This document shows, piece after piece, positions 1-64,000 of a stretch of 64,000 nt of DNA. The notes under the pieces were generated by a model. The model was not told where the DNA came from, did no database searches, and saw only the letters and a list, made by a program, of their open reading frames with translations. The stretch is from Pleomorphomonas carboxyditropha (lineage in GTDB: Bacteria > Pseudomonadota > Alphaproteobacteria > Rhizobiales > Pleomorphomonadaceae). The position numbers and the translations under genes were made by a program. Location of the stretch: NCBI RefSeq assembly GCF_002770725.1, contig NZ_NQVN01000006.1:62001-126000 (forward strand), given 5' to 3'. Each line of letters opens with the position of its first letter. The stretch's first letter is position 1.

Positions 1-3
1 CGG

Positions 4-1821
4 TCAGTCCTTGACGGTCCAGACGTCCGGCGCACGCTCGAGGCGGGCGACCAGCAGCTGGCGCTCCAGCTCCATTTCCTTGGGCAGGCGATCGCCGAAC
101 TTGGCGAAGTGCGACACCTGGTCCTCGGCCTCGGCCAGACCCTTGTCCTTCTCGACCTTGACGATCTCGTCGTACTTGGCCTTCGGGAAGTCGACGCCTT
201 CCATGTTCAGGTCCGAGTAGCGCGGAACGAGACCATAGGGGCTCTCGACAGCGGCGGCCGTGCCCTTGACGCGGCCGACGATCCACTCGAGGGCGCGCAT
301 GTTCTCGCCGTAGCCCGGCCACATGAACTTGCCGTTCTCGTCCTTGCGGAACCAGTTGACGCGGAAGATGCCCGGAACAGCCGGCAGCTTGCGGCCGACG
401 TTCAGCCAATGCGCCCAGTAGTCGGCCATGTTGTAGCCGCAGAACGGCAGCATGGCGAACGGGTCGCGGCGCATGGCGGCCTGGCCGACGGCGGCGGCGG
501 TGGCTTCCGAGCCCATGGTGGCGGCGAGGTAGACGCCGTGGGTCCACGAGAAGGACTGCATGACCAGCGGGAAGGCCTTGGAGACGCGGCCGCCGACGAT
601 GAAGGCATCGATCGGCACACCGGCGGGATCTTCCCAGGCGGCGTCGATCGACGGCACCTGCGAGGCCGGAGCGGTGAAGCGGCTGTTCGGATGGGCAGCG
701 GCGCGGCCGCAATCCGGGGTCCAGTCCTGACCGGTCCAGTCGATGAGGTGCTTCGGCTTCTCGCCGTCGAGACCTTCCCACCACACGTCGCCGTCGTCGG
801 TCAGAGCGACGTTGGTGAAGATGCAGTTGGCCTTGAGGGTGGCAAGCGCGTTCGGGTTCGACACGGCGTTGGTGCCGGGGGCGACGCCGAACAGGCCGTT
901 CTCGGGGTTGATGGCGCGCAGGCGGCCATGGGCGTCCGGCTTGATCCAGGCGATGTCGTCACCGATGGTGGTGACTTCCCAGCCCTTGTAGGTCGGCGGC
1001 GGGATCAGCATGGCGAAGTTGGTCTTGCCGCAGGCCGACGGGAAGGCGGCGGCGACGTAGGCCTTCTCGCCCTTGGGGTTCTTGACGCCGAGGATGAGCA
1101 TGTGCTCGGCGAGCCAGCCCTCGTCGCGGGCCATGACCGAGGCGATGCGCAGGGCGAGACACTTCTTGCCGAGCAGCGCGTTGCCGCCGTAGCCCGAACC
1201 GAACGACATGATCTCGCGGGTTTCGGGGAAGTGGACGATATACTTGGTCTCGTTGGACGGCCAGGCGACGTCCTTCTGGCCGGGCTCGAGCGGGGCGCCG
1301 ACCGAGTGGATGCACGGCACGAAATCGTCGTTGCCGAGCACGTCGAGCACCTTCTGGCCCATGCGGGTCATGATGCGCATGTGGACGGCGACGTAGGCGC
1401 TGTCCGAAATCTCGACGCCGATCTGGGCGATGTCGGAACCGAGCGGGCCCATGGAGAAGGGGATCACGTACATCGTGCGGCCCTTCATGCAGCCCTTCAA
1501 CAGGCCGTTCATGGTGGCGCGCATCTCAGCCGGATCGGCCCAGTTGTTGGTCGGGCCGGCCTCATCCTTGGTCTTCGCGCAGATGAAGGTGCGGTCCTCG
1601 ACGCGGGCGACGTCCGACGGGGCGGAACGGGCCAGGAAGGAGTTCGGGCGCTTCTCGGGATTGAGGCGGATGAAGGTGCCGCCGTCGACCAGCTCCTGGC
1701 AGAGACGATCATATTCTTCCTGCGAACCATCGCACCAGTAGATGCGGTCCGGGGTCGTCAGCTTGGCGACTTCTTCGACCCAGGCAATCAGCTTGGCATT
1801 CTTGGTAGGAGCTTGTGACAT
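4..1821 (-). CDS. pckG: Phosphoenolpyruvate carboxykinase (GTP)
   Basis: Cytosolic enzyme that converts oxaloacetate and GTP to phosphoenolpyruvate, GDP and CO2 at the entry to gluconeogenesis. The 605-residue length fits the GTP-dependent family; the ATP-dependent PckA of most rhizobia is about 530 residues and unrelated in its N-terminal half. The phosphate-binding loop with its reactive cysteine is at residues 261-268 (PSACGKTN) and the metal-binding GDDIAW motif at 287-292. A GGAG lies about 7 bases before the ATG. The gene is complete, stands alone and is preceded by a long upstream region that could hold a regulated promoter. Family assignment is secure; that it is the cell's only PEP carboxykinase is not shown. 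Confidence 0.96.
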
Positions 1822-2448
1822 CAGCTTTCTCCGATGGACATATCGCCGCCCGTTCCGGTCTCATTTGCGAGAGAGGACTTATGAGACGATGCGCCGACAG
1901 GGGTGGGTAAGGTTCGCAGCCTGAAGAAAAAGACTTCTGCCTTGGTGGCTACACCATAAAAGAGCATCGCCGGGAACCCTATGGCCCCCATCAGACAACC
2001 CCATGACAGTCGACTCTCCTGACAGTCTCTCCAACGCCCGGCACCCATAACCGAGCGGCCCGGATTAGCGTTCCTGAAAAAGACAATACCGACTGAAGTA
2101 TGAGGGATCAATCGTTGTAAGACCGTACGGAGCGGTCGGCGGAGACTGGCAAATTACAGAACAAAATAGGAACAAATTAACACGCCGAAGGCTAGTCAAC
2201 TGAGCATTTCGGCTAATTTCCGCCCTTTTTCCTGCTCCACACGATCCGGTTACGAATTTCGCCCAAAGTTCTACGTGCCATTACGTATTGAGTACGTAGT
2301 TTATACTAAGAAATCGGGAAAAGCATTCCGTCTCATGTCCGTCTCGGGCAATTCCCTGCCCAAAAGCCGGGATCGGCGGCATTCAATCGATTATGATTCC
2401 CGCCGCCGCAACGGCAAACGACGGGCGCAGGCAGGCCGGGCAGCCGGT
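1822..2448. other. Long non-coding region upstream of pckG
   Basis: About 630 bases between the pckG start and the end of the ABC-F gene, lower in GC than its flanks. The short open frames here lack convincing ribosome sites or recognisable products. Three copies of TACGT sit at 2272-2276, 2282-2286 and 2293-2297, spaced 10 and 11 bases, so they fall on one face of the helix. Such phased repeats could be a regulator site for pckG, but they lie about 450 bases from its start, so the link is weak. Confidence 0.35.
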
Positions 2449-4029
2449 TCACGCAACGAGCTCGATGCGTCGCTCGATGCCGATGGCTTCGAGAAAGGCC
2501 TCGTCGTGGCTCACAACTAAAAGTGATCCGTCAAAAGCGCGAAGACCGGCCTCGACGGTCTCGATCGACTCGATGTCGAGATGGTTGGTCGGCTCGTCGA
2601 GAATAAGGAGCTGCGGCAGCCGGGCGCGTCCGAGCACGCAGGCGAGCCCGGCCCTGAGCCGTTCGCCGCCCGACAGGCTGCCGACCGTCCGGAGCGCGGC
2701 GTCGGCCCGAAACCTGAACCGGGCGAGGCTGGCCCGGCAGGCCTCCTCGCCGACGCCGGGATCGAGGCGCCGGTAGTTGTCGCGGATGGTCGCCGCCTCG
2801 TCGAGCAGCGAGACCCGCTGGTCGAAGAAGGCGAAGTCGACGCGCCGGTCGACCGTGCCGGACAGCGGCGCGAGGTCGCCGGTGATCGCGCGCAGCAACG
2901 TCGTCTTGCCCGAACCGTTGGGTCCGGTGACGGCGATGCGCTCCGGGCCCCTGATCTCCAGCGACAGGTCGCGAACGAGCGCTCTGCCGCCATGGCCGAC
3001 GCAGACCCGATCGAGCCTCAGCACGAGGCGGTCGGCGACGAGGCCTGTGGGCGGCAGGCTGACCGAGAAGGGCACGAGAATCTCCAGCTTGCCGCGCGCC
3101 TCGCCGACGGCCGAGACGGCGGCCGACATGCGGCGCTCGGCAAGACGGGCATCGGCGGCGCGCGTCTCCTCGGCCTTGCGCTCGAGACCGCCGGCCACGA
3201 TCTTCGGCATGTCGCCCCGCGCCGCCTTGCGCGCCCCTGCCCCGGCCCGCCGCGCCTGCTTCTCCGCCTGGGCCTGGGCGGCCTGCCGCTCGCCGGCGAG
3301 CCGCCGCTCGGCGTCGTCGAGATCGTGGCGGGCGGCGGCGAGCTCGATGGCCTTGCGCGCCCGGTAGGCGCTCCATCCGCCGCCGTAACGGCGGGCGCCG
3401 AGCGACGTCAGCTCGACAATGGCGTCCATGGTCTCCAGCAGTTCGCGATCGTGGCTGACCACGACCGCGCCGCCGCGCCAGCCGGCCAGGAGATCGATGA
3501 CCGCCCGGCGGCCGTCGCGATCCAGGTTGTTGGTCGGCTCGTCGAGCAGCAGCATGTCCGGTTGGTCGAAGGTGAGCGCCGCCAGCGCCGCCCGTGTCGT
3601 CTCGCCGCCCGACAATGCGGCGAGCGGCGTATCCGGCCGGACGGCGAGGTCCAACCTGGCCAGCGAGGCCTCCAGCCGCGACGGCAGCGTCCAGTCGGCA
3701 TCGGTCAGTTCGGCAAGGCTGGCGGCGCCGGCTTCGGCGCGGTCGAGCAGCTTAAGCGCCTCGCGCGCGCCATAGAGGTCGGCGACGGTCAGCTCGGGCG
3801 GCGGCGCGACGATCTGCCGCAGCACGGCGAGGCGACCGGCCGTGGAGACGCTGCCGGCGCGCAGCGGAAGCTCGCCGGCAATCAGCCGCAGCAGCGTCGA
3901 CTTGCCGACGCCGTTGCGGCCGACGAGGCCGGTCCGTTCGGCGCCGAAGGCGATATCCAGATTGTCGAAGAGGGAGCGGCCGTCAGGCGTAGAATAGCTG
4001 AGACCGGAAAGCGTGATGGAAGCGGGCAT
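2449..4029 (-). CDS. ABC-F family ATPase, two nucleotide-binding domains
   Basis: A 526-residue soluble protein of two ABC ATPase domains and no membrane segments, the mark of the ABC-F class, whose members act on the ribosome or in antibiotic protection. The first domain has Walker A GRNGVGKST and signature LSGGETTR; the second has GPNGSGKTT and LSGGERLR. A charged, Ala/Lys/Arg-rich linker of about 80 residues joins them. The gene is divergent from an MFS exporter 284 bases away, an arrangement often seen with drug-tolerance genes. Whether it is a housekeeping translation factor or a resistance protein cannot be told from the sequence. Confidence 0.9.
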   Translation of the reverse strand: MPASITLSGLSYSTPDGRSLFDNLDIAFGAERTGLVGRNGVGKSTLLRLIAGELPLRAGSVSTAGRLAVLRQIVAPPPELTVADLYGAREALKLLDRAEAGAASLAELTDADWTLPSRLEASLARLDLAVRPDTPLAALSGGETTRAALAALTFDQPDMLLLDEPTNNLDRDGRRAVIDLLAGWRGGAVVVSHDRELLETMDAIVELTSLGARRYGGGWSAYRARKAIELAAARHDLDDAERRLAGERQAAQAQAEKQARRAGAGARKAARGDMPKIVAGGLERKAEETRAADARLAERRMSAAVSAVGEARGKLEILVPFSVSLPPTGLVADRLVLRLDRVCVGHGGRALVRDLSLEIRGPERIAVTGPNGSGKTTLLRAITGDLAPLSGTVDRRVDFAFFDQRVSLLDEAATIRDNYRRLDPGVGEEACRASLARFRFRADAALRTVGSLSGGERLRAGLACVLGRARLPQLLILDEPTNHLDIESIETVEAGLRAFDGSLLVVSHDEAFLEAIGIERRIELVA

Positions 4030-4313
4030 GAATGCGAGTCCTGATGGCAGGAAAAACGAGGTCTGCGATCAGGCTGTCATTCATTGTGGCGCATCCGTCC
4101 GGCATCGGGCTCAGGTGCCCGGGCGGGGCGCGATATAGGCCCGCGGCCGGCAAGGCGCAAGAGGCAGCGCGGTAAAATTCGATGCCCGCGCCACCTTCGT
4201 CCACCGGAGGACCGGCCAATCGACGGATCGCACTATACGCAATCCCCTTTAGGTCTATACCATCGTCGCCGCACCTCACCTCCCAAACCGGCGCCGGATG
4301 GCGCGGAGTTTCC

Positions 4314-5504
4314 ATGACCTCCCCTTCCTCCATCGGCGCGACGGCGCACGATCTTTCGCGCGGCCTGACGCTGGCCATGGCCGCCGCCGCCGGTATCGCC
4401 GTCGCCAATATCTATTACAATCAGCCACTGCTCGGCGTGATGCAGCGCGACCTTCAAAGCTCGCTCACCGCCTATATTCCGACGGCCACCCAGCTCGGCT
4501 ACGCCGCCGGCCTGTTCCTGCTGGTACCGCTCGGCGACATTCTGGAGCGGCGGGCGCTGATCGTCGGCCAGTTCCTGCTCCTGGCGGCGTCGCTGGCGGC
4601 GACGGCCATGGCGCCGGGCGCGGCGCTGGTGCTCGTTGCCTCCTTTGCGGTCGGCCTCGCCTCGACCGTCGCCCAGCAGGTGGTGCCGCTCGCCGCCCAT
4701 CTCGCCGCCCCGGAGCGGCGCGGCGCCACGGTGGGCACGGTGATGGCGGGGCTGTTCGCCGGCATCCTGCTCAGCCGCACGCTGGCCGGTTTCGTCGGCG
4801 AGCATGCCGGCTGGCGCGCCATGTTCTGGCTGGGCGTTCCCCTCGCCCTCGGCGCGGCGCTCTGGATGGGGTCGCGCCTGCCGAGAAGCCATCCGGGCGG
4901 CAGCCTCGGCTATGGCCGGCTGATGGTCTCGCTCGTCCATCTTTTCCGCGAATTCGCCGAATTGCGCCTGGCGGCGGCGACGCAAGCGCTGTTGTTCGCG
5001 GCCTTCTCGGCCTTCTGGACGGTGCTCGCCCTGCGCCTCGAGGATCCGCGGTTCGGCCTCGGCGCCGATGTCGCCGGCCTGTTCGGCGTGGTCGGGCTGG
5101 TGGGTATCCTGGCGGCGCCCCTGGCCGGCCATGTCGCCGACCGGCGCGGACCGCACGGGGTGATCGCCCTCGGCGCGGCCCTGACGCTGACCGCCTGGGC
5201 CGTCTTCGGCCTGTGGCCGGCGATCGCCGGCCTCGTCGTCGGCGTCATCCTGCTCGATTTTGCCGTCCAAAGCGCGCTGATCTCGCATCAGCACGTCATC
5301 TACGCGCTGCGCCCGGAAGCGCGGGCCCGCCTCAATACGCTGTTCATGGGACTGATGTTCCTCGGCGGCGCTGCCGGCTCCGCTCTTGCCGGCACGGTCT
5401 GGCCCAGGGGCGGCTGGCCTGCCGTCGTCGCGCTCGGCGTGGCGTTCGGGCTCGTCGCCACCCTGCTGCAAGTCGGCAGCCTCGTCCGGCGCCACGCCGG
5501 ATGA
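4314..5504 (+). CDS. MFS transporter, drug/metabolite exporter type
   Basis: A 396-residue inner-membrane protein with about twelve hydrophobic segments. The N-terminal [10 protein letters not shown] stretch is typical of the MFS subfamily that includes YnfM- and AraJ-like exporters. The LGDILERR loop between segments 2 and 3 is the family's conserved cytoplasmic signature, and a related ADRRG loop repeats in the second half. The ATG at 4314 was chosen because the hydrophobic domain follows directly and the longer frame upstream has no family-like sequence. It is divergent from the ABC-F gene and ends 12 bases from the convergent gene downstream. Substrate is unknown. Confidence 0.85.
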
Positions 5505-5516
5505 GGCGGCGAGGGC

Positions 5517-6449
5517 TCAAAGCCGGGCAACGCCGCGCCGGCGCAAGAGGTCGATCAGCCGATCGGGCGTCTTGAAACAGGCAATGCCCAGGCGCTGCTG
5601 CTCGATGATCAGCTCCAGCATCATGAAACGGCCGGGCATGGCGTCGGGCGGCGGCTGCAGGCGGAACGCCCGGACCGACGTCAGGCCGAGATAGGTCTTG
5701 CGGTAAATATAGTGAGCGAAGAAGCGGCGCCGCGTCGGCGCATCGCGATCGACAATGACCAGCTCGCTGCCCGACAGCAGGATCAGCAGACCGGTGGTGA
5801 CGCGCCGCCGGTTCCGGGCATTGCGACAGGACTTTCCCGGCGCCTCGAAGTGGATGGGCAACATGAACTGGCCGCCGTGGCGCTCCTCGGCCAGCACCGC
5901 GTTGAAAAAGAAATCCTCGAACTCCTCGGGGTCGTTGACCGCGCCGGGGGCGAAGTCGTCCGGTTCCACGAAATGCTGGCGGACGAAGGCGACGACGCGG
6001 GTCATCAGGTCGGCGGAGACGGAGTTGTAGGTCACCGTCAGCGCGTCGCCCTCCTTGAGCAGCAGCACGAAGTCGGAATGCAGAAGGTTGGTCACCGCCC
6101 TGACGGCGGCCACCTCGTCCCAGGCGACCTGACGGCCGACGAAGCCTTCGACCTCGTCGACGGCCGTAAGAAGGGTGAAGCCGTCGGTGTCCAGCGCGAA
6201 CACCGCGCCATAGAGATCGGCCCCCGGATAGGCATCGCGCCGCTCGATGGAGCGCGGAACCTTGATCAGGTGGTCGGCATCCTTCAGCTCGGCATACGCC
6301 GGCCGGAACCGCCGGGGCATCTCGGCGGCCGACCTGACCGGCAGAAGCCACGGCCCGAAGGCATCGTATTCGCGCAGATCTTCCGGATCGGCATCGGCCC
6401 GATTCCAGGCCGGGCGCAGCGGCGAACGTCTTCCAAAGCGTCCAAACAT
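5517..6449 (-). CDS. Unrecognised 310-residue protein
   Basis: I do not recognise this family. The protein is soluble, with no signal peptide or membrane segment, and begins with a basic stretch (MFGRFGRRS) followed by an acidic, aromatic-rich region. Several alternating hydrophobic strands separated by charged turns suggest a mostly beta fold. The ATG at 6449 was taken because longer in-frame extensions lie in a stretch of non-coding character; GAGGAGGAA lies just before it. It converges on the MFS gene with a 12-base gap and is followed upstream by a long non-coding region. No function is proposed. Confidence 0.7.
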   Translation of the reverse strand: MFGRFGRRSPLRPAWNRADADPEDLREYDAFGPWLLPVRSAAEMPRRFRPAYAELKDADHLIKVPRSIERRDAYPGADLYGAVFALDTDGFTLLTAVDEVEGFVGRQVAWDEVAAVRAVTNLLHSDFVLLLKEGDALTVTYNSVSADLMTRVVAFVRQHFVEPDDFAPGAVNDPEEFEDFFFNAVLAEERHGGQFMLPIHFEAPGKSCRNARNRRRVTTGLLILLSGSELVIVDRDAPTRRRFFAHYIYRKTYLGLTSVRAFRLQPPPDAMPGRFMMLELIIEQQRLGIACFKTPDRLIDLLRRRGVARL

Positions 6450-7045
6450 GACGTTCCTCCTCCTCGTCAAGAAGCACGCCGGCGCGGGATCGACGGCCCA
6501 CGGCATGTCGTGCGCCGGCTTTCCAACCCGAGGTCGAAGCTCTCCGCATGGCTTTGGCCATCGCGACGCGGATCGGGCCGATGGCCGCCGAGAGACTGTC
6601 GCTGGCGGCATGCTTCCCAAGAGCTCAGGCGAAATGTTCGGCCGCATTCTACCGGTGATTGCCCGGTTCCACAAAACCGACCTTCGGCCGACGGAACGAA
6701 CGGCGCGGGGCACGATGAAGCGGCGTTCCCTTTCCGATAACGTTTCAAATTTACAAATTCCGTCCGGATCGGAAAGGCAGCCTTGATACCGCCCGAACCG
6801 GGACGCAAAACGCAAGCCGCCTTGCCCGAAAGCGCCCGAAACCGCGCCAATGCGCTTGCAGATATCCGCCATGTCTAGGTAGAAACCCAAGGTGAGCTTG
6901 CATCCGCCACCGAAATGGGCCTAGACCTTTAGTCGTATCGTTTTCGTTGGCTTCGTCAAAGAACGTCGCGTTTTCAACGCTCCAGTCGCGGGAGACCATT
7001 CGCCGCCTCAAACGCCCGCTTGGACATAAGTCGAAGTTGCGTCTA
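6450..7045. other. Non-coding region between divergent genes
   Basis: About 600 bases between the start of the unrecognised protein and the promoter of the LacI-type regulator. It has lower GC than the coding flanks and presumably holds promoters for both genes. I see no RNA gene, repeat or convincing small gene in it. Confidence 0.4.
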
Positions 7046-7074
7046 TTGCTCGACAACGTCTCCTGTGCTACCTC
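7046..7074 (+). promoter_or_regulatory. Possible promoter of the agl regulator and operon
   Basis: TTGCTC at 7046-7051 and TACCTC at 7069-7074 are separated by 17 bases, a plausible but weak sigma-70-type promoter. It lies directly before the palindrome at 7076-7089, so a repressor bound there would cover the start of transcription. Inferred by pattern only. Confidence 0.3.
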
Positions 7075-7075
7075 A

Positions 7076-7089
7076 TGGAAACGCTTCCA
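7076..7089. promoter_or_regulatory. LacI-family operator-like palindrome
   Basis: TGGAAACGCTTCCA matches its own reverse complement at 12 of 14 positions and has the central CG typical of operators of the LacI/GalR family. It lies 4 bases before the first ATG of the LacI-type regulator gene. The likely reading is that the regulator represses its own gene and the sugar operon behind it, with relief by the imported sugar. Confidence 0.6.
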
Positions 7090-7093
7090 CAAC

Positions 7094-8119
7094 ATGCTTG
7101 CTCACATGCACCCGACGATTAAGGACATAGCTGAGAGGGCTGGAGTCGGCCTTGGCACCGTCTCGCGGGTGCTGAACGACAATCCGCGCGTGTCCGAAAC
7201 GACGCGCGAAAAAGTCATGGGCGCGGTGCGCGATCTCAACTACGTGCCCAGCCTGGCGGCCCGCGGCCTGTCGCTGGGCAAGACGCAGAGCATTGCCGTC
7301 ATTGCGCCTTTCTTCACGCGCTCGGTTTTCGTCGAGCGGCTGCACGGCATCGAGGAGACGACCTCGGCGAACGGCTACGACGTCGTCATCTACAATGTCG
7401 ACGCTACCGAGAAGCGAGACCGCTACTTCCGCACCGTCCCCGATCCGCGTCGCGTCGACGGCGTCATCGTCATTTCCCTGCCCCCGTCGACGCCGGATGT
7501 CGCGCACTTCCAGCGCTCGTCCGTTCCGATCGTTTTCGTCGACGTCGGCAGTCCGCTTTGCGAGCCGTTCGATCGTATCGTTATCAACGACGTGGAAGGC
7601 GGCCGCATGGCCACCCAGCACCTTATCGATCTCGGACATCGGCGGATCGGCTATCTCGGCGACATTCCGCAGGCCGGATTCAACTTCACCGCCGGCGAGG
7701 ACCGTTTCGAAGGCTACCGCCGGGCGCTGGCCGGGGCGGGCATCGCCGTTCATCCGGAGTATCATCTCGACGGCCGCTTCGGCCGCGAGGTGGCCCGGAC
7801 CCTCGCCCGCCGGATGCTGGGGCTGGCCGAGCGTCCCACCGCGATCTTCGCCTCCAACGATACCCAGGCGCTGGGCGTGCTCGAGGCGGCTCGCGACCTG
7901 GGCCTCGATGTTCCCGGCGACCTGTCGGTCGTCGGCTACGACGACATCGAGATGGCCGATTTCCTGGGGCTGACGACGGTCCGTCAACTGCTTTTCGAAT
8001 CCGGGCGTCGCAGCGTCGAGGCCCTTCTCAGGCGACTTGGGGAGCCGGAGGGGGTGCCGATCTGCGATTCACTGCCCGTCGAACTCATCGTGCGCCGGAC
8101 GACCGCTCCGCCACGCTGA
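7094..8119 (+). CDS. LacI-family transcriptional regulator of the sugar cluster
   Basis: A 341-residue DNA-binding repressor. The N-terminal helix-turn-helix (TIKDIAERAGVGLGTVSRVL) and hinge (SLAARGLSLGKT) are followed by a periplasmic-binding-protein-like effector domain. It lies 91 bases before aglE in the same direction and directly after an operator-like palindrome, so it probably controls itself and the agl genes in response to sucrose or a related glucoside. The start could be the ATG at 7094 or the one at 7106; neither has a clear ribosome site. The position matches AglR of rhizobia, but the symbol is withheld because the family is large. Confidence 0.9.
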   Translation: MLAHMHPTIKDIAERAGVGLGTVSRVLNDNPRVSETTREKVMGAVRDLNYVPSLAARGLSLGKTQSIAVIAPFFTRSVFVERLHGIEETTSANGYDVVIYNVDATEKRDRYFRTVPDPRRVDGVIVISLPPSTPDVAHFQRSSVPIVFVDVGSPLCEPFDRIVINDVEGGRMATQHLIDLGHRRIGYLGDIPQAGFNFTAGEDRFEGYRRALAGAGIAVHPEYHLDGRFGREVARTLARRMLGLAERPTAIFASNDTQALGVLEAARDLGLDVPGDLSVVGYDDIEMADFLGLTTVRQLLFESGRRSVEALLRRLGEPEGVPICDSLPVELIVRRTTAPPR

Positions 8120-8210
8120 TGACGCGCCGCTTTCCGTCGAGCGGAAGGCGTCAAGGTCGCGCGCGGTGCGCGATTGTTCTGTTTAGGAAGACCCGAGTTG
8201 GGAGGTTTGC

Positions 8211-9533
8211 ATGAAACTGAAATCGCTTAATGCCTGCCTGATGGCGTCGGCCGTCGTCGCCTTCGCCGCCGTCACGGCCGCCGCCGCGGCGGACAATGTC
8301 CCGCCGGAGCTGGCCGATGCTTTCGCCGGCAAGTTCAAGGGCACCAAGGTCACCGCCTTCGGCCCCTTCACCGCCGGCGACGAAGTCCGCTTCAACGACA
8401 CCATCAAGGCGTTCGAGGAAGCCACCGGCATCGACATTCAGTATGAGGGCTCGAAGCAGTTCGAGGCGACGATCGCCACGCGTTCCGACGCCGGCAATCC
8501 GCCCGACATCGCCGACTTCCCGCAGCCCGGCCTGCTCGCCAACTTCGCCAAGGCCGGCAAGCTGGTCGACCTGTCCGGCGACAAGGACTACTTCCTGCAG
8601 CAGTACATCCCGAGCTGGGTGGACATGGCGACCAAGGAAGGCAAGGACGGCAAGCCGGCCATCTACGGCGTGTGGGAACGCGTCAACGTCAAGAGCCTGG
8701 TCTGGTATCCCAAGAAGGCGTTCGACGCCGCCGGCTACAAGGTGCCGACCACCTGGGCCGAGCTCGAGGCCCTGCAGGATCAGATCGTCGCCGACGGCGA
8801 CACGCCGTGGTGCGTGGGCATCGAGTCCGGCGCCGCCACCGGCTGGCCGGCCACCGACTGGCTCGAGGAGTTCATGCTGCGCACGACCTCGCTCGAGAAC
8901 TACGACAAGTGGACCGAGGGCAAGCTGCCGTTCGCCTCGCCCGAGGTGAAGCACGCCGCCGAGCTGATCGGCAAGATCTGGCTCGACGAGAAGTATGTCT
9001 ATGGCGGCCGCAAGGGCATCGTGTCGACCAGCTTCGGCGACTCGCCGGTCAACATGTTCTCCGATCCGCCGAAGTGCTGGCTGCACAAGCAGGGCAACTT
9101 CATCACCGCCTTCTTCCCCGAGAAGGTCAAGCCCGGCGTCGATTACTCCTTCTTCTACCTGCCGGGCATCGATGAAGCCTACGGCAAGCCGGTTCTCGTC
9201 GCCGGCGACATCTGGGGCGCCTTCAACGACCGTCCGGAAGTCAAGGCCGTCATGCAGTACTTCGCCAAGGCCGAACATCTGAAGCCGTGGCTGGCCGTCG
9301 GCGGCGCCATCGCCCCGCAGAAGGACGCCGATCTCGCCTGGTACCAGAACGAGGTCGACAAGGGTGTCGCCGAGATCCTGGCCGGCGCCACCGCCGTCCG
9401 CTTCGACGGCTCGGACCTGATGCCGGGCGAAGTCGGCGCCGGCGCCTTCTGGAAGCAGATGACCGCCTGGGTGTCCGGCACCGCCGATCTCGACACCGCC
9501 CTCAAGGACATCGACGCCTCCTGGCCGAAGTAA
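8211..9533 (+). CDS. aglE: Alpha-glucoside ABC transporter, substrate-binding protein
   Basis: A 440-residue periplasmic solute-binding protein that delivers alpha-glucosides (sucrose, maltose, trehalose in rhizobia) to AglFG. An N-terminal signal peptide of about 26 residues ends in an Ala-rich cleavage region. The mature part has the extracellular solute-binding family 1 pattern, including an EATGIDIQYEGS stretch and a SDAGNPPDIADFPQPG ligand-site loop. GGGAGG lies 7 bases before the ATG. It is the first transport gene of the operon and is followed by a strong hairpin that may keep its mRNA level above that of the permeases. The actual sugar is inferred from the neighbouring sucrose phosphorylase. 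Confidence 0.93.
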   Translation: MKLKSLNACLMASAVVAFAAVTAAAAADNVPPELADAFAGKFKGTKVTAFGPFTAGDEVRFNDTIKAFEEATGIDIQYEGSKQFEATIATRSDAGNPPDIADFPQPGLLANFAKAGKLVDLSGDKDYFLQQYIPSWVDMATKEGKDGKPAIYGVWERVNVKSLVWYPKKAFDAAGYKVPTTWAELEALQDQIVADGDTPWCVGIESGAATGWPATDWLEEFMLRTTSLENYDKWTEGKLPFASPEVKHAAELIGKIWLDEKYVYGGRKGIVSTSFGDSPVNMFSDPPKCWLHKQGNFITAFFPEKVKPGVDYSFFYLPGIDEAYGKPVLVAGDIWGAFNDRPEVKAVMQYFAKAEHLKPWLAVGGAIAPQKDADLAWYQNEVDKGVAEILAGATAVRFDGSDLMPGEVGAGAFWKQMTAWVSGTADLDTALKDIDASWPK

Positions 9534-9554
9534 GTCCTCGACTTAATCCGACTG

Positions 9555-9569
9555 GTCAACGAGGTTGAC
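9555..9569. repeat. Perfect short inverted repeat after aglE
   Basis: GTCAAC and GTTGAC flank a 3-base centre, a perfect 6-base inverted repeat 21 bases after the aglE stop. It may be a protein-binding site or a weak RNA hairpin. It lies 26 bases before the stronger hairpin at 9595-9620. No function is assigned. Confidence 0.35.
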
Positions 9570-9594
9570 TTTCGGTTAAGACTTAGACAAGCGC

Positions 9595-9620
9595 GCTCCC
9601 GCTTGCCAACAAGTGGGGGC
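9595..9620 (+). terminator. Hairpin between aglE and aglF, likely attenuator or mRNA stabiliser
   Basis: GCTCCCGCTT (9595-9604) pairs with AAGTGGGGGC (9611-9620) over 10 base pairs, two of them G-U, around a 6-base loop. No T tract follows, so it is not a classical terminator. Hairpins after binding-protein genes commonly protect the upstream mRNA, giving more binding protein than permease. The rest of the 350-base gap to aglF shows no gene. Confidence 0.5.
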
Positions 9621-9884
9621 CGCGACCTGAAAAGGCGGACCGGAACATGACGATGCTTGCAGCAAGCGTCTTCCTCCAGACCGACTTTTCATGCGGATTC
9701 TTTATCGGGCAAAGCAAAGCGCGTTGTCCCGGCCGGAACCGGGCTTCGTATCGGACGCCTGGCCGGAATCCGCCGATCGGGTTGACGCCGGACTGGGAAG
9801 GCCCGGTCGGAGCACCCGGTTTTTCAAACGCCGCCGTGCATAAGGATGAGCCGGCCGCCACGGGCCGCGCTCCGGGGGAAAGAC

Positions 9885-11003
9885 ATGACGCTTCTCAATG
9901 CCGACGCGGATGAGCAGTCCGCCGAGCTTGCGCGCGCCCGCCGACGGCGCAACCGCGCGATTTTCACCCTTCTGAGCGGCATCGTCGCGGCGCTCGTGCT
10001 GTTCGAAGGCTTCTTCGTGCTGCGCGACAGCCAGGCCCCGAAGCTGGTGACGGCGCTGTTCGCCATGATCTGGGGCGGCGGCGGCATGGCGATCCTCTAC
10101 CTGATCGCCAACCAGCTGGTGGAATTCACGCCGTCGCAATGGCAGCGCCGCCTGACGCCGATCGTCTTCGTCCTCCCCGCCATCGCCTTCGTCGTCTACT
10201 TTCTGGCGCTGCCGGCGATCCGCACCTTCATCGCCAGCCTGTTCGACCGCAACGGCTCCAACTTCGTCGGGCTCGCCAACTACATCACGGTGTTCACCGA
10301 GCCGTTCATGCTGGTGACCTTCCGCAACAACGTGCTGTGGATCGTGTTCGGCGCCAGCTTCACCATCATATTCGGCCTCGTCGTGGCGGCGCTGGCCGAT
10401 CGCAGCCGGTTCGAGAACCTCGCCAAGGCCATCATCTTCATGCCGATGGCCATCTCGCTGGTCGGCGCCGGCGTCATCTGGAAGTTCATCTACGCTGTGC
10501 GCGACCCCAGCGACGTGCAGATCGGCCTGCTCAACGCCATCGTCGTCGCCTTCGGCGGCGAGCCGCAGGCCTGGATCGCCATGCTGCAGCCGTGGAACAA
10601 CCTGTTCCTGATCGTCATCGTCGTCTGGATGCAGACCGGCTACGCCATGGTGCTGTTCTCGGCCGCCATCAAGTCGGTGCCGACCGACATCATCGAGGCC
10701 GCCCGCGTCGACGGGGCCGGCGAATTCAAGATCTTCTTCTCGATCATCATCCCGTCGATCATGGGCACCATCGTCACCGTGTCGGCCACCGTCATCATCT
10801 TCACGCTGAAGATCTTCGACGTGGTGCTGGTGATGACCGGCGGCCAGTACGGCACCGACGTGATCGCCACCCAGTTCTACAACCAGTATTTCGTCAACCG
10901 CAATTTCGGCCTCGGCTCGGCGATCGCCATCGTCCTGCTGCTGACCGTCATTCCGGTGATGGTCTACAACCTGCGCCAGTTCAACAAGAGGGAGACCCTG
11001 TGA
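9885..11003 (+). CDS. aglF: Alpha-glucoside ABC transporter, permease
   Basis: A 372-residue inner-membrane permease of the MalF type. Two N-terminal hydrophobic segments precede the core of six transmembrane helices, and the conserved EAA loop (EAARVDGAGEFKIFFSIIIP) that docks on the ATPase is near residue 275. The ATG at 9885 has GGGGGAAAG just before it, which favours it over an upstream in-frame ATG. The stop codon overlaps the aglG start by one base (TGATG), so the two permeases are translationally coupled. Confidence 0.93.
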   Translation: MTLLNADADEQSAELARARRRRNRAIFTLLSGIVAALVLFEGFFVLRDSQAPKLVTALFAMIWGGGGMAILYLIANQLVEFTPSQWQRRLTPIVFVLPAIAFVVYFLALPAIRTFIASLFDRNGSNFVGLANYITVFTEPFMLVTFRNNVLWIVFGASFTIIFGLVVAALADRSRFENLAKAIIFMPMAISLVGAGVIWKFIYAVRDPSDVQIGLLNAIVVAFGGEPQAWIAMLQPWNNLFLIVIVVWMQTGYAMVLFSAAIKSVPTDIIEAARVDGAGEFKIFFSIIIPSIMGTIVTVSATVIIFTLKIFDVVLVMTGGQYGTDVIATQFYNQYFVNRNFGLGSAIAIVLLLTVIPVMVYNLRQFNKRETL

Positions 11004-12097
11004 TGGCCAAGTCAAAGGGCAATCCCTTCCCGCGCGTCTTCGTCAACGTCACGCTGGTCGTCATCTGCCTTCTGTGGCTGATCCCGACGCTCGGCCTGTT
11101 CGTCTCCTCCTTCCGGCCACGCGACGAGATCATGTCGTCGGGCTGGTGGACGGTGCTGCCGCACCGCGTCTGGGTGACCACCGAGCAGTTCACGCCCGAC
11201 CCGTCGATCGACCGCACCGGCGTCATGACCTTCGAGGGCGCCACCGGCACCTTCGAGCAACTGCGGCAGGGCGTCGAATCGGCCGACGGCAACAAGCGCG
11301 TCGTGTGGATCGGCAACCGACGGGCCGGCACCGTGCAGGTGCAGGAAAAAGAGTGGAGCGGCCTGCCGTCCACCACGCTGCAGAACTATCACGACGTGCT
11401 GGCCGGCAAGGACGTCACCATCCAGGGCGACGGCGAGGAGGCGACCCGCAAGGGCGAGGACATGTCCGACGCCTTCATCAACTCGATGGCCGTCACCTTC
11501 CCCGCCGTGGTCATCCCCATCCTGATGGCCGCCTTCGCCGCCTACGGCTTCGCCTGGATGCGCTTTCCCGGCCGCAAGCTGGTGTTCGCGCTGATGGTGG
11601 CGCTTCTGGTGGTGCCGCTGCAGATCGCCCTGGTGCCGGTGCTCAGCGACTACGTCCACCTGAAGCTCAACGGCACCTACATGGCGGTCTGGCTGGCCCA
11701 TACCGGCTTCGGCCTGCCGCTCGCGGTGTTCCTGCTCTACAACTACATCTCGACGCTGCCGCGTGAGATCATGGAGGCGGCGATCGTCGACGGCGCATCG
11801 CACTTCAAGATCTTCTGGCGGCTGGTGCTGCCGCTGTCGACACCGGCGCTCGCCTCCTTTGCCATCTTCCAGTTCCTGTGGGTCTGGAACGATTACCTGG
11901 TGGCGCTGATCTTCATCGGCAACGTGCCGGGCGTGCAGGTGCTGACCATGCGGCTCGCCGACATGGTGGGATCGCGCGGCTCCGACTGGCATCTGCTCAC
12001 CGCCGGCGGCTTCGTGTCGATGCTGCTGCCGCTGATCGTCTTCTTCTCGCTCCAGCGCTACTTCGTCCGCGGCCTGACGGCCGGCTCGGTGAAGTGA
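11003..12097 (+). CDS. aglG: Alpha-glucoside ABC transporter, permease
   Basis: A 364-residue MalG-type inner-membrane permease paired with AglF. One N-terminal membrane helix is followed by a hydrophilic segment of about 115 residues, which should lie in the periplasm, then the five-helix core with the EAA loop EIMEAAIVDGASHFKIF. The large periplasmic insertion is a trait of AglG-type permeases and could shape substrate delivery. The ATG overlaps the aglF stop by one base. A G-rich site in the end of aglF (GAGGGAGA) acts as its ribosome site. Confidence 0.93.
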   Translation: MAKSKGNPFPRVFVNVTLVVICLLWLIPTLGLFVSSFRPRDEIMSSGWWTVLPHRVWVTTEQFTPDPSIDRTGVMTFEGATGTFEQLRQGVESADGNKRVVWIGNRRAGTVQVQEKEWSGLPSTTLQNYHDVLAGKDVTIQGDGEEATRKGEDMSDAFINSMAVTFPAVVIPILMAAFAAYGFAWMRFPGRKLVFALMVALLVVPLQIALVPVLSDYVHLKLNGTYMAVWLAHTGFGLPLAVFLLYNYISTLPREIMEAAIVDGASHFKIFWRLVLPLSTPALASFAIFQFLWVWNDYLVALIFIGNVPGVQVLTMRLADMVGSRGSDWHLLTAGGFVSMLLPLIVFFSLQRYFVRGLTAGSVK

Positions 12098-12181
12098 ACG
12101 GCTGAACATGGGACAGCAACCCCGCGCGTGCGGTTCCGGCAAGACGGAACCCGCCGGGTTCAGGAAACAAGGGAGTAGCTT

Positions 12182-13279
<1,098 letters not shown>

Positions 13280-13370
13280 ATCCGCCAGCCGGCGACAGGG
13301 TAGAGAGCCGCATCGCCGCCGGGCCGTACCCGGCGGCAGCCGCCGTTCATTTCCCGCGGAGACCAGCATC

Positions 13371-14834
13371 GTGAAGAACCAGGTCCAGCTCATCACCTAT
13401 GTCGACCGGCTGACCGCCGGCGGCTTCTCCGACCTCAAGGCGCTGGTCGATGGACCGCTGGAGGGGGTGATCGGCGGCGTCCACCCCCTGCCCTTCTTCG
13501 ACCCGATCGACGGCGCCGACGCCGGCTTCGACCCGATCGACCATACCCTGGTCGATCGGCGGCTCGGCGACTGGAACGACGTCCGGGCGCTGTCGGCCTC
13601 GGTCGACATCATGGCCGACATGATCGTCAACCACGTGTCGGCCAACTCGCCGGCCTTCAGGGACTTTCTCGACAAGGGCGAAGCCTCCGGCTTCGCCGAT
13701 ATGTTCCTGACCTTCGGCAAGGTGTTCCCGAACGGCGCCTCGGAGGATGACCTTCTCGCCATCTACCGGCCGCGACCCGGTTTCCCCTTCACGAAGATGA
13801 CCTTCGGCGACGGATCGAAGCGCCTCATCTGGACCACCTTCACGCCGCAGCAGATTGACATCGATGTCTTCTCGCAGCACGGCGCCGCCTATCTCGACGC
13901 CATCCTCAACCGCTTCAAGGAAGGCGGCGTCACCGCCATCCGGCTCGACGCGGCCGGCTACGCCATCAAGAAGCCGGGCACCAGCTCATTCATGATCCCG
14001 GAGACCTACGCCTTCCTCGGCGAACTGGCCGACAAGGCGCGGTCGCTCGGCATGGAGGTGCTGGTCGAGATCCACAGCTACTATCGCGACCAGATCGACA
14101 TCGCCCGCAAGGTCGATCGCGTCTACGACTTCGCGCTGCCGCCTCTCGTCCTGCACGCCCTGTTCACCGGCGAGGCGGGGCCGCTCGCCGAATGGCTGAA
14201 GATCTCGCCGCGCAACGCCATCACCGTGCTCGACACCCATGACGGCATCGGCGTCATCGACGTCGGCGCCGCCACCGACGGCCGGTCCGGCCTGCTTGCC
14301 CCGGCCGCGCTCGACGCGCTGGTCGAGACCATGCACGAGCGCTCGGGCGGCGAAAGCCGGCAGGCGACCGGCGCCGCCGCCTCCAACCTCGACCTCTACC
14401 AGGTCAACTGCACCTACTACGACGCGCTGGGAAAACGCGACGGCGAATACCTGATCGCCCGCGCCCTGCAATTCTTCGCGCCGGGCATTCCGCAGGTCTA
14501 TTACGTTGGCCTGCTCGGCGGCGTGAACGACATGGAGCTGCTCGCCCGCACCAAGGTCGGCCGCGACATCAACCGCCACTATTACACGCCGGCGGAAGTG
14601 GCGGCGGCGCTGGAGAAGCCGGTGGTGCGCCGGCTCTGCGACCTCGCTCGTTTCCGCAATACGCATCCGGCCTTCGGCGGCGACTTCGCGGTCGAGCAGC
14701 CTTCGGCGAGCCGGCTGGTGCTGAGTTGGACGCAGGGCGATGAGCAGGCTTCGCTCGACGTCGACTTCAAGTCGATCACGGCGTCGATCACCCACAAGGG
14801 CGCGGGTGGTGAGGGCCGTTTCGTCGTCGGTTGA
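13371..14834 (+). CDS. gtfA: Sucrose phosphorylase (GH13_18)
   Basis: Cytoplasmic enzyme that cleaves sucrose with inorganic phosphate to alpha-glucose-1-phosphate and fructose, saving one ATP compared with hydrolysis. The 487-residue protein is close in length and sequence to the Bifidobacterium adolescentis enzyme. The nucleophile is Asp193 (RLDAAG), the acid/base Glu233 (VEIHSYY) and the transition-state stabiliser Asp291 (DTHDGIG). Acceptor-site residues Asp342, Gln345 and Arg399 fall at the same numbers as in that enzyme. The start is GTG with GGAG upstream. Position at the end of the agl operon indicates that sucrose is the imported sugar. A related acceptor preference cannot be excluded. 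Confidence 0.93.
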   Translation: MKNQVQLITYVDRLTAGGFSDLKALVDGPLEGVIGGVHPLPFFDPIDGADAGFDPIDHTLVDRRLGDWNDVRALSASVDIMADMIVNHVSANSPAFRDFLDKGEASGFADMFLTFGKVFPNGASEDDLLAIYRPRPGFPFTKMTFGDGSKRLIWTTFTPQQIDIDVFSQHGAAYLDAILNRFKEGGVTAIRLDAAGYAIKKPGTSSFMIPETYAFLGELADKARSLGMEVLVEIHSYYRDQIDIARKVDRVYDFALPPLVLHALFTGEAGPLAEWLKISPRNAITVLDTHDGIGVIDVGAATDGRSGLLAPAALDALVETMHERSGGESRQATGAAASNLDLYQVNCTYYDALGKRDGEYLIARALQFFAPGIPQVYYVGLLGGVNDMELLARTKVGRDINRHYYTPAEVAAALEKPVVRRLCDLARFRNTHPAFGGDFAVEQPSASRLVLSWTQGDEQASLDVDFKSITASITHKGAGGEGRFVVG

Positions 14835-14855
14835 CGGGCGCCCCAGTCTGCCTGA

Positions 14856-14879
14856 GATGGTCCGCCTTCGCGGACCATC
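14856..14879. terminator. Perfect hairpin between convergent genes
   Basis: GATGGTCCGC and GCGGACCATC form a perfect 10-base-pair stem with a CTTC loop, between the sucrose phosphorylase stop and the stop of the convergent regulator, whose last codon it overlaps. It lacks T tracts on either side, so it may be a weak bidirectional terminator or an mRNA-end stabiliser. Confidence 0.5.
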
Positions 14880-15588
14880 AGCCCTCGCCGCCCTCGGCCC
14901 CGCCGTTCATGCGGTTCAGGTAGCGGTAGATCGTCGTCTGCGAGCAGCCGAGCTTTTCGGCGACGTATTTGACGGCGCCCTTCATCATGAAGATGCCCTT
15001 GGCGTTGAGGATCTCCACCAGCGCCAGCTTGTCACGGTGGCCGAGCCGCTCGCCGCTCGCCTCGCGCGACCGCAACTCCTCGTCGAGCAGATGGTCGGTG
15101 AGCTCGGTCAGCGAATTGGGAAAGCTCTCGCTGCCCTCGGCCGGTGGCGGCGTTGCCCGCACGGTCGCCGCCTCCTCGTTGTAGGCGAAGTTGGTCTCGA
15201 CGAAGATGTCGGGGTGGCGCAGCTTCAGGATGCGGTCGCTGAGCTCGCGATAGCGGCTGTCGTCGAAGTTGATGCACAGCATGCCGACGAGGCGGCCCTC
15301 CTCGTCCTTGACGAAGAAGGTGGACGAGCGCAGCAGCTTGGTGCCGGCGACGCCGACATAGTTGAGGCGGTAGTCCTGCGTCTCGTAGGAGTGATTGACG
15401 ATCGACTGCAAGGCCACCGAGGTGAGCGGCGCGCCGATGGTGCGGCCGCTGACGTGACCGTTGGCGATGGCGATGATCGACTTGTCGGCGTCGCCGAGGT
15501 CGTGCAGCACCACCTCATAATCCGGCCCGAGCACGGAGCCGAGAAACTCCGTCAGCTTCATGTAGCGCTGGATCCAACCGCCCGGCAT
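14878..15588 (-). CDS. YheO/PAS-type helix-turn-helix regulator, divergent from tnaA
   Basis: A 236-residue transcription regulator of the YheO-like PAS plus HTH_22 (DauR-type) family. Residues 10-120 form the ligand-sensing YheO domain (YEVVLHDLGDADKSIIAIAN), and the C-terminal 60 residues hold the helix-turn-helix (AVKYVAEKLGCSQTTIYRYL). The ATG at 15588 was chosen because the family starts there and AGGGGGA lies upstream; the longer frame is non-coding in character. It is divergent from tryptophanase across 414 bases, so it most likely senses tryptophan, indole or a related compound and controls the tna genes. The ligand is inferred from position only. Confidence 0.85.
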   Translation of the reverse strand: MPGGWIQRYMKLTEFLGSVLGPDYEVVLHDLGDADKSIIAIANGHVSGRTIGAPLTSVALQSIVNHSYETQDYRLNYVGVAGTKLLRSSTFFVKDEEGRLVGMLCINFDDSRYRELSDRILKLRHPDIFVETNFAYNEEAATVRATPPPAEGSESFPNSLTELTDHLLDEELRSREASGERLGHRDKLALVEILNAKGIFMMKGAVKYVAEKLGCSQTTIYRYLNRMNGGAEGGEG

Positions 15589-15850
15589 CGGCACGTCCCC
15601 CTGCCGGACTCCATCCGGCCTTTCCGCCCGACTTGCGGTGGTCGCGCCGGTTTTGTCAATCCGGGTTCTGGGCCGGATGGCGGCAGCCGATCCCTCGTAC
15701 ATTTCCTGAAGGCCTCCCATTGTCGACGCAACTGTTGGCAAGCTTAGGGGCGTCAGACGCAAGAAAATTTCCATCTCTCGCGTCGATTGCAAAAATATCC
15801 ACACTTTCGAAGAGAGAAATCCGCGCAAACCCTATCATTATGTAAATTAA

Positions 15851-15880
15851 TTGACACTTATCAGCCGCGATGCCACAAAT
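15851..15880 (+). promoter_or_regulatory. Possible tnaA promoter
   Basis: A perfect -35 box TTGACA at 15851-15856 lies in an AT-rich stretch, with ACAAAT at 15875-15880 as a weak -10 after 18 bases. A palindrome (ATGTG, AA, CACAT) at 15879-15890 directly follows and could bind the divergent YheO-type regulator. Its half-site resembles a CRP half-site, but the spacing is wrong for CRP. Confidence 0.35.
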
Positions 15881-15888
15881 GTGAACAC

Positions 15889-15996
15889 ATGAGCCGCAGA
15901 ATCCCGCTCATGTGGAAAAATGTTTGCAGATTCCTAGAGACGCTGTCCGCCAGTCGCTCGCGACGACCGGGGTGCCCAATGGTCTGTAGGAGGTAA
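15889..15996 (+). CDS. Putative Trp-containing leader peptide of tnaA
   Basis: A 35-residue frame beginning MSRRIPLMWKNVCRF with a single tryptophan at residue 9. It ends 6 bases before the tnaA ATG, and its last two sense codons are the AGGAGG ribosome site of tnaA, so ribosomes reading it would affect access to tnaA. The W-x-N-V pattern loosely recalls the W-F-N-I-D core of enterobacterial TnaC, the leader that stalls ribosomes on free tryptophan. It lacks the Asp and the C-terminal Pro of TnaC, has no good ribosome site of its own and could be chance. Confidence 0.25.
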   Translation: MSRRIPLMWKNVCRFLETLSASRSRRPGCPMVCRR

Positions 15997-16002
15997 CGGA
16001 CA

Positions 16003-17439
16003 ATGGCTATCAAGTATTTCCCCGAACCGTTCCGGATCAAGGCGGTGGAGCCGCTTCGGATGCTGTCGGCGGAGGAGCGCGCGGCGAAGATCGCGGCGGC
16101 GCACTACAACGTCTTCAACCTGGCCGGCGAGGATTGCTACATCGATCTTCTGACCGACAGCGGCACCGGCGCCATGAGCCAGGAGCAGTGGGCCGGCGTG
16201 ATGCGCGGCGACGAGGCCTATGCCGGTTCGTCGAGCTATTACAAGCTGCTCGAGGCGGGCAAGGACATCTTCGACTACGGCTATATCCAGCCGGTGCATC
16301 AGGGCCGCGCCGCCGAGAAGGTGCTGTTCCCCATCCTGCTCGGCAAGGGCAAGTTCGCCATTTCCAACATGTTCTTCGATACGACGCGCGCCCACGTCGA
16401 GCTGACCGGCGCCCGCTGCATCGACTGCGTGGTCGAGGTCGCCAAGGATCCGTCGCACCGCGCGCCCTTCAAGGGCAACATGGATGTCGCCAAGCTGAAG
16501 AAGACCATCGCCGAGCTGGGCGCCGACAACGTCGGCCTGATCGTCATGACGATCACCAACAACTCGGCCGGCGGCCAGCCGGTGTCGATGCAGAACATGC
16601 GCGAGGTGGCGGAGGTCGCCAAGGCCAACGGCATCCCGCTCGACATCGACGCCGCCCGCTATGCCGAGAACGCCTATTTCGTGCAGCGCGACGAGCCCGG
16701 CTACCAGACCAAGTCGATCAAGGAGATCATCCGCGAGATGTTCTCCTACGGCGACATGTTCACCATGTCGGCCAAGAAGGACGCCATCGTCAACATCGGC
16801 GGCCTGATCGGCGTCAAGGACGCCAATTCGCCGCTGATCCTGAAGATCAAGGCCAACTGCATCTCCTACGAGGGCTTCTTCACCTATGGCGGCCTCGCCG
16901 GCCGCGACCTCGAGGCGCTGGCCATCGGCCTTTACGAGGGTATCGACAACGACTACCTGCGCTATCGCATCGGCCAGGTGGAGTATCTCGCCGCCCGTCT
17001 CGACGACGCCGGCATCGGCTACCAGACCCCGGCCGGCGGCCACGGCGTGTTCGTCGACGCCCGCGCCATGTTCCCGCACATTCCCTACAACGAGTTCCCC
17101 GGCCAGGTGCTGGCCATCGAGCTCTACAAGGAAGCGGGCATCCGCGCCTGCGACATCGGCTCCTACATGCTGGGCAACGACCCGGATACGGGCGAGCAGC
17201 TCAAGGCCGACTTCGAGTTCACCCGTCTCGCCATTCCGCGCCGGGTCTACACGCAGGCTCACATCGACATCATGGCCGAGGCCCTGATCGAGATCAAGAA
17301 GCGCGCCCACACCGTCAAGCGCGGCTATCGCATCACCTGGGAGCCGCCGATCCTCAGGCACTTCCAGGCTCACCTCGAGCCGATCTCCAACGAGACCAGG
17401 CGGGTGAAGGAAGAGGAATACACGGTCGCCGCCCAGTGA
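16003..17439 (+). CDS. tnaA: Tryptophanase
   Basis: PLP-dependent beta-eliminating lyase that turns L-tryptophan into indole, pyruvate and ammonia. The 478-residue protein belongs to the family shared by tryptophanase and tyrosine phenol-lyase. The PLP lysine is Lys259 in SAKKDA. Three positions that separate the two enzymes read as tryptophanase: Asp126 in NMFFDTT (Thr in tyrosine phenol-lyase), Ile385 in ACDIGS (Arg in tyrosine phenol-lyase) and His453 in LRHF (Phe in tyrosine phenol-lyase). AGGAGG precedes the ATG by 9 bases. It is followed by an aromatic amino-acid permease and is divergent from a YheO-type regulator, forming a tryptophan-use locus. Confidence 0.92.
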
Positions 17440-17569
17440 GGACGGACTGACCGGACCAAGCAGGCGGGCGCCGCGGGCCGAGGAGGGACGGCGGCGCTCG
17501 CTCCGACAGGGGATCAACCGGACAACGGGCCGCCATGGCCCGTGCCATCCGGCTCAACGGGAGGACAAT

Positions 17570-18934
17570 ATGTCTTCGGAAACGCAATCGCATCTCGCGC
17601 GCGGTCTCAAGAACCGCCACATCCAGATGATCGCCCTCGGCGGAGCGATCGGCACCGGCCTGTTCTACGGCTCGGCCGCCTCGATCCAGCTGGTGGGTCC
17701 GGGCATCATCGTCTCCTACATCATCGGCGGCTTCGTGATGTATCTCATCATGCGCATGCTCGGTGAGATGTCGACCGAGGAGCCGGTGGCCGGCGCCTTC
17801 AGCCACTTCGCCTACAAGTACTGGGGCGAGTTCGCCGGCTTCCTGGCCGGCTGGAACTACTGGTTCCTCTACATCCTCGTGTCGATGGCCGAATTGACGG
17901 TCGTGGGCATCTACGTCGCCTACTGGTTCCCGGATTTCCCGGCCTGGCTGACGTCGCTGATCGTGCTGGTGTCGATCACCGCGATCAACCTGATCAACGT
18001 CCGCCTCTATGGCGAAGCCGAATTCTGGTTCGCCATCATCAAGGTGCTGGCGGTGATCGGCATGATCGTGCTCGGCCTGGTGCTGATCGTCTTCGGCCTG
18101 GGCGGCGAGGCGACCGGCCTCTCCAACCTCTGGGCGCACGACGGCTTCTTCCCGCATGGCATGTGGGGCCTGCTGCTGTCGCTGGTCGTCGTGATGTTCT
18201 CCTTCGGCGGCACCGAGCTGATCGGCATCACCGCCGGCGAAGCCGACGATCCCAAGAAGTCGATCCCGCAGGCCATCCGCCAGGTGATGTGGCGTATCCT
18301 GATCTTCTACATCGGCGCGCTGACGGTGATGATGATCATCTTCCCGTGGAACCAGGTCGGCATGGAAGGCAGCCCGTTCGTCACCATCTTCTCGAAGCTC
18401 GGCATCGGTTCGGCCGCCAACATCCTGAACTTCGTGGTGCTGACGGCGGCGATCTCGGTCTACAACTCCGGCATCTACTCCAACGGCCGCATGCTCTACA
18501 GCCTCGCCGAGCAGGGCAACGCCCCCAAGGTGTTCACCAAGCTCGGCGGCAACAAGGTTCCCTACGTGGCGATCCTGTTCTCGTCGGCTTGCACGCTGGT
18601 GGTGGTCGCCGTCAACTACCTGATCCCGGAAGGCGCCTTCATGCAGGTGATGGCCGTCGCCACCACCGCCGCCACCATCACCTGGGTGATGATCGTGCTG
18701 GTGCACATGAAGTTCCGCAAGGCGCATGCCCAGGACGTCGGCAAGCTGACCTTCCCGGCGCCCTTCTACCCGATCGCCAACTATTTCTGCATCGCCTTCA
18801 TGGCTATGATCATCGTGATGATGACGCAGATGGAGTCGATGCGGATGGCGGTCATCGTGCTGCCGGTCTGGCTGATCGTTCTCTACGTCGGCTTCATTTT
18901 CCGCGGCAACACCCGGACGGCCGCCGCCGAATAA
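17570..18934 (+). CDS. Amino-acid permease, AroP/GABA-permease family
   Basis: A 454-residue inner-membrane amino-acid/proton symporter of the AAT family within the APC superfamily, with about twelve membrane segments. It opens with the family motif RHIQMIALGGAIGTGLFYGS and carries the SFGGTELIGITAGEADDPKKSIP stretch of the sixth segment region. Its place 130 bases after tnaA and before a strong terminator indicates uptake of tryptophan, or export-import exchange of aromatic amino acids, for the tryptophanase. Aromatic specificity is inferred from context. Confidence 0.88.
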   Translation: MSSETQSHLARGLKNRHIQMIALGGAIGTGLFYGSAASIQLVGPGIIVSYIIGGFVMYLIMRMLGEMSTEEPVAGAFSHFAYKYWGEFAGFLAGWNYWFLYILVSMAELTVVGIYVAYWFPDFPAWLTSLIVLVSITAINLINVRLYGEAEFWFAIIKVLAVIGMIVLGLVLIVFGLGGEATGLSNLWAHDGFFPHGMWGLLLSLVVVMFSFGGTELIGITAGEADDPKKSIPQAIRQVMWRILIFYIGALTVMMIIFPWNQVGMEGSPFVTIFSKLGIGSAANILNFVVLTAAISVYNSGIYSNGRMLYSLAEQGNAPKVFTKLGGNKVPYVAILFSSACTLVVVAVNYLIPEGAFMQVMAVATTAATITWVMIVLVHMKFRKAHAQDVGKLTFPAPFYPIANYFCIAFMAMIIVMMTQMESMRMAVIVLPVWLIVLYVGFIFRGNTRTAAAE

Positions 18935-18959
18935 CCGGCGACGCCTCGAGGATACGAAA

Positions 18960-18994
18960 CGGCGCGGTCCTCGTGGGGCCGCGCCGCTTTTTTT
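18960..18994 (+). terminator. Rho-independent terminator of the tna operon
   Basis: CGGCGCGGTCC (18960-18970) pairs with GGGCCGCGCCG (18976-18986) over 11 base pairs including one G-U, around a 5-base loop, and a run of seven T follows at 18988-18994. It ends the tnaA-permease transcript just before the convergent sulfur-transfer gene. Confidence 0.92.
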
Positions 18995-18998
18995 ACCG

Positions 18999-21500
18999 TC
19001 AGATGAACAGCGCGGTCGCCGACCGCTGCGCCTCGCCTAGGAAGGTGGCGACGCCGCCGATCTCGACGCCGTCGATCAATTCCTCGCGGCGGATGCCCAT
19101 CACATCCATCGACATCTGGCAGGCGATCAGCGCGGCGCCGCCGTCGACCAGCGCGGCAAGCAGGCTGGCCGGCGTGTCGACGTGCCTGTCGCCCATCACC
19201 TTGCGCATCAGCCGGCCGCCGATCCCGCCAAAATTCATGTTGGAAAGGCGGTTGAGCCGGCCGGCGCCCTTGGGCAGCAGGAAGCCGAAGGCGGCGTCGA
19301 TCATCGGCTTGCGCGGGCTCGGCGCATCGGGTTTCCGCAGCACGTTGAGGCCCCAGAAGGTGAAGAACAGCGTCACCTTCGAGCCCATGGCGAGCGCCCC
19401 GTTGGCGATGATCAGCGATGCCATCACCTTGTCGAGGTCGCCGGAGAACACCACCAGCGTCGTGCCGTCCCGGGACGCCGCAGCCGGCCCGGCCTCGGCG
19501 GTGATCGCAGCCGGCGCCGCCTTGCGGACGCGGGCGGTGATGACGCCCTTGCCGGTCTCGACGCCGAGCAACCGGTGGCCGGTCCTGTCGGCCCAGGCGC
19601 GGATATCGCGGCCGAAGGCGGGATCCGATGCCTTCACCTCCAGAAGCTCACCGGTCTCCATCGCCTCGATGGCGCGGAAGGTCTTGAGGATCGGACCGGG
19701 ACATTGCAGGCCGGTGACGTCGAGGACCTGTACGCCCGCTGTCACAGCCACGCGGCAATCCCCTTTCTGAGCTTCGATCTCCGACGGGTCGCGGCGTCGA
19801 ATGTCTTCATAGTCGAAGATGTCCTGACTCGATTGCTTCTCGGTCGCCCAAGCGTAAGTCTTGAAGCCGCCGGTCAGGTTGCGAACATCCTTGAAACCGG
19901 CCTGTTTCAGGACGCGGTAGGCGAGATAGCCGCGCAGACCGACTTGGCAGAAAACGATCAGCGGCTTCTCCGGATCGAGTTCGCCGATCCGCTCGCGCAG
20001 GTGATCGAGCTCGATATTGCGGGCACCCGGCAGGGTGCGGATGGAGAATTCCTCCGGCGTACGTACGTCGACGAGCTGCACCGAAGCGGGAGCAACCCGC
20101 AGGAGATCGTGCAGTTCGCGCCAGTCGACGATCCGGTGGCTGCCGTTCAGTACGTTCTCGGCGACGTAGCCGGCGACGTTGACCGGGTCCTTGGCCGAAC
20201 CGAAGGGCGGCGCGTAGGCGAGCTCCAGTTCGGTGAGGTCGGTCACCTTGAGGCCGGCGCGGATCGCCGTGGCGATGACGTCGATGCGCTTGTCGGCGCC
20301 GTCGATACCGACCGCCTGGGCGCCGAGAATGGTGCCGTCGAGGCCGTAGACCAGCTTCAGGCTGATCTGCTGGCTGCCTGGATAATAGGAGGCGTGCGAG
20401 CCGGAATGGGTGATGTTGGCCCGGTAGGGAATGCCGAGCGCCTTCGCCGCCGTCTCGCTGAGGCCGGTGCAGGCGGCCGCCAGATCGAACACCTTGAGAA
20501 TAGCGGTGCCGAGCGTGCCGCCATAGCTCCTGTAGCCGGTGGGATCGGCAGAAAGCATGTTGTCGGCGACGATGCGCGCCTGCCGGTTGGCCGGGCCGGC
20601 CAGCGGGATCAGCGCCATGCGGCCGGACACCCTGTTCATCACCTCGACCGCGTCGCCGACCGCGAAGATATCGGGGTCGGAGGTGGCGAGATGCTCGTCG
20701 ACCCTGATGCCGCCGACAGCCCCGAGTTCAAGGCCGGCATCGCGGGCAAGCTTGAGTTCCGGGCGAACGCCGATGGCCAGCACGACGATGTCGGCCTGGA
20801 TGCGCTTGCCCGAAGCGAGGAAGACGATGGTATGGTCGGCCCGATCCTCGAAATGCTCGACCTTGTCGTCGAGGAAGAGTTCGATCGCCTTGTCGCGCAT
20901 ATGGGCATGGACGATGGCCGCCATCTCGTCGTCGAAGGGGGCGAGAACGTGAGAGGCACCCTCGACGACGGTGGTGAACAGGCCGCGCTCGTGGAAATTC
21001 TCGGCGACTTCCAGGCCGATATAGCCGCCACCGATCACCACCGCCCGGCGTGGCCTGGTCTCGGAAAGCGAGGCCATGATGCGATCGAGATCGGGAATGT
21101 TGCGCAGCGTGAAGATGCGCGGCGAGGCAATGCCGGGAATCGGCGGCTTCAGCACTTCGGCGCCCGGCGACAGCAGCAGGCGGTCGTAGCTCTCGGCCGT
21201 CTCCTCGCCGCTGTCGAGATTGCGCAGCGTCACCGTCCTGGCGGCGCGGTCGATGGAAAGCGCCTCGGTGCGCGGGCGGACATCGACGTGATAGCGCGCC
21301 TCGAACCCCGCTTCCGAGGTGACCAGCAGCTTGTCGCGATCGGCAATGGCGCCGGAGATGTGATAGGGCAGCCCGCAATTGGCGAAGCTGATGTAGGGAC
21401 CTCGCTCGACGAGAATGATTTCCGCCCGCTCGTCGAGGCGGCGCAGGCGGGCCGCCGCGGTGGCGCCGCCGGCAACGCCGCCGATGATGATGATCTTCAT
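18999..21500 (-). CDS. CoA-disulfide reductase-rhodanese-TusA-DsrE fusion protein
   Basis: An 833-residue soluble fusion for sulfane-sulfur handling. Residues 1-440 are a flavin-dependent pyridine-nucleotide disulfide reductase of the CoA-disulfide/polysulfide reductase type with its single redox Cys42 (SFANCGLPYH). Residues 455-550 are a rhodanese with Cys518 (FCQVGLRG). Residues 590-665 are a TusA domain with Cys600 (GLQCPGP). The last 140 residues are a DsrE/DsrF-like domain with Cys794. Together they could take persulfide sulfur, pass it along cysteines and reduce it with NAD(P)H. The ATG at 21500 is preferred over one 12 bases upstream because GGAG precedes it. It is transcribed alone from an AT-rich region with a TATAAT at 21524-21529. 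Confidence 0.92.
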   Translation of the reverse strand: MKIIIIGGVAGGATAAARLRRLDERAEIILVERGPYISFANCGLPYHISGAIADRDKLLVTSEAGFEARYHVDVRPRTEALSIDRAARTVTLRNLDSGEETAESYDRLLLSPGAEVLKPPIPGIASPRIFTLRNIPDLDRIMASLSETRPRRAVVIGGGYIGLEVAENFHERGLFTTVVEGASHVLAPFDDEMAAIVHAHMRDKAIELFLDDKVEHFEDRADHTIVFLASGKRIQADIVVLAIGVRPELKLARDAGLELGAVGGIRVDEHLATSDPDIFAVGDAVEVMNRVSGRMALIPLAGPANRQARIVADNMLSADPTGYRSYGGTLGTAILKVFDLAAACTGLSETAAKALGIPYRANITHSGSHASYYPGSQQISLKLVYGLDGTILGAQAVGIDGADKRIDVIATAIRAGLKVTDLTELELAYAPPFGSAKDPVNVAGYVAENVLNGSHRIVDWRELHDLLRVAPASVQLVDVRTPEEFSIRTLPGARNIELDHLRERIGELDPEKPLIVFCQVGLRGYLAYRVLKQAGFKDVRNLTGGFKTYAWATEKQSSQDIFDYEDIRRRDPSEIEAQKGDCRVAVTAGVQVLDVTGLQCPGPILKTFRAIEAMETGELLEVKASDPAFGRDIRAWADRTGHRLLGVETGKGVITARVRKAAPAAITAEAGPAAASRDGTTLVVFSGDLDKVMASLIIANGALAMGSKVTLFFTFWGLNVLRKPDAPSPRKPMIDAAFGFLLPKGAGRLNRLSNMNFGGIGGRLMRKVMGDRHVDTPASLLAALVDGGAALIACQMSMDVMGIRREELIDGVEIGGVATFLGEAQRSATALFI

Positions 21501-21749
21501 GCCCGACTCCATTCCATGTAACTATTATATACGCATCTACTAAAATAATGATGCTACAACAAGACGGGGAAATAAGTAGGAGCGGCTGCCCGATGGAACG
21601 GAAGATCGCGGCGTCGCGTCCCTTTCGGAAAAGGCCGGCCCCGCCGGCGAGCCTCGACGCCGCCGCAAGCACCGGCGGCGCCATCCCTAAAGAGGATGCC
21701 CGGAGAACGAATTGGGAAGGACGCCTATCGGCAGTGCATCAGGGTGCCG

Positions 21750-21992
21750 TCAGCTATCGTCGCGCAGGAACATCACCGCAAAGCCCATCTGCACGCTGGA
21801 AAAGGTGAGCCCCACCGAAAAAGTGAGGACGGCCAGCGCCAGTGCGGCCGACGACGAAGCGAAAATCAGCGTCGCGATGCCGCCGATGTTGAAGGCCAGC
21901 AACAGCCCGACGAACAGCACGGCGACGCCGAATCCGATCGCCGCATGGCGGATGAGGAAGCGAACCAGAAGCGGCAGGCTGGAGATGGTCAT
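21750..21992 (-). CDS. Small two-helix membrane protein
   Basis: An 80-residue protein with a short amphipathic N-terminus and two hydrophobic segments (about residues 17-38 and 42-70). GGAGG lies 7 bases before the ATG, which supports it as a real gene. The second segment ends in a VQMGFAVMFLRDDS tail expected in the cytoplasm. It resembles small conserved membrane proteins of Rhizobiales, but I cannot name a family or a function. It lies downstream of a UPF0104-type gene on the same strand, 106 bases away, and may be cotranscribed with it. Confidence 0.7.
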   Translation of the reverse strand: MTISSLPLLVRFLIRHAAIGFGVAVLFVGLLLAFNIGGIATLIFASSSAALALAVLTFSVGLTFSSVQMGFAVMFLRDDS

Positions 21993-22098
21993 CGTCTCGC
22001 CTCCTTCGTCCGGCGCCCGACTGCAGGGCTATGATAGCGCATTCAGGACGAGAAGACGAGAAACCTGAAAAACACTTTCATGTTCCCATCGCCGGGCA

Positions 22099-23043
22099 TC
22101 ATATTTCGCCGGACGTCTTTTCGGAACGAAAGCGCGATCGCTCGAACAGCAGCACCACCAGCAGCGCCATGACGAAGGGAATGATGAGGTAGAACAGGCG
22201 GAATACCAGGAGCGCGGCGATCACGTCGGCGTCGGCCATGTCCGGCAGGCCCATGACGAACACCAGTTCGAGCACGCCGAGGCCGCCGGGCACATGCGAG
22301 ATCAGCGCCGCCGAGAAAGACATCAGGAAAATGCCGAGCACGACGAAATAGCCGGGATTGCCGGCGTCCGGCAGCGCGAAATAGATGATGCCGGCCGCCC
22401 CCAGCAATTCGCACGAGCCGATGGTGATCTGCGACAGCGTCACGTGCAGCGACGGATAGACGATGGCGAAGCGGCCGAGATGCAGCGGCTTCAGCCGCAT
22501 GACGCTGCCGATCAGATAGAGCGCCACCAGAAACAGCAGAAAGGCGCCGGTGGCCCGCGACGCCGAGATGGGCAGAAGATCGCCGAAGCGAAGCACGATG
22601 TCGGGATCGAACACCAGGACGAGGCCGATCAGCGTTATCGTGCCGAGAATGAAGGTGAACGAGCAGAAGGCGATGAGAAGGCCGATCTCGGCCGGCGACA
22701 GCCCCTTGGTCGAATAGGCGCGATAGCGGACCACGCCGCCCGACACCACCGAGGCGCCGATGTTGTGCGACAGCGCATAGGTGGTGAACGAGCAAATGGT
22801 GATGAACAGCCAGTCGATTCGCTTGCCGAGGTGGAGGAGCGCCACCCGGTCGTAGCCGGCCAGCGCCGCGTAGGCGACCAGCGTCGAGAGGGCGGCGAGG
22901 GCCCAGTGGAGCGGCTCGATCGCAGCGAGACTGTCGCCGACCTTTTCCAAGGAAAGCCCGCGGAGTTCCCGGAGAAGAAGCCAGACGGAAAGCACGATCG
23001 TCGCCGTCGCCACCACCGGCCAGAAATAACGCTTCAGCTTCAT
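22099..23043 (-). CDS. UPF0104 / lysylphosphatidylglycerol synthase-like membrane protein
   Basis: A 314-residue integral membrane protein with eight or so helices, matching the lysylphosphatidylglycerol-synthetase transmembrane (UPF0104/YbhN) family, which includes the flippase part of MprF. The typical SFTTYALSHNIGASVVSGGVVRYRAYS and ISHVPGGLGVLELVF motifs are present. It lacks the soluble aminoacyl-transferase domain of MprF, so it may move or sense lipids but cannot make lysyl-PG on its own. GGAG lies 4 bases before the ATG. Confidence 0.87.
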   Translation of the reverse strand: MKLKRYFWPVVATATIVLSVWLLLRELRGLSLEKVGDSLAAIEPLHWALAALSTLVAYAALAGYDRVALLHLGKRIDWLFITICSFTTYALSHNIGASVVSGGVVRYRAYSTKGLSPAEIGLLIAFCSFTFILGTITLIGLVLVFDPDIVLRFGDLLPISASRATGAFLLFLVALYLIGSVMRLKPLHLGRFAIVYPSLHVTLSQITIGSCELLGAAGIIYFALPDAGNPGYFVVLGIFLMSFSAALISHVPGGLGVLELVFVMGLPDMADADVIAALLVFRLFYLIIPFVMALLVVLLFERSRFRSEKTSGEI

Positions 23044-23284
23044 TCGCTCCGGCCGCTACAGGCGCCTCGTATCGATGGGAGGCCCAGGGACCTCGGCGAA
23101 GCACCCAGTTTACGGGGGGCGACGGGACCGGATCAATCCTCAAGATTGTTCTCCGGAAAAATGCGCTACGTCATCCGCCTTAACTTGAGTTTGCGGGAAA
23201 ACAAAGAACACCGTACCGTCCCGCGGCAAACTGCGAGCCGTTTGCAACTTGAGCCGAGACAGCGCCGTGGGCCGATGGGAGCAT

Positions 23285-23638
23285 ATGGCAAGGAGCATGA
23301 TGGCGCTGGTGGCCGCGATGGCCCTGGCGCTGCAGCTCATGCTGCCGATGTCGCCGCCGGCCGCCGCGCAGACGACAGCCCTCGCCGACTGTCACGCGGA
23401 CGCCGCCGCGCACCACGGCGGCAAGCACGATGCGCCGTCCGGCCGGGCCGGCTGCGACTGGTGCATGCTGTGCGGCAAGCTCGGCACGGCGGTGGGGCCG
23501 CTCGACCGTGTCGCCGACCTGCCGCAGCGGGTCGCCGCGCCGGTAGCGGTCGTCGCCGCCGCCGCTGACCTCGGCCATGTCATCGGCCGTCCGCGGACGG
23601 GATCCGTCGGAGCGCGGGCACCGCCGGAGATCGCATGA
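23285..23638 (+). CDS. DUF2946-like small exported protein
   Basis: A 117-residue protein with an N-terminal signal-like segment (about 28 residues) followed by a His/Cys-rich stretch: CHADAAAHHGG and CDWCMLCGKLG. This pattern fits the DUF2946 family, short secreted proteins often next to copper genes. The ATG at 23285 was chosen because GGGAG precedes it and the signal segment begins there. It lies 41 bases before a YcnI-type gene and two genes before a CopC-CopD fusion, so a metal-binding periplasmic role is likely. Direct evidence for copper is lacking. Confidence 0.75.
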   Translation: MARSMMALVAAMALALQLMLPMSPPAAAQTTALADCHADAAAHHGGKHDAPSGRAGCDWCMLCGKLGTAVGPLDRVADLPQRVAAPVAVVAAAADLGHVIGRPRTGSVGARAPPEIA

Positions 23639-23679
23639 TCGGACCCTATCCATCATTCGATCCCTAAGGACCCAATTCC

Positions 23680-24210
23680 ATGACCAAGACCAAACTGGCC
23701 GCTCTCGGAGCCGCCGCGCTGCTCGTTGCCGCCTCCGTTCCCGCCCTCGCCCACGTCACGCTGGAGGCGCCGCAGGCGGCGGCCGGCTCCACCTATAAGG
23801 CCGTGCTCCGCGTGCCCCACGGCTGCGCCGGCGCCGCGACGCTGAAGGTGCGGGTGCAGATTCCCGAGGGCTTCATTGGCGTGAAGCCGATGCCCAAGGC
23901 CGGCTGGAACCTCGATATCGTCAAGGGCAAATACGAGCACGGCTACGACCTTCACGGCGGCAAGGTCACCGAGGGCGTGAAGGAGCTGTCGTGGACCGGC
24001 AACCTGCCGGACGACTACTACGAAGAGTTCGTTTTCCGCGGCACGCTGACCGAGGCGTTCGCCGCGGGAGCCACGGCGTATTTCCCGGTGGTGCAGGAGT
24101 GTGAGGGCGGCGTAGCCGAGCGCTGGATAGAGGTGCCCGCCGACGGCAAGAGCGCGGACGACTACGAGTCGCCGGCGCCCGGCGTCGAGATCGTCGCGCC
24201 CGCCAAGTGA
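23680..24210 (+). CDS. YcnI/DUF1775 copper-binding protein
   Basis: A 176-residue exported protein of the YcnI (DUF1775) family. The signal peptide is predicted to be cut after ALA24, leaving His25 as the mature N-terminus (HVTLEAP), the residue that forms the single-histidine copper brace in the Bacillus subtilis protein. This member lacks the usual C-terminal membrane anchor, so it should be free in the periplasm. It lies between a DUF2946-like gene and the CopC-CopD fusion, the classical copper-uptake neighbourhood. Confidence 0.88.
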   Translation: MTKTKLAALGAAALLVAASVPALAHVTLEAPQAAAGSTYKAVLRVPHGCAGAATLKVRVQIPEGFIGVKPMPKAGWNLDIVKGKYEHGYDLHGGKVTEGVKELSWTGNLPDDYYEEFVFRGTLTEAFAAGATAYFPVVQECEGGVAERWIEVPADGKSADDYESPAPGVEIVAPAK

Positions 24211-24260
24211 TCCAACGGGCGGCGCGGGCAACCGCGCCGTCCTTTTCCAAGGACGCTCCG

Positions 24261-25844
24261 ATGCTGCGCTTCCTCGCAAGGCTCGCCCTGGTCGTCGCCG
24301 GCTGCGCGATGCTGGCCGGCCCGTGCTTCGCGCACGCCACCCTCCTCGGCAGCCAGCCCGCCGAGGGCAGCGTGGTCGCCACGCCGCCGGCAAAAATGCG
24401 GCTTTCCTTCAACGAGCCGGTCACCCCGCAGGTCTTCAGGCTGTTCGATCCCGACGGCCGGAGCGCCGACGTGACGGCGACGGCGCAGGACAACGATCTG
24501 CTTGTGGAGCTTCCCGCCGCCGGCGGCGAAGGCACCTATGCCCTGAGCTGGCGGGTCGCGTCCGCCGACGGGCATCCGATCGGCGGCACCGCCACCTTCT
24601 CCGTCGGTCACGCCAGCCATCGCGCCGCTGCCGAAACGGCGCGGACATCCGCCACCGCGCCGCTCATCTGGCTTATGCGGATCGGCGTCTATATCGGCTG
24701 GATCGGCGGCGTCGGCGGCGCCTTCTTCCTGATGGCCGTCGCCGCCGGGCGGCGTCCGGCCGTGGCGGATCGCGCCATCGCCGCGCTTCTCGGCCTTGGC
24801 GGCGTCGCGACGCTATTTTCCTTCGGCTTGCAGGGGCTCGACGAGCTCGGCGGAAATTTGGCCCACCTCGGCCGCGCCGCGCCCTGGCTCGCCGGCCTGC
24901 AATCGCCCTATGGCGGGACGCTCTGCCTCGGCGTCGTGGCGCTCGTTCTCGCCGCCCTCGCGCTTCGCCTGCCCGCCGGCAAAGTCGCGGCGGGAACGGC
25001 CTCGGCCGCGCTTGTCGCCGTGGCGTTCGCGCTGACCTTGAGCGGCCACGCCAGCACGGCCGCGCCCGCCTGGGCGGCGCGCCCTGCCCTCGCCCTGCAC
25101 GGCGCGGCGGCGGCGCTGTGGGGCGGCTCGCTGCTGCCTCTGCTCCTTCTCGTTGCCACCCGCCACGAGGGCGCGGGCGGCAGCGCGCTGCGGCTTTCCG
25201 CCCTGCTGTTGCCGACGGTCGCCGTGCTGGCGCTGTCGGGCCTGACGCTCGCCGTCCTGCAAGGGGTGACGGTCGCAACGCTGGCCGGAACGGACTACGG
25301 CCGCCTCTTGGCCGGCAAGCTGCTGCTGGTGCTCGCCATGCTGGGCCTCGGCGCCCTGAACCGCCGCATCCTGGTGCCGCGGCTCGCGACCGGCGGCGAC
25401 GGGCATTTTCGACACCTGGGCCGGGTGCTCATGGTCGACGTCTGCCTGCTGCTGCTGGTGCTCGCCGTCGTCGCCGGTTGGCGCTTCACGCCGCCGCCAC
25501 GCAGCATCGCCGCTGCCGAGGCGGCACTGCGCCACCGTTCGATGCTGCATATCCACACCGCCCGCGGCATGGCGATGATCGAGATCGGCGGCCACGGCGA
25601 CCTCGATATCCGCCTGAGCGGCGCCGACGGCCGGCCGCTTGCGGCGCAGGACGTCCGCGTCGGCCTCGCCAATCCCGCCGCCGGCATCGAGCCCTTGCAG
25701 CGGCAGGCAACGCTGGTAGCCAACGGGCACTGGCGGGTCGATGGGGTGAGCTTCCCGGTCGGCGGCGCCTGGACCCTGCGGCTCGGCGTGCTCATCAGCG
25801 ACTTCGACAGCCTGTCGCTCGAAGGCACGCTGACGGTTCCGTGA
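24261..25844 (+). CDS. CopC-CopD fusion, copper transport
   Basis: A 527-residue protein fusing a periplasmic CopC domain to a CopD membrane domain, as in YcnJ. A signal peptide ends after FA24, so the mature protein starts with His25 (HATLLGSQP), the N-terminal Cu(II) ligand of CopC; the DGHPIGG motif gives the other Asp and His ligands. Then come about eight membrane helices of CopD type and a C-terminal periplasmic domain of about 120 residues containing HIHTARGMAMIEI. The start at 24261 was chosen for AAGGAC upstream and the signal peptide. With YcnI it likely imports copper into the cytoplasm. Confidence 0.88.
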   Translation: MLRFLARLALVVAGCAMLAGPCFAHATLLGSQPAEGSVVATPPAKMRLSFNEPVTPQVFRLFDPDGRSADVTATAQDNDLLVELPAAGGEGTYALSWRVASADGHPIGGTATFSVGHASHRAAAETARTSATAPLIWLMRIGVYIGWIGGVGGAFFLMAVAAGRRPAVADRAIAALLGLGGVATLFSFGLQGLDELGGNLAHLGRAAPWLAGLQSPYGGTLCLGVVALVLAALALRLPAGKVAAGTASAALVAVAFALTLSGHASTAAPAWAARPALALHGAAAALWGGSLLPLLLLVATRHEGAGGSALRLSALLLPTVAVLALSGLTLAVLQGVTVATLAGTDYGRLLAGKLLLVLAMLGLGALNRRILVPRLATGGDGHFRHLGRVLMVDVCLLLLVLAVVAGWRFTPPPRSIAAAEAALRHRSMLHIHTARGMAMIEIGGHGDLDIRLSGADGRPLAAQDVRVGLANPAAGIEPLQRQATLVANGHWRVDGVSFPVGGAWTLRLGVLISDFDSLSLEGTLTVP

Positions 25845-25901
25845 CGAACGGAACCGCACGCCTCCTCCGGTGGTTTCAACTGGCAGCCGGAGGACCATCG
25901 G

Positions 25902-26711
25902 ATGGCACCCTACACATTCTGGAAGGGCTACCTGAAGCTGTCGCTCGTCACCTGCCCGGTGACCATGCGGCCGGCCACCAGCGACTCCGACAAAGTCCGC
26001 TTTCACGTCCTCAATGCGAAGACGGGCAATCGGGTCGTCAGCCGCTATGTCGATGCCGAAACCGGCAAGCCGGTCGAGGAGGACGACGAGGTCAAGGGCT
26101 ATCCCGTCGACGAAAACGGCAAGCACGTCCTTCTCGAAGACGACGAGATCGAGGCCGTCGCCCTCGAAAGCACCCGCACGATCGACATCGACATGTTCGT
26201 GCCGGCCGATTCCGTCCCCTGGGTCTATTACGACAAGCCGCACTACCTCATGCCGAGCGATCCGGTCGGCGAGGAGGCGTTCGCGGTCATTAGGGAAGCC
26301 ATGGCGTCGACCGAAACCGTCGGCATCTCCCGGCTGGTGCTGTACCGGCGGGAAAGGGCGGTGCTGCTCGAACCGCGCGGCAAGGGCATCGTCGTCTGGA
26401 CGCTCCGCTACGGAGACGAGGTTCGGCCCGCAAAGGACTATTTCGGCGGGATCGGCGGCGACGGGATCGAACCTGATTCCATGAAGCTCGTGAAGGAGCT
26501 GATCGACAAGAAAACGCTGCCCTGGGATCCCGACATGGTGTCCGATCCCGTGCAGGAAAAGCTCCTGGATCTCATTTCGGCCAAGAAGAAGAAGCGGAAG
26601 CGCCCGGCCAAAGCCAAGGCGAAGGCGGAGGAAAAGCCGAGCAACGTCATCAACATCATGGACGCGCTGCGCAACAGCGTGGCGTCGGAGAAGAAGGGCA
26701 AGCCGCGGTAA
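25902..26711 (+). CDS. ku: Ku protein, first copy
   Basis: A 269-residue DNA-end-binding protein of bacterial non-homologous end joining; it works as a homodimer that rings a double-strand end and recruits LigD. The Ku core starts at residue 7 (WKGYLKLSLVTCPV) and runs to about 230, followed by a Lys-rich tail and a C-terminal segment (NVINIMDALRNSV) that is the usual LigD contact. GGAGG precedes the ATG. It is convergent with ligD with a 22-base gap and stands 57 bases after the CopC-CopD gene. It differs clearly from the second Ku at 29274-30107. Confidence 0.95.
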   Translation: MAPYTFWKGYLKLSLVTCPVTMRPATSDSDKVRFHVLNAKTGNRVVSRYVDAETGKPVEEDDEVKGYPVDENGKHVLLEDDEIEAVALESTRTIDIDMFVPADSVPWVYYDKPHYLMPSDPVGEEAFAVIREAMASTETVGISRLVLYRRERAVLLEPRGKGIVVWTLRYGDEVRPAKDYFGGIGGDGIEPDSMKLVKELIDKKTLPWDPDMVSDPVQEKLLDLISAKKKKRKRPAKAKAKAEEKPSNVINIMDALRNSVASEKKGKPR

Positions 26712-26733
26712 ACGGGCGCTGGCCGGCCTCGTC

Positions 26734-29271
26734 TCAGGCGGTTTTCCTTCGCCCTTTCCTCCCGGAAGCCAGAGGCACCGCCGCGGCGCGAAAACCGTCC
26801 CAGGGATCCGCCGTCATCGCCGCGAGGCGAGCGGGCAGATTCGCAACCGTGAAGTAGGCCGGACCGATAGCGGGCTCCAGTTCCTCCCAGGTCACCGGCG
26901 TCGAGACCGCCGCGCCCGGACGGGCGCGGGTGGAATATGGCGCCACCGCCGTGGAGCCGCGCTGATTGCGCAGATAGTCGACCAGGATCTTTCCCCGCCG
27001 CTTCGACTTGGTGATGGTCGCCACGAAACGCTCCGGGCTGTCGGACGCCATGGCCTCGGCCAGCGACTTGGTGAAGGCCTTGACCTCGGGCCACTCGGCA
27101 GACGGCTTCAGCGGCGCGACGACGTGCAGGCCCTTGCCGCCGGAGGTCTTCACGAACGGGTTGAGACCGGCATCGGCAAGGCGCTGCCGGACCTCCTGCG
27201 CCGCGTCGAGGACAGCCTGCCACGGTACGTCGTCGCCCGGGTCGAGATCCAGCGTGATGATGTCGGGCCGTTCCCAGTCGGCCACCGTCGAGCCCCAGGG
27301 ATGGATTTCCAGCGCGGCCGACTGGACGAGCCCCATCAGCCCGTCGAGATCGTTGATGCTGACCAGCGGCTCCTCTTCGGGATCCTTGGGGTCGGTGACG
27401 ATGGCGATGTTGGGATTGAGGCCCTTCCAGGCGTGCTTCTGGAAGAACCGCTCGCCCTCGATGCCGCTGGGGCAGCGGAGAAGCGCCAGCGGGCGGCCGA
27501 CGACATAGGGCGCCATGAGGCGCCATACGTCGGCATAGAAGTCCGCGAGGCCTTCCTTGGTGATGCCCTCCTCGGGCCAGTACAGCCGGTCGGGATGGGT
27601 GAGCTTGACGGTCCGGCGCGGGGGCTTCGGCGCCGGGGCGCTGGCTTTCGCAACCTCGCGGGTGATCTCCTGCGCCGCCTTGTCTTCGCGCAGCCCACGG
27701 AAGGAGGCGTGGCGGAGATGTCCATCGGCGGTCCACGCCCGGAACTCGACCTCGGCGACCAATTCGGGGCGAACGTATCTGACGCCCCGGCGTTCGTCGG
27801 CCGTCATGGCGTTTTCGAACGGCTTCTCGTCGGTCCGGAGGCGCTCCAGCCGGGTCTGGAGAAGTTCGGCGACGCCGGCGCCGAAGCCGGTGCCGACGCG
27901 GCCGACATGCTGCAGCTTGCCGTCCTCGTAGATGCCGAGAGCCAGCGAACCGACGGCCGCGCGGGACACCGTCGACGGCACATAGCCGCCGATGACGAAC
28001 TCCTGCCTTGCCGAGCACTTCGACTTGACCCAGGTTTTCCCCCGGCCCGGACGATAGGGCGCGTCGCGCTGCTTCGAGACGATGCCTTCCAGGCTGAGGC
28101 GGCAGGCGTGCTGCAGCACCATCGCGCCGCTTTCGTCGAGATGTCCGCTGAACCGGATGACGCCATTGTCCCGAGGGACCAGCTTTTCGAGCAGGCTCTT
28201 GCGCTCGATCAGCAGCAGGCCCCTGAGATCGAAGCCGTCGAGATAGAGGAGATCGAAGACGTAGAAGACGAAGCGATCGGTTCGGCCGGCGCTCAGGTCG
28301 GCCTGAAGCGCCGAAAAATCCGAGGCGCCGGAATCCGTTTCCACCACCAGTTCGCCATCGACGATGGCCGAGCCCATGGGCAGGTCCTGGAGGGCCGACG
28401 GCACGCCCTTGCCGAATTTCCGGGTCCAGTCCAGTCCGCTGCGCGTCAGCAGCTTGACCCGGCCGGCCTCGACATGGGCGAGAAGGCGGTAGCCGTCGAA
28501 CTTGATCTCATGCAGCCATTTTTCACCGGTCGGCGCCGAGGATACCAATGTCGCCAGCATCGGCTCGACGACATCCGGCATGGGCGCTTTCCTGGCACCC
28601 TTGATATCGGCCGGATCCGGAGCGGCGGCTTCCGCTTCCGGCGCGGCCGGCGCCGGTTCCTCGGAAGATTTCTTCGGCTTGCGCGGCCTGGTGCGCTTTG
28701 CCGAAGCATTCGCGGCCACCTCTTCGAGCCCCCGGCCGGTCTTCACCGATTCCGGACGCTCCTCGAGAATGTCGGCGTCCGTCTCGCCGCGGGCGAACTC
28801 GTCGTCGCCTTTGATGAGAAGCCAGTTCTCGCGCTTTTCGCCGGGCTTGCCGTGCATGCGCACCAGGTGCCAGCGCCCCGTCAGCTTCTCGCCGGTAAGC
28901 TCGAACTCGAGGTGGCCCTTGGCATAGCCCTTGTGCGCGTCGCCGATGGGAGACCAGCTTCCCCGGTCCCACAGGACGACGGTGCCGCCGCCATATTCTC
29001 CCTTGGGAATCGTGCCTTCGAAATCGCCGTATTCGAGCGGGTGGTCCTCGACATGGACGGCAAGCCGCTTGTCGCCGGGGACGAGGCTGGGCCCCTTGGT
29101 CACCGCCCAGCTCTTGAGAACGCCGTCCATCTCCAGGCGGAAATCGTAGTGCAGGCGCGTGGCATCGTGCTTCTGGACGACGAAAGCCTTTCCCTCGGCC
29201 GAGGCGAGCTTTCCCTCCGGCTCGGACGTCGACTTGAAATTGCGTTTCCGGCGGTAGGTTTCGAGCGCCAT
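26734..29271 (-). CDS. ligD: ATP-dependent DNA ligase LigD, three domains
   Basis: An 845-residue end-joining enzyme. Residues 10-165 are the 3'-phosphoesterase domain (HDATRLHYDFRLEMDGVLKSWA region). After a Pro/Ala linker, residues 230-530 form the ATP-dependent ligase with adenylated Lys257 (KFDGYR) and the OB domain. Residues 555-840 are the primase-like polymerase (LTHPDRLYWPEEGITK; DLDPGDD metal site). The order phosphoesterase-ligase-polymerase is that of Pseudomonas and rhizobial LigD. It starts 2 bases after the stop of the second Ku, so both are one operon. Confidence 0.96.
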   Translation of the reverse strand: MALETYRRKRNFKSTSEPEGKLASAEGKAFVVQKHDATRLHYDFRLEMDGVLKSWAVTKGPSLVPGDKRLAVHVEDHPLEYGDFEGTIPKGEYGGGTVVLWDRGSWSPIGDAHKGYAKGHLEFELTGEKLTGRWHLVRMHGKPGEKRENWLLIKGDDEFARGETDADILEERPESVKTGRGLEEVAANASAKRTRPRKPKKSSEEPAPAAPEAEAAAPDPADIKGARKAPMPDVVEPMLATLVSSAPTGEKWLHEIKFDGYRLLAHVEAGRVKLLTRSGLDWTRKFGKGVPSALQDLPMGSAIVDGELVVETDSGASDFSALQADLSAGRTDRFVFYVFDLLYLDGFDLRGLLLIERKSLLEKLVPRDNGVIRFSGHLDESGAMVLQHACRLSLEGIVSKQRDAPYRPGRGKTWVKSKCSARQEFVIGGYVPSTVSRAAVGSLALGIYEDGKLQHVGRVGTGFGAGVAELLQTRLERLRTDEKPFENAMTADERRGVRYVRPELVAEVEFRAWTADGHLRHASFRGLREDKAAQEITREVAKASAPAPKPPRRTVKLTHPDRLYWPEEGITKEGLADFYADVWRLMAPYVVGRPLALLRCPSGIEGERFFQKHAWKGLNPNIAIVTDPKDPEEEPLVSINDLDGLMGLVQSAALEIHPWGSTVADWERPDIITLDLDPGDDVPWQAVLDAAQEVRQRLADAGLNPFVKTSGGKGLHVVAPLKPSAEWPEVKAFTKSLAEAMASDSPERFVATITKSKRRGKILVDYLRNQRGSTAVAPYSTRARPGAAVSTPVTWEELEPAIGPAYFTVANLPARLAAMTADPWDGFRAAAVPLASGRKGRRKTA

Positions 29272-29273
29272 CG

Positions 29274-30107
29274 TCAACCTGCCTTCCTGCGCGAGCCGGA
29301 CCGCGATGCCGATGCGGCCTTGCCTTTCGACGGCTTGAGCGCGGCGCTTTCGCGAAGGGCGGCCATGAGGTCGACGACCTTCTCCTCCCTGACCTCCTTG
29401 CGGCGCGGGATCTTCCTGCCCTCGATCTTCGCCTTCACCAGTTCGGCCAGCGCCGTCTCGTAGCGATCGTCGAACTCGGTGATGTCGAACGTGCCCATCT
29501 TGGTGTCGATGATGTGCTCGGCCAGCTCGAGCATCTCGCCCTTGATCTTGAGGTCGGGAATGTCCCGAAACGCCTCCGCCGCCGCGCGGACCTCGTAGTC
29601 GAAGTTGAGGGTGGTGGCGATCAGCCCGTCGTCGTGCGGCCGGATCAGCAGGGTGCGGACGCGGCGGAACAGCATGGTGCGGGCGATGGCGGCGACCTTC
29701 TGCTCCCTGAGGCCTTCCCTGATGATGGCGTAGGCCTCCTCGGCGACGCGGTCCGACGGGGCGAGGTAATAGGGCTTGTCGAAATAGACGTCGTCGATGT
29801 CGCCGCAGCCGATGAAGGCCGACACCGACAGCGTCTTGTCGCTCTCGGGAACGGCGGCCGCCAGTTCCTCGGGCGTGAGCTCGATGTAGTTGCCCTCGCT
29901 GACCTCGTAGCCCTTGACCTGGTCCTCGCGGTCGACCGGCTTCTCGGTTTCGGAATCGATATACTGGCGCTCGACGCGGTTGCCGGTCGTCCGGTTGAGG
30001 GTATGGAAGACGATGCGCTCGGAGGTCGACGCCGCCGTGTAGAGCGAGACGGGGCAGATGACCTCGGCGATCTTCAGAACGCCCTTCCAGTTCGCGCGTG
30101 GTGCCAT
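29274..30107 (-). CDS. ku: Ku protein, second copy
   Basis: A 277-residue Ku paralogue with the core beginning at WKGVLKIAEVICPVSLY and a C-terminal LigD-contact stretch (KVVDLMAALRESA) followed by a basic Ser/Lys/Arg tail. It is the first gene of a ku-ligD operon. The ATG at 30107 gives the family's usual MAPRANWKG start. Two Ku proteins in one locus are known in Sinorhizobium, where several Ku genes exist and may act in different conditions or as heterodimers; the division of labour here is unknown. Confidence 0.95.
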   Translation of the reverse strand: MAPRANWKGVLKIAEVICPVSLYTAASTSERIVFHTLNRTTGNRVERQYIDSETEKPVDREDQVKGYEVSEGNYIELTPEELAAAVPESDKTLSVSAFIGCGDIDDVYFDKPYYLAPSDRVAEEAYAIIREGLREQKVAAIARTMLFRRVRTLLIRPHDDGLIATTLNFDYEVRAAAEAFRDIPDLKIKGEMLELAEHIIDTKMGTFDITEFDDRYETALAELVKAKIEGRKIPRRKEVREEKVVDLMAALRESAALKPSKGKAASASRSGSRRKAG

Positions 30108-30208
30108 GGCTCTCGTCCCGCTTTCGAGGACAGGCGGCAATCGCCCTCTTCCGACGAAGCAGGAACTCACGGGCGGGAACCACGGTTCCGGAAAGCACGA
30201 GACCCCGG

Positions 30209-30249
30209 CAAATAAACGAAGCTCCGGACACCCTCGGGGTATCCGGAGC
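30209..30249 (-). terminator. Terminator of nrdJ
   Basis: A 13-base-pair stem with one G-U (GCTCCGGATACCC on the minus strand) and a 3-base loop occupies 30221-30249, followed on the minus strand by a T-rich stretch (TTCGTTTATTT). It lies 30 bases after the nrdJ stop and before the ku2-ligD operon, so it separates the two transcripts. Confidence 0.8.
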
Positions 30250-30278
30250 ATTCTGCCTTGCAAAAAAGGCCGGTTAAC

Positions 30279-33200
30279 TCAGCTACAGCCGCTCGTCGAG
30301 CCGCAGGTGTCGCACTTCAGGCAGGTGCCGTTGCGCACCATGGTGAAGTTGCCGCACTCCGAGCAGGATTCGCCCTCGTAGCCCTTCATGCGGGCGTGGG
30401 CGACGCGGGTGGCGTAGTCGGGCTGGGCCTGGGTCGAGCCGACCGCCGATGGCGCCGGCGTTTCCTCGGCGTCGCGGCGGAAGGCGGTGGCGGCCGAGCC
30501 GCCGACGCCGGTCACCGCCGCGCCGCCGCGCGCCGTCGCGAAGGCCGAGACGTTGGCGCCGGTCGCGCCGGCGCCGGCCGAGCCCTTCGGGTCCGGCGTG
30601 GCGGAGACCAGCTTGAGCTGCTTGCCGCGCACCAAGCCCTTGGAAACCACCGCCTCGCCGCCGCGGCCGCTGGTGTCCCTGCCCTCGCCGCCCGACGGCT
30701 TCAGGTCGTCCGGCACCACGTGCGCCAGCTCGTAGCGGCCGAGGTAGGAGACGGCGAGCTCGCGGAACACGTAGTCGAGGATCGACGTGGCGTTCTTGAT
30801 CATCTCGTTGCCCTGCACCATGCCCGCCGGCTCGAAGCGGGTGAAGGTGAAGGCGTCGACATATTCCTCGAGCGGCACGCCCCACTGCAGGCCGAGCGAC
30901 ACCGAGATGGCGAAGTTGTTGAGGAGAGCCCGCAGCGCCGAGCCTTCCTTGTTCATGTCGATGAAGATCTCGCCGAGGCGGCCGTCGTCGTATTCGCCGG
31001 TGCGCAGGAACAGCGTGTGGCCGCCGATCTTGGCCTTCTGCGTGTAGCCCTTGCGGCGGGTCGGCAGCTTCTCCTGCTCGCGGTCGCGCACGTGCTTTTC
31101 GACGATGCGCTCGACGATCTTCTCGGAGATCAGTGCGGCGCGCGTGGCGGCCGGCAGGGCGGCCAGCGCCTCGGCGGCATCCTCGGCCTCGTCGTCCTCG
31201 TCGGCGAGAAGCTGCGAGTTCAGCGGCTGGCTGAGCTTGGAGCCGTCGCGATAAAGCGCGTTGGCCTTGAGCGCCAGACGCCAGGACAGCATATAGGCTT
31301 CCTTGCAATCTTCGACGGTGGCGTCGTTCGGCATGTTGATGGTCTTGGAGATGGCGCCCGAGATGAACGGCTGCGCCGCCGCCATCATGCGGATGTGGCT
31401 CTCCACCGACAGGAAGCGCTTGCCGATGCGGCCGCAGGGGTTGGCGCAGTCGAACACCGGCAGATGCTCGGCCTTGAGGTGCGGCGCGCCCTCCAGCGTC
31501 ATGGCGCCGCAGACGTGGGTGTTGGCGGCCTCGATGTCGGCCTTGGAGAAGCCCATGTGGGCGAGAAGCTCGAAGGACGGATCGTTCATCTGGGCGTCGC
31601 TGACGCCGAGCTTCTTCATCTCGTCGTCGCCGAGCGTCCAGCGGTTGAACACGAACTTGATGTCGAAGGCGCTCTTCAGCGCGCCCTTCACCTTGTCGAT
31701 GGCGGCGTCCGACATGCCCTTGGCCCGGAGCGAGCCGGGGTTGACGGCCGGCGCCTGGTCGATGGAGGCGTGGCCGACGGCATAGGCCTCGATCTCGGCG
31801 ATCTGGCTTTCCGTGTAGCCGAGCGTGCGCAGCGCTTCCGGCACGGCGCGGTTGATGATCTTGAAGTAGCCGCCGCCGGCCAGCTTCTTGAACTTCACCA
31901 GGGCGAAGTCGGGCTCGATGCCGGTGGTGTCGCAGTCCATGACCAGGCCGATGGTGCCGGTCGGCGCGATCACCGAAACCTGCGCATTGCGGTAGCCGTG
32001 CTTCTCGCCGAGGGCGAGCGCGGCGTCCCACGACGCAATGGCGGCGTCGAGCAGCGGCTTGTCCTTGATCGAAGCGTGATCGAGCGGCACCGGCAGCGTG
32101 TTGAGCTTCTCGTAACCGGTCGCCTTGCCGTGGGCGGCGAGGCGATGGTTGCGGATGACGCGCAGCATGTCCTGGGCGTTCTTCTTGTAGCCGGAGAACG
32201 GCCCGAGCTCCCTGGCCATCTCGGCCGAGGTGGCGTAGGCGACGCCGGTCATCACCGCGGTGATGGCGCCGCAGATGGCGCGGCCCTCGGCGCTGTCATA
32301 GGGAATGCCCGACGACATCAGGAGGCCGCCGATGTTGGCATAGCCGAGGCCGAGGGTGCGGAAGTCGTAGGAGAGCTGGGCGATCTGGCGCGAGGGGAAC
32401 TGCGCCATGGTCACCGACGTTTCCAGCACCACCGTCCAGAACCGGCAGACGTGCTTGAAGCCCTCGACGTCGAAGCTCTTGTCGGCGTTGAGGAAGGGCA
32501 ACAGGTTGACGGAGGCGAGATTGCAGGCCGTGTCGTCGAGGAACATGTATTCCGAGCACGGATTGGAGGCGCGGATCTCGCCCGACTGCGGCGCGGTGTG
32601 CCAGTCGTTGATGGTGGTGTGGTACTGGATGCCCGGATCGGCCGACGCCCAGGCGGCATAGCCGATCTTCTCCCAGAGGTCCGACGCCTCCAGCGTCTTG
32701 ACGACGCGGCCGTCCTTGCGGGCGGTCAGGTTCCACTTGCCGCCGGTCTCGACCGACCGCAGGAAGGCGTCGGTGACGCGCACCGAGTTGTTGGAGTTCT
32801 GGCCGGCGACGGTGAGATAGGCCTCGGAATCCCAGTCGGTGTCGTAGACCGGGAACTCGATCGAGGTATAGCCCTGCTTGGCGAACTGGATGACGCGGCG
32901 GATGTAGTTCTCCGGCACCAGCGCCTTCTTGGCGGCGCGCAGCTCGCGCTTGAGGCCGGCATTCTTCAGCGGATCGAAACGGTCGTCGCCGGTCGCCTCC
33001 TCGGCGGTGATCGCCGCCATGATGGCCGTGAGGTGCTTGGAACAGATCTTGGAGCCGGTGACCAGCGCCGCCACCTTCTGCTCTTCCTTGACCTTCCAGT
33101 TGATGTACTGCTCGATGTCGGGATGGTCGATGTCGACCACCACCATCTTGGCGGCGCGGCGCGTCGTGCCGCCCGACTTGATGGCGCCGGCGGCGCGGTC

Positions 33201-33983
33201 GCCGATCTTCAGGAAGCTCATCAGGCCGGACGACTTGCCGCCGCCCGCCAGCTTCTCGCCCTCGCCCCTGAGCTTGGAGAAGTTGGAACCGGTGCCCGAG
33301 CCGTACTTGAACAGGCGCGCCTCGCGGACCCACAGGTCCATGATGCCGCTTTCATTGACGAGGTCGTCCTCGACCGACTGGATGAAGCAGGCATGCGGCT
33401 GCGGATGCTCGTAGGCCGTGGCCGAGCGGACGAGCTTGCCGGTCTTGAAGTCGACGTAATAGTGGCCCTGGCTCGGGCCGTCGATGCCATAGGCCCAATG
33501 GAGGCCGGTGTTGAACCACTGCGGCGAGTTGGGGGCGACGCGCTGGGTGGCCAACATGTAGCGGAGCTCGTCGTGGAAAGCGTGCGCCGCCTCTTCCGAC
33601 GAGAAATGACCGGCCTTCCAGCCCCAATAGGTCCAGGTGCCGGCCAGGCGGTCGAACACCTGCCGCGCATCGGTCTCGCCGATAATGCGTTCGGCCTCCG
33701 GCAGCTTGGCGAGCGCCTCCTCGTCGGGCACGGACCGCCACAGCCAGGAGGGAACGGAGTTCTCCTCGACGCGCTTCAGGACCGCCGGCACGCCGGCCTT
33801 GCGGAAATATTTCTGGGCCAGGATGTCGCTCGCCACCTGGCTCCAGGCGGCCGGCACGTGGATGTCGGCGGCGCGGAAGACGACGGACCCGTCGGGATTG
33901 CGGATCTCGCTGACCGCCACGCGGAACTCGATTCCGTCGTATGGCGAGTGCCCTTCCTTGGTAAAGCGCCGCTCGAACAACAT
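30279..33983 (-). CDS. nrdJ: Vitamin B12-dependent ribonucleotide reductase (class II)
   Basis: A 1234-residue enzyme that reduces ribonucleotides to deoxyribonucleotides with adenosylcobalamin as radical source, independent of oxygen. Motifs include [29 protein letters not shown] and [20 protein letters not shown]. The C-terminus carries the redox and zinc-ribbon cysteines ([22 protein letters not shown]). This long form with zinc ribbon is the standard alphaproteobacterial NrdJ. A pair of NrdR-box-like palindromes lies 130-180 bases upstream. The cell therefore depends on cobalamin for DNA synthesis unless it also has class I genes elsewhere. Confidence 0.97.
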
Positions 33984-34111
33984 TGTTTAGCCCCTTGAAA
34001 TCTGCCGGAAACGCACCGCGCGGGCACGCCCGTTCATCCTGTTCGGTCCATTTTACGTCCGTGGACACCATTTGCGGAAATGACGCGGAATTCCGGTCGT
34101 TCGCCGGCTCC

Positions 34112-34127
34112 GCACTTCATCTTGTGC
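34112..34127. promoter_or_regulatory. NrdR-box-like palindrome 1
   Basis: GCACTTCATCTTGTGC agrees with most conserved positions of the NrdR box (C-W-x-x-A-T-x-T-W-G), missing only one. It is centred 33 bases from a second such site, about three helical turns, as expected for paired NrdR boxes before reductase genes. NrdR would repress nrdJ when dATP is high. Confidence 0.55.
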
Positions 34128-34144
34128 CCACACCGCTCAACTGG

Positions 34145-34160
34145 CCCCTACATGTAGGGT
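34145..34160. promoter_or_regulatory. NrdR-box-like palindrome 2
   Basis: The core CCCTACATGTAGGG (34146-34159) is a perfect 14-base palindrome and fits every strongly conserved position of the NrdR core C-W-A-x-A-T-x-T-W-G. It is the distal of two boxes upstream of nrdJ. Confidence 0.65.
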
Positions 34161-34638
34161 TCAGCCGATTCCGTAAATTAAGTGTTAACGCGTTTTCCCC
34201 AAACTTCGGAAGCTTTCAACAACCTTCGCCGGCCGGCCCGGATTTCACGCCTCGATGCATGATTACGTCTTGACGGAGCTTTGCCGGCAACCGATTCGCA
34301 GCGTCGATTCCCAACGCCGAACCAACTCGATAAAGGCCGGTGCCGTCCATGTGCCCGCTATCCCGAAGGCGGCGCGGACTCACTGGCGACAGAGGGGGGA
34401 TTTTAGACCACTCCCCCGTCCATGACAACATCATGTAGCGCAGAAGTGATCGCATCATACCACATATAGAAAATATTGATTTTCCTGCATTTCCGGCGAC
34501 CGGATTCAGACAACCTCAACCATATCGATTCAACGGTTCTTGAGGCTTTTCTGGTCTGATCGGCGTCACTGCCAATTCCGGCGCGCGCCTTTCCTGACAA
34601 CGCGCGCCACCGTGCACGAGTTCCGGAGCCGACGCGAC

Positions 34639-35361
34639 ATGCCGCATCATGCCACCTATGCCGTTCCCAACGAGCAGCTTGATGTCGTGGTCATCGACGA
34701 CTCCCGGACCATGCAGGGCATCATCCGCTCGATGCTGAACGCCATGAAAGTGCGGCGCATCCGGCTGTTCGACAGCACCGAGACCGCCCTGCACGCCATG
34801 CTGAACGAGCCTCCCAGCCTGATCATCTGCGAATGGAAGGCCGGTCTCGTCAGCGGGCACCAGTTGCTGCGCATGGTGCGGGCCCGCTTCATGGAGCCGC
34901 TCTGCTACGTTCCGGTCATCATCCTGACGGCGACGCCGACGCGCGCCATCATCGACAAGGCCATGGCGGCCGGCGCCAACCTCATCGTCGTCAAGCCGAT
35001 CTCGCCGGCGGTGCTGCAGGAACGCATCGGCTGGCTGCAGCGCGACCAGCGCGAGCTGGTTCTCGGGCCACGCGGCGCCTTCGAGATCGAAGGGGTGCGC
35101 GAATCGATGCTGGCCCAGAAGGAGCGGGCCGCCGCCGTGCGCAAGGCGGCGATCACCAAGCCGGCCGCCAAGCCGGAAGGCGTAGCGCCGCCCGCCGCCC
35201 AGGAAGAGGCCGGCAACGGCAGCATGGCCGCCGACCAGTGGCAGGCCTTTCTGCGCACCAAGGAACAGCTCGAGCGCAAGGCCGGCCTCAAACCCGGCGA
35301 AGCCGCCCCGGCGCCGAAGCCGTCGATCAAGCCGGCCTGGACGGCGCTCCGCCGGGTATGA
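34639..35361 (+). CDS. Receiver-domain protein with Glu at the phosphoacceptor site
   Basis: A 240-residue protein whose first 130 residues form a CheY-like receiver and whose remainder is an Ala/Lys/Pro-rich tail with no recognised output domain. The acidic pair Asp20-Asp21, Thr97 and Lys119 (VVKP) are present, but the residue that should be the phosphorylated Asp is Glu65 (LIICEW). Glu there often mimics the phosphorylated state, so the protein may be permanently active or not phosphorylated. The ATG at 34639 was chosen because GGAG precedes it and the receiver begins soon after. The partner is unknown. Confidence 0.8.
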   Translation: MPHHATYAVPNEQLDVVVIDDSRTMQGIIRSMLNAMKVRRIRLFDSTETALHAMLNEPPSLIICEWKAGLVSGHQLLRMVRARFMEPLCYVPVIILTATPTRAIIDKAMAAGANLIVVKPISPAVLQERIGWLQRDQRELVLGPRGAFEIEGVRESMLAQKERAAAVRKAAITKPAAKPEGVAPPAAQEEAGNGSMAADQWQAFLRTKEQLERKAGLKPGEAAPAPKPSIKPAWTALRRV

Positions 35362-35481
35362 GCCCACTGCCGCAAAAAGCCGAAGGCGGCTCTGGACAAG
35401 ACCTTGCCGCCTCGCCATAGTCCGCGCAACTACGTGGATGGCAAGGCCGTCGGTCGCGCCGATGCGATGGGTTCGGAGATC

Positions 35482-35874
35482 ATGACCTTCAAGGAACTGC
35501 TGACCGAAATCTTCACCTGGTGGAACGGACAGACGCTCGGCACCCGCTTCTTCACCTGGAAGAAGGGCCAGCGCGTCGGCGAGGACGAGCTGGGCAACGT
35601 CTACTACCAGACGAAGAACGGCGCCCGTCGCTGGGTGATCTACAACGGCGAGGCCGACGCCTCGAAGATCTCGGCCAGCTGGCACGGCTGGATGCATTAC
35701 CGCGTCGACGAGCCGCCGACCAGCGAGCATTATCGGCCGCGCGACTGGCAGAAGCCGCACCGGCCCAATTTCACCGGCACGGCCGCCGCCTACCGGCCCA
35801 AGGGGTCGCTCGCCTCGGCCGAGGGACGCCCGGCCGTGACGGGCGACTACGACGCCTGGACGCCCGGCTCCTGA
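35482..35874 (+). CDS. NDUFA12-like NADH:ubiquinone oxidoreductase accessory subunit
   Basis: A 130-residue homologue of the mitochondrial complex I 17.2 kDa (NDUFA12/B17.2) subunit, which in alphaproteobacteria is an accessory subunit of NDH-1. The hallmark TWWNGQTLGTRFFTWKKGQRVGEDELGNVYYQ occupies residues 12-43, and the WHGWMHY region follows. The tail is Pro/Arg-rich. The ATG at 35482 has GGAG only three bases away; an ATG at 35467 is an alternative. In related genomes this gene lies beside DUF2155 and aat, as it does here with a nucleoside hydrolase inserted. Confidence 0.93.
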   Translation: MTFKELLTEIFTWWNGQTLGTRFFTWKKGQRVGEDELGNVYYQTKNGARRWVIYNGEADASKISASWHGWMHYRVDEPPTSEHYRPRDWQKPHRPNFTGTAAAYRPKGSLASAEGRPAVTGDYDAWTPGS

Positions 35875-36073
35875 ATTTCGGGACCGGCGGGCACGCGCAG
35901 CGGACAGACGACGGGACGGATCGCTCCGTCCCGTTTTTCATTGGGCGGCGGAAAAGCCGGCCGGGGCGGCAGGCGCCGTTGGACTCGCCTTAGGGAAGCG
36001 GATAAGGTCGCAATTCAAATGGGTTAGTCCATTCGCCCACGATCGGTGGACGGTGAACGGAGGAATATTTCGG

Positions 36074-37018
36074 ATGTCTCCACGCTCGATCATCATCGAC
36101 ACGGATCCCGGCCAGGACGATGCCGTCGCCTTCATGCTGGCGCTGGCCTTTCCGGAACAGATCGACGTGCTGGGCATCACCGCGGTCGCCGGCAACGTCG
36201 GCCTCTCCAAGACGTCGGGCAACGCGCTGAAGCTCCTGGAGCTCGTCGGCCGCACCGATGTCCCGGTGTTCGCCGGCGCCTCGGCGCCGTTCGCCGTCAA
36301 GCTCGAAACCGCCGAATACGTCCATGGCGAGACCGGCCTCAACGGCTGGACCTTTCCCGATCCGGTGACCCCTCTGCGCCCCGAGTTCGCGCCGGACTTC
36401 ATCGTCGAGACGGTGATGAGCCGGCCGGAGAAATCGGTGACGCTGGTGCCGCTCGGCCCGCTCACCAACGTCGCCCTGGCGATCGCCCGCGAGCCGCGCG
36501 TCGCCAGCCGCCTCGACAAGATCGTGCTGATGGGCGGCGCCAACATCGAGGGCGGCAATTCGACGCCCGCCGCCGAATTCAACATCTGGGTCGACCCGCA
36601 CGCCGCCCAGCGCGTCTTCCGCTCGGGGGCCGACATCGTCGTGATGTCGCTCGACGTCACCCACCAGGCGCTGATCCGCAAGTCCTGGCTCGCCGATCTC
36701 GCCGCACTGAAGCGCAAGGCCGCCGAGGCCTTCGTCGGCCTTCTGTCGTTCTACGAGCGCTTCGACGAGCAGAAATACGGCTCCGACGGCGGCCCGCTGC
36801 ACGACCCGACCACCATCGCCTACCTGCTGAAGCCGGAGCTGTTCGAGGGCAAGTTCGTCAACGTCGAAATCGAAACCACGCCCGGCCTCTGCTTCGGCCA
36901 GACCGTGGTCGACCGCTGGTCGGTGACTGGGCGTGAGAAGAACGCCACCTGGATCACCAAAATCGACGCCGACGGCTTCTTCGAGCTGATTCTGGAAGCA
37001 TTCCGGCGCCTGCCCTGA
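36074..37018 (+). CDS. Nucleoside hydrolase (inosine-uridine preferring family)
   Basis: A 314-residue cytoplasmic enzyme that hydrolyses ribonucleosides to base and ribose for salvage. The calcium-binding N-terminal motif is DTDPGQDDA with Asp9, Asp11, Asp15 and Asp16; the PLGPLTNVALA loop, the MGG motif and the catalytic HDPTT motif near residue 245 follow. GGAGG lies 11 bases before the ATG at 36074; a GTG at 36053 is less likely. It lies between NDUFA12-like and DUF2155 genes on the same strand, a position usually not occupied in relatives. Base preference cannot be read. Confidence 0.93.
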   Translation: MSPRSIIIDTDPGQDDAVAFMLALAFPEQIDVLGITAVAGNVGLSKTSGNALKLLELVGRTDVPVFAGASAPFAVKLETAEYVHGETGLNGWTFPDPVTPLRPEFAPDFIVETVMSRPEKSVTLVPLGPLTNVALAIAREPRVASRLDKIVLMGGANIEGGNSTPAAEFNIWVDPHAAQRVFRSGADIVVMSLDVTHQALIRKSWLADLAALKRKAAEAFVGLLSFYERFDEQKYGSDGGPLHDPTTIAYLLKPELFEGKFVNVEIETTPGLCFGQTVVDRWSVTGREKNATWITKIDADGFFELILEAFRRLP

Positions 37019-37147
37019 TAAGGGATGCCAAGAGCTTGCCGCATTTGGCGTGTTGGGTGCCGGAAAGGCGGTTCGGCGCGCTGCGTCGAGCCTTACGCGA
37101 ACCGGTGTCCACCTCGCTCGAAAATGCCCTAGAGCCACGCCAGCCAG

Positions 37148-37765
37148 ATGTCCTCCATGACGATCAAGATCCTCCTCCCGCTTGCCGCCCTCGGCCTGAC
37201 GACCGTCCTCGCCGGCCCGGCCGCGGCCGAGAAGATCGCCAACAAGGTGGCCGTCTTCACCGGGCTCGACAAGATCACCGGCCGGACCATCGATTTCGAC
37301 GTCTATGTCGACGAGACCGTGCGGTTCGGCACTCTGCGCGTCACGCCCAAGGTCTGCTACAGCCGCCCGGCCACCGAGGCGGCGGAGACCGACGGGTTCG
37401 TCGACGTCGAGGAGATCACCCTCGACAACGAGATCAAGCGCATCTTTTCCGGCTGGATGTTCGCGGCGAGCCCCGGCCTCAACGCCGTCGAACACCCGGT
37501 CTACGACGTCTGGCTGATCGGCTGCCGCATGGACAGCGACGTTCCAGCGCCGGTCGCCGGCAGCACCGAGGTGCGCGTCGCGGTCTCCAATCAGGCCAAC
37601 GAAGGCGCCGGCAGCGTCGACGATGGCGCTCCCGTCGTGCTCACCTTCGTCGGCGGCATTCCCCTTCCGCCGGACAAGCCCGCCGTTCCCAGCATGATGA
37701 TGGAAGAGGCCCCGGCGGAGGAAGCCCCCGCCCAGGAAGGCACCGACGGCCAGATTCTCGACTAG
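37148..37765 (+). CDS. DUF2155 exported protein
   Basis: A 205-residue protein with a signal peptide (about 27 residues, ending AAA) and a DUF2155 domain, including the conserved FSGWMFAASPGLNAVEHPVYDVWLIGC segment with a probable disulfide between the cysteines at KVCYSR and LIGCRM. The C-terminal 60 residues are acidic and Pro/Ala-rich. The family is restricted to alphaproteobacteria, has no known function and commonly lies beside aat and the NDUFA12-like gene. The second ATG, three codons later, could also be the start. Confidence 0.88.
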   Translation: MSSMTIKILLPLAALGLTTVLAGPAAAEKIANKVAVFTGLDKITGRTIDFDVYVDETVRFGTLRVTPKVCYSRPATEAAETDGFVDVEEITLDNEIKRIFSGWMFAASPGLNAVEHPVYDVWLIGCRMDSDVPAPVAGSTEVRVAVSNQANEGAGSVDDGAPVVLTFVGGIPLPPDKPAVPSMMMEEAPAEEAPAQEGTDGQILD

Positions 37766-37837
37766 CCCAGGTCCTCGGCTCGATTATTTTTCATTGCAAC
37801 ATATCAATGTAATGCAGCACTTTTCGAAAGTGCCGCA

Positions 37838-38530
37838 TTAATCGCTGTGCGGCTCGCCGCTTTCCGGCGCCGGTAACCAGCGAAGCGCTTCCTCGCCGGA
37901 GATCGAAGGCGGCAAGGCACGGAAATTCCCTTGCGTGGCGAGCGCCGCCGTCAGCCGCTGCCCATAGATGCGTTTGGGGATTTCGATGGTGCCGAAATGC
38001 GCGAGGTGATCGGTGACGAATTGCGTGTCGAGCAACCGGTAGCCGCCGGCCCTGAGGCGCGCCACAAGGTGCACCAGCGCCACCTTGGAGGCGTCGGTCA
38101 CCGCCGAGAACATGCTCTCGCCGAAGAAGGCGCCGCCGACCGACACGCCATAGAGGCCGCCGACCAACCTGCCGCCCTGCCAGCTTTCGACGGTATGGCA
38201 ATGGCCCCGTTGGAACAGTTCGCCGTAGAGCTTGCGAATGGTGGCGTTGATCCAGGTCTTCTCGCGGCCGGGCGCCGGGGCGGCGCACCCGTCGACCACG
38301 CCGTAGAAGTCGGTGTCGACGCGCACGTCGAAGCCGCCTTTCCGTACGGTGCGGGCGAGGCGGCGGGGAATCCGGAAGCCGTCGAGCGGAATGATGCCGC
38401 GCCATTCCGGCTCGATCCAGAACAGGTTGGGATCGTCGGCGCTCTCGGCCATCGGGAACATGCCGACCGCATAGGCCTTGAGCAGGATATCCGCCGTGAG
38501 CGTGGGCACGCTCGATGTCCGATCCGCCAT
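37838..38530 (-). CDS. aat: Leucyl/phenylalanyl-tRNA-protein transferase
   Basis: A 230-residue cytoplasmic enzyme of the N-end rule that adds Leu or Phe from tRNA to proteins with N-terminal Lys or Arg, marking them for ClpAP. The family motifs [25 protein letters not shown], the GHCHTVESW region and [21 protein letters not shown] are all present. GAGGAA lies 9 bases before the ATG at 38530; an ATG 18 bases upstream is possible. It converges on the DUF2155 gene and is divergent from an acetyltransferase gene. Confidence 0.95.
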
Positions 38531-38661
38531 GTCCGCCCGTTCCTCCATCGCCGCAACCGATTGCACCTTCGGCGGGTTTTGCCTGGCGCGTTTATAAACC
38601 GTTTGGTCAGTTGTATAACTTAGTCTATCGCCTACTGCATCGGCGGCACAGCGGGGACGAG

Positions 38662-39768
38662 ATGGGCGGCTTGTCAGGATACGAGATCGCAATCCTCTCC
38701 GATATCAGCACCATCCCCGCCCTGCTCGCCACGCCCGGCTTTGCGCGGACGCCCTTCCAGTCGCCCGGCTGGCTCGATGCCTGGTTCGCCGTCTTCCAGC
38801 CATCGGGCATGGACTGCTGCGTCGGCGTCATCCGCAAGGCGGGCGGCGGCCAGCCGCTGTTCCTGCTGCCGCTCGTTCGCGAGCGATGCCACGGCATGAC
38901 CGTGCTGACCCTGCCCGACCGGGGCGTCAGCGACTATCACTCCGCTCTCGTCAGCCCGGAGTTCGCGCCGGACGAAGAGACCATGAACCGTCTCTGGGGC
39001 GCTCTCGTGGCGATGCTGCCCGCGGCCGACATCCTGTCGATCGAGCGTGTGCTGCCGGACATCGCGGCAGGCATGCGGATCGCCCACCTCATGCGCCCGT
39101 CCCGGTCTTCCGCCCACGCGCTGCCGATCGACGCGGATTTCGCGACGCTGCGCGACCGCCGGTTCGACCCCTCCACCGCCCGCCGGCTCGTCAAAAATCG
39201 CCGCAAGCTCGAACACAAGGGACGGCTGACCTTCGATTTCATCGCCGGACCGGAGGCGTTCGCCGATCTCGACAGCCTGCTCGACTGGCGCCGGCAGCGT
39301 TTTCAGGACGTCAACGACGACAAGCAAACGGCCATCCAGCGCCTCTTCTATCGTCGCTTGGTCGAAGAAGGATCCCTGGCGAAGGTCGGCCGGCTGCGCC
39401 TTGACGGCGAGCTCCTGGCCGGTTGCCTTGGCCTTATCGAAGGCGAGCGCATCCTGGTCCTGGTGCTCGCCTACAACACGCGCTTCGCCAACTGGGCGCC
39501 GGGCCTGTTGATGGTCGAGAGCTGCATCGCCGCCGCTGCCGCAATGGGGCTCACCGTCTTCGACTTGACGATCGGCGACGAGTCCTACAAGGAAATGTTC
39601 GGGACCGACAGCATCGCCCTTCTCGAGCTCCGCCAGCCGCTGACGCTGCGCGGCCGGCTGGCGCTTGCCCTGCTCGACCTCAAGCCGCAGGTCAAACGTA
39701 TCCTTGAAAGGCTGGGACTGTTCGGTCTCGTCCAACGCCTCAGGGGGAAGGCAGCCCCTAAAAGCTGA
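38662..39768 (+). CDS. BioF2/CelD-like GNAT acetyltransferase
   Basis: A 368-residue protein of the acetyltransferase group (Acetyltransf_6, BioF2-like; includes CelD of Rhizobium cellulose synthesis). The N-terminal half has the usual [14 protein letters not shown] stretch; the C-terminal GNAT domain covers about residues 160-320 with [14 protein letters not shown] at its start. It ends with an amphipathic tail. The ATG at 38662 was chosen because GGGGAC precedes it and the family starts nearby. Such enzymes often modify exopolysaccharide or lipid precursors, but no polysaccharide genes are adjacent, so the substrate is unknown. Confidence 0.78.
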
Positions 39769-39905
39769 AAGCTTCCTGCAAGAAACCAGCCCGCAAAAAC
39801 AAGGACTTGGGTAAAACTCCGATCCGGTCGGCCGCTTTTTGATCTAGGCTGCGGCCAGCGGGCGGCGAATCGCCGCCATGCCGAGTGCCGAGCGGGAAGC
39901 GAGCC

Positions 39906-40463
39906 ATGACGTCGGAGCGACCGAGAATCGCCATCTACTTCGCGAGCCACGACGGGCAGACCCGCAAGATCGTCGGCCGCCTCGCCGAGCACCTCGGCGC
40001 GCATGGCGTCGGCACGACCATCACCGAGCTCACGGCCGACGCCTCCCCCGCCGTCGATGCAAGGGCCGATCTCGTGCTGCTGGCCGCCGCCATCCGCTAC
40101 GGCTTCCACCTGCCGGCCGCGCGGCGCTTCCTCGCCCGGCTGCGAAGCGAGGTTCCCGAACGGCGCATCGCCGTGGTCTCGGTCAACCTGACCGCCCGCA
40201 AGCCCGGGCGGCAGACCGCCGAGGGCAACGTCTACCTGCGCAATTGGCTGAAGCGGACCGGTCTTCGCCCCGCCCTGGCGGCCGCCGTCGCCGGCCGGCT
40301 CGACTACCCCGCCTACCGCTGGTTCGACCGGATGATGATCCAGGCGATCATGACCATTTCGGGCGGCCCGACCGACCCCGCGACCGTCATCGAATACACC
40401 GACTGGCAAGAAGTCGAGAATTTGTCGCAAAAGCTGGCGACTCTCGTCACGACCGCGCCGTAA
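39906..40463 (+). CDS. hemG: Menaquinone-dependent protoporphyrinogen IX dehydrogenase, flavodoxin type
   Basis: A 185-residue FMN protein that oxidises protoporphyrinogen IX to protoporphyrin IX in haem synthesis. It follows Escherichia coli HemG closely: the FMN loop ASHDGQTRKI, LAAAIRYGFHLPAARRF, VSVNLTARKPGRQTAEGN and the C-terminal YRWFDRMMIQAIMTISGGPTD stretch that binds the membrane. The ATG at 39906 gives the family-length N-terminus. HemG is mainly gammaproteobacterial; most alphaproteobacteria use HemJ, so this copy is noteworthy. Confidence 0.9.
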   Translation: MTSERPRIAIYFASHDGQTRKIVGRLAEHLGAHGVGTTITELTADASPAVDARADLVLLAAAIRYGFHLPAARRFLARLRSEVPERRIAVVSVNLTARKPGRQTAEGNVYLRNWLKRTGLRPALAAAVAGRLDYPAYRWFDRMMIQAIMTISGGPTDPATVIEYTDWQEVENLSQKLATLVTTAP

Positions 40464-40583
40464 AGACTTTCCTTACCATAACTTGCGATCCTGACCTCGG
40501 AACGGAGCTTTTCCGCCCGCCGGCGCCCTGATGTGGGAGCCGGCGCCGCGGGCTTCGTGCGTAGGCGTTGAGTGAGTTTTGGC

Positions 40584-41720
40584 ATGGCGACGTTGGCAGC
40601 GTATTCAGGCGGTTACGAGCCGATCTCCATCAGATCGTCCATTCGTTTGTCGGGCCTGCCGGCCGCCTCCGCTTTCCTGACGATCACCGCCGCGGTCACC
40701 TTGTGGATCGGGCTCAGCCTTACCGCCGTCGGCACCGTCAGCGAGAGCCTTTCGGCCGCCCACCAGTCGATCTACGACTCCGGCCTGTCCGTCCGGCCAT
40801 TGCCGGCAACGCTGGCGCCGGCGAAAAAGCCGACCAAGTTCGAGAAGCTGCCGGCGATCGCCGAACCGGCCGCCGGCACGCTCTCGGCCGACGCCATCCT
40901 GCTGTCCCGCCAGAACAAGGCGACCGCCGCCGTCGCCATGCGCCTTGCCGAAGCGGCCGCCGGGCTGAGGCAGCAGCAGTTCGAAGCCCGCTTCCAGTCG
41001 AACCTGCCCTTTGCGAGCCGCACCGCCCTGGCCGTCCGGCACGACCGGTTCGCCACTCCCGACGCCGGGCCGCGCCCGCCGATGGCGATCGCCGAAGCGC
41101 CGCTGCCGGTGCCGCGTCCGGCCCTGCCGACCAAGCCGGTCGAGATTGCGCCGGAAGCGCCGAAGATCGCGGCCGTCGCGCCGCCGGCAGCCGTGGCCCC
41201 GCCGGCGCTGCCGGAAAAACAGGAAAAGCCGGCTGCCGCCATCGTCGATCCGAAGCCAAGGGCCGAGGTCGCCGTCGTCGCGCCGTCGCGGCGGCCGGGC
41301 GTCGCCGTCTACGACATCACGGCCGGCGTCGTCCACATGCCCAACGGCGACAAGCTCGAAGCCCATTCCGGCCTCGGCGACATGATGGACGACGTGCGCT
41401 ACGTCCACGTCAAGATGCGTGGTCCCACGCCGCCGGGAACCTACAAGCTCACCATGCGCGAGAGCCTGTTCCACGGCGTCGAGGCCATCCGCCTCACGCC
41501 GGTCGACGGCAAGAAGCCTTTCGGCCGCGACGGCCTGCTAGCCCACACCTACATGCTGCGCAAGCCCGGCGAATCCAACGGCTGCGTTTCGTTCCGCGAC
41601 TACGGGCGGTTCCTGGCCGCCTTCAAGCGGGGGGAAGTCAAGCAAATGGTGGTGGTGTCGCGCCTCGCCACCAAGCCGGAGCCCAAGGTCGCCTCGCTGT
41701 TTTCCTGGTTCAAGAGCTGA
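40584..41720 (+). CDS. DUF2778 protein, L,D-transpeptidase-like
   Basis: A 378-residue protein with one N-terminal membrane segment (about residues 30-55), a 190-residue Pro/Ala-rich spacer and a C-terminal DUF2778 domain from about residue 245. This domain is related to L,D-transpeptidases and Tlde1 effectors; the active-site cysteine lies in SNGCVSF with a histidine about 14 residues before it (AHTYM). The topology would place the domain in the periplasm, acting on peptidoglycan or blocking such activity. The ATG at 40584 is used; a GTG at 40572 is possible, and neither has a good ribosome site. Confidence 0.8.
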   Translation: MATLAAYSGGYEPISIRSSIRLSGLPAASAFLTITAAVTLWIGLSLTAVGTVSESLSAAHQSIYDSGLSVRPLPATLAPAKKPTKFEKLPAIAEPAAGTLSADAILLSRQNKATAAVAMRLAEAAAGLRQQQFEARFQSNLPFASRTALAVRHDRFATPDAGPRPPMAIAEAPLPVPRPALPTKPVEIAPEAPKIAAVAPPAAVAPPALPEKQEKPAAAIVDPKPRAEVAVVAPSRRPGVAVYDITAGVVHMPNGDKLEAHSGLGDMMDDVRYVHVKMRGPTPPGTYKLTMRESLFHGVEAIRLTPVDGKKPFGRDGLLAHTYMLRKPGESNGCVSFRDYGRFLAAFKRGEVKQMVVVSRLATKPEPKVASLFSWFKS

Positions 41721-41767
41721 GCTTACCGGTGCGCCGACGGGTCCCTTTGTTCCCCATATATAAAGCC

Positions 41768-41900
41768 GTCATCCTCGCGCAGGCGAGGACCTCGGGCAGA
41801 ACAAAGCTCAACGCGGATATGGCGCTCCGGCAACGCTGGGGCACCTGATACATCCCTCATCACCTTCTCGTCCCGAGGTCCTCGCCTTCGCGAGGATGAC
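41768..41900. repeat. Pair of inverted hairpin repeats (REP/BIME-like)
   Basis: Two 29-base copies at 41768-41796 and 41872-41900 are inverted relative to each other and match at 28 of 29 positions. Each contains its own stem (TCCTCGC/GCGAGGA with a 4-base loop). They sit between convergent genes, 75 bases apart. Such units recur in many alphaproteobacterial genomes and may end transcripts or be mobile palindromes. Confidence 0.85.
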
Positions 41901-41962
41901 ACTCTATGGAGACGCCACGCTCGGCGACGACGGCGTGATGGGAACGTTCGGGTACGTCATCC

Positions 41963-41980
41963 TGCGTCCGTCAGGACGCA
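41963..41980. terminator. Perfect hairpin after the lipid kinase gene
   Basis: TGCGTCC and GGACGCA form a 7-base-pair stem with a GTCA loop, 8 bases beyond the kinase stop on the minus strand. No T tract follows, so it is a weak terminator or stabiliser. Confidence 0.35.
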
Positions 41981-41987
41981 TGGCGAT

Positions 41988-42860
41988 CTAGGGCACGAAG
42001 ACCCGGATCGCGCCCGGCCGCACGCTGAAAACCGCCGGGGTTTCGGTGACGATCTCGCCGTCGGCATTGACCGGCATCGGCCGCCGGGTGCGGATCTCGA
42101 AGCGGGTGCCGCTCATGGTCCGCACCTCGTCCTGAAGCCCGTGCCGCCCCTGCCGGAACGCCAGCGCCATGAAGGGCAGCTTCCAGACGTCCCTGAATTC
42201 GATGGAATAGAGGTCGAGGCGGCCATCGTCGATTTCGGCCGTTTCGTCGACGACCATGCCGCCGCCGTAATGGCGGCCGTTGCCGACGGCGATCTGCAGC
42301 GAGCGAACGACCACCTCTTCCCCGTCGTCGGGCCGAATGACGGCTCCGAACCGGCGAGCCTCGATCAGCACCTGGGTGGCGGTCAGCGCGTAGGCGAGCC
42401 GGCCCCAGCGACGCTTGGTCTCGCGGCTCAGCCGGTCGGCGAGCTTGGCGCTCATGCCGAGGCTGGCCACGTTGAAGAACGGCTTGCCGTTGACGTCGCC
42501 GACGTCGATGGCCCTGGTCCGGCCGGCGCAGATCACCCGCGCCGCTTCGGCCATGTCGGGCGGCAGGCCGAGGGTACGGGCGAGATCATTGGCGGTGCCG
42601 CCCGGCAGAATGCCGAGCGGCAGGCCGCTGTCGATCAAGGCCGGCGCCGCGGCGTTGAGGCTGCCGTCGCCGCCGGCCACCACGGCGAGATCGATCCTGT
42701 CGGCATAGCGGCGAATGGTGGCGGCCAGCGGCTCGCCCTCGCGCCAGGCCGGCCGAAGCACCTCGATGCCGGCGTTGCGCAGCTCGGCGGCGGCGGCGTC
42801 GACGCCGGTGCCGGCCGAGCGGCTGTGCGGATTGGCAAGAAGGAGGGCGTTTCGATTCAT
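41988..42860 (-). CDS. Diacylglycerol kinase-family lipid kinase
   Basis: A 290-residue soluble lipid kinase of the YegS/BmrU (DAGK catalytic domain) family. The nucleotide-binding GGDGSLN is at residues 63-69 and PGGTANDLA at about 86-94. The C-terminal half contains the family's GMVVDETAEIDDGRLDLY metal-binding loop. It starts 6 bases after the exoD-like stop, so both are one operon. Bacterial members phosphorylate diacylglycerol or related lipids; the exact substrate is not readable from the sequence. Confidence 0.9.
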   Translation of the reverse strand: MNRNALLLANPHSRSAGTGVDAAAAELRNAGIEVLRPAWREGEPLAATIRRYADRIDLAVVAGGDGSLNAAAPALIDSGLPLGILPGGTANDLARTLGLPPDMAEAARVICAGRTRAIDVGDVNGKPFFNVASLGMSAKLADRLSRETKRRWGRLAYALTATQVLIEARRFGAVIRPDDGEEVVVRSLQIAVGNGRHYGGGMVVDETAEIDDGRLDLYSIEFRDVWKLPFMALAFRQGRHGLQDEVRTMSGTRFEIRTRRPMPVNADGEIVTETPAVFSVRPGAIRVFVP

Positions 42861-42866
42861 TTGGCT

Positions 42867-43493
42867 TCAGACAAAAAAACCGCCGAGATAGGCGGCGATA
42901 CGGGCACCGGCGAAGATCAGCGCGGCCGTCCAGGCAAAGGTCGCCACTGTCAGAACGAGGCCGAGCATCAGGGCGAGGCCGTCGCGGGCGACCAGCGACA
43001 GGCCGATGACCAGGAGGCTGACCACCGGCCCGACGTTGCCGAACGGGATCGGCAACGCCAGCACCACGGCCAGCAGCAACACGGGGACGCCCACCAGCAC
43101 GTGGCTGCACCGGCCGGTCAGCGATCGCCACCGCCCCTCGCGCACGAAGGCCTCGAGCCGCCTCACCCACGGCAATGCCCGCAAGATGACCGCCCTTACC
43201 CCATCGGCCGTCACATGGCGATCGGCGAGGAAGCGCGGCAAGGCCAGGCGGTGGCAGCCGATCAGCATTTGAAAGGCGATCAGCACCAGGCAGCAGCCGG
43301 TGACCATTCCGAACGGCCCGGGGATGGGAATCATCGCCGGCAAGGCCAGCGCCATCAATGCCAGGCCAAACCCGCTCTGCCCGAGGTGGCGCATCAGATC
43401 GCCGAGCGTCACACGGTCCCGGTTCGAAATATCGGCGGCTATGCCATGAAGCACCGACGAAGCGTGACCGCGGGCTTCACTGCCGGCCGTCAT
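42867..43493 (-). CDS. ExoD-family membrane protein
   Basis: A 208-residue protein with four to five membrane segments that fits the ExoD family (exopolysaccharide synthesis and alkali tolerance in Sinorhizobium). The typical LGDLMRHLGQSGFGLALMALALPAMIPIPGP stretch and the GNVGPVVSLLVIGLSLVARDGLALMLGL region are present. It is the first gene of an operon with the lipid kinase. Members lie in many genomes without exopolysaccharide genes nearby, as here, so the biochemical role is uncertain. Confidence 0.88.
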   Translation of the reverse strand: MTAGSEARGHASSVLHGIAADISNRDRVTLGDLMRHLGQSGFGLALMALALPAMIPIPGPFGMVTGCCLVLIAFQMLIGCHRLALPRFLADRHVTADGVRAVILRALPWVRRLEAFVREGRWRSLTGRCSHVLVGVPVLLLAVVLALPIPFGNVGPVVSLLVIGLSLVARDGLALMLGLVLTVATFAWTAALIFAGARIAAYLGGFFV

Positions 43494-43858
43494 TGAGCGG
43501 ATCTCCTGTCTCTACGCATCCCGGTGCCAACCGCGACGACCGCCGTTCCCTGCCATATTGGGATGCCGATAGGTACATTCAATTATAGTCCGCAAGATGA
43601 CGGTTTCCGGCCCGCCGGCATGACGATGACCGCGCCCACGCCGCATAACCGTAAAATTCCTCAAGGTTTTCAAATGAGACTTTCGGAGCGGTCTTGGAGA
43701 AATCTTGCGAAATCGGCGGAGCATAAAAGCTTCTAGTTATTTCCCCGAGCTTTCTTGACCGCCCGGTAAAGATAATAGCGAGGGCTCCTGGGCTGAGACC
43801 CACTTTCCGCGGGCAACAGGCCGGCGGACAAGCAAGAACCATATTTCTGGGGGCTGGA
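43494..43858. other. Non-coding region between divergent exoD-like and permease genes
   Basis: About 365 bases holding the promoters of both genes. The stretch 43700-43780 is AT-rich, with a GATAATAG near 43771 that may be part of the permease promoter. No RNA gene or repeat is seen. Confidence 0.35.
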
Positions 43859-45262
43859 TTGAACCTCGCGAGAAAGAAAAGCATCGCCGACGTGATGGCG
43901 CAGGCGGCCGGCAAGGCCCTGCCGCGCACGCTCGGCGCCTTCGACCTGTTCATGATGGGCATCGGCGTCATCATCGGCACCGGCATCTTCGTGATGACCG
44001 GCGTCGCCGCCGCCACATACGCCGGACCGGGCATCATCCTGTCCTTCGCCTTCTCGGCGGTGGCCTGCGCCTTCATCTGCCTGGCCTATTCGGAACTCGC
44101 CGCCGCGCTTCCCGCCGCCGGCAGCTCCTATGCCTACAGCTACGCCGCCGCCGGCGAGTTCGTGGCCTGGCTGGTCGGCTGGAACCTGATCCTCGAATAT
44201 ACGGTGGGCGCCTCGGCGGTCGCCGCCGGCTGGTCGGCCTACTTCACCGGCATCCTGAAGTCCGGCGGCATCGAGCTGCCGCACGCGCTGACCGCCGTGC
44301 CGCACGACGGCGGCATCATCAACCTGCCGGCCGTGCTGATCATCGCCTTCCTGACGCTGCTGCTGGTGCTCGGCGTCAAGGAGAGCATCCGCCTGTCGCG
44401 CATCCTGGTGTTCATCAAGCTCGGCGCCATCTTCCTGTTCCTGCTGCTGGCGACGCCCGAGGTCAACCCGCAGAACTGGACACCGTTCCTGCCGTTCGGC
44501 CTCAACGGCATCACGGCCGGCGCGGCGATCATCTTCCTCGCCTATATCGGCTTCGACTCGCTGGCGACGGCGGCCGAGGAGACGACCAACCCGCAGCGCA
44601 ACATGCCGATCGGCATCATCAGCTCGCTGGTCGCCTGCACCGTGCTCTATATGGCCGTGTCGGCGGTGCTGACCGGCGTCGCGCCCTATACCGAGCTCAA
44701 CAACGCCGAGCCAGTGACCTACGTGCTGCGCAAGATCGGCTACAACTTCGGCTCGGCCATCGTCGGCGTCGGCGCCATCGCCGGCCTGACCACGGTCTGC
44801 CTGGTGCTGATCTACGCCCAGACGCGCGCCTTCTTCGCCATGGCCCGCGATGGGCTGATCCCCGCCGGCATCTGCAAGGTGCACCCGAAGTTCGGCACGC
44901 CGCATATCGCGACGATCTTCGTCGGCACGGTGATCGCTCTGATCGCCGGCTTCACGCCGATCGGCCTGGTCGCCGAGATGTGCAACATCGGAACGCTGTT
45001 CGCCTTCATCGTCACCTCGGCCTGCGTGCTGATCCTGCGCACGACCCATCCGGACCTCAAGCGGCCGTTCCGCTGCCCGGCCGCCTGGGTGGTCGCGCCG
45101 CTGGCCATCGTCTGCAGCCTGATCATCATGGTGAGCCTGCCGGGCGCCACCTGGCTGCGCTTCGTGCTGTGGAGCGTCCTCGGCGGGGTGATCTATCTCG
45201 CCTACGGTGCCCGCCACAGCAAGCTGGCAACGGCGGACGCCGTGGCGGCGCCCGCCGAATAA
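43859..45262 (+). CDS. APC-family amino-acid permease, cationic amino-acid type
   Basis: A 467-residue inner-membrane transporter with about twelve helices. It has the cationic amino-acid transporter features LGAFDLFMMGIGVIIGTGIFVMTG near the start and the FLAYIGFDSLATAAEETTNPQRNMPIGI loop. The start is TTG with GGGGG before it; this gives the family's basic N-terminus (NLARKKSIADVMAQ), whereas the next ATG, 36 bases on, would remove it. It resembles Bacillus YhdG/CAT proteins. No neighbouring catabolic gene points to a substrate. Confidence 0.88.
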   Translation: MNLARKKSIADVMAQAAGKALPRTLGAFDLFMMGIGVIIGTGIFVMTGVAAATYAGPGIILSFAFSAVACAFICLAYSELAAALPAAGSSYAYSYAAAGEFVAWLVGWNLILEYTVGASAVAAGWSAYFTGILKSGGIELPHALTAVPHDGGIINLPAVLIIAFLTLLLVLGVKESIRLSRILVFIKLGAIFLFLLLATPEVNPQNWTPFLPFGLNGITAGAAIIFLAYIGFDSLATAAEETTNPQRNMPIGIISSLVACTVLYMAVSAVLTGVAPYTELNNAEPVTYVLRKIGYNFGSAIVGVGAIAGLTTVCLVLIYAQTRAFFAMARDGLIPAGICKVHPKFGTPHIATIFVGTVIALIAGFTPIGLVAEMCNIGTLFAFIVTSACVLILRTTHPDLKRPFRCPAAWVVAPLAIVCSLIIMVSLPGATWLRFVLWSVLGGVIYLAYGARHSKLATADAVAAPAE

Positions 45263-45385
45263 CCGGCACCAAACTGCGCCGCCGCCGCTGATCGCTCGCG
45301 CGATTGTCATCGGCGGCGGCGGCTCCGACCCTTGATGCGATTGCCGGACGGCGGCACATAGGAGGATCACCGCACGGAGACCTCC

Positions 45386-46396
45386 ATGCCGCCGCTTTCG
45401 ATCCTCGAACTCGCCCGCGTCACCGAAGACACCGATGCGAAGGGCGCCCTCGACAACGCCCGCGACCTCGCCCGGCATGCCGAGCGCCTCGGCTACCGGC
45501 GCATCTGGGTCGCCGAGCACCACAACATGCGCGGCATCGCCAGCGCCGCCACGTCGATCGTCATCGCCCATATCGCGGCGGGCACCTCGACGATCCGGGT
45601 GGGCGCCGGCGGCATCATGCTGCCCAACCACGCGCCCTATATCATCGCCGAGCAGTTCGGCACGCTGGCCCGCCTCTACGGCGACCGGATCGATCTCGGC
45701 CTCGGCCGGGCGCCCGGCACCGACCAGTTGACGCTGCGCGCCATCCGGCGGCCACCGGAGGCGGCCGAGCACTTCCCCGAAGACGTCATCGAGCTTCAGG
45801 CCTATTTCGAGCCGGCGGCGGAAGGCCAGAGGCTGGAGGCCGTGCCGGCCGCCGGCACGCGCGTGCCGCTGTGGATCCTGGGTTCGAGCCACTTCGGCGC
45901 CCTCTTGGCCGCCGAGCTCGGCCTGCCCTACGCCTTCGCCTCGCACTTCGCGCCGGACCTGCTGCTGCCGGCGCTCGACATCTATCGCAGCCGCTTCAAG
46001 CCGTCGGAGGCGCTCGACCGGCCCTATGCCATGGTCGGCGCCAACATCATCGCCGCCGACACCGACGAGGAGGCGCGACGCCTGTTCACCACGCAGCAGA
46101 TGTCGTTCGCCAGCATCCGGCGCGGCGCGCGCGGCCTGTCGAAGCCGCCCATCGACGACATCGACAGCTTCTGGAGCCCGGAGGAGAAGGCGGACGCCGG
46201 CCGCATGCTGGCCCGCTCGATCATCGGATCGCCGGAGACGGTACGGCGCGGCCTCGACGATCTCATCGGCGAGACCGGCGCCGACGAGATCATGCTGGTC
46301 TCCGACGTCTACGACCACGCGAAGCGGCTGAAGTCGATCGCCCTGATCGCCGAGGCGGCCGGCATGACCTCCGACGCGACGGTGGCGCTGCTCTGA
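45386..46396 (+). CDS. LLM-class flavin-dependent oxidoreductase
   Basis: A 336-residue flavin monooxygenase of the luciferase-like superfamily, YhbW/MsnO8 branch. The conserved [20 protein letters not shown] stretch near residue 40 and the [14 protein letters not shown] flavin loop near residue 105 are clear. It ends 6 bases from the convergent aldo/keto reductase. Reaction and substrate are not known for most members. No sulfonate or other operon context is present to specify it. Confidence 0.9.
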
Positions 46397-46402
46397 GAGA
46401 AC

Positions 46403-47398
46403 TTAGCTGAAGCCGACCACGGCGTGCGGCACGTATGGCGCTTCGAGCGCGGCGATTTCCTCGGCCGTCAGGCGAACGTCGAGCGCCGCCACGGCATCGG
46501 CGATCTGGCCGGGCTTGGACGCCCCGACGATGGGCGCCGACACCTCCGCCTTCTGAAGCACCCAGGCGAGCGCCACCTGGGCGCGCGGCAGGCCTCGCGC
46601 CGTAGCGATCGCCGCTACCGCCTCCACGATCTGGCGGTCGGACTCCTCGGTGCCGTTGTAGAGCGTCTTGCCGTAGGCATCGAGTTCCTGGCGGCGGGAG
46701 ACGCTGTCCCAGTCGCGCGTCAGGCGGCCGCGCGCCAGCGGGCTCCAGGGGATGACGCCGATGCCCTCGTCGCGGCAGAGCGGCAGCATCTCGCGCTCCT
46801 CCTCGCGATAGAGCAGGTTCAGATGGTCCTGCATGGTGACGAACCGCGTCCAGCCGTTCTTTTCGGCAACGTATAGCGCCTTGGCGAACTGCCAGGCGAA
46901 CATCGACGAGGCGCCGATATAGCGGGCCTTGCCGGCCTTCACCACGTCGTGCAGCGCCTCCATGGTCTCCTCGATCGGCGTCGCATAGTCCCAGCGGTGG
47001 ATCTGGTAGAGATCGACGTAATCGGTGCCGAGCCGCCTGAGGCTGGCGTCGATGCCGGCGAAGATCGCCTTGCGGGACAGGCCGGAGGCGTTCGGCACCT
47101 TGCTGTCCTCGTTGAAGGCCAGCGGGAAATAGACCTTGGTCGCCAGCACGATCTCGTCGCGGCGGGCGAAATCCCTGAGCGCCCGGCCGACGATCTCCTC
47201 CGACGTGCCGTCGGAATAGCTGTTGGCGGTGTCGAAGAAATTGATGCCGGCCTCGACGGCCTGCCTGATCAGCGGCCGGGTCGCCTCCTCCGGCAGCGTC
47301 CAGGGATGGGCGCCACGCTCCGGCACGCCGTAGGTCATGCAGCCGAGGCAGATGCGCGAGACGTCGAGGCCGGTGCGGCCGAGCTTGGTGTAGTCCAT
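46403..47398 (-). CDS. Aldo/keto reductase
   Basis: A 331-residue NADPH-dependent reductase with the TIM-barrel fold of the AKR superfamily. The catalytic tetrad is Asp56, Tyr61, Lys88 and His134, and the NADPH site is in the C-terminal [13 protein letters not shown] stretch. Sequence style matches the YajO/YghZ-like group that reduces varied aldehydes. The ATG at 47398 is the family's normal start. It is divergent from a YqhD-type alcohol dehydrogenase 190 bases away; both could belong to aldehyde detoxification. Confidence 0.93.
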
Positions 47399-47588
47399 GG
47401 CAATCCCCGATCGGTTCGATTTCGTCCGGAGCCTAGCAGGTTCGGCGGCGGGCGGAAAAGCGCCGGCCGGCAGGCCAGCCGTGCGCCTGAGGCTCATCGG
47501 CCGCGGAGAGCGGTGTCATCGGCAATGGCGATTTGTCGGCCGGCCCGCATCGCGATAAAACTTGCCGCTCACATCGTATGAGGGCGTC

Positions 47589-48746
47589 ATGCAGAGCTTC
47601 ACCTACTGGAACACCACCCGCATCCATTTCGGCAAGGGGCAGATCGCCCGCATCGCCGAGGAAGTGCCGGCCGACGCCCGCGTTCTCGTCACCTACGGCG
47701 GCGGCTCGGTGCTGAGGAACGGCGTCATGGACCAGGTGCGGGCGGCGCTGGCCGGCCGCACGGTGATCGAGTTCGGCGGCATCGAGGCCAACCCGCATTT
47801 CGAGACGCTGGTCAAGGCGGCCGAACTGGCGCGCGCCGAGAAGGTCGACTTCCTCTTGGCCGTCGGCGGCGGCTCGGTGGCCGACGGCACCAAGTTCGTG
47901 GCCGCCGCGGCGCTGTTCGAGGGCGACCCGTGGGACATTCTCGTCGAGCGCGGCACCAACGTCCGGGCCGCCCTGCCGGTCGGCTGCGTCATCACATTGC
48001 CGGCCACCGGCTCGGAAATGAACCGCAACGCCGTCATCACCCGCGCCAGCACGCAGGACAAGCTGCCGATGAACTCGGTGCACGTGATGCCGCGCTTCTC
48101 GGTGCTCGATCCCGAGACCACCTTCTCGCTGCCGCCGCGCCAGACGGCCAACGGCGTCGTCGACAGCTTCATGCACGTCCTGGAACAGTATCTCACCTAT
48201 CCGGTGGGCGCCAAGGTGCAGGACCGCTTCGCCGAGGGCCTGCTGCTGACCATCCTGGAGGAAGGCCCCAAGGCGCTCGGCGAGCCTGCCAATTATGAGG
48301 TTCGCGCCAACCTGATGTGGGCGGCGACCCTGGCGCTCAACGATCTCCTGTCGCGCGGCGTGCCGGGCGACTGGGCGACCCACCGCATCGGCCACGAGCT
48401 GACCGGCCTCTACGGGCTCGACCACGCGGCGACGCTGGCGGTGGTGCTGCCGTCGCTGCTCAAGGTGAAGCGGGCGCAGAAGCGGGAGAAGCTGCTGCAA
48501 TATGCCGAGCGGGTGTTCGGCATCACCACGGGCAGCGAGGACGAGCGCATCGACGCCGCCATCGAGCGGACGCGCGCCTTCTTCGAGGCGATGGGCGTCA
48601 GGACCAGGCTGGCCGACTACGGGCTCGATGCCAAGGTCATTCCCGAAGTGGCGGAGAAGCTGCGCCAGCACTGGCAGGTGCCGCTCGGCGAACACCGCGA
48701 CGTCACGCCGGAGGTCGCTTCGGAAATCCTGGAGCTGGCGTTGTAA
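47589..48746 (+). CDS. yqhD: YqhD-type iron-containing alcohol dehydrogenase
   Basis: A 385-residue NADPH-dependent aldehyde reductase close in length to Escherichia coli YqhD (387). The cofactor site is AVGGGSVADGTKF; the metal ligands are expected as Asp and His in GVVDSFMHVLEQ and two His in IGHELTGLYGLDHAATL. It reduces short toxic aldehydes such as methylglyoxal or acrolein. The ATG at 47589 has AGGGCG upstream and gives the family start (MQSFTYWNTTRIHFGKG). Confidence 0.9.
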   Translation: MQSFTYWNTTRIHFGKGQIARIAEEVPADARVLVTYGGGSVLRNGVMDQVRAALAGRTVIEFGGIEANPHFETLVKAAELARAEKVDFLLAVGGGSVADGTKFVAAAALFEGDPWDILVERGTNVRAALPVGCVITLPATGSEMNRNAVITRASTQDKLPMNSVHVMPRFSVLDPETTFSLPPRQTANGVVDSFMHVLEQYLTYPVGAKVQDRFAEGLLLTILEEGPKALGEPANYEVRANLMWAATLALNDLLSRGVPGDWATHRIGHELTGLYGLDHAATLAVVLPSLLKVKRAQKREKLLQYAERVFGITTGSEDERIDAAIERTRAFFEAMGVRTRLADYGLDAKVIPEVAEKLRQHWQVPLGEHRDVTPEVASEILELAL

Positions 48747-48792
48747 GGGCCTTTTGAAGGCGTTCGGCTCCATCGCCGAAGGCCTTCGGCCT

Positions 48793-48932
48793 CACCCCTC
48801 TCTCCAGCTCTCCCCCACAAGGGGGAGAGGGTTCGTCGAGCCGAAAGGTGCAATCTTTCAAGGCAATAAGTTCTGATCAGAACCAAGCCCTGCCCTCTCC
48901 CCCCTTGTGGGGGAGAGTTGGAGAGAGGGGTG
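48793..48932. repeat. Pair of inverted C/G-rich hairpin repeats (REP/BIME-like)
   Basis: Copies at 48793-48831 and 48893-48932 are inverted relative to each other and differ by one substitution and one extra base. Each contains a 9-base-pair stem (CTCTCCCCC with GGGGGAGAG). They lie between convergent genes. The unit belongs to a repeat type widespread in rhizobial and related genomes, and is of a different sequence from the pair at 41768-41900. Confidence 0.88.
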
Positions 48933-48968
48933 AACACCACAGCCCAGGCTATAACGCCCCTCCCCCGA

Positions 48969-51900
48969 TCACTGCAGCGGGCCGATCACCTCGACGTGGC
49001 CGGCGCCGGTTCTGGCCTGCCGTTCCGGGCGGTACATGTCCTCCAGCGTGGCGGCCGGCAGGTTGAAGCTGCCTGGGGCGATGGCGCGGACCATGTAGGC
49101 GAACTGGAACTCGGTGGTGTCCTTCAGGTCGAAGGCCACCGTGAAGCGGTCGGTCTGGTATTCGGTATGGGCGGCATTGTCGAGCGGCGCCAGCCAGTCG
49201 AGCGCCGCCACGTCGCCGGCCCTGACCAGCGACGGGTTGTCGATGGCAAAGCCGGCCGGCAGCGGATCGTTCAGCAGGAGGCGCGCCCAGCCGGATTGCG
49301 ACGTGGTGACGGAGAGCACCACCACCATGCGGTCGCCGAGCTTGACCGCCGACGGGTCGATCCCGTTGCCGTCGAGGTCGTAGTAGGTGCGGGTCAGCTC
49401 GTAGCCGTTGCCGCCGGCCGGTTCCGGCGTCTCGGGAATGCCGGTCACCGTCACCCGGGCGTCGACCGCCGCCTTGCCGGTGTTCCTGATGGCAAGTCCG
49501 TTGGCAATATCGCCCGGCTGGTACTTGGCCGTGAAGACGCCGCCGTGCGGCGTGCCGCCGATATCGAGCTCGGGCTTCATGCCGTCCTTAAGCATGGCGT
49601 GGGCGGCCAGCAGCATCCAGGCCTGCTCCTGCGTCGAGGTCGTGCTGCTCGCCTTGTAGAGCTTGCCCACCTCGCGGCTGAGCCCCTGGTAGTCGAACGT
49701 CGACAGCTTCGATTCCGAGGCGAGCGCCAGGATGGCGGCGCCGTCGCGCAGGTCGGAGCCATAGTCGGCGCGCCAGAGACGGCCGCTGTCCTTGCCCTCG
49801 TCGAGCAGGTCGAGGGACGAGCGGAAGGCGCCGGCGGCCTTCTGGCCGTCGCCGTAGAGGGCGAGCGCCGCCCCGAGCTGGGCGCGGGCGAGTGGCGTCG
49901 CGAAGGCGTCCAGCTTGGTTTCGGCATAGAAGCGCAGGTCGCCGATCGACGCCCGTCCGTTGCGGGCCAGCACGTAGAGGGCATAGGCGACGTCCTCGCC
50001 GCCGTCGGTGAAGTCGGAGGCGTAGGCGATGCGGTTCTTGAGGTTGGTCACCGCCATGTCGTAGGCGATCGGCGGCACCGTGTAGCCCTTCTCCCTGGCG
50101 CGGGTCAGGAAGTCGGTGACGTAGGCATTCAGCCACAGGTCTTCCGAGCCCGGCCCCCACAGGCCGAACGAACCGTCCGAGCCCTGGTTGACCAGGAGCG
50201 CGTCGATCGCCTTCTGCACCCGCTCGCGCACCGGCGCCTCGCCGGCAAGACCGGCCGCCAGGATGACGTCGTCGAGATAGACGAGAGGCAGCGCCCGGCT
50301 GGTGATCTGCTCCGAGCAGCCATAGGGGTACTTGTCGAGCGCGTGGACGAGGCCGGGCAGGTCGATGCCGGCCACCGTGCCGACGGTCAGCGTGGCAATC
50401 CCGGTCGCCGGCCTGAGATCGGCGAACAGGTCGGCGGAAAGCCTCAGCTCGCCGCTTTCCGGCCGCAGCGAGAAATCGCTGACGCGGGTGACGGCCGGCT
50501 CGTTGTCGCGCACGCCGAGCGTCAGCGTCTTGGTGAGCAGCGTTCCGTCGGGCGCCTTCAGCGCGGCGGTGATGGTCTCGTCGCCGACGGCCTTGCCGGT
50601 GATCGGGATCAGCACGCGCGCCTTGCCCTTGTCGGCGAGCGTAACGGTGGCTTTGGCGAGCGTCCCGTCGAGGCCGACCAGATCGCCGGCCGCCGTCACT
50701 TCGAGGGAGAAGTCGCCCGCGGGACCCTCGACATGGGTGAAGTCGAGCGCGAGGCGCGAGCGGTCACCGGGCGCCAGGAAATTCGGCAGCGACGCCTGGA
50801 TCACCACCGGATCGCGCACCAGCACGTCGCGCGCGGCATGGCCGACGCCGGTCTTCGACCAGGCGATCGCCATCACCTTCACCGTGCCGTTGAAGTCGGG
50901 CATCTTGAAGGAGGCACGGGCGAAGCCGTCGGCGCCGACCTTGGTGACGCCCTGGAAGAAGGCGACCAGCCGCTCGGTGGGCGGCGGTCCCATCAGGCGG
51001 GAAATGCCGCCGCCGTCGCCGCCGGTGCGCACCTCGCCGAGCGCTCCGAGCGTGGTGTCGATCAACTGGCCGTAGAGATCGCGGAACTCGATGCCGAGCC
51101 GGCGCTGGGCGAAATACCAGTCCTCCGGCGCCGGCGCCTTGAATTCGGTGAGGTTGAGAATGCCGACGTCGACGGCGGCGATGGTGACATAGGCGTCCTC
51201 GCCGGCCTTGACGCCATCCACCTTGACGGCGACGGCGAGGTCGGTCTGCGGCCGCATGTCCATCGGCGCGTCGATGGCGACGCCGAGCAGCCGCTCGCCG
51301 GGATCGACGCCGGCCCAGGCGAGGCCGAGGGCGCGCGACGGCATGCGCTTCTCGGCAAGATCGAGCGGCCGCAGCAGCGAGGCGGTCACGTAGGCGCCCG
51401 GCCCCCAGTCGGCGGTGACCGGCAGCTCGATGGTCGAGCCGCCGGCCGGCACCTCAACCGTCTTCATGGCGATCAGCCGGTCGTCGACCACCGACACCAC
51501 GGCGACGCCGGCATAGCGCGGCTCGATGTGCGCCCTGATCGTGTCGCCGATGCCGTAGCGCGGCTTGTCGAGGGTGATCTTCAGGAGATCGGGCGTCTCC
51601 TCCGACTTGACCGGCACATACCAGCCGGCTTGGAAACCGGTCGATACCGGAATGACCGCGCCGTCGGCGCTGGTGACGGAAAGCTGGTACTCGCCCCACT
51701 CGACGCGCGCCTCGATGCGCGCCGGCTGGCCGGGCTCGACGTCGAGCTTGCCGTCGGCGACGCGGGTGGTCGTCTTGATGGCGTGATAGTCCCAGGAGCC
51801 GTCGCTCTGGTACCACTGGTAGTTGGTCTGAACGCGCGACAGCGTCCAGGAAAGGTCCTTGGCGCCGATCTTGGCGTAATCGGCGTCGAGCACGGCGACG

Positions 51901-54446
51901 TCGAAGGCGGCGTTGCCGCCCTCCTCCACCGAGCCGTCGAACAGCGGCCGGACGCCGATCCGCTCGTGACCGGTGGAGACCGGCAGCGTCATGCGGCGTT
52001 CGACCGGCCGGCCATTTGTGTCGAGCACGCGGACGTGCACGGCGGCCTGCAACGGCCGGGTGGTGTCGGCGACCTCGGGCGTCACCAGCGTGACGGTAGC
52101 GTCGCCGCTGTCATCGGTGCCGTCGGACTGGACGTCCTCGGCGGCCGAGGTGAAGTCGTCGTCGGCGAGGCCGAAGCGATAGCCGGGCGCCGAGGCGATG
52201 TCGGCGGCCGGCGTCACGTAGACCTCGCCCTCGATGGCGAGGCCCGCCGCCGGGGCGCCATAGAGCCAGTCGGCGTGCAGGCTCGCGTCGACCGTCTCGC
52301 CGGCGTGCAGCAGCGTCGCATCGGTCTTGACCGCGAAGTCGATGCGCTCGGGCTGGAAGTCCTCGACCTTGAAGGTCACCTCCTGCAAGGCGCTGGCCTT
52401 CGGATCGGTATAGGCGGCGGCGCGCCAGGTGCCGCGCTGCGCCTCGCCGGGCAGATCGAAGGACAGGTCGCGGCCGCCGGCGCCCTCGTCGGCGGCGACG
52501 CGGCGGACGAACTCGTTGCCGTCCGGCCGGCGCACCACCAGCGTCAGCGGCAGGTCGGGCAGCGCCGACGCCGTGGGATCGCGGGCCAGCACGGTGAGGT
52601 TCACCGTCTCGCCGGGCCGGTAGACGCCGCGCTCGGTGGTCATGAACACGTCGACCGGCCTGGGCGGATCGCGCCCCTCGACGCCGCGGTCGGTCAGGTC
52701 GAAGGCGGCCTTCTGCAGGTTCAGGAAGGCGAAGTCGCCATCCTTGGTGGCCAGCAGGAGCTGCGCCGCCGCGCCGCCGGTACCCTTGACCAGGCCGGCG
52801 TCGAAGCGGGCATAGCCCTGGTCGTCCGTCGTGGCCGAGCCGAGCACGTCGTTGTCGGCGGCGATCAGCTTCAGCTCGACGCCGGCCACCGCCCTGGCGT
52901 CGCTCAGCGCATGGATGACGACGTGCAGGCCGTCGTTGCCGGTCATGGCGGCGAGGCCGAGGTCGGAGACGACGAACCACTGCGTGGCGTCGGCCGACCA
53001 TTCGTCCTTCTTGTTGACGTCGCGGACCACCAGCGCGTAGACGCCGGGCTCCAGCGTCTTCACCAGTTCGCTGACCGGCACGGCGGTGGTCACCTCGCGA
53101 TTGGTGTCGCGCTTGATGGCGATCCGGCCGGACCAGACCTCGCGTCCCTCGCGGTCGGCGACGGCGTCGGCGCTCCACTTGTCGAGCTGGCTCAGGAAGC
53201 GATCCTCGCCGACGGCATTGACGAGGTTGCGGTCGCCCACCTTGAGGACGCGGGCGTCCAGCGTGTCGACGTTGACCGACACCACGGGAATGGTGGCGTT
53301 CGGCGTCTTCGGCAGCACGTAGGCCTTGCCGACGAAGCGCACCGACGGATCGCGGTCGCGGACGTAGACGTCGAGCTCGACCGTCTTGTTCAGCGCCTCC
53401 TCGCCGTCCTTGGCCGGCAGGCCTTTGCGGACGGTGACGTGATAGCGGTTGCCGTATTCGACGCCGGTGGCGCAGATCTGGTTGTCCTCGGCCTCGATCT
53501 CCAGCCTGTCGCCGCCCTCGACGGCGACATAGCCGGTCACCGAGGGGTCGTTGCGGGCGATCGGATCGGAGAAGGCGACGCAGAGGCGCGGCGTCGACGA
53601 CTGGGTGTCCACCGAATTGTCGGTGACGCGGAAGCCATGCTGGGCGATCCAGTCGTCGAAGGCCGAGCGCCAGTCGGGATCGTCCTGCAGCGCCAGGCGG
53701 CGGCGCAGCGTCTTGATGCCGAGGTTCCAGTTGTCGCGGGTCACGAAGGAATTGGCGAGCGAGTTGAGGGCGGCGACCTGTTCGTCGACGTCGGAGGCGC
53801 GCAGATAGGCGTTGACGGCGGCGGCGGTCGATTCCCGGACGAAGGTGTCGTGCTTGTCGTTGTCGGCCGGCACCAGGATCGCCTGGTCGGAATAGCGCCA
53901 CCAGAGGTCGTTGCGATCGGGATCGAGGCGGATGGCCTTGCGCAGGTCCCCGGCGGCCTTGAGGTTGTCGCCGGCGTCGATCGCCTTGTCGCTGTCGGCG
54001 AGCAGCCTGTCGAGATTGCCCTCGGCCGGCTCGTCGGCAATGGCGCCCTCGAGCTTGCGGGCCTCGTCGATGAAGCTCTGGCCGATGAAGCCGAGCTCGT
54101 CGCGGCGGGCATCGGCGACGGAGGGATCGACGGCTTCGGAGGTGACGATCCGGCCGGCCACCGCGCCGGCGAAGGTGCGGAGATCGCCGATCGTGCCCTT
54201 CTTGAAGCACCATTTGGCCTTGGTGTTGTAGGTGAAGGCGACGCAACGGTCGTCGCCGACGCAGGCCGCCTCGCAGTCGCCCAGCTCGACGCCCTTCAGC
54301 GTCTCGATATCCTCGCCGAAATAATCGGCATCCTCGGTGACGACCGCCCGCCGCTCCGCCGCCTCGCCCGGCACGGCAAGGGCAAGGGTCGCCGAGGAAA
54401 GACATGCGAGCGCGAAAAATCGCGCGAAATGCCGAACGGACAGCAT
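48969..54446 (-). CDS. Alpha-2-macroglobulin family protein with N-terminal PAN domain
   Basis: A giant 1825-residue exported protein thought to trap foreign proteases at the cell envelope. A signal peptide (about 31 residues) is followed by a PAN/Apple domain (residues 35-100, Cys58, Cys62, Cys68 and Cys80), a helical region, a series of macroglobulin domains and the bait-region and thioester domains. The thioester motif CSEQ is intact at Cys1377-Gln1380 (YPYGCSEQ). No lipobox is seen, so it should be free in the periplasm. The usual partner gene pbpC is absent next to it. The ATG at 54446 has GAGGGGG upstream. Confidence 0.93.
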   Translation of the reverse strand: MLSVRHFARFFALACLSSATLALAVPGEAAERRAVVTEDADYFGEDIETLKGVELGDCEAACVGDDRCVAFTYNTKAKWCFKKGTIGDLRTFAGAVAGRIVTSEAVDPSVADARRDELGFIGQSFIDEARKLEGAIADEPAEGNLDRLLADSDKAIDAGDNLKAAGDLRKAIRLDPDRNDLWWRYSDQAILVPADNDKHDTFVRESTAAAVNAYLRASDVDEQVAALNSLANSFVTRDNWNLGIKTLRRRLALQDDPDWRSAFDDWIAQHGFRVTDNSVDTQSSTPRLCVAFSDPIARNDPSVTGYVAVEGGDRLEIEAEDNQICATGVEYGNRYHVTVRKGLPAKDGEEALNKTVELDVYVRDRDPSVRFVGKAYVLPKTPNATIPVVSVNVDTLDARVLKVGDRNLVNAVGEDRFLSQLDKWSADAVADREGREVWSGRIAIKRDTNREVTTAVPVSELVKTLEPGVYALVVRDVNKKDEWSADATQWFVVSDLGLAAMTGNDGLHVVIHALSDARAVAGVELKLIAADNDVLGSATTDDQGYARFDAGLVKGTGGAAAQLLLATKDGDFAFLNLQKAAFDLTDRGVEGRDPPRPVDVFMTTERGVYRPGETVNLTVLARDPTASALPDLPLTLVVRRPDGNEFVRRVAADEGAGGRDLSFDLPGEAQRGTWRAAAYTDPKASALQEVTFKVEDFQPERIDFAVKTDATLLHAGETVDASLHADWLYGAPAAGLAIEGEVYVTPAADIASAPGYRFGLADDDFTSAAEDVQSDGTDDSGDATVTLVTPEVADTTRPLQAAVHVRVLDTNGRPVERRMTLPVSTGHERIGVRPLFDGSVEEGGNAAFDVAVLDADYAKIGAKDLSWTLSRVQTNYQWYQSDGSWDYHAIKTTTRVADGKLDVEPGQPARIEARVEWGEYQLSVTSADGAVIPVSTGFQAGWYVPVKSEETPDLLKITLDKPRYGIGDTIRAHIEPRYAGVAVVSVVDDRLIAMKTVEVPAGGSTIELPVTADWGPGAYVTASLLRPLDLAEKRMPSRALGLAWAGVDPGERLLGVAIDAPMDMRPQTDLAVAVKVDGVKAGEDAYVTIAAVDVGILNLTEFKAPAPEDWYFAQRRLGIEFRDLYGQLIDTTLGALGEVRTGGDGGGISRLMGPPPTERLVAFFQGVTKVGADGFARASFKMPDFNGTVKVMAIAWSKTGVGHAARDVLVRDPVVIQASLPNFLAPGDRSRLALDFTHVEGPAGDFSLEVTAAGDLVGLDGTLAKATVTLADKGKARVLIPITGKAVGDETITAALKAPDGTLLTKTLTLGVRDNEPAVTRVSDFSLRPESGELRLSADLFADLRPATGIATLTVGTVAGIDLPGLVHALDKYPYGCSEQITSRALPLVYLDDVILAAGLAGEAPVRERVQKAIDALLVNQGSDGSFGLWGPGSEDLWLNAYVTDFLTRAREKGYTVPPIAYDMAVTNLKNRIAYASDFTDGGEDVAYALYVLARNGRASIGDLRFYAETKLDAFATPLARAQLGAALALYGDGQKAAGAFRSSLDLLDEGKDSGRLWRADYGSDLRDGAAILALASESKLSTFDYQGLSREVGKLYKASSTTSTQEQAWMLLAAHAMLKDGMKPELDIGGTPHGGVFTAKYQPGDIANGLAIRNTGKAAVDARVTVTGIPETPEPAGGNGYELTRTYYDLDGNGIDPSAVKLGDRMVVVLSVTTSQSGWARLLLNDPLPAGFAIDNPSLVRAGDVAALDWLAPLDNAAHTEYQTDRFTVAFDLKDTTEFQFAYMVRAIAPGSFNLPAATLEDMYRPERQARTGAGHVEVIGPLQ

Positions 54447-54588
54447 GGATATCCCCCTCGGAAACCGGCGACCGGGCCGGACAATGACATCAATCAACGA
54501 CAACTCTATAAAAACACCTATCCCAGCAATAGCCGCAGGACGGGCCGGCGGCAACTCGGCCAAAGGCGGTGTTTTCGTCGACGCGCAG

Positions 54589-56427
54589 CTAGGATGAGAC
54601 CCTGGACGGGTCGGCGGCGTCGACCACCCGGATGTTGACGCGCGGCGCGCCCTGCCACCAGTCGAGATCGACGTGGCCGGCGATATGCACCGCCCCTCCC
54701 CGGCTCGCCGCCAGGAAGTCGCCGAGCGGCTGCCCGGCGGCGCGGAAGGCCATGGCCTTGACGCGGGTGCCGGCCGACGACGCCAGCGTCAGGCGAAGGT
54801 GGTTGCGGCCGACGGCGTCGAGATAGAGCAGCCGATGGGCCGGGAAGACGAACAGCGGCTCCGGCTGGGCCGAGCCGAAGGGACCGACCCGGCCGATCGC
54901 CTCGACGAGGTCGGGCGTCGCGCCGTCGGCGGTCAGCGCCGCGTCGATGTCCAGCGCCTCGGCGGCGCGGGCCAGCGCCACGCCGTCGGCGACGGCGGCT
55001 GATACGAAGGCGCGGAAAGCCTCGACGCCTTCGGCCGGCAGCGAGACGCCGGCGGCCATGGCGTGTCCGCCGCCCTTGGCGATCAGGCCGCGTTCGAGCG
55101 CGAGGCGCACCACGGCGCCGAGATCGACGCCGGGGATCGACCGGCCGGAGCCGACGGCTCCGCCCTCCCCGTCCAGGGCGATGGCGAAGGTCGGGCAGCG
55201 ATAGCGTTCCTTGAGGCGGGCGGCGACGAGGCCGACGATGCCCGGATGCCAGTCGGCCGACGCCTCGACGATCACCGGCGGCGCAACGCCGTCGAGCCGG
55301 GCGGCCACCATCAGTTCGGCGGCGTCCACCGCCTCCGCCTCCAGCGTCTGCCGCTCGCGGTTGAGCCGGTCGAGCTCCATGGCGATGCGGCCGGCGGCGA
55401 CGGAATCGTCGGAGGTCAGCAGGCGCGCGCCGAGGCCGCTGTCGCCGATGCGGCCGCCGGCGTTGATGCGCGGCCCCAGCATGAAGGCGAGGTTGTAGGG
55501 CGTCGGCGGTCCGGCCAGCTTGACCACGTCGGCCAGCGCGGCAAGGCCGCGATTGCCGCGCGCCCGCAGCACGGAAAGCCCCTTCACGACGAAGGCGCGG
55601 TTGAGCCCGATCAGCGGCACCACGTCGCAGATGGTGCCGAGCGCCACCAGGTCGAGCAGCGCCAGGAGATCGGGCGGCGGCGTGCCCCGCCGCTCGAACC
55701 AGCCGCGCCGCCTGAGCTCGCGGTTGACGGCGACCAGCGTCAGAAAGGTGACGCCGACGGCGGCGAGATGGCCGTGGCCGGACAGATCGTCCTGCCGGTT
55801 GGGATTGACCAGCGCCAGCGCCGGCGGCAGCTCGACGCCGGCCTGGTGGTGATCGAGGGTGACGACGTCGAGGCCGCGCCGCCGCGCCTCCTCGAAGGCC
55901 TCGAAACTGGACGTTCCGCAGTCGAGCGTCACCAGCAGCGTGGCGCCGCCGGCCGCCAGCTCGCCGACGGCGCGCGGATTGGGGCCGTAGCCGTCGACGA
56001 GACGGTCCGGGATGTAGACGGCGGGATCGAGCCCCTGGCCGCGCAGATAGCGGACGAACACCGCGACCGAGGTGGCGCCGTCGACGTCGTAGTCGCCGAA
56101 GACGGCGACCTTTTCGCCCCGCTCGACGGCGTCGGCGATGCGGCCGGCCGCCGCGTCCATGTCGGTGAACAGCGACGGATCGGGCAGCAGCGTGCGGATC
56201 TGCGGGTTGAGATAGGCTTCCGCCGCCTCGGCCGCCACGTCGCGGGCGGCGAGCAGGCGCGACACCACGTCCGGCAGGCCGACCTCCTGGGCGATCTGGC
56301 GGGCGAGCGCGCCGCCGCGCATGTCGAGCCGGTCGCGCCAGGGACGATTGGTGGCGGAGCGCGTCACGCCGAGAACGGCGCGGCGCTCGGCGGGCAGGAT
56401 CGGCGGTACGGATTCGGCAGCGGACAT
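54589..56427 (-). CDS. recJ: Single-stranded-DNA-specific exonuclease RecJ
   Basis: A 612-residue 5'-3' single-strand exonuclease used in recombination and mismatch repair. The DHH-family metal motifs are DYDVDG at residues 112-117 and DHH at 192-194, with LVTLDCGTSS as motif II; the DHHA1 domain (GGHAMAAG) follows near residue 450 and an OB domain ends the protein. It lies between a macroglobulin gene and enolase on the same strand, with a terminator separating it from enolase, so it has its own promoter or depends on readthrough. Confidence 0.95.
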   Translation of the reverse strand: MSAAESVPPILPAERRAVLGVTRSATNRPWRDRLDMRGGALARQIAQEVGLPDVVSRLLAARDVAAEAAEAYLNPQIRTLLPDPSLFTDMDAAAGRIADAVERGEKVAVFGDYDVDGATSVAVFVRYLRGQGLDPAVYIPDRLVDGYGPNPRAVGELAAGGATLLVTLDCGTSSFEAFEEARRRGLDVVTLDHHQAGVELPPALALVNPNRQDDLSGHGHLAAVGVTFLTLVAVNRELRRRGWFERRGTPPPDLLALLDLVALGTICDVVPLIGLNRAFVVKGLSVLRARGNRGLAALADVVKLAGPPTPYNLAFMLGPRINAGGRIGDSGLGARLLTSDDSVAAGRIAMELDRLNRERQTLEAEAVDAAELMVAARLDGVAPPVIVEASADWHPGIVGLVAARLKERYRCPTFAIALDGEGGAVGSGRSIPGVDLGAVVRLALERGLIAKGGGHAMAAGVSLPAEGVEAFRAFVSAAVADGVALARAAEALDIDAALTADGATPDLVEAIGRVGPFGSAQPEPLFVFPAHRLLYLDAVGRNHLRLTLASSAGTRVKAMAFRAAGQPLGDFLAASRGGAVHIAGHVDLDWWQGAPRVNIRVVDAADPSRVSS

Positions 56428-56468
56428 GCCCGCTCAATAGACCATCAGCGGCCCTTCCGTCCAAAGGA

Positions 56469-56494
56469 AAAGGCCCGGCGCGGGCCGGGCCTTT
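56469..56494 (-). terminator. Terminator of enolase
   Basis: AAAGGCCCGGC and GCCGGGCCTTT form a perfect 11-base-pair stem around a 4-base loop, followed on the minus strand by TTCCTTT. It lies 30 bases past the enolase stop and before recJ. The symmetric A and T ends would let it work in both directions. Confidence 0.85.
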
Positions 56495-56523
56495 CCTCAT
56501 TCGTCGATCGAAGGCCGAAGGGC

Positions 56524-57885
<1,362 letters not shown>

Positions 57886-58273
57886 AGATGCGAACTGGCA
57901 CGGATGTCAAGATTGTAATTGGTTTAGGTGAACCGTTTGACGGCGGTCCGAATCGACTTGCCCGGCCAAGCGCAGAAGACGCGTTTCGCGGTGCGAGGGA
58001 AAGAGGGTCCGGCGGAACTGCGTGAGGCCGATCCCCGGGCCGACCCGTTCCGCCGGGCGGCGGCCGCCGAAACTTCAGGCTGCGACTTTGGTCGCGACCC
58101 TACGGGCAAAACATCGCGGCCCGCCGCCATTTAGCCGCCTTTCGCCGGTTTTCAGCCGAACTTGCAATGGGTTGAAGGCGATGTTTCTTGACCTCGGAGC
58201 GCCGCTCGCCATGCTGGGCCTTCACGGCATCTGCCGGGAGAAGATCGTCGTCCCTCGGAAATCGGAGCCCTTC

Positions 58274-59545
58274 ATGGCCAACCATCGCGTCGTCGTCGTC
58301 GGAGCCGGATTTGCCGGCTTGCAACTGGTGCTCGATCTCAAGGGTGCGCCGGTCGACATCACGCTGATCGACCGGCGCAATCACCACCTGTTCCAGCCCC
58401 TGCTCTACCAGGTGGCGACGACGCTGCTGGCCACCTCGGAGATCGCCTGGCCGATCCGCCGGCTGTTCCGCGACCGGCCGGAGGTGAAGACGGTGCTCGG
58501 CCACGTCGTCGGCGTCGACCGGCAGGAAAAGGTGGTGCGGCTCAGGGACGGCAGCACCATTGCCTACGACACGCTGGTGCTGGCGACCGGCGCCCGCCAC
58601 GCCTATTTCGGCCACGATCAATGGGAAGCCTTCGCGCCGGGCCTCAAGACGCTGGAGGACGCGACGACCATCCGCCGCCGCGTGCTCTTGGCCTTCGAGC
58701 GGGCCGAGCTGGAACCGGATCCGGAGAAGCGGCAGGCGCTGCTCACCTTCGCCATCATCGGCGGCGGTCCGACCGGCGTCGAGCTCGCCGGCATCATCGC
58801 CGAGCTGGCCCACCGAACGCTGGTCAGGGAGTTCCGGTCGATCGACACGCGCAGCGCCCGCATCCTGCTGATCGAGGCGGGTCCGCGCATCCTGCCGGTG
58901 TTCACGCCCGATCTTTCCGAATATGGCGGCCGGGCGCTCGACAAGCTGGGCGTCACCGTGCGCACCGGCGTGCCGGTGACCGACATTTCCGCCGACGGCG
59001 TTCGCATCGGCGAGGAATTCGTGCCGGCGAGGACGGTGCTCTGGGCGGCCGGCGTGCAGGCCTCGCGCGCCGCCGAATGGCTGGGCGCGCCGACCGACCG
59101 GGCCGGCCGGGCGATCGTCGAGCGCGACCTCGCCGTGCCCGGCGCGCCGGATATCTTCGTGATCGGCGACACGGCGTCGGTGACGACGGCCGAGGGCAAG
59201 CCGGTGCCGGGCGTGGCGCCGGCCGCCAAGCAGCAGGGCGCGCACGTGGCGAAGACCATCCGCAGCCGTCTCGCCGGCAAGCCGACGCCGGGGCCGTTCG
59301 CCTACCGCCACCAGGGCAATCTCGCCACCATCGGCCGCAGCGCCGCCGTGGTCGACTTCGGCTGGATCAAGCTGAAGGGCGCCATCGCCTGGTGGGTGTG
59401 GGGCATCGCCCACATCTATTTCCTGATCGGCACGCGCAGCCGCTTCGCCGTCGCCTGGAGCTGGCTGTGGATCTTCATGTCCGGCCAGCATTCGGCGCGC
59501 CTGATCACCCAGAAGGAGACGCTGAAGGAGGAGAACGGCCGCTGA
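58274..59545 (+). CDS. ndh: Type II NADH:quinone oxidoreductase
   Basis: A 423-residue flavoprotein that oxidises NADH at the inner face of the membrane and passes electrons to quinone without pumping protons. FAD binds at GAGFAG (residues 10-15), NADH at IIGGGPTGVELAG, and the second FAD motif is FVIGDTASV. The C-terminal 80 residues carry the hydrophobic quinone and membrane-binding region (GAIAWWVWGIAHIYFLIG). The ATG at 58274 has GGAG upstream; upstream in-frame ATGs would add non-family sequence. It converges on the ibr cassette. Confidence 0.93.
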   Translation: MANHRVVVVGAGFAGLQLVLDLKGAPVDITLIDRRNHHLFQPLLYQVATTLLATSEIAWPIRRLFRDRPEVKTVLGHVVGVDRQEKVVRLRDGSTIAYDTLVLATGARHAYFGHDQWEAFAPGLKTLEDATTIRRRVLLAFERAELEPDPEKRQALLTFAIIGGGPTGVELAGIIAELAHRTLVREFRSIDTRSARILLIEAGPRILPVFTPDLSEYGGRALDKLGVTVRTGVPVTDISADGVRIGEEFVPARTVLWAAGVQASRAAEWLGAPTDRAGRAIVERDLAVPGAPDIFVIGDTASVTTAEGKPVPGVAPAAKQQGAHVAKTIRSRLAGKPTPGPFAYRHQGNLATIGRSAAVVDFGWIKLKGAIAWWVWGIAHIYFLIGTRSRFAVAWSWLWIFMSGQHSARLITQKETLKEENGR

Positions 59546-59720
59546 CGGCCGCTATCCTTCCGCTAGTCGCCGTGCCGGTGCCGTCGGGATTGGCTTAGCT
59601 CCCCATCCCAACCATTTGGGCGGAATCGCACTTTGGAAAGGTCGTTGGGCCTTTCCGGAGTCGCGCGGGAGGCCGGCATCTTCGCCAGAGGATACGGCTG
59701 CCGCAGGAACCGCCGCCCGG

Positions 59721-60356
59721 TCAGTCCCACGATTTCGAATAGTCGTGGCCTCGGAACAGCTCGGGCAGGCCGGACACCTGCTTGAAGCGCAGCACCTCGT
59801 CGGCATCCATGCCCAGTTGCCGGGCCACCTCGGCCTCGCTCCAGCCCGCCCGCAACAGGGTGACGACGACGTCGGTCATCGGCAGCACGCCATGCACGCC
59901 ACGGGCGCGATTGTGCCGAATGGTGGCGGCGATCCGGTCCGGCGTATCGCCGCGCGCGGCGCGAATAGATACCACGGGCAAATAGCCGCGCAGCCGTTGC
60001 CGGATGCGGCCGGGCATCTTGCCGACCCGCTGCCGGTGGAAGCCGTCGACCACGACGAAACGGTCCTTGTCTGCCTGATGCGCGACGATCGGCTGGGTGA
60101 AGCCGTCGGTATCGATGGACAGCGACAGCAGCGCCATTTCCGGCGGCGCGACGGTGTTGGGATTGTAGTCATTGCCCTCGACCTGATCGCCGGGCACCCA
60201 TTGGACGCAGTCCACCGGCTCGTCGGCGAACGGGCTGTGCTCATGCAGGCATCGGCGGATCCGGTTGATGGCGTCCACCCGTCTCTCCAGCGGCAAGCCG
60301 TCCAGTTCGTCGAACAGGGCCTCGGCCCGCTTCACGAGATCCGTCGCGTCCGGCAT
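59721..60356 (-). CDS. ibrB: IbrB-like ParB-domain protein
   Basis: A 211-residue soluble protein. Residues 45-155 are a ParB/Srx-fold domain with the VDGFHRQR box at 103-110 and IRHNRARG at about 146-153; residues 165-195 form a helix-turn-helix (GWSEAEVARQLGMDADEVL). It is the last gene of the ibrA-GNAT-ibrB cassette. GAGGAA lies 7 bases before the ATG at 60356. In E. coli, IbrB with IbrA activates genes for immunoglobulin-binding proteins, but the biochemistry is unknown. The ParB fold covers CTP-switches, nucleases and kinases, so activity cannot be inferred. Confidence 0.85.
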   Translation of the reverse strand: MPDATDLVKRAEALFDELDGLPLERRVDAINRIRRCLHEHSPFADEPVDCVQWVPGDQVEGNDYNPNTVAPPEMALLSLSIDTDGFTQPIVAHQADKDRFVVVDGFHRQRVGKMPGRIRQRLRGYLPVVSIRAARGDTPDRIAATIRHNRARGVHGVLPMTDVVVTLLRAGWSEAEVARQLGMDADEVLRFKQVSGLPELFRGHDYSKSWD

Positions 60357-60786
60357 GCGCGTTCCTCACTAAAGTCACCCAGCGCCCGCGCGTGGCGCGG
60401 ACCTGGAATCCGTGCGGCGCCAGAAAGCGCACGCAAGTCTCCGGCACCCGCGTCGTGCACGCGAGGTCGAACTCGTCGACGTAGCCGAGCACGTGATCGC
60501 GCAGGGCGCGGAAGAGGCCGCGCCCGCGCACCTCGGGACGCAGGTAGCCCTCGCGGATGCGCACGATGTCGAGCTGATGCTCGATGCTGATGAAGCCCAG
60601 CACCCGCGTCTGGCCCTTGAGCCGCACGACGAACCAGCGGTAGCCCGGCCCGTCGTTGAGCGGATAGCCGCCGCATTCGCGCCGCACCTTGGCGCTGGCG
60701 AAGAAGCGGCCCATGCGGGCGAAGAAAGCGGCCTCGTCGTCGGCCGAACGCATCTCGACCAGTTCGCAGTCTTCCAGGCGGATCAC
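60241..60786 (-). CDS. Small GNAT-like acetyltransferase of the ibr cassette
   Basis: A 181-residue protein with a GNAT fold: the acetyl-CoA loop is in REGYLRPEVRGRGLFRAL near residue 85. The start is GTG, overlapping the ibrA stop by four bases (GTGA), with GAGGGGG just before it, so it is translationally coupled to ibrA. Its last 38 residues overlap the start of ibrB by 116 bases and look like an unselected Arg/Gly-rich extension; family-like sequence ends near RGRWVTLV. This suggests the original stop was lost or the tail is dispensable. Confidence 0.75.
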   Translation of the reverse strand: MIRLEDCELVEMRSADDEAAFFARMGRFFASAKVRRECGGYPLNDGPGYRWFVVRLKGQTRVLGFISIEHQLDIVRIREGYLRPEVRGRGLFRALRDHVLGYVDEFDLACTTRVPETCVRFLAPHGFQVRATRGRWVTLVRNAHAGRDGSREAGRGPVRRTGRLAAGETGGRHQPDPPMPA

Positions 60787-62009
60787 GACCCCCTCTCCTC
60801 GATCAATGCCAGGGCGTCGATATCGCGGCGGGCGAAGCCGAACGACAGCGAGCGGGCCATATCCTGCTTGAGCAACGACAGCGCCACGCGCCGCCAGGAG
60901 GGTTGCGCCTTGCGGTTCTCCAGCGCCGGCACGCCGGCGTCCGGCCAGGCATCGAGCGGATAGTCGTGCTGCCCCCACCAGTCGATGAAGCGCCGGATGC
61001 GGCGCATATAGACCGTGCGCAACGGCCCCGGCAGGCTCCGCAGCAGGAACTGGCTGTACTGCTTCCAGGTGCTGAAGGTGGGTGGCAGCCCGAGCCCGCC
61101 GCGATAGCCGAGGAAGCGCTGGCGGCAATAGCGCGCCGCGTAGTTGGCGCCGGCCACCCGCCGGACGACGCGGAACCAGGTCTCCGGCTCCAGCCGGTGA
61201 AACAGGTCGAGGCCCTTGCGCTGGTCGTCGCCATAGGGCTGGCAGATGCGCATCTGCGAGAACGGCACGCCGGCCCGGTACATATGGTCGTAGAGCCGGT
61301 TGTAGGCGTGGCCGTGCTCGCCGGTGTAGCGCCAGAGGTCGCCAAATTTCCAGTCGTAGATGGGAAAGAAGGTGACGGCCCGGCCGTCGGTCAGATCGCG
61401 GGCGCTCCACGCCACCGCCGCGCCGGCGCCGGTCGGCGTCCAGGCGCACTTCTTCACCCGGGTGCGGCGCTTGACGGCCAAATAGCGGTGAAGGGATTCG
61501 TCGGAGCGAATGCCGACCAGGAAGGCGGTCGGCACGTCCTGCGCCAGCCATTCGTTGAAGGCGGGCACGAACTCCTCGAACTCCATGCGGTAGCGGTAGA
61601 AGGGAAAGAACGCCTGGTCGCGGATCACCGATGGATGCGTCGGCATCGGCCGGATCCAGTCCGCCTCGCGCCCCGGCTCCCAGGCGCACCAATAGGGCTC
61701 CTGCAGGCTGGAGGCGTTGCGCAGGTTGAGCGGCAGGCAGATCCACCACGGCCGCACGTCCTCGCGGTCGAACATTTCGGTGACGTGCGCGATGGTCGCC
61801 GAATATTGCCCTTCCAGGTCGATGAACATCGCGTGCACCGGCCCGCGGCCCATTTCGCGCGCCACTTCCAATGCCAGGTGCAGCGTGACGGAACTGTCCT
61901 TGCCGCCGGAGAAGGCGACGCAGACACGCTCGAAATGCTCGAAGACCAGTCGGATGCGCGCCTTGGCAGCCGAGTAAACGTCGACGTCGCGATAGCACTT
62001 GCCCGCCAT
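60783..62009 (-). CDS. ibrA: IbrA-like PAPS-reductase-family protein (DUF3440)
   Basis: A 408-residue soluble protein. Residues 25-200 form an adenine-nucleotide alpha-hydrolase domain of the PAPS reductase/CysH type with the pyrophosphatase loop SGGKDSS (34-40); this is also the fold of DndC, which activates sulfur chemistry on DNA. The C-terminal half is DUF3440 (DWKFGDLWRYTGEHGHAYNRLYD and MRICQPYGDDQRKGL). No Fe-S cysteine cluster as in assimilatory reductases is evident. It is the first gene of a three-gene operon. The only named relatives, IbrA proteins, are regulators with unknown chemistry. Confidence 0.88.
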   Translation of the reverse strand: MAGKCYRDVDVYSAAKARIRLVFEHFERVCVAFSGGKDSSVTLHLALEVAREMGRGPVHAMFIDLEGQYSATIAHVTEMFDREDVRPWWICLPLNLRNASSLQEPYWCAWEPGREADWIRPMPTHPSVIRDQAFFPFYRYRMEFEEFVPAFNEWLAQDVPTAFLVGIRSDESLHRYLAVKRRTRVKKCAWTPTGAGAAVAWSARDLTDGRAVTFFPIYDWKFGDLWRYTGEHGHAYNRLYDHMYRAGVPFSQMRICQPYGDDQRKGLDLFHRLEPETWFRVVRRVAGANYAARYCRQRFLGYRGGLGLPPTFSTWKQYSQFLLRSLPGPLRTVYMRRIRRFIDWWGQHDYPLDAWPDAGVPALENRKAQPSWRRVALSLLKQDMARSLSFGFARRDIDALALIEERGS

Positions 62010-62114
62010 GGTACGGCCCGCTTGCTCCTTGGAAAGGTGCCAGCGGTGTAACGGAAGTTTGCTGGCGGTAGTCCAGACCGAGCGGATGCCCGAAATCGGG
62101 CTTCAGGCATCCCG

Positions 62115-62152
62115 CCCAATGGTCAATATACAATATATTCGACCCATTCGGG
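62115..62152. promoter_or_regulatory. AT-centred inverted repeat upstream of ibrA
   Basis: A 38-base imperfect inverted repeat about 105 bases before ibrA. The inner arms AATATA and TATATT flank CAA, and GGTC and GACC then CCAATG and CATTCGG extend it with two single-base bulges. It overlaps the likely ibrA promoter (TATATT on the minus strand), so it is placed to be an operator, perhaps for IbrB's helix-turn-helix. Confidence 0.5.
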
Positions 62153-62537
62153 ATCTGCTCGACGCTGACTCCCAATAAATTTCAATCCGTCCCAACCGTC
62201 TTCACAGCAACCCATTGCAAGATATGAATGGGTAACTGGCTGCACCTTTGTGAACAATGTCGGATGCTTTAGAATTTTTCGATTTCGACAGACACAGACT
62301 GACGGACGAGCGAAACACAGGAGAGACGGAATTATGGAGAGCAGCGATTCGCATCCCGCTCCGCCCGAGCGATCCAGGCTGAAAATATACGGAACCCGAA
62401 GCCCCTTCTTCGCTTTTCGGCATCGTCCTTCGCCGCCGGGGATCGGTTTTCGGCCTGCCGGGAACAGATCCGGCCTCTCTGCGCACCCTCGAAGCGCAAG
62501 AGTAAGCGCGGGCCGCTATTGTCCTTTCAACCAACGA
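62153..62537. other. Non-coding region between ibrA and the DAHP synthase terminator
   Basis: About 385 bases. Short open frames on both strands lack ribosome sites and recognisable sequence, so no gene is called. No RNA gene or repeat is seen. Confidence 0.35.
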
Positions 62538-62565
62538 GAAAGGCGCCCCTTGCGGAGCGCCTTTC
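62538..62565 (-). terminator. Terminator of the DAHP synthase gene
   Basis: GAAAGGCGC (62538-62546) and GCGCCTTTC (62557-62565) form a perfect 9-base-pair stem around a 10-base loop, 34 bases past the DAHP synthase stop; the minus-strand side ends in TTTCTCGTT, so the T tract is modest. Confidence 0.7.
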
Positions 62566-62599
62566 GTCTTCTGTCAGTCTCGTGCGAGAGAGTTCCGCC

Positions 62600-63982
62600 T
62601 CACTCGCCGGCGATCGCCCATTCCATCGGCTCGCGGCCCTCGCGCGTCTTCTTGATGCGCTCGGCGACCAGGAAGGCCAGCTCCAGCGCCTGATCGGCGT
62701 TGAGGCGCGGATCGCAATGGCTGTGGTAGCGATCCGACAGTTGCTCGCCGGAGATGGCGACGGCGCCGCCGGTGCATTCGGTGACGTCGCGGCCGGTCAT
62801 CTCGACGTGGATGCCGCCGGGATGAGTGCCCTCGGCGGCGTGCACGTCGAAGAAGGCGCCGACTTCCTTCAGGATGCGGTCGAACGGCCGCGTCTTGTAG
62901 GAGTTGAGCGTGATGGTGTTGCCGTGCATCGGGTCGCAGGACCAGACCACCGACCGTCCCTCGCGCTGAACCGCGCGGATGAGGGCCGGCAGGTAGTCGC
63001 CCACCTTGTCGGCGCCGTAGCGGGTGATCAGCGTCAGCCGGCCCGGCTCGTTGTCGGGATTGAGCGTGTCGATCAGGCGGATCAGCTCGTCCGGCGCCAG
63101 CGACGGGCCGCACTTCAGGCCGATCGGGTTCTTGATGCCGCGGCAGTATTCGATGTGGGCATGGCCGGGCTGGCGGGTGCGGTCGCCGATCCAGATCATG
63201 TGGCCGGAGGTGCCGTACCAGTCGCCGGTGGTCGAATCGACGCGGGTCAGCGCCTGCTCGTAGCCGAGCAGCAGCGCCTCGTGGCTGGTGTAGAAATCGG
63301 TCGTCCGCATCTCCGAGACGCTTTCGGGATGCACGCCGCAGGCGCGCATGAAGGCGAGGCTCTCGGTGATGCGATCGGCATATTCCTGATAGCGCGACGA
63401 CTGGGTACCCTTGACGAAGCCGAGCGTCCACTTGTGGACGTTGTCGAGGTTGGCGTAACCGCCGCCGGCGAAGGCGCGCAGCAGGTTCAGCGTCGCCGCC
63501 GACTGGCGATAGGCCATCTCCTGGCGCTGCGGGTCGGGGATGCGCGATTCCGGCGTGAAATCCATGCCGTTGATGATGTCGCCCCGGTAGGACGGCAGCT
63601 CGACGCCATCGATGGTCTCGGTCGACTTGGAACGCGGCTTGGCGAACTGGCCGGCGATGCGGCCGACCTTCACCACCGGCTGGGCGGCGCCGTAGGTCAG
63701 CACCACCGCCATCTGCAGGAAGACGCGGAAGAAGTCGCGGATATTGTCGGCACCGTGCTCAGCGAAGCTCTCGGCGCAATCGCCGCCCTGCAGCAGGAAG
63801 GCCTCGCCGGCCGCCACCTTGGCCAGCGACTTCTTGAGCTTGCGCGCCTCGCCGGCAAAAACCAGCGGCGGATAGCTCGAAAGATGCGCCTCGACGGCGG
63901 CGAGCGCCGCCTGGTCGGGATAGTCGGGCACCTGCTCGATGGGCAGGGCGCGCCAGGAATCGGGCTTCCAGGTGGTAGGCAT
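62600..63982 (-). CDS. 3-deoxy-7-phosphoheptulonate synthase, class II
   Basis: A 460-residue enzyme that joins phosphoenolpyruvate and erythrose-4-phosphate in the first step of the shikimate pathway. It is the plant-like class II type, with the metal-site QGGDCAES (Cys69), the [12 protein letters not shown] stretch, [13 protein letters not shown] and the CDPMHGNT metal motif. Class II is the usual DAHP synthase of rhizobia and relatives. The gene is complete; its start codon lies 18 bases from the window edge, so only part of its ribosome site (AAGAAGAG) can be seen. Confidence 0.97.
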
Positions 63983-64000
63983 GACGCGGCTCTTCTTCTC

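What the first reader, a model, noticed from the sequence alone, without database searches (positions are those of the whole stretch)
59721..62009. Three-gene ibrA-GNAT-ibrB cassette, a candidate undescribed system
A PAPS-reductase-fold protein of the DUF3440/IbrA type, a small GNAT protein and a ParB-fold protein with helix-turn-helix are coupled: ibrA and the GNAT gene share a GTGA overlap, and the GNAT and ibrB genes overlap by 116 bases. IbrA/IbrB are known in E. coli as activators of eib genes with unresolved chemistry. The DndC-like nucleotide domain with a ParB-fold partner suggests nucleotide- or sulfur-activation chemistry on a nucleic acid or protein, possibly regulation or phage defence. 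The added acetyltransferase makes it more than a two-gene regulator.
Basis: partly seen in the sequence, partly recalled or inferred. Interest (0 to 1): 0.8.

Follow-up and report, generated by a model that had tools for sequence, protein, structure and literature searches.

The report
Phage-related IbrA–acetyltransferase–IbrB gene trio
Three tightly packed bacterial genes form a small insert related to a gene pair that is widespread in bacterial viruses, and they probably make a chemical-modification enzyme whose target, perhaps DNA, has not been identified.

Summary
In detail: on the minus strand, ibrA (60783-62009), a small GNAT gene (60241-60786; GTGA overlap) and ibrB (59721-60356; 116-base overlap) form one coupled cassette. 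It is alone in a ~2.97-kb insert (59553-62520); 9 of 10 congener loci examined have the two flanks adjacent. IbrA and IbrB are an almost obligate pair (184 of 186 distinct IbrA loci), common in phages, and present in E. coli K-12 as ybdN/ybdM. The GNAT is not a bystander: one GNAT family, mostly in one slot, in 44 of 186 loci including viruses and other phyla, under purifying selection and diverging with IbrA (r 0.86). But it is optional; other loci carry a SNF2 helicase, an unannotated ~130-aa family or an ectoine-synthase-like cupin, in places fused to IbrB. IbrA keeps an invariant ATP-pyrophosphatase loop but no conserved cysteine pair, so DndC-like sulfur transfer is unsupported. A defence-island home is not established. 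Best reading: a phage-related adenylation/acylation module, most likely acting on nucleic acid (inferred). Novelty: a GNAT-bearing variant of the known but biochemically unsolved IbrA/IbrB pair.

The parts
60783..62009 (-). ibrA: PP-loop (N-type ATP-pyrophosphatase) / DUF3440 protein, 408 aa; SGGKDS at residues 34-39
   Evidence: Pfam DUF3440 88.1 bits, PAPS_reduct 60.9 bits; phrog_2302 272.6 bits; S34, G36, K37, D38, S39, D64, E66 in 155 of 155 rows; model pLDDT 86.1
60241..60786 (-). GNAT-fold acyltransferase of a family found with IbrA/IbrB, 181 aa (GTG start); the last ~37 codons overlap ibrB and are not conserved as protein
   Evidence: G26 and W51 in 45 of 45 rows, R87 and G90 in 43 of 45; dN/dS 0.18-0.32 against four relatives
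59721..60356 (-). ibrB: ParB/Srx-fold nucleotide-binding domain (box DGFHR, residues 104-108) followed by a helix-turn-helix, 211 aa
   Evidence: phrog_2159 223.8 bits; D104, G105, H107, R108, H148, N149, H155 in 167 of 167 rows; model pLDDT 87.1, Foldseek to Noc/KorB/ParB
60783..60786 (-). GTGA stop-start overlap of ibrA and the GNAT gene
   Evidence: sequence read directly
60241..60356 (-). 116-base overlap of the GNAT 3' end and the ibrB 5' end
   Evidence: shorter in relatives L009, L015, L017
59553..62520 (.). whole insert absent from congeners, between the 3' ends of the convergent ndh (58022-59545, +) and DAHP synthase (62600-63982, -) genes (names by my reading of the translations)
   Evidence: blastn of window 58000-64000 against 10 congener loci: both flanks adjacent in 9, the tenth matched only ndh; no tRNA gene in the window; minor ORFs of the insert were not searched by family

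Best explanation
The cassette is a stand-alone, horizontally acquired relative of a gene module that is common in phages. Shown: IbrA is a PP-loop protein with an intact ATP-pyrophosphatase motif, IbrB a ParB-fold protein with a helix-turn-helix, and the GNAT an optional but recurrent third partner of the same pair. Inferred: IbrA activates a substrate as an adenylate (ATP to AMP plus PPi), IbrB binds nucleotide and nucleic acid and supplies target access or phosphotransfer, and the GNAT caps the product with an acyl group, so that the three make one modified group on a nucleic acid, most likely DNA. In phages this would mark or protect phage DNA or alter its expression; in the window's bacterium it would be a domesticated copy. 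The substrate, the acyl donor and the target are not shown.
For: PP-loop residues S34, G36, K37, D38, S39 invariant in 155 of 155 IbrA rows, whereas the Vibrio PAPS reductase aligned lacks that loop. Best solved relatives by profile are the adenylyltransferases CysD (2.6e-7) and FAD synthase (1.8e-6); Foldseek lists APS reductase, FAD synthase, CysD, TilS/MesJ and LarE. The IbrB model matches Noc, KorB and ParB-CDP best and SbnI and sulfiredoxin more weakly; D104, G105, H107, R108 and H148, N149, A151, G153, H155 invariant in 167 of 167. IbrB lies within 2.5 kb on the same strand in 184 of 186 distinct IbrA loci. GNAT in 44 of 186, between ibrA and ibrB in 49 of the 53 GNAT loci tabulated before removal of duplicates, Mantel r 0.86 to IbrA distances (p 0.001). 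In 398 Pseudomonadota genomes, the window's own included, the two strong GNAT-profile hits (own genome and G182) both lie beside ibrA. Annotated phage neighbours include YqaJ and RecT, ERF, helicase and terminase or portal. An EctC-like cupin takes the GNAT's slot in L077 and is fused to IbrB in L075.
Against: No assay or direct evidence of any modified base was found. The only experimental report known to me for IbrA/IbrB is gene activation in E. coli (Sandt et al. 2002, seen only as a reference-list entry; content recalled). The GNAT is missing from 142 of 186 distinct loci and from 6 of the 8 IbrA-positive genomes of the Pseudomonadota survey at E 1e-8, so acylation cannot be essential to the core. 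K-12 carries the pair, yet no unexplained K-12 DNA base is known to me (recalled), although ybdNM is repressed there by CitR (PMC9068703). Some phage neighbourhoods are not replication or packaging, for example antirepressor genes in E. coli phage PhiR5_2. The locus sample leans towards relatives of the window's IbrA.
Confidence: 0.42

Rival explanations
1. Regulatory system: IbrA/IbrB act as transcription co-activators or clamp-like regulators (as reported for the E. coli eib genes), IbrB being a truncated CTP-dependent ParB/KorB/Noc-like clamp, and the GNAT tunes it by acetylating a protein.
For: IbrB's best structural matches are Noc, KorB and ParB; its HTH part holds residues invariant in alignment A7 (G182, M183, E187, R190); IbrAB activation of eib genes is in print (Sandt 2002, title seen, details recalled).
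Against: At the place of the ParB GERR box IbrB has DGxHR in 167 of 167 rows. A regulator does not by itself explain the invariant ATP-pyrophosphatase loop of IbrA or the GNAT and EctC-like partners. blastn of about 400 bases upstream of ibrA printed no match between the window and 17 relatives.
Confidence: 0.25
2. Sulfur or small-molecule chemistry: IbrA handles a sulfonucleotide or amino-acid adenylate, and the set makes a small molecule or activated sulfur species rather than modifying nucleic acid.
For: APS reductase is the top Foldseek match (2.8e-6). C256 is kept in 144 of 155 rows. In K-12, deletion of citR derepresses ybdNM and raises cysDNC, cysHIJ and cysAWU by 2.0-3.2 log2 (PMC9068703 Table 1). 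EctC-like and GNAT partners both act on amines in known pathways (recalled).
Against: The section read does not test whether ybdNM causes the cys response, and the same mutant shows a large flagellar response. No cysteine pair is conserved. A ParB-type HTH and phage replication or packaging neighbourhoods fit a nucleic-acid target better.
Confidence: 0.15
3. Anti-phage defence cassette.
For: Small patchily distributed insert of two enzymes plus a ParB-fold protein: IbrA in 8 of 398 Pseudomonadota genomes, the window's own included. Among 95 flanking ORFs of 18 loci PADLOC reports 87 families at 1e-10, of which 25 are shown, among them reverse-transcriptase, AbiEi, mads_3, SngC, DpdJ and BrxH models.
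Against: The pair is common in phages (215 of 50,697 phage records; 400 of the 600 viral-contig stretches examined). PADLOC finds only weak DndC and BrxP for IbrA and nothing for the GNAT and IbrB at E 0.1. Of the 25 families shown, 24 have one matching ORF each and one has two; the Pfam families shown (25 of 77) are mostly signalling, transport and metabolism, with two phage integrases and one relaxase. Which loci carry the PADLOC hits was not worked out and no control was run.
Confidence: 0.1
4. The GNAT is a bystander gene that happens to sit between ibrA and ibrB.
For: Two members of the window's own clade (L004, L014) have only a short ibrA-ibrB gap without it, and 142 of 186 distinct loci lack it.
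Against: One family only, mostly one slot, with 19 changes on the IbrA tree, at least 13 forced by well-supported branches; purifying selection; co-divergence with IbrA; strong profile hits only beside ibrA in the 398-genome sample.
Confidence: 0.07

Closest known systems
IbrA/IbrB of E. coli ECOR-9 (recalled) and phages; ybdN/ybdM of E. coli K-12
   Same: Same two families, adjacent and overlapping: window IbrA vs YbdN 36% identity over 394 columns, IbrB vs YbdM 52% over 193.
   Different: K-12, E. coli phage PhiR5_2 and the five loci of one Pseudomonadota family, f50 (L054-L058), show no GNAT of this family; K-12 has citR upstream.
PAPS/APS reductases, CysD, FAD synthase (Pfam PAPS_reduct)
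   Same: Fold of the PP-loop half and the late PIYDW region.
   Different: IbrA keeps the SGGKDS loop, adds DUF3440 and shows no conserved C-terminal catalytic-cysteine motif (the ECGxH motif of reductases is recalled).
Dnd phosphorothioation (DndC/DndB)
   Same: A PP-loop protein with a ParB-superfamily partner (DndB as ParB superfamily: PMC12839542 passage).
   Different: DndC only 16.7 bits against a cut-off of 290.4; no conserved cysteine pair; the insert holds no further large ORF for DndA, DndD or DndE.
Dpd 7-deazaguanine system (DpdB ParB-like ATPase with DpdA)
   Same: ParB-like ATPase serving a base-modifying enzyme (PMC12839542 passage); one Fusobacterium phage has ibrA-ibrB near a ParB-like/TGT pair.
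   Different: No TGT/DpdA in the window cassette; IbrA is a PP-loop enzyme.
Phage Mu Mom (GNAT-fold DNA modifier)
   Same: Only the broad idea of a GNAT-fold enzyme on DNA (recalled).
   Different: Profile comparison gives probability 0.2 on hhalign's percent scale, E 0.29: no detectable relation.
Ectoine synthase EctC and its GNAT partner EctA (pairing recalled)
   Same: An EctC-like cupin (122.5 bits to Pfam Ectoine_synth) takes the third slot in phage XCL1123 and is fused to IbrB in phage Nebkiss.
   Different: The window GNAT has no NCBIfam match at E 0.01, so it is not shown to be EctA.

Membership tests
IbrA/IbrB pair (DUF3440 + ParB-like) | DUF3440 and PAPS_reduct domains in IbrA | tested here: met
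   88.1 and 60.9 bits, above the cut-offs of 25 and 22.5
IbrA/IbrB pair (DUF3440 + ParB-like) | adjacent IbrB homologue with the DGFHR and RHNRARG motifs | tested here: met
   52% identity to YbdM
IbrA/IbrB pair (DUF3440 + ParB-like) | activation of prophage gene expression | not testable with these tools
   needs a bench test; the 2002 paper is not held
PAPS/APS reductase | C-terminal catalytic cysteine (ECGxH, motif recalled) and degenerate P-loop | tested here: not met
   S34, G36, K37, D38, S39 intact in 155 of 155 rows; the only cysteine above 90% is C256, 144 of 155
DndC phosphorothioation | DndC model above cut-off and cysteines for sulfur transfer (cysteine dyad: PMC12839542 passage) | tested here: not met
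   16.7 bits against 290.4; PADLOC DndC E 1.1e-4; no conserved cysteine pair
ParB/Noc partition clamp | ParB_N above cut-off, GERR box, C-terminal dimerisation domain (last two recalled) | tested here: not met
   19.7 bits against 26.3; box is DGxHR in 167 of 167 rows; the protein ends soon after the HTH. The fold of the N-domain and HTH is met
GNAT acyltransferase superfamily | GNAT fold with CoA loop RxxGxG/A (recalled) | tested here: met
   12 of 15 members match Acetyltransf_1 at E 0.01; R87 and G90 in 43 of 45 rows; the window protein alone is below cut-off
Mu Mom | sequence relation to Mom | tested here: not met
   hhalign probability 0.2 (percent), E 0.29
EctA diaminobutyrate acetyltransferase | EctA model match | tested here: not met
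   no NCBIfam match at E 0.01 for the window GNAT; only weak RimI for L024's
known anti-phage defence system | match to a PADLOC system model | tested here: not met
   only weak DndC and BrxP for IbrA, none for the GNAT and IbrB at E 0.1

The most novel reading that the evidence does not exclude
IbrA/IbrB is the core of an unrecognised, very widespread phage DNA-hypermodification machine with interchangeable finishing enzymes: IbrA adenylates a nucleobase (TilS-like chemistry) and attaches an amine-bearing group, IbrB loads the complex on DNA, and the third slot (GNAT acylation, or EctC-like cyclisation/dehydration) sets the final group. The window holds a chromosomal copy of the acylating version.
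Probability: 0.12. Interest if true: 0.9.

Novelty: new variant of a known kind. Interest (0 to 1): 0.6.

Why it matters
IbrA/IbrB genes occur in many phages, in the Heimdallarchaeal virus HeimV2 (PMC8813620 passages) and in E. coli K-12 itself, yet I found no account of their chemistry in the searches listed below. The recurring GNAT, and the EctC-like cupin in the same slot, are a concrete hint that the pair starts a multi-step chemical modification rather than simply switching genes on. Because K-12 carries ybdN/ybdM, the question can be tested in a standard laboratory strain.

Tried and rejected
Mom-like GNAT: rejected. EctA-like GNAT: no support. DndC-like sulfur transfer: weak matches and no conserved cysteine pair. 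Defence island: PADLOC and Pfam scans of 95 flanking ORFs from 18 loci (95 taken from the 131 listed) gave 87 and 77 families, 25 of each shown. The DpdJ and BrxH hits may come from an Lhr-type helicase in L006 (a DEAD_assoc hit and my reading of a 1489-aa ORF), and the reverse-transcriptase hits from L020 (my reading of an ORF with a YxDD motif); neither was checked ORF by ORF. No control set was scanned, so enrichment is untested. Shared upstream regulatory DNA: blastn between the window and 17 relatives printed no match. The ~130-aa neighbour family (called X here) matched nothing in Pfam, NCBIfam or PHROGs with one member and nothing in PHROGs with 22 members.

The 186 are distinct IbrA sequences among 209 loci with a full-length IbrA; loci with a short or cut IbrA were dropped before that count. 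In one search the GNAT class takes in loci that also have X, and the X class takes in the two EctC loci. One of the two IbrA loci counted without IbrB (L140) does show a ParB ORF next to IbrA, and the other (L071) has short flanks. In one search the window's own sequence was added to sets that already held its genome copy for IbrA and GNAT (L001), so it is counted twice there. The genome surveys include their own centres (G000, G418), which were known to carry IbrA.
Full report
Observation. The ibrA stop and the GNAT start share GTGA, and the GNAT and ibrB overlap by 116 bases. IbrA has DUF3440 and PAPS_reduct domains above cut-off. IbrB is close to phage family phrog_2159, but ParB_N is below cut-off. 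The GNAT alone is below Pfam's cut-off, while 12 of 15 aligned family members match Acetyltransf_1 at E 0.01. GNAT dN/dS against four relatives is 0.18-0.32, so it is a real, selected gene. The 116-base overlap is shorter in relatives whose GNAT stops earlier.

Surroundings. The genome has one copy, and none of the 19 other members of its family that were searched has IbrA. Of 13 congeners, 11 gave a match to ndh; I took 10 of these loci. In 9 of the 10 the ndh and DAHP-synthase genes that flank the cassette are neighbours with 5-461 bases between the aligned flanks; the tenth stretch matched only ndh. The cassette is thus an insert of about 2.97 kb (59553-62520), gained since the split from these congeners or lost in all of them. 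Its large ORFs are these three genes, and there is no tRNA gene in the window. Insert GC is 65.4% against 66.8% for the window.

Relatives. The genome scan gave 27 loci, sixteen of them (L002-L017) 75-90% identical to the window's IbrA in beta-, gamma- and alphaproteobacteria, which points to horizontal movement. In 22 of the 27 a GNAT of the same family accompanies ibrA; L004, L014, L022, L023 and L027 show none. In a spread of 398 Pseudomonadota genomes 8 have IbrA, the window's own included, and in 299 genomes of the phylum of L024's genome (a Bacillota MAG) 3 do, that genome included. With the GNAT profile over a sample of the same size and handles there were 4 genomes with a hit at 1e-8: the two strong ones (own genome 1.1e-49, G182 1.0e-21) lie beside ibrA, and two weak partial ones (1.5e-9, 4.7e-9) lie in genomes without IbrA; the other 6 IbrA-positive genomes gave none. 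Only the best 9 candidates per genome were scored there. Of eight genomes chosen because they hold ibr loci, 6 had one match to the window GNAT, at the ibr locus, and 2 had none.

A module common in phages. Of 50,697 phage records, 215 hold an IbrA match, 119 of them over at least 80% of the query; the more distant ones may belong to neighbouring PP-loop families. Among 186 distinct full-length IbrA sequences, 184 have IbrB within 2.5 kb on the same strand. Annotated phage neighbours include YqaJ and RecT, ERF, DNA helicase and terminase or portal; 15 loci share a SNF2-type helicase directly upstream. Others lie near antirepressor genes or next to lysis genes. E. coli K-12 has the pair as ybdN/ybdM, 36% and 52% identical to the window proteins.

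The third slot. Of the 186, 44 are classed as having the GNAT, 89 an unannotated ~130-aa family with a NRIAWLGQA motif (X), 15 another small family, 14 only the helicase and 24 none of these. In the table of 215 loci before duplicates were removed, 49 of 53 GNAT loci have it between ibrA and ibrB. On a FastTree tree of 154 IbrA rows the GNAT label needs 19 changes, at least 13 forced by well-supported branches; the tree cannot tell gain from loss, and some long branches are unsure. IbrA and GNAT distances correlate at 0.86 (Mantel p 0.001, 44 loci), as expected for a lasting partnership, though shared ancestry alone also raises such a correlation. In Pseudoalteromonas phage XCL1123 the middle gene is instead an ectoine-synthase-like cupin (122.5 bits), and in Mycobacterium phage Nebkiss that cupin is fused to IbrB. 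5 of 50,697 phage records hold such a cupin in tblastn, four of them annotated beside a PAPS-reductase gene and one unannotated.

Proteins. In 155 IbrA rows (154 non-redundant plus the window's, which thus counts twice) the residues S34, G36, K37, D38, S39, D64 and E66 never vary, and the only cysteine above 90% is C256 (144 of 155). A modelled IbrA (pLDDT 86.1) matches APS reductase, FAD synthase, CysD, PAPS reductase, TilS/MesJ and LarE, with TM-scores to the query of only 0.15-0.34 in the 50 matches listed; profile search ranks CysD and FAD synthase first. I read this as an ATP-using adenylation enzyme. IbrB (pLDDT 87.1) matches Noc, KorB and ParB-CDP best and SbnI and sulfiredoxin more weakly. 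Its nucleotide box is DGxHR in 167 of 167 rows where ParB proteins have GERR (alignments). That DGxHR-like boxes occur in Srx- and SerK-type enzymes is recalled. The GNAT keeps the CoA loop (R87, G90 in 43 of 45) and N-terminal residues G26 and W51 in 45 of 45, which may be part of a common acceptor site (inference).

Mechanism. Shown: the composition, order, conservation, wide phage occurrence and optional third partner. Inferred: adenylation by IbrA, nucleotide and nucleic-acid engagement by IbrB, acyl capping by the GNAT, and a nucleic-acid target. The regulatory reading rests on the E. coli eib work, which I could not read. A sulfur reading has one circumstantial lead: the citR mutant that derepresses ybdNM also induces sulfate-assimilation genes (section 6 of PMC9068703, part 1 of 2; ybdN row), together with a large flagellar response, and cause was not tested in what I read.

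Literature. Searches for DUF3440 (2 papers), IbrA plus IbrB (12), PAPS reductase with ParB, GNAT and phage (1), phosphosulfate with ParB, acetyltransferase, hypermodification and phage (0), PAPS reductase with ParB and base modification (1), ectoine synthase with ParB and phage (4), IbrA with eib and prophage (14, ten listed), ybdN plus ybdM (1), phage with PAPS reductase, ParB-like and DNA modification (1) and a last search on auxiliary metabolic genes (1) showed no description of the three-gene module in the listings. Only open-licence PubMed Central papers are covered, and of the 12 IbrA/IbrB papers I opened 2. I saw passages of PMC12839542, PMC7020466, PMC8065619, PMC5874904 and PMC8813620, and passages plus most of one section of PMC9068703; the rest only as listings.

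Verdict. I file it as a new variant of a known kind. Its interest lies in making the unknown chemistry of IbrA/IbrB testable.

Noticed in passing
L212:4036-4431; also for example L050:4573-4983 and L086:4622-4993 (107 profile hits in the fetched loci): An unannotated ~130-aa phage protein family (motif NRIAWLGQA) sits next to ibrA in many phages (89 of 186 distinct IbrA loci are classed with it); no match in Pfam, NCBIfam or PHROGs for one member nor in PHROGs for 22 members.
   Followed up: partly
L077:7311-7703 and L075:7311-8210: An ectoine-synthase-like cupin lies between ibrA and ibrB in Pseudoalteromonas phage XCL1123 and is fused to IbrB in Mycobacterium phage Nebkiss.
   Followed up: partly
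L073:6007-13063: Fusobacterium phage phiFN37 carries ibrA-ibrB and, a few genes on, a second ParB-like gene with a queuine tRNA-ribosyltransferase and a queuosine-precursor transporter, possibly two modification sets side by side.
   Followed up: no
L251:2748-4570 (E. coli K-12 ybdM, ybdN): In a published citR deletion that derepresses ybdNM, sulfate-assimilation genes rise 2.0-3.2 log2 (PMC9068703 Table 1); the section read does not test whether ybdNM causes this.
   Followed up: no
L253:1-5236 and L252:4435-8180: Mycobacterium phage Athena has two ParB-like genes (gp1, gp5) around a PAPS-reductase-like gene beside the terminase; Flavobacterium phage FCV-1 has ParB and PAPS genes between terminase and portal.
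   Followed up: no
L046:4786-9964: On a Rhodovastum plasmid the order is small HTH gene, ibrA, GNAT, a 91-aa unknown gene, ibrB; another PAPS-reductase-family gene lies about 1.4 kb further on, on the other strand.
   Followed up: no
L026:122-1397: In Candidatus Burkholderia verschuerenii the IbrA match starts near the contig end and is in two pieces, the GNAT follows, and no IbrB was found in the locus; possibly a decayed copy.
   Followed up: no
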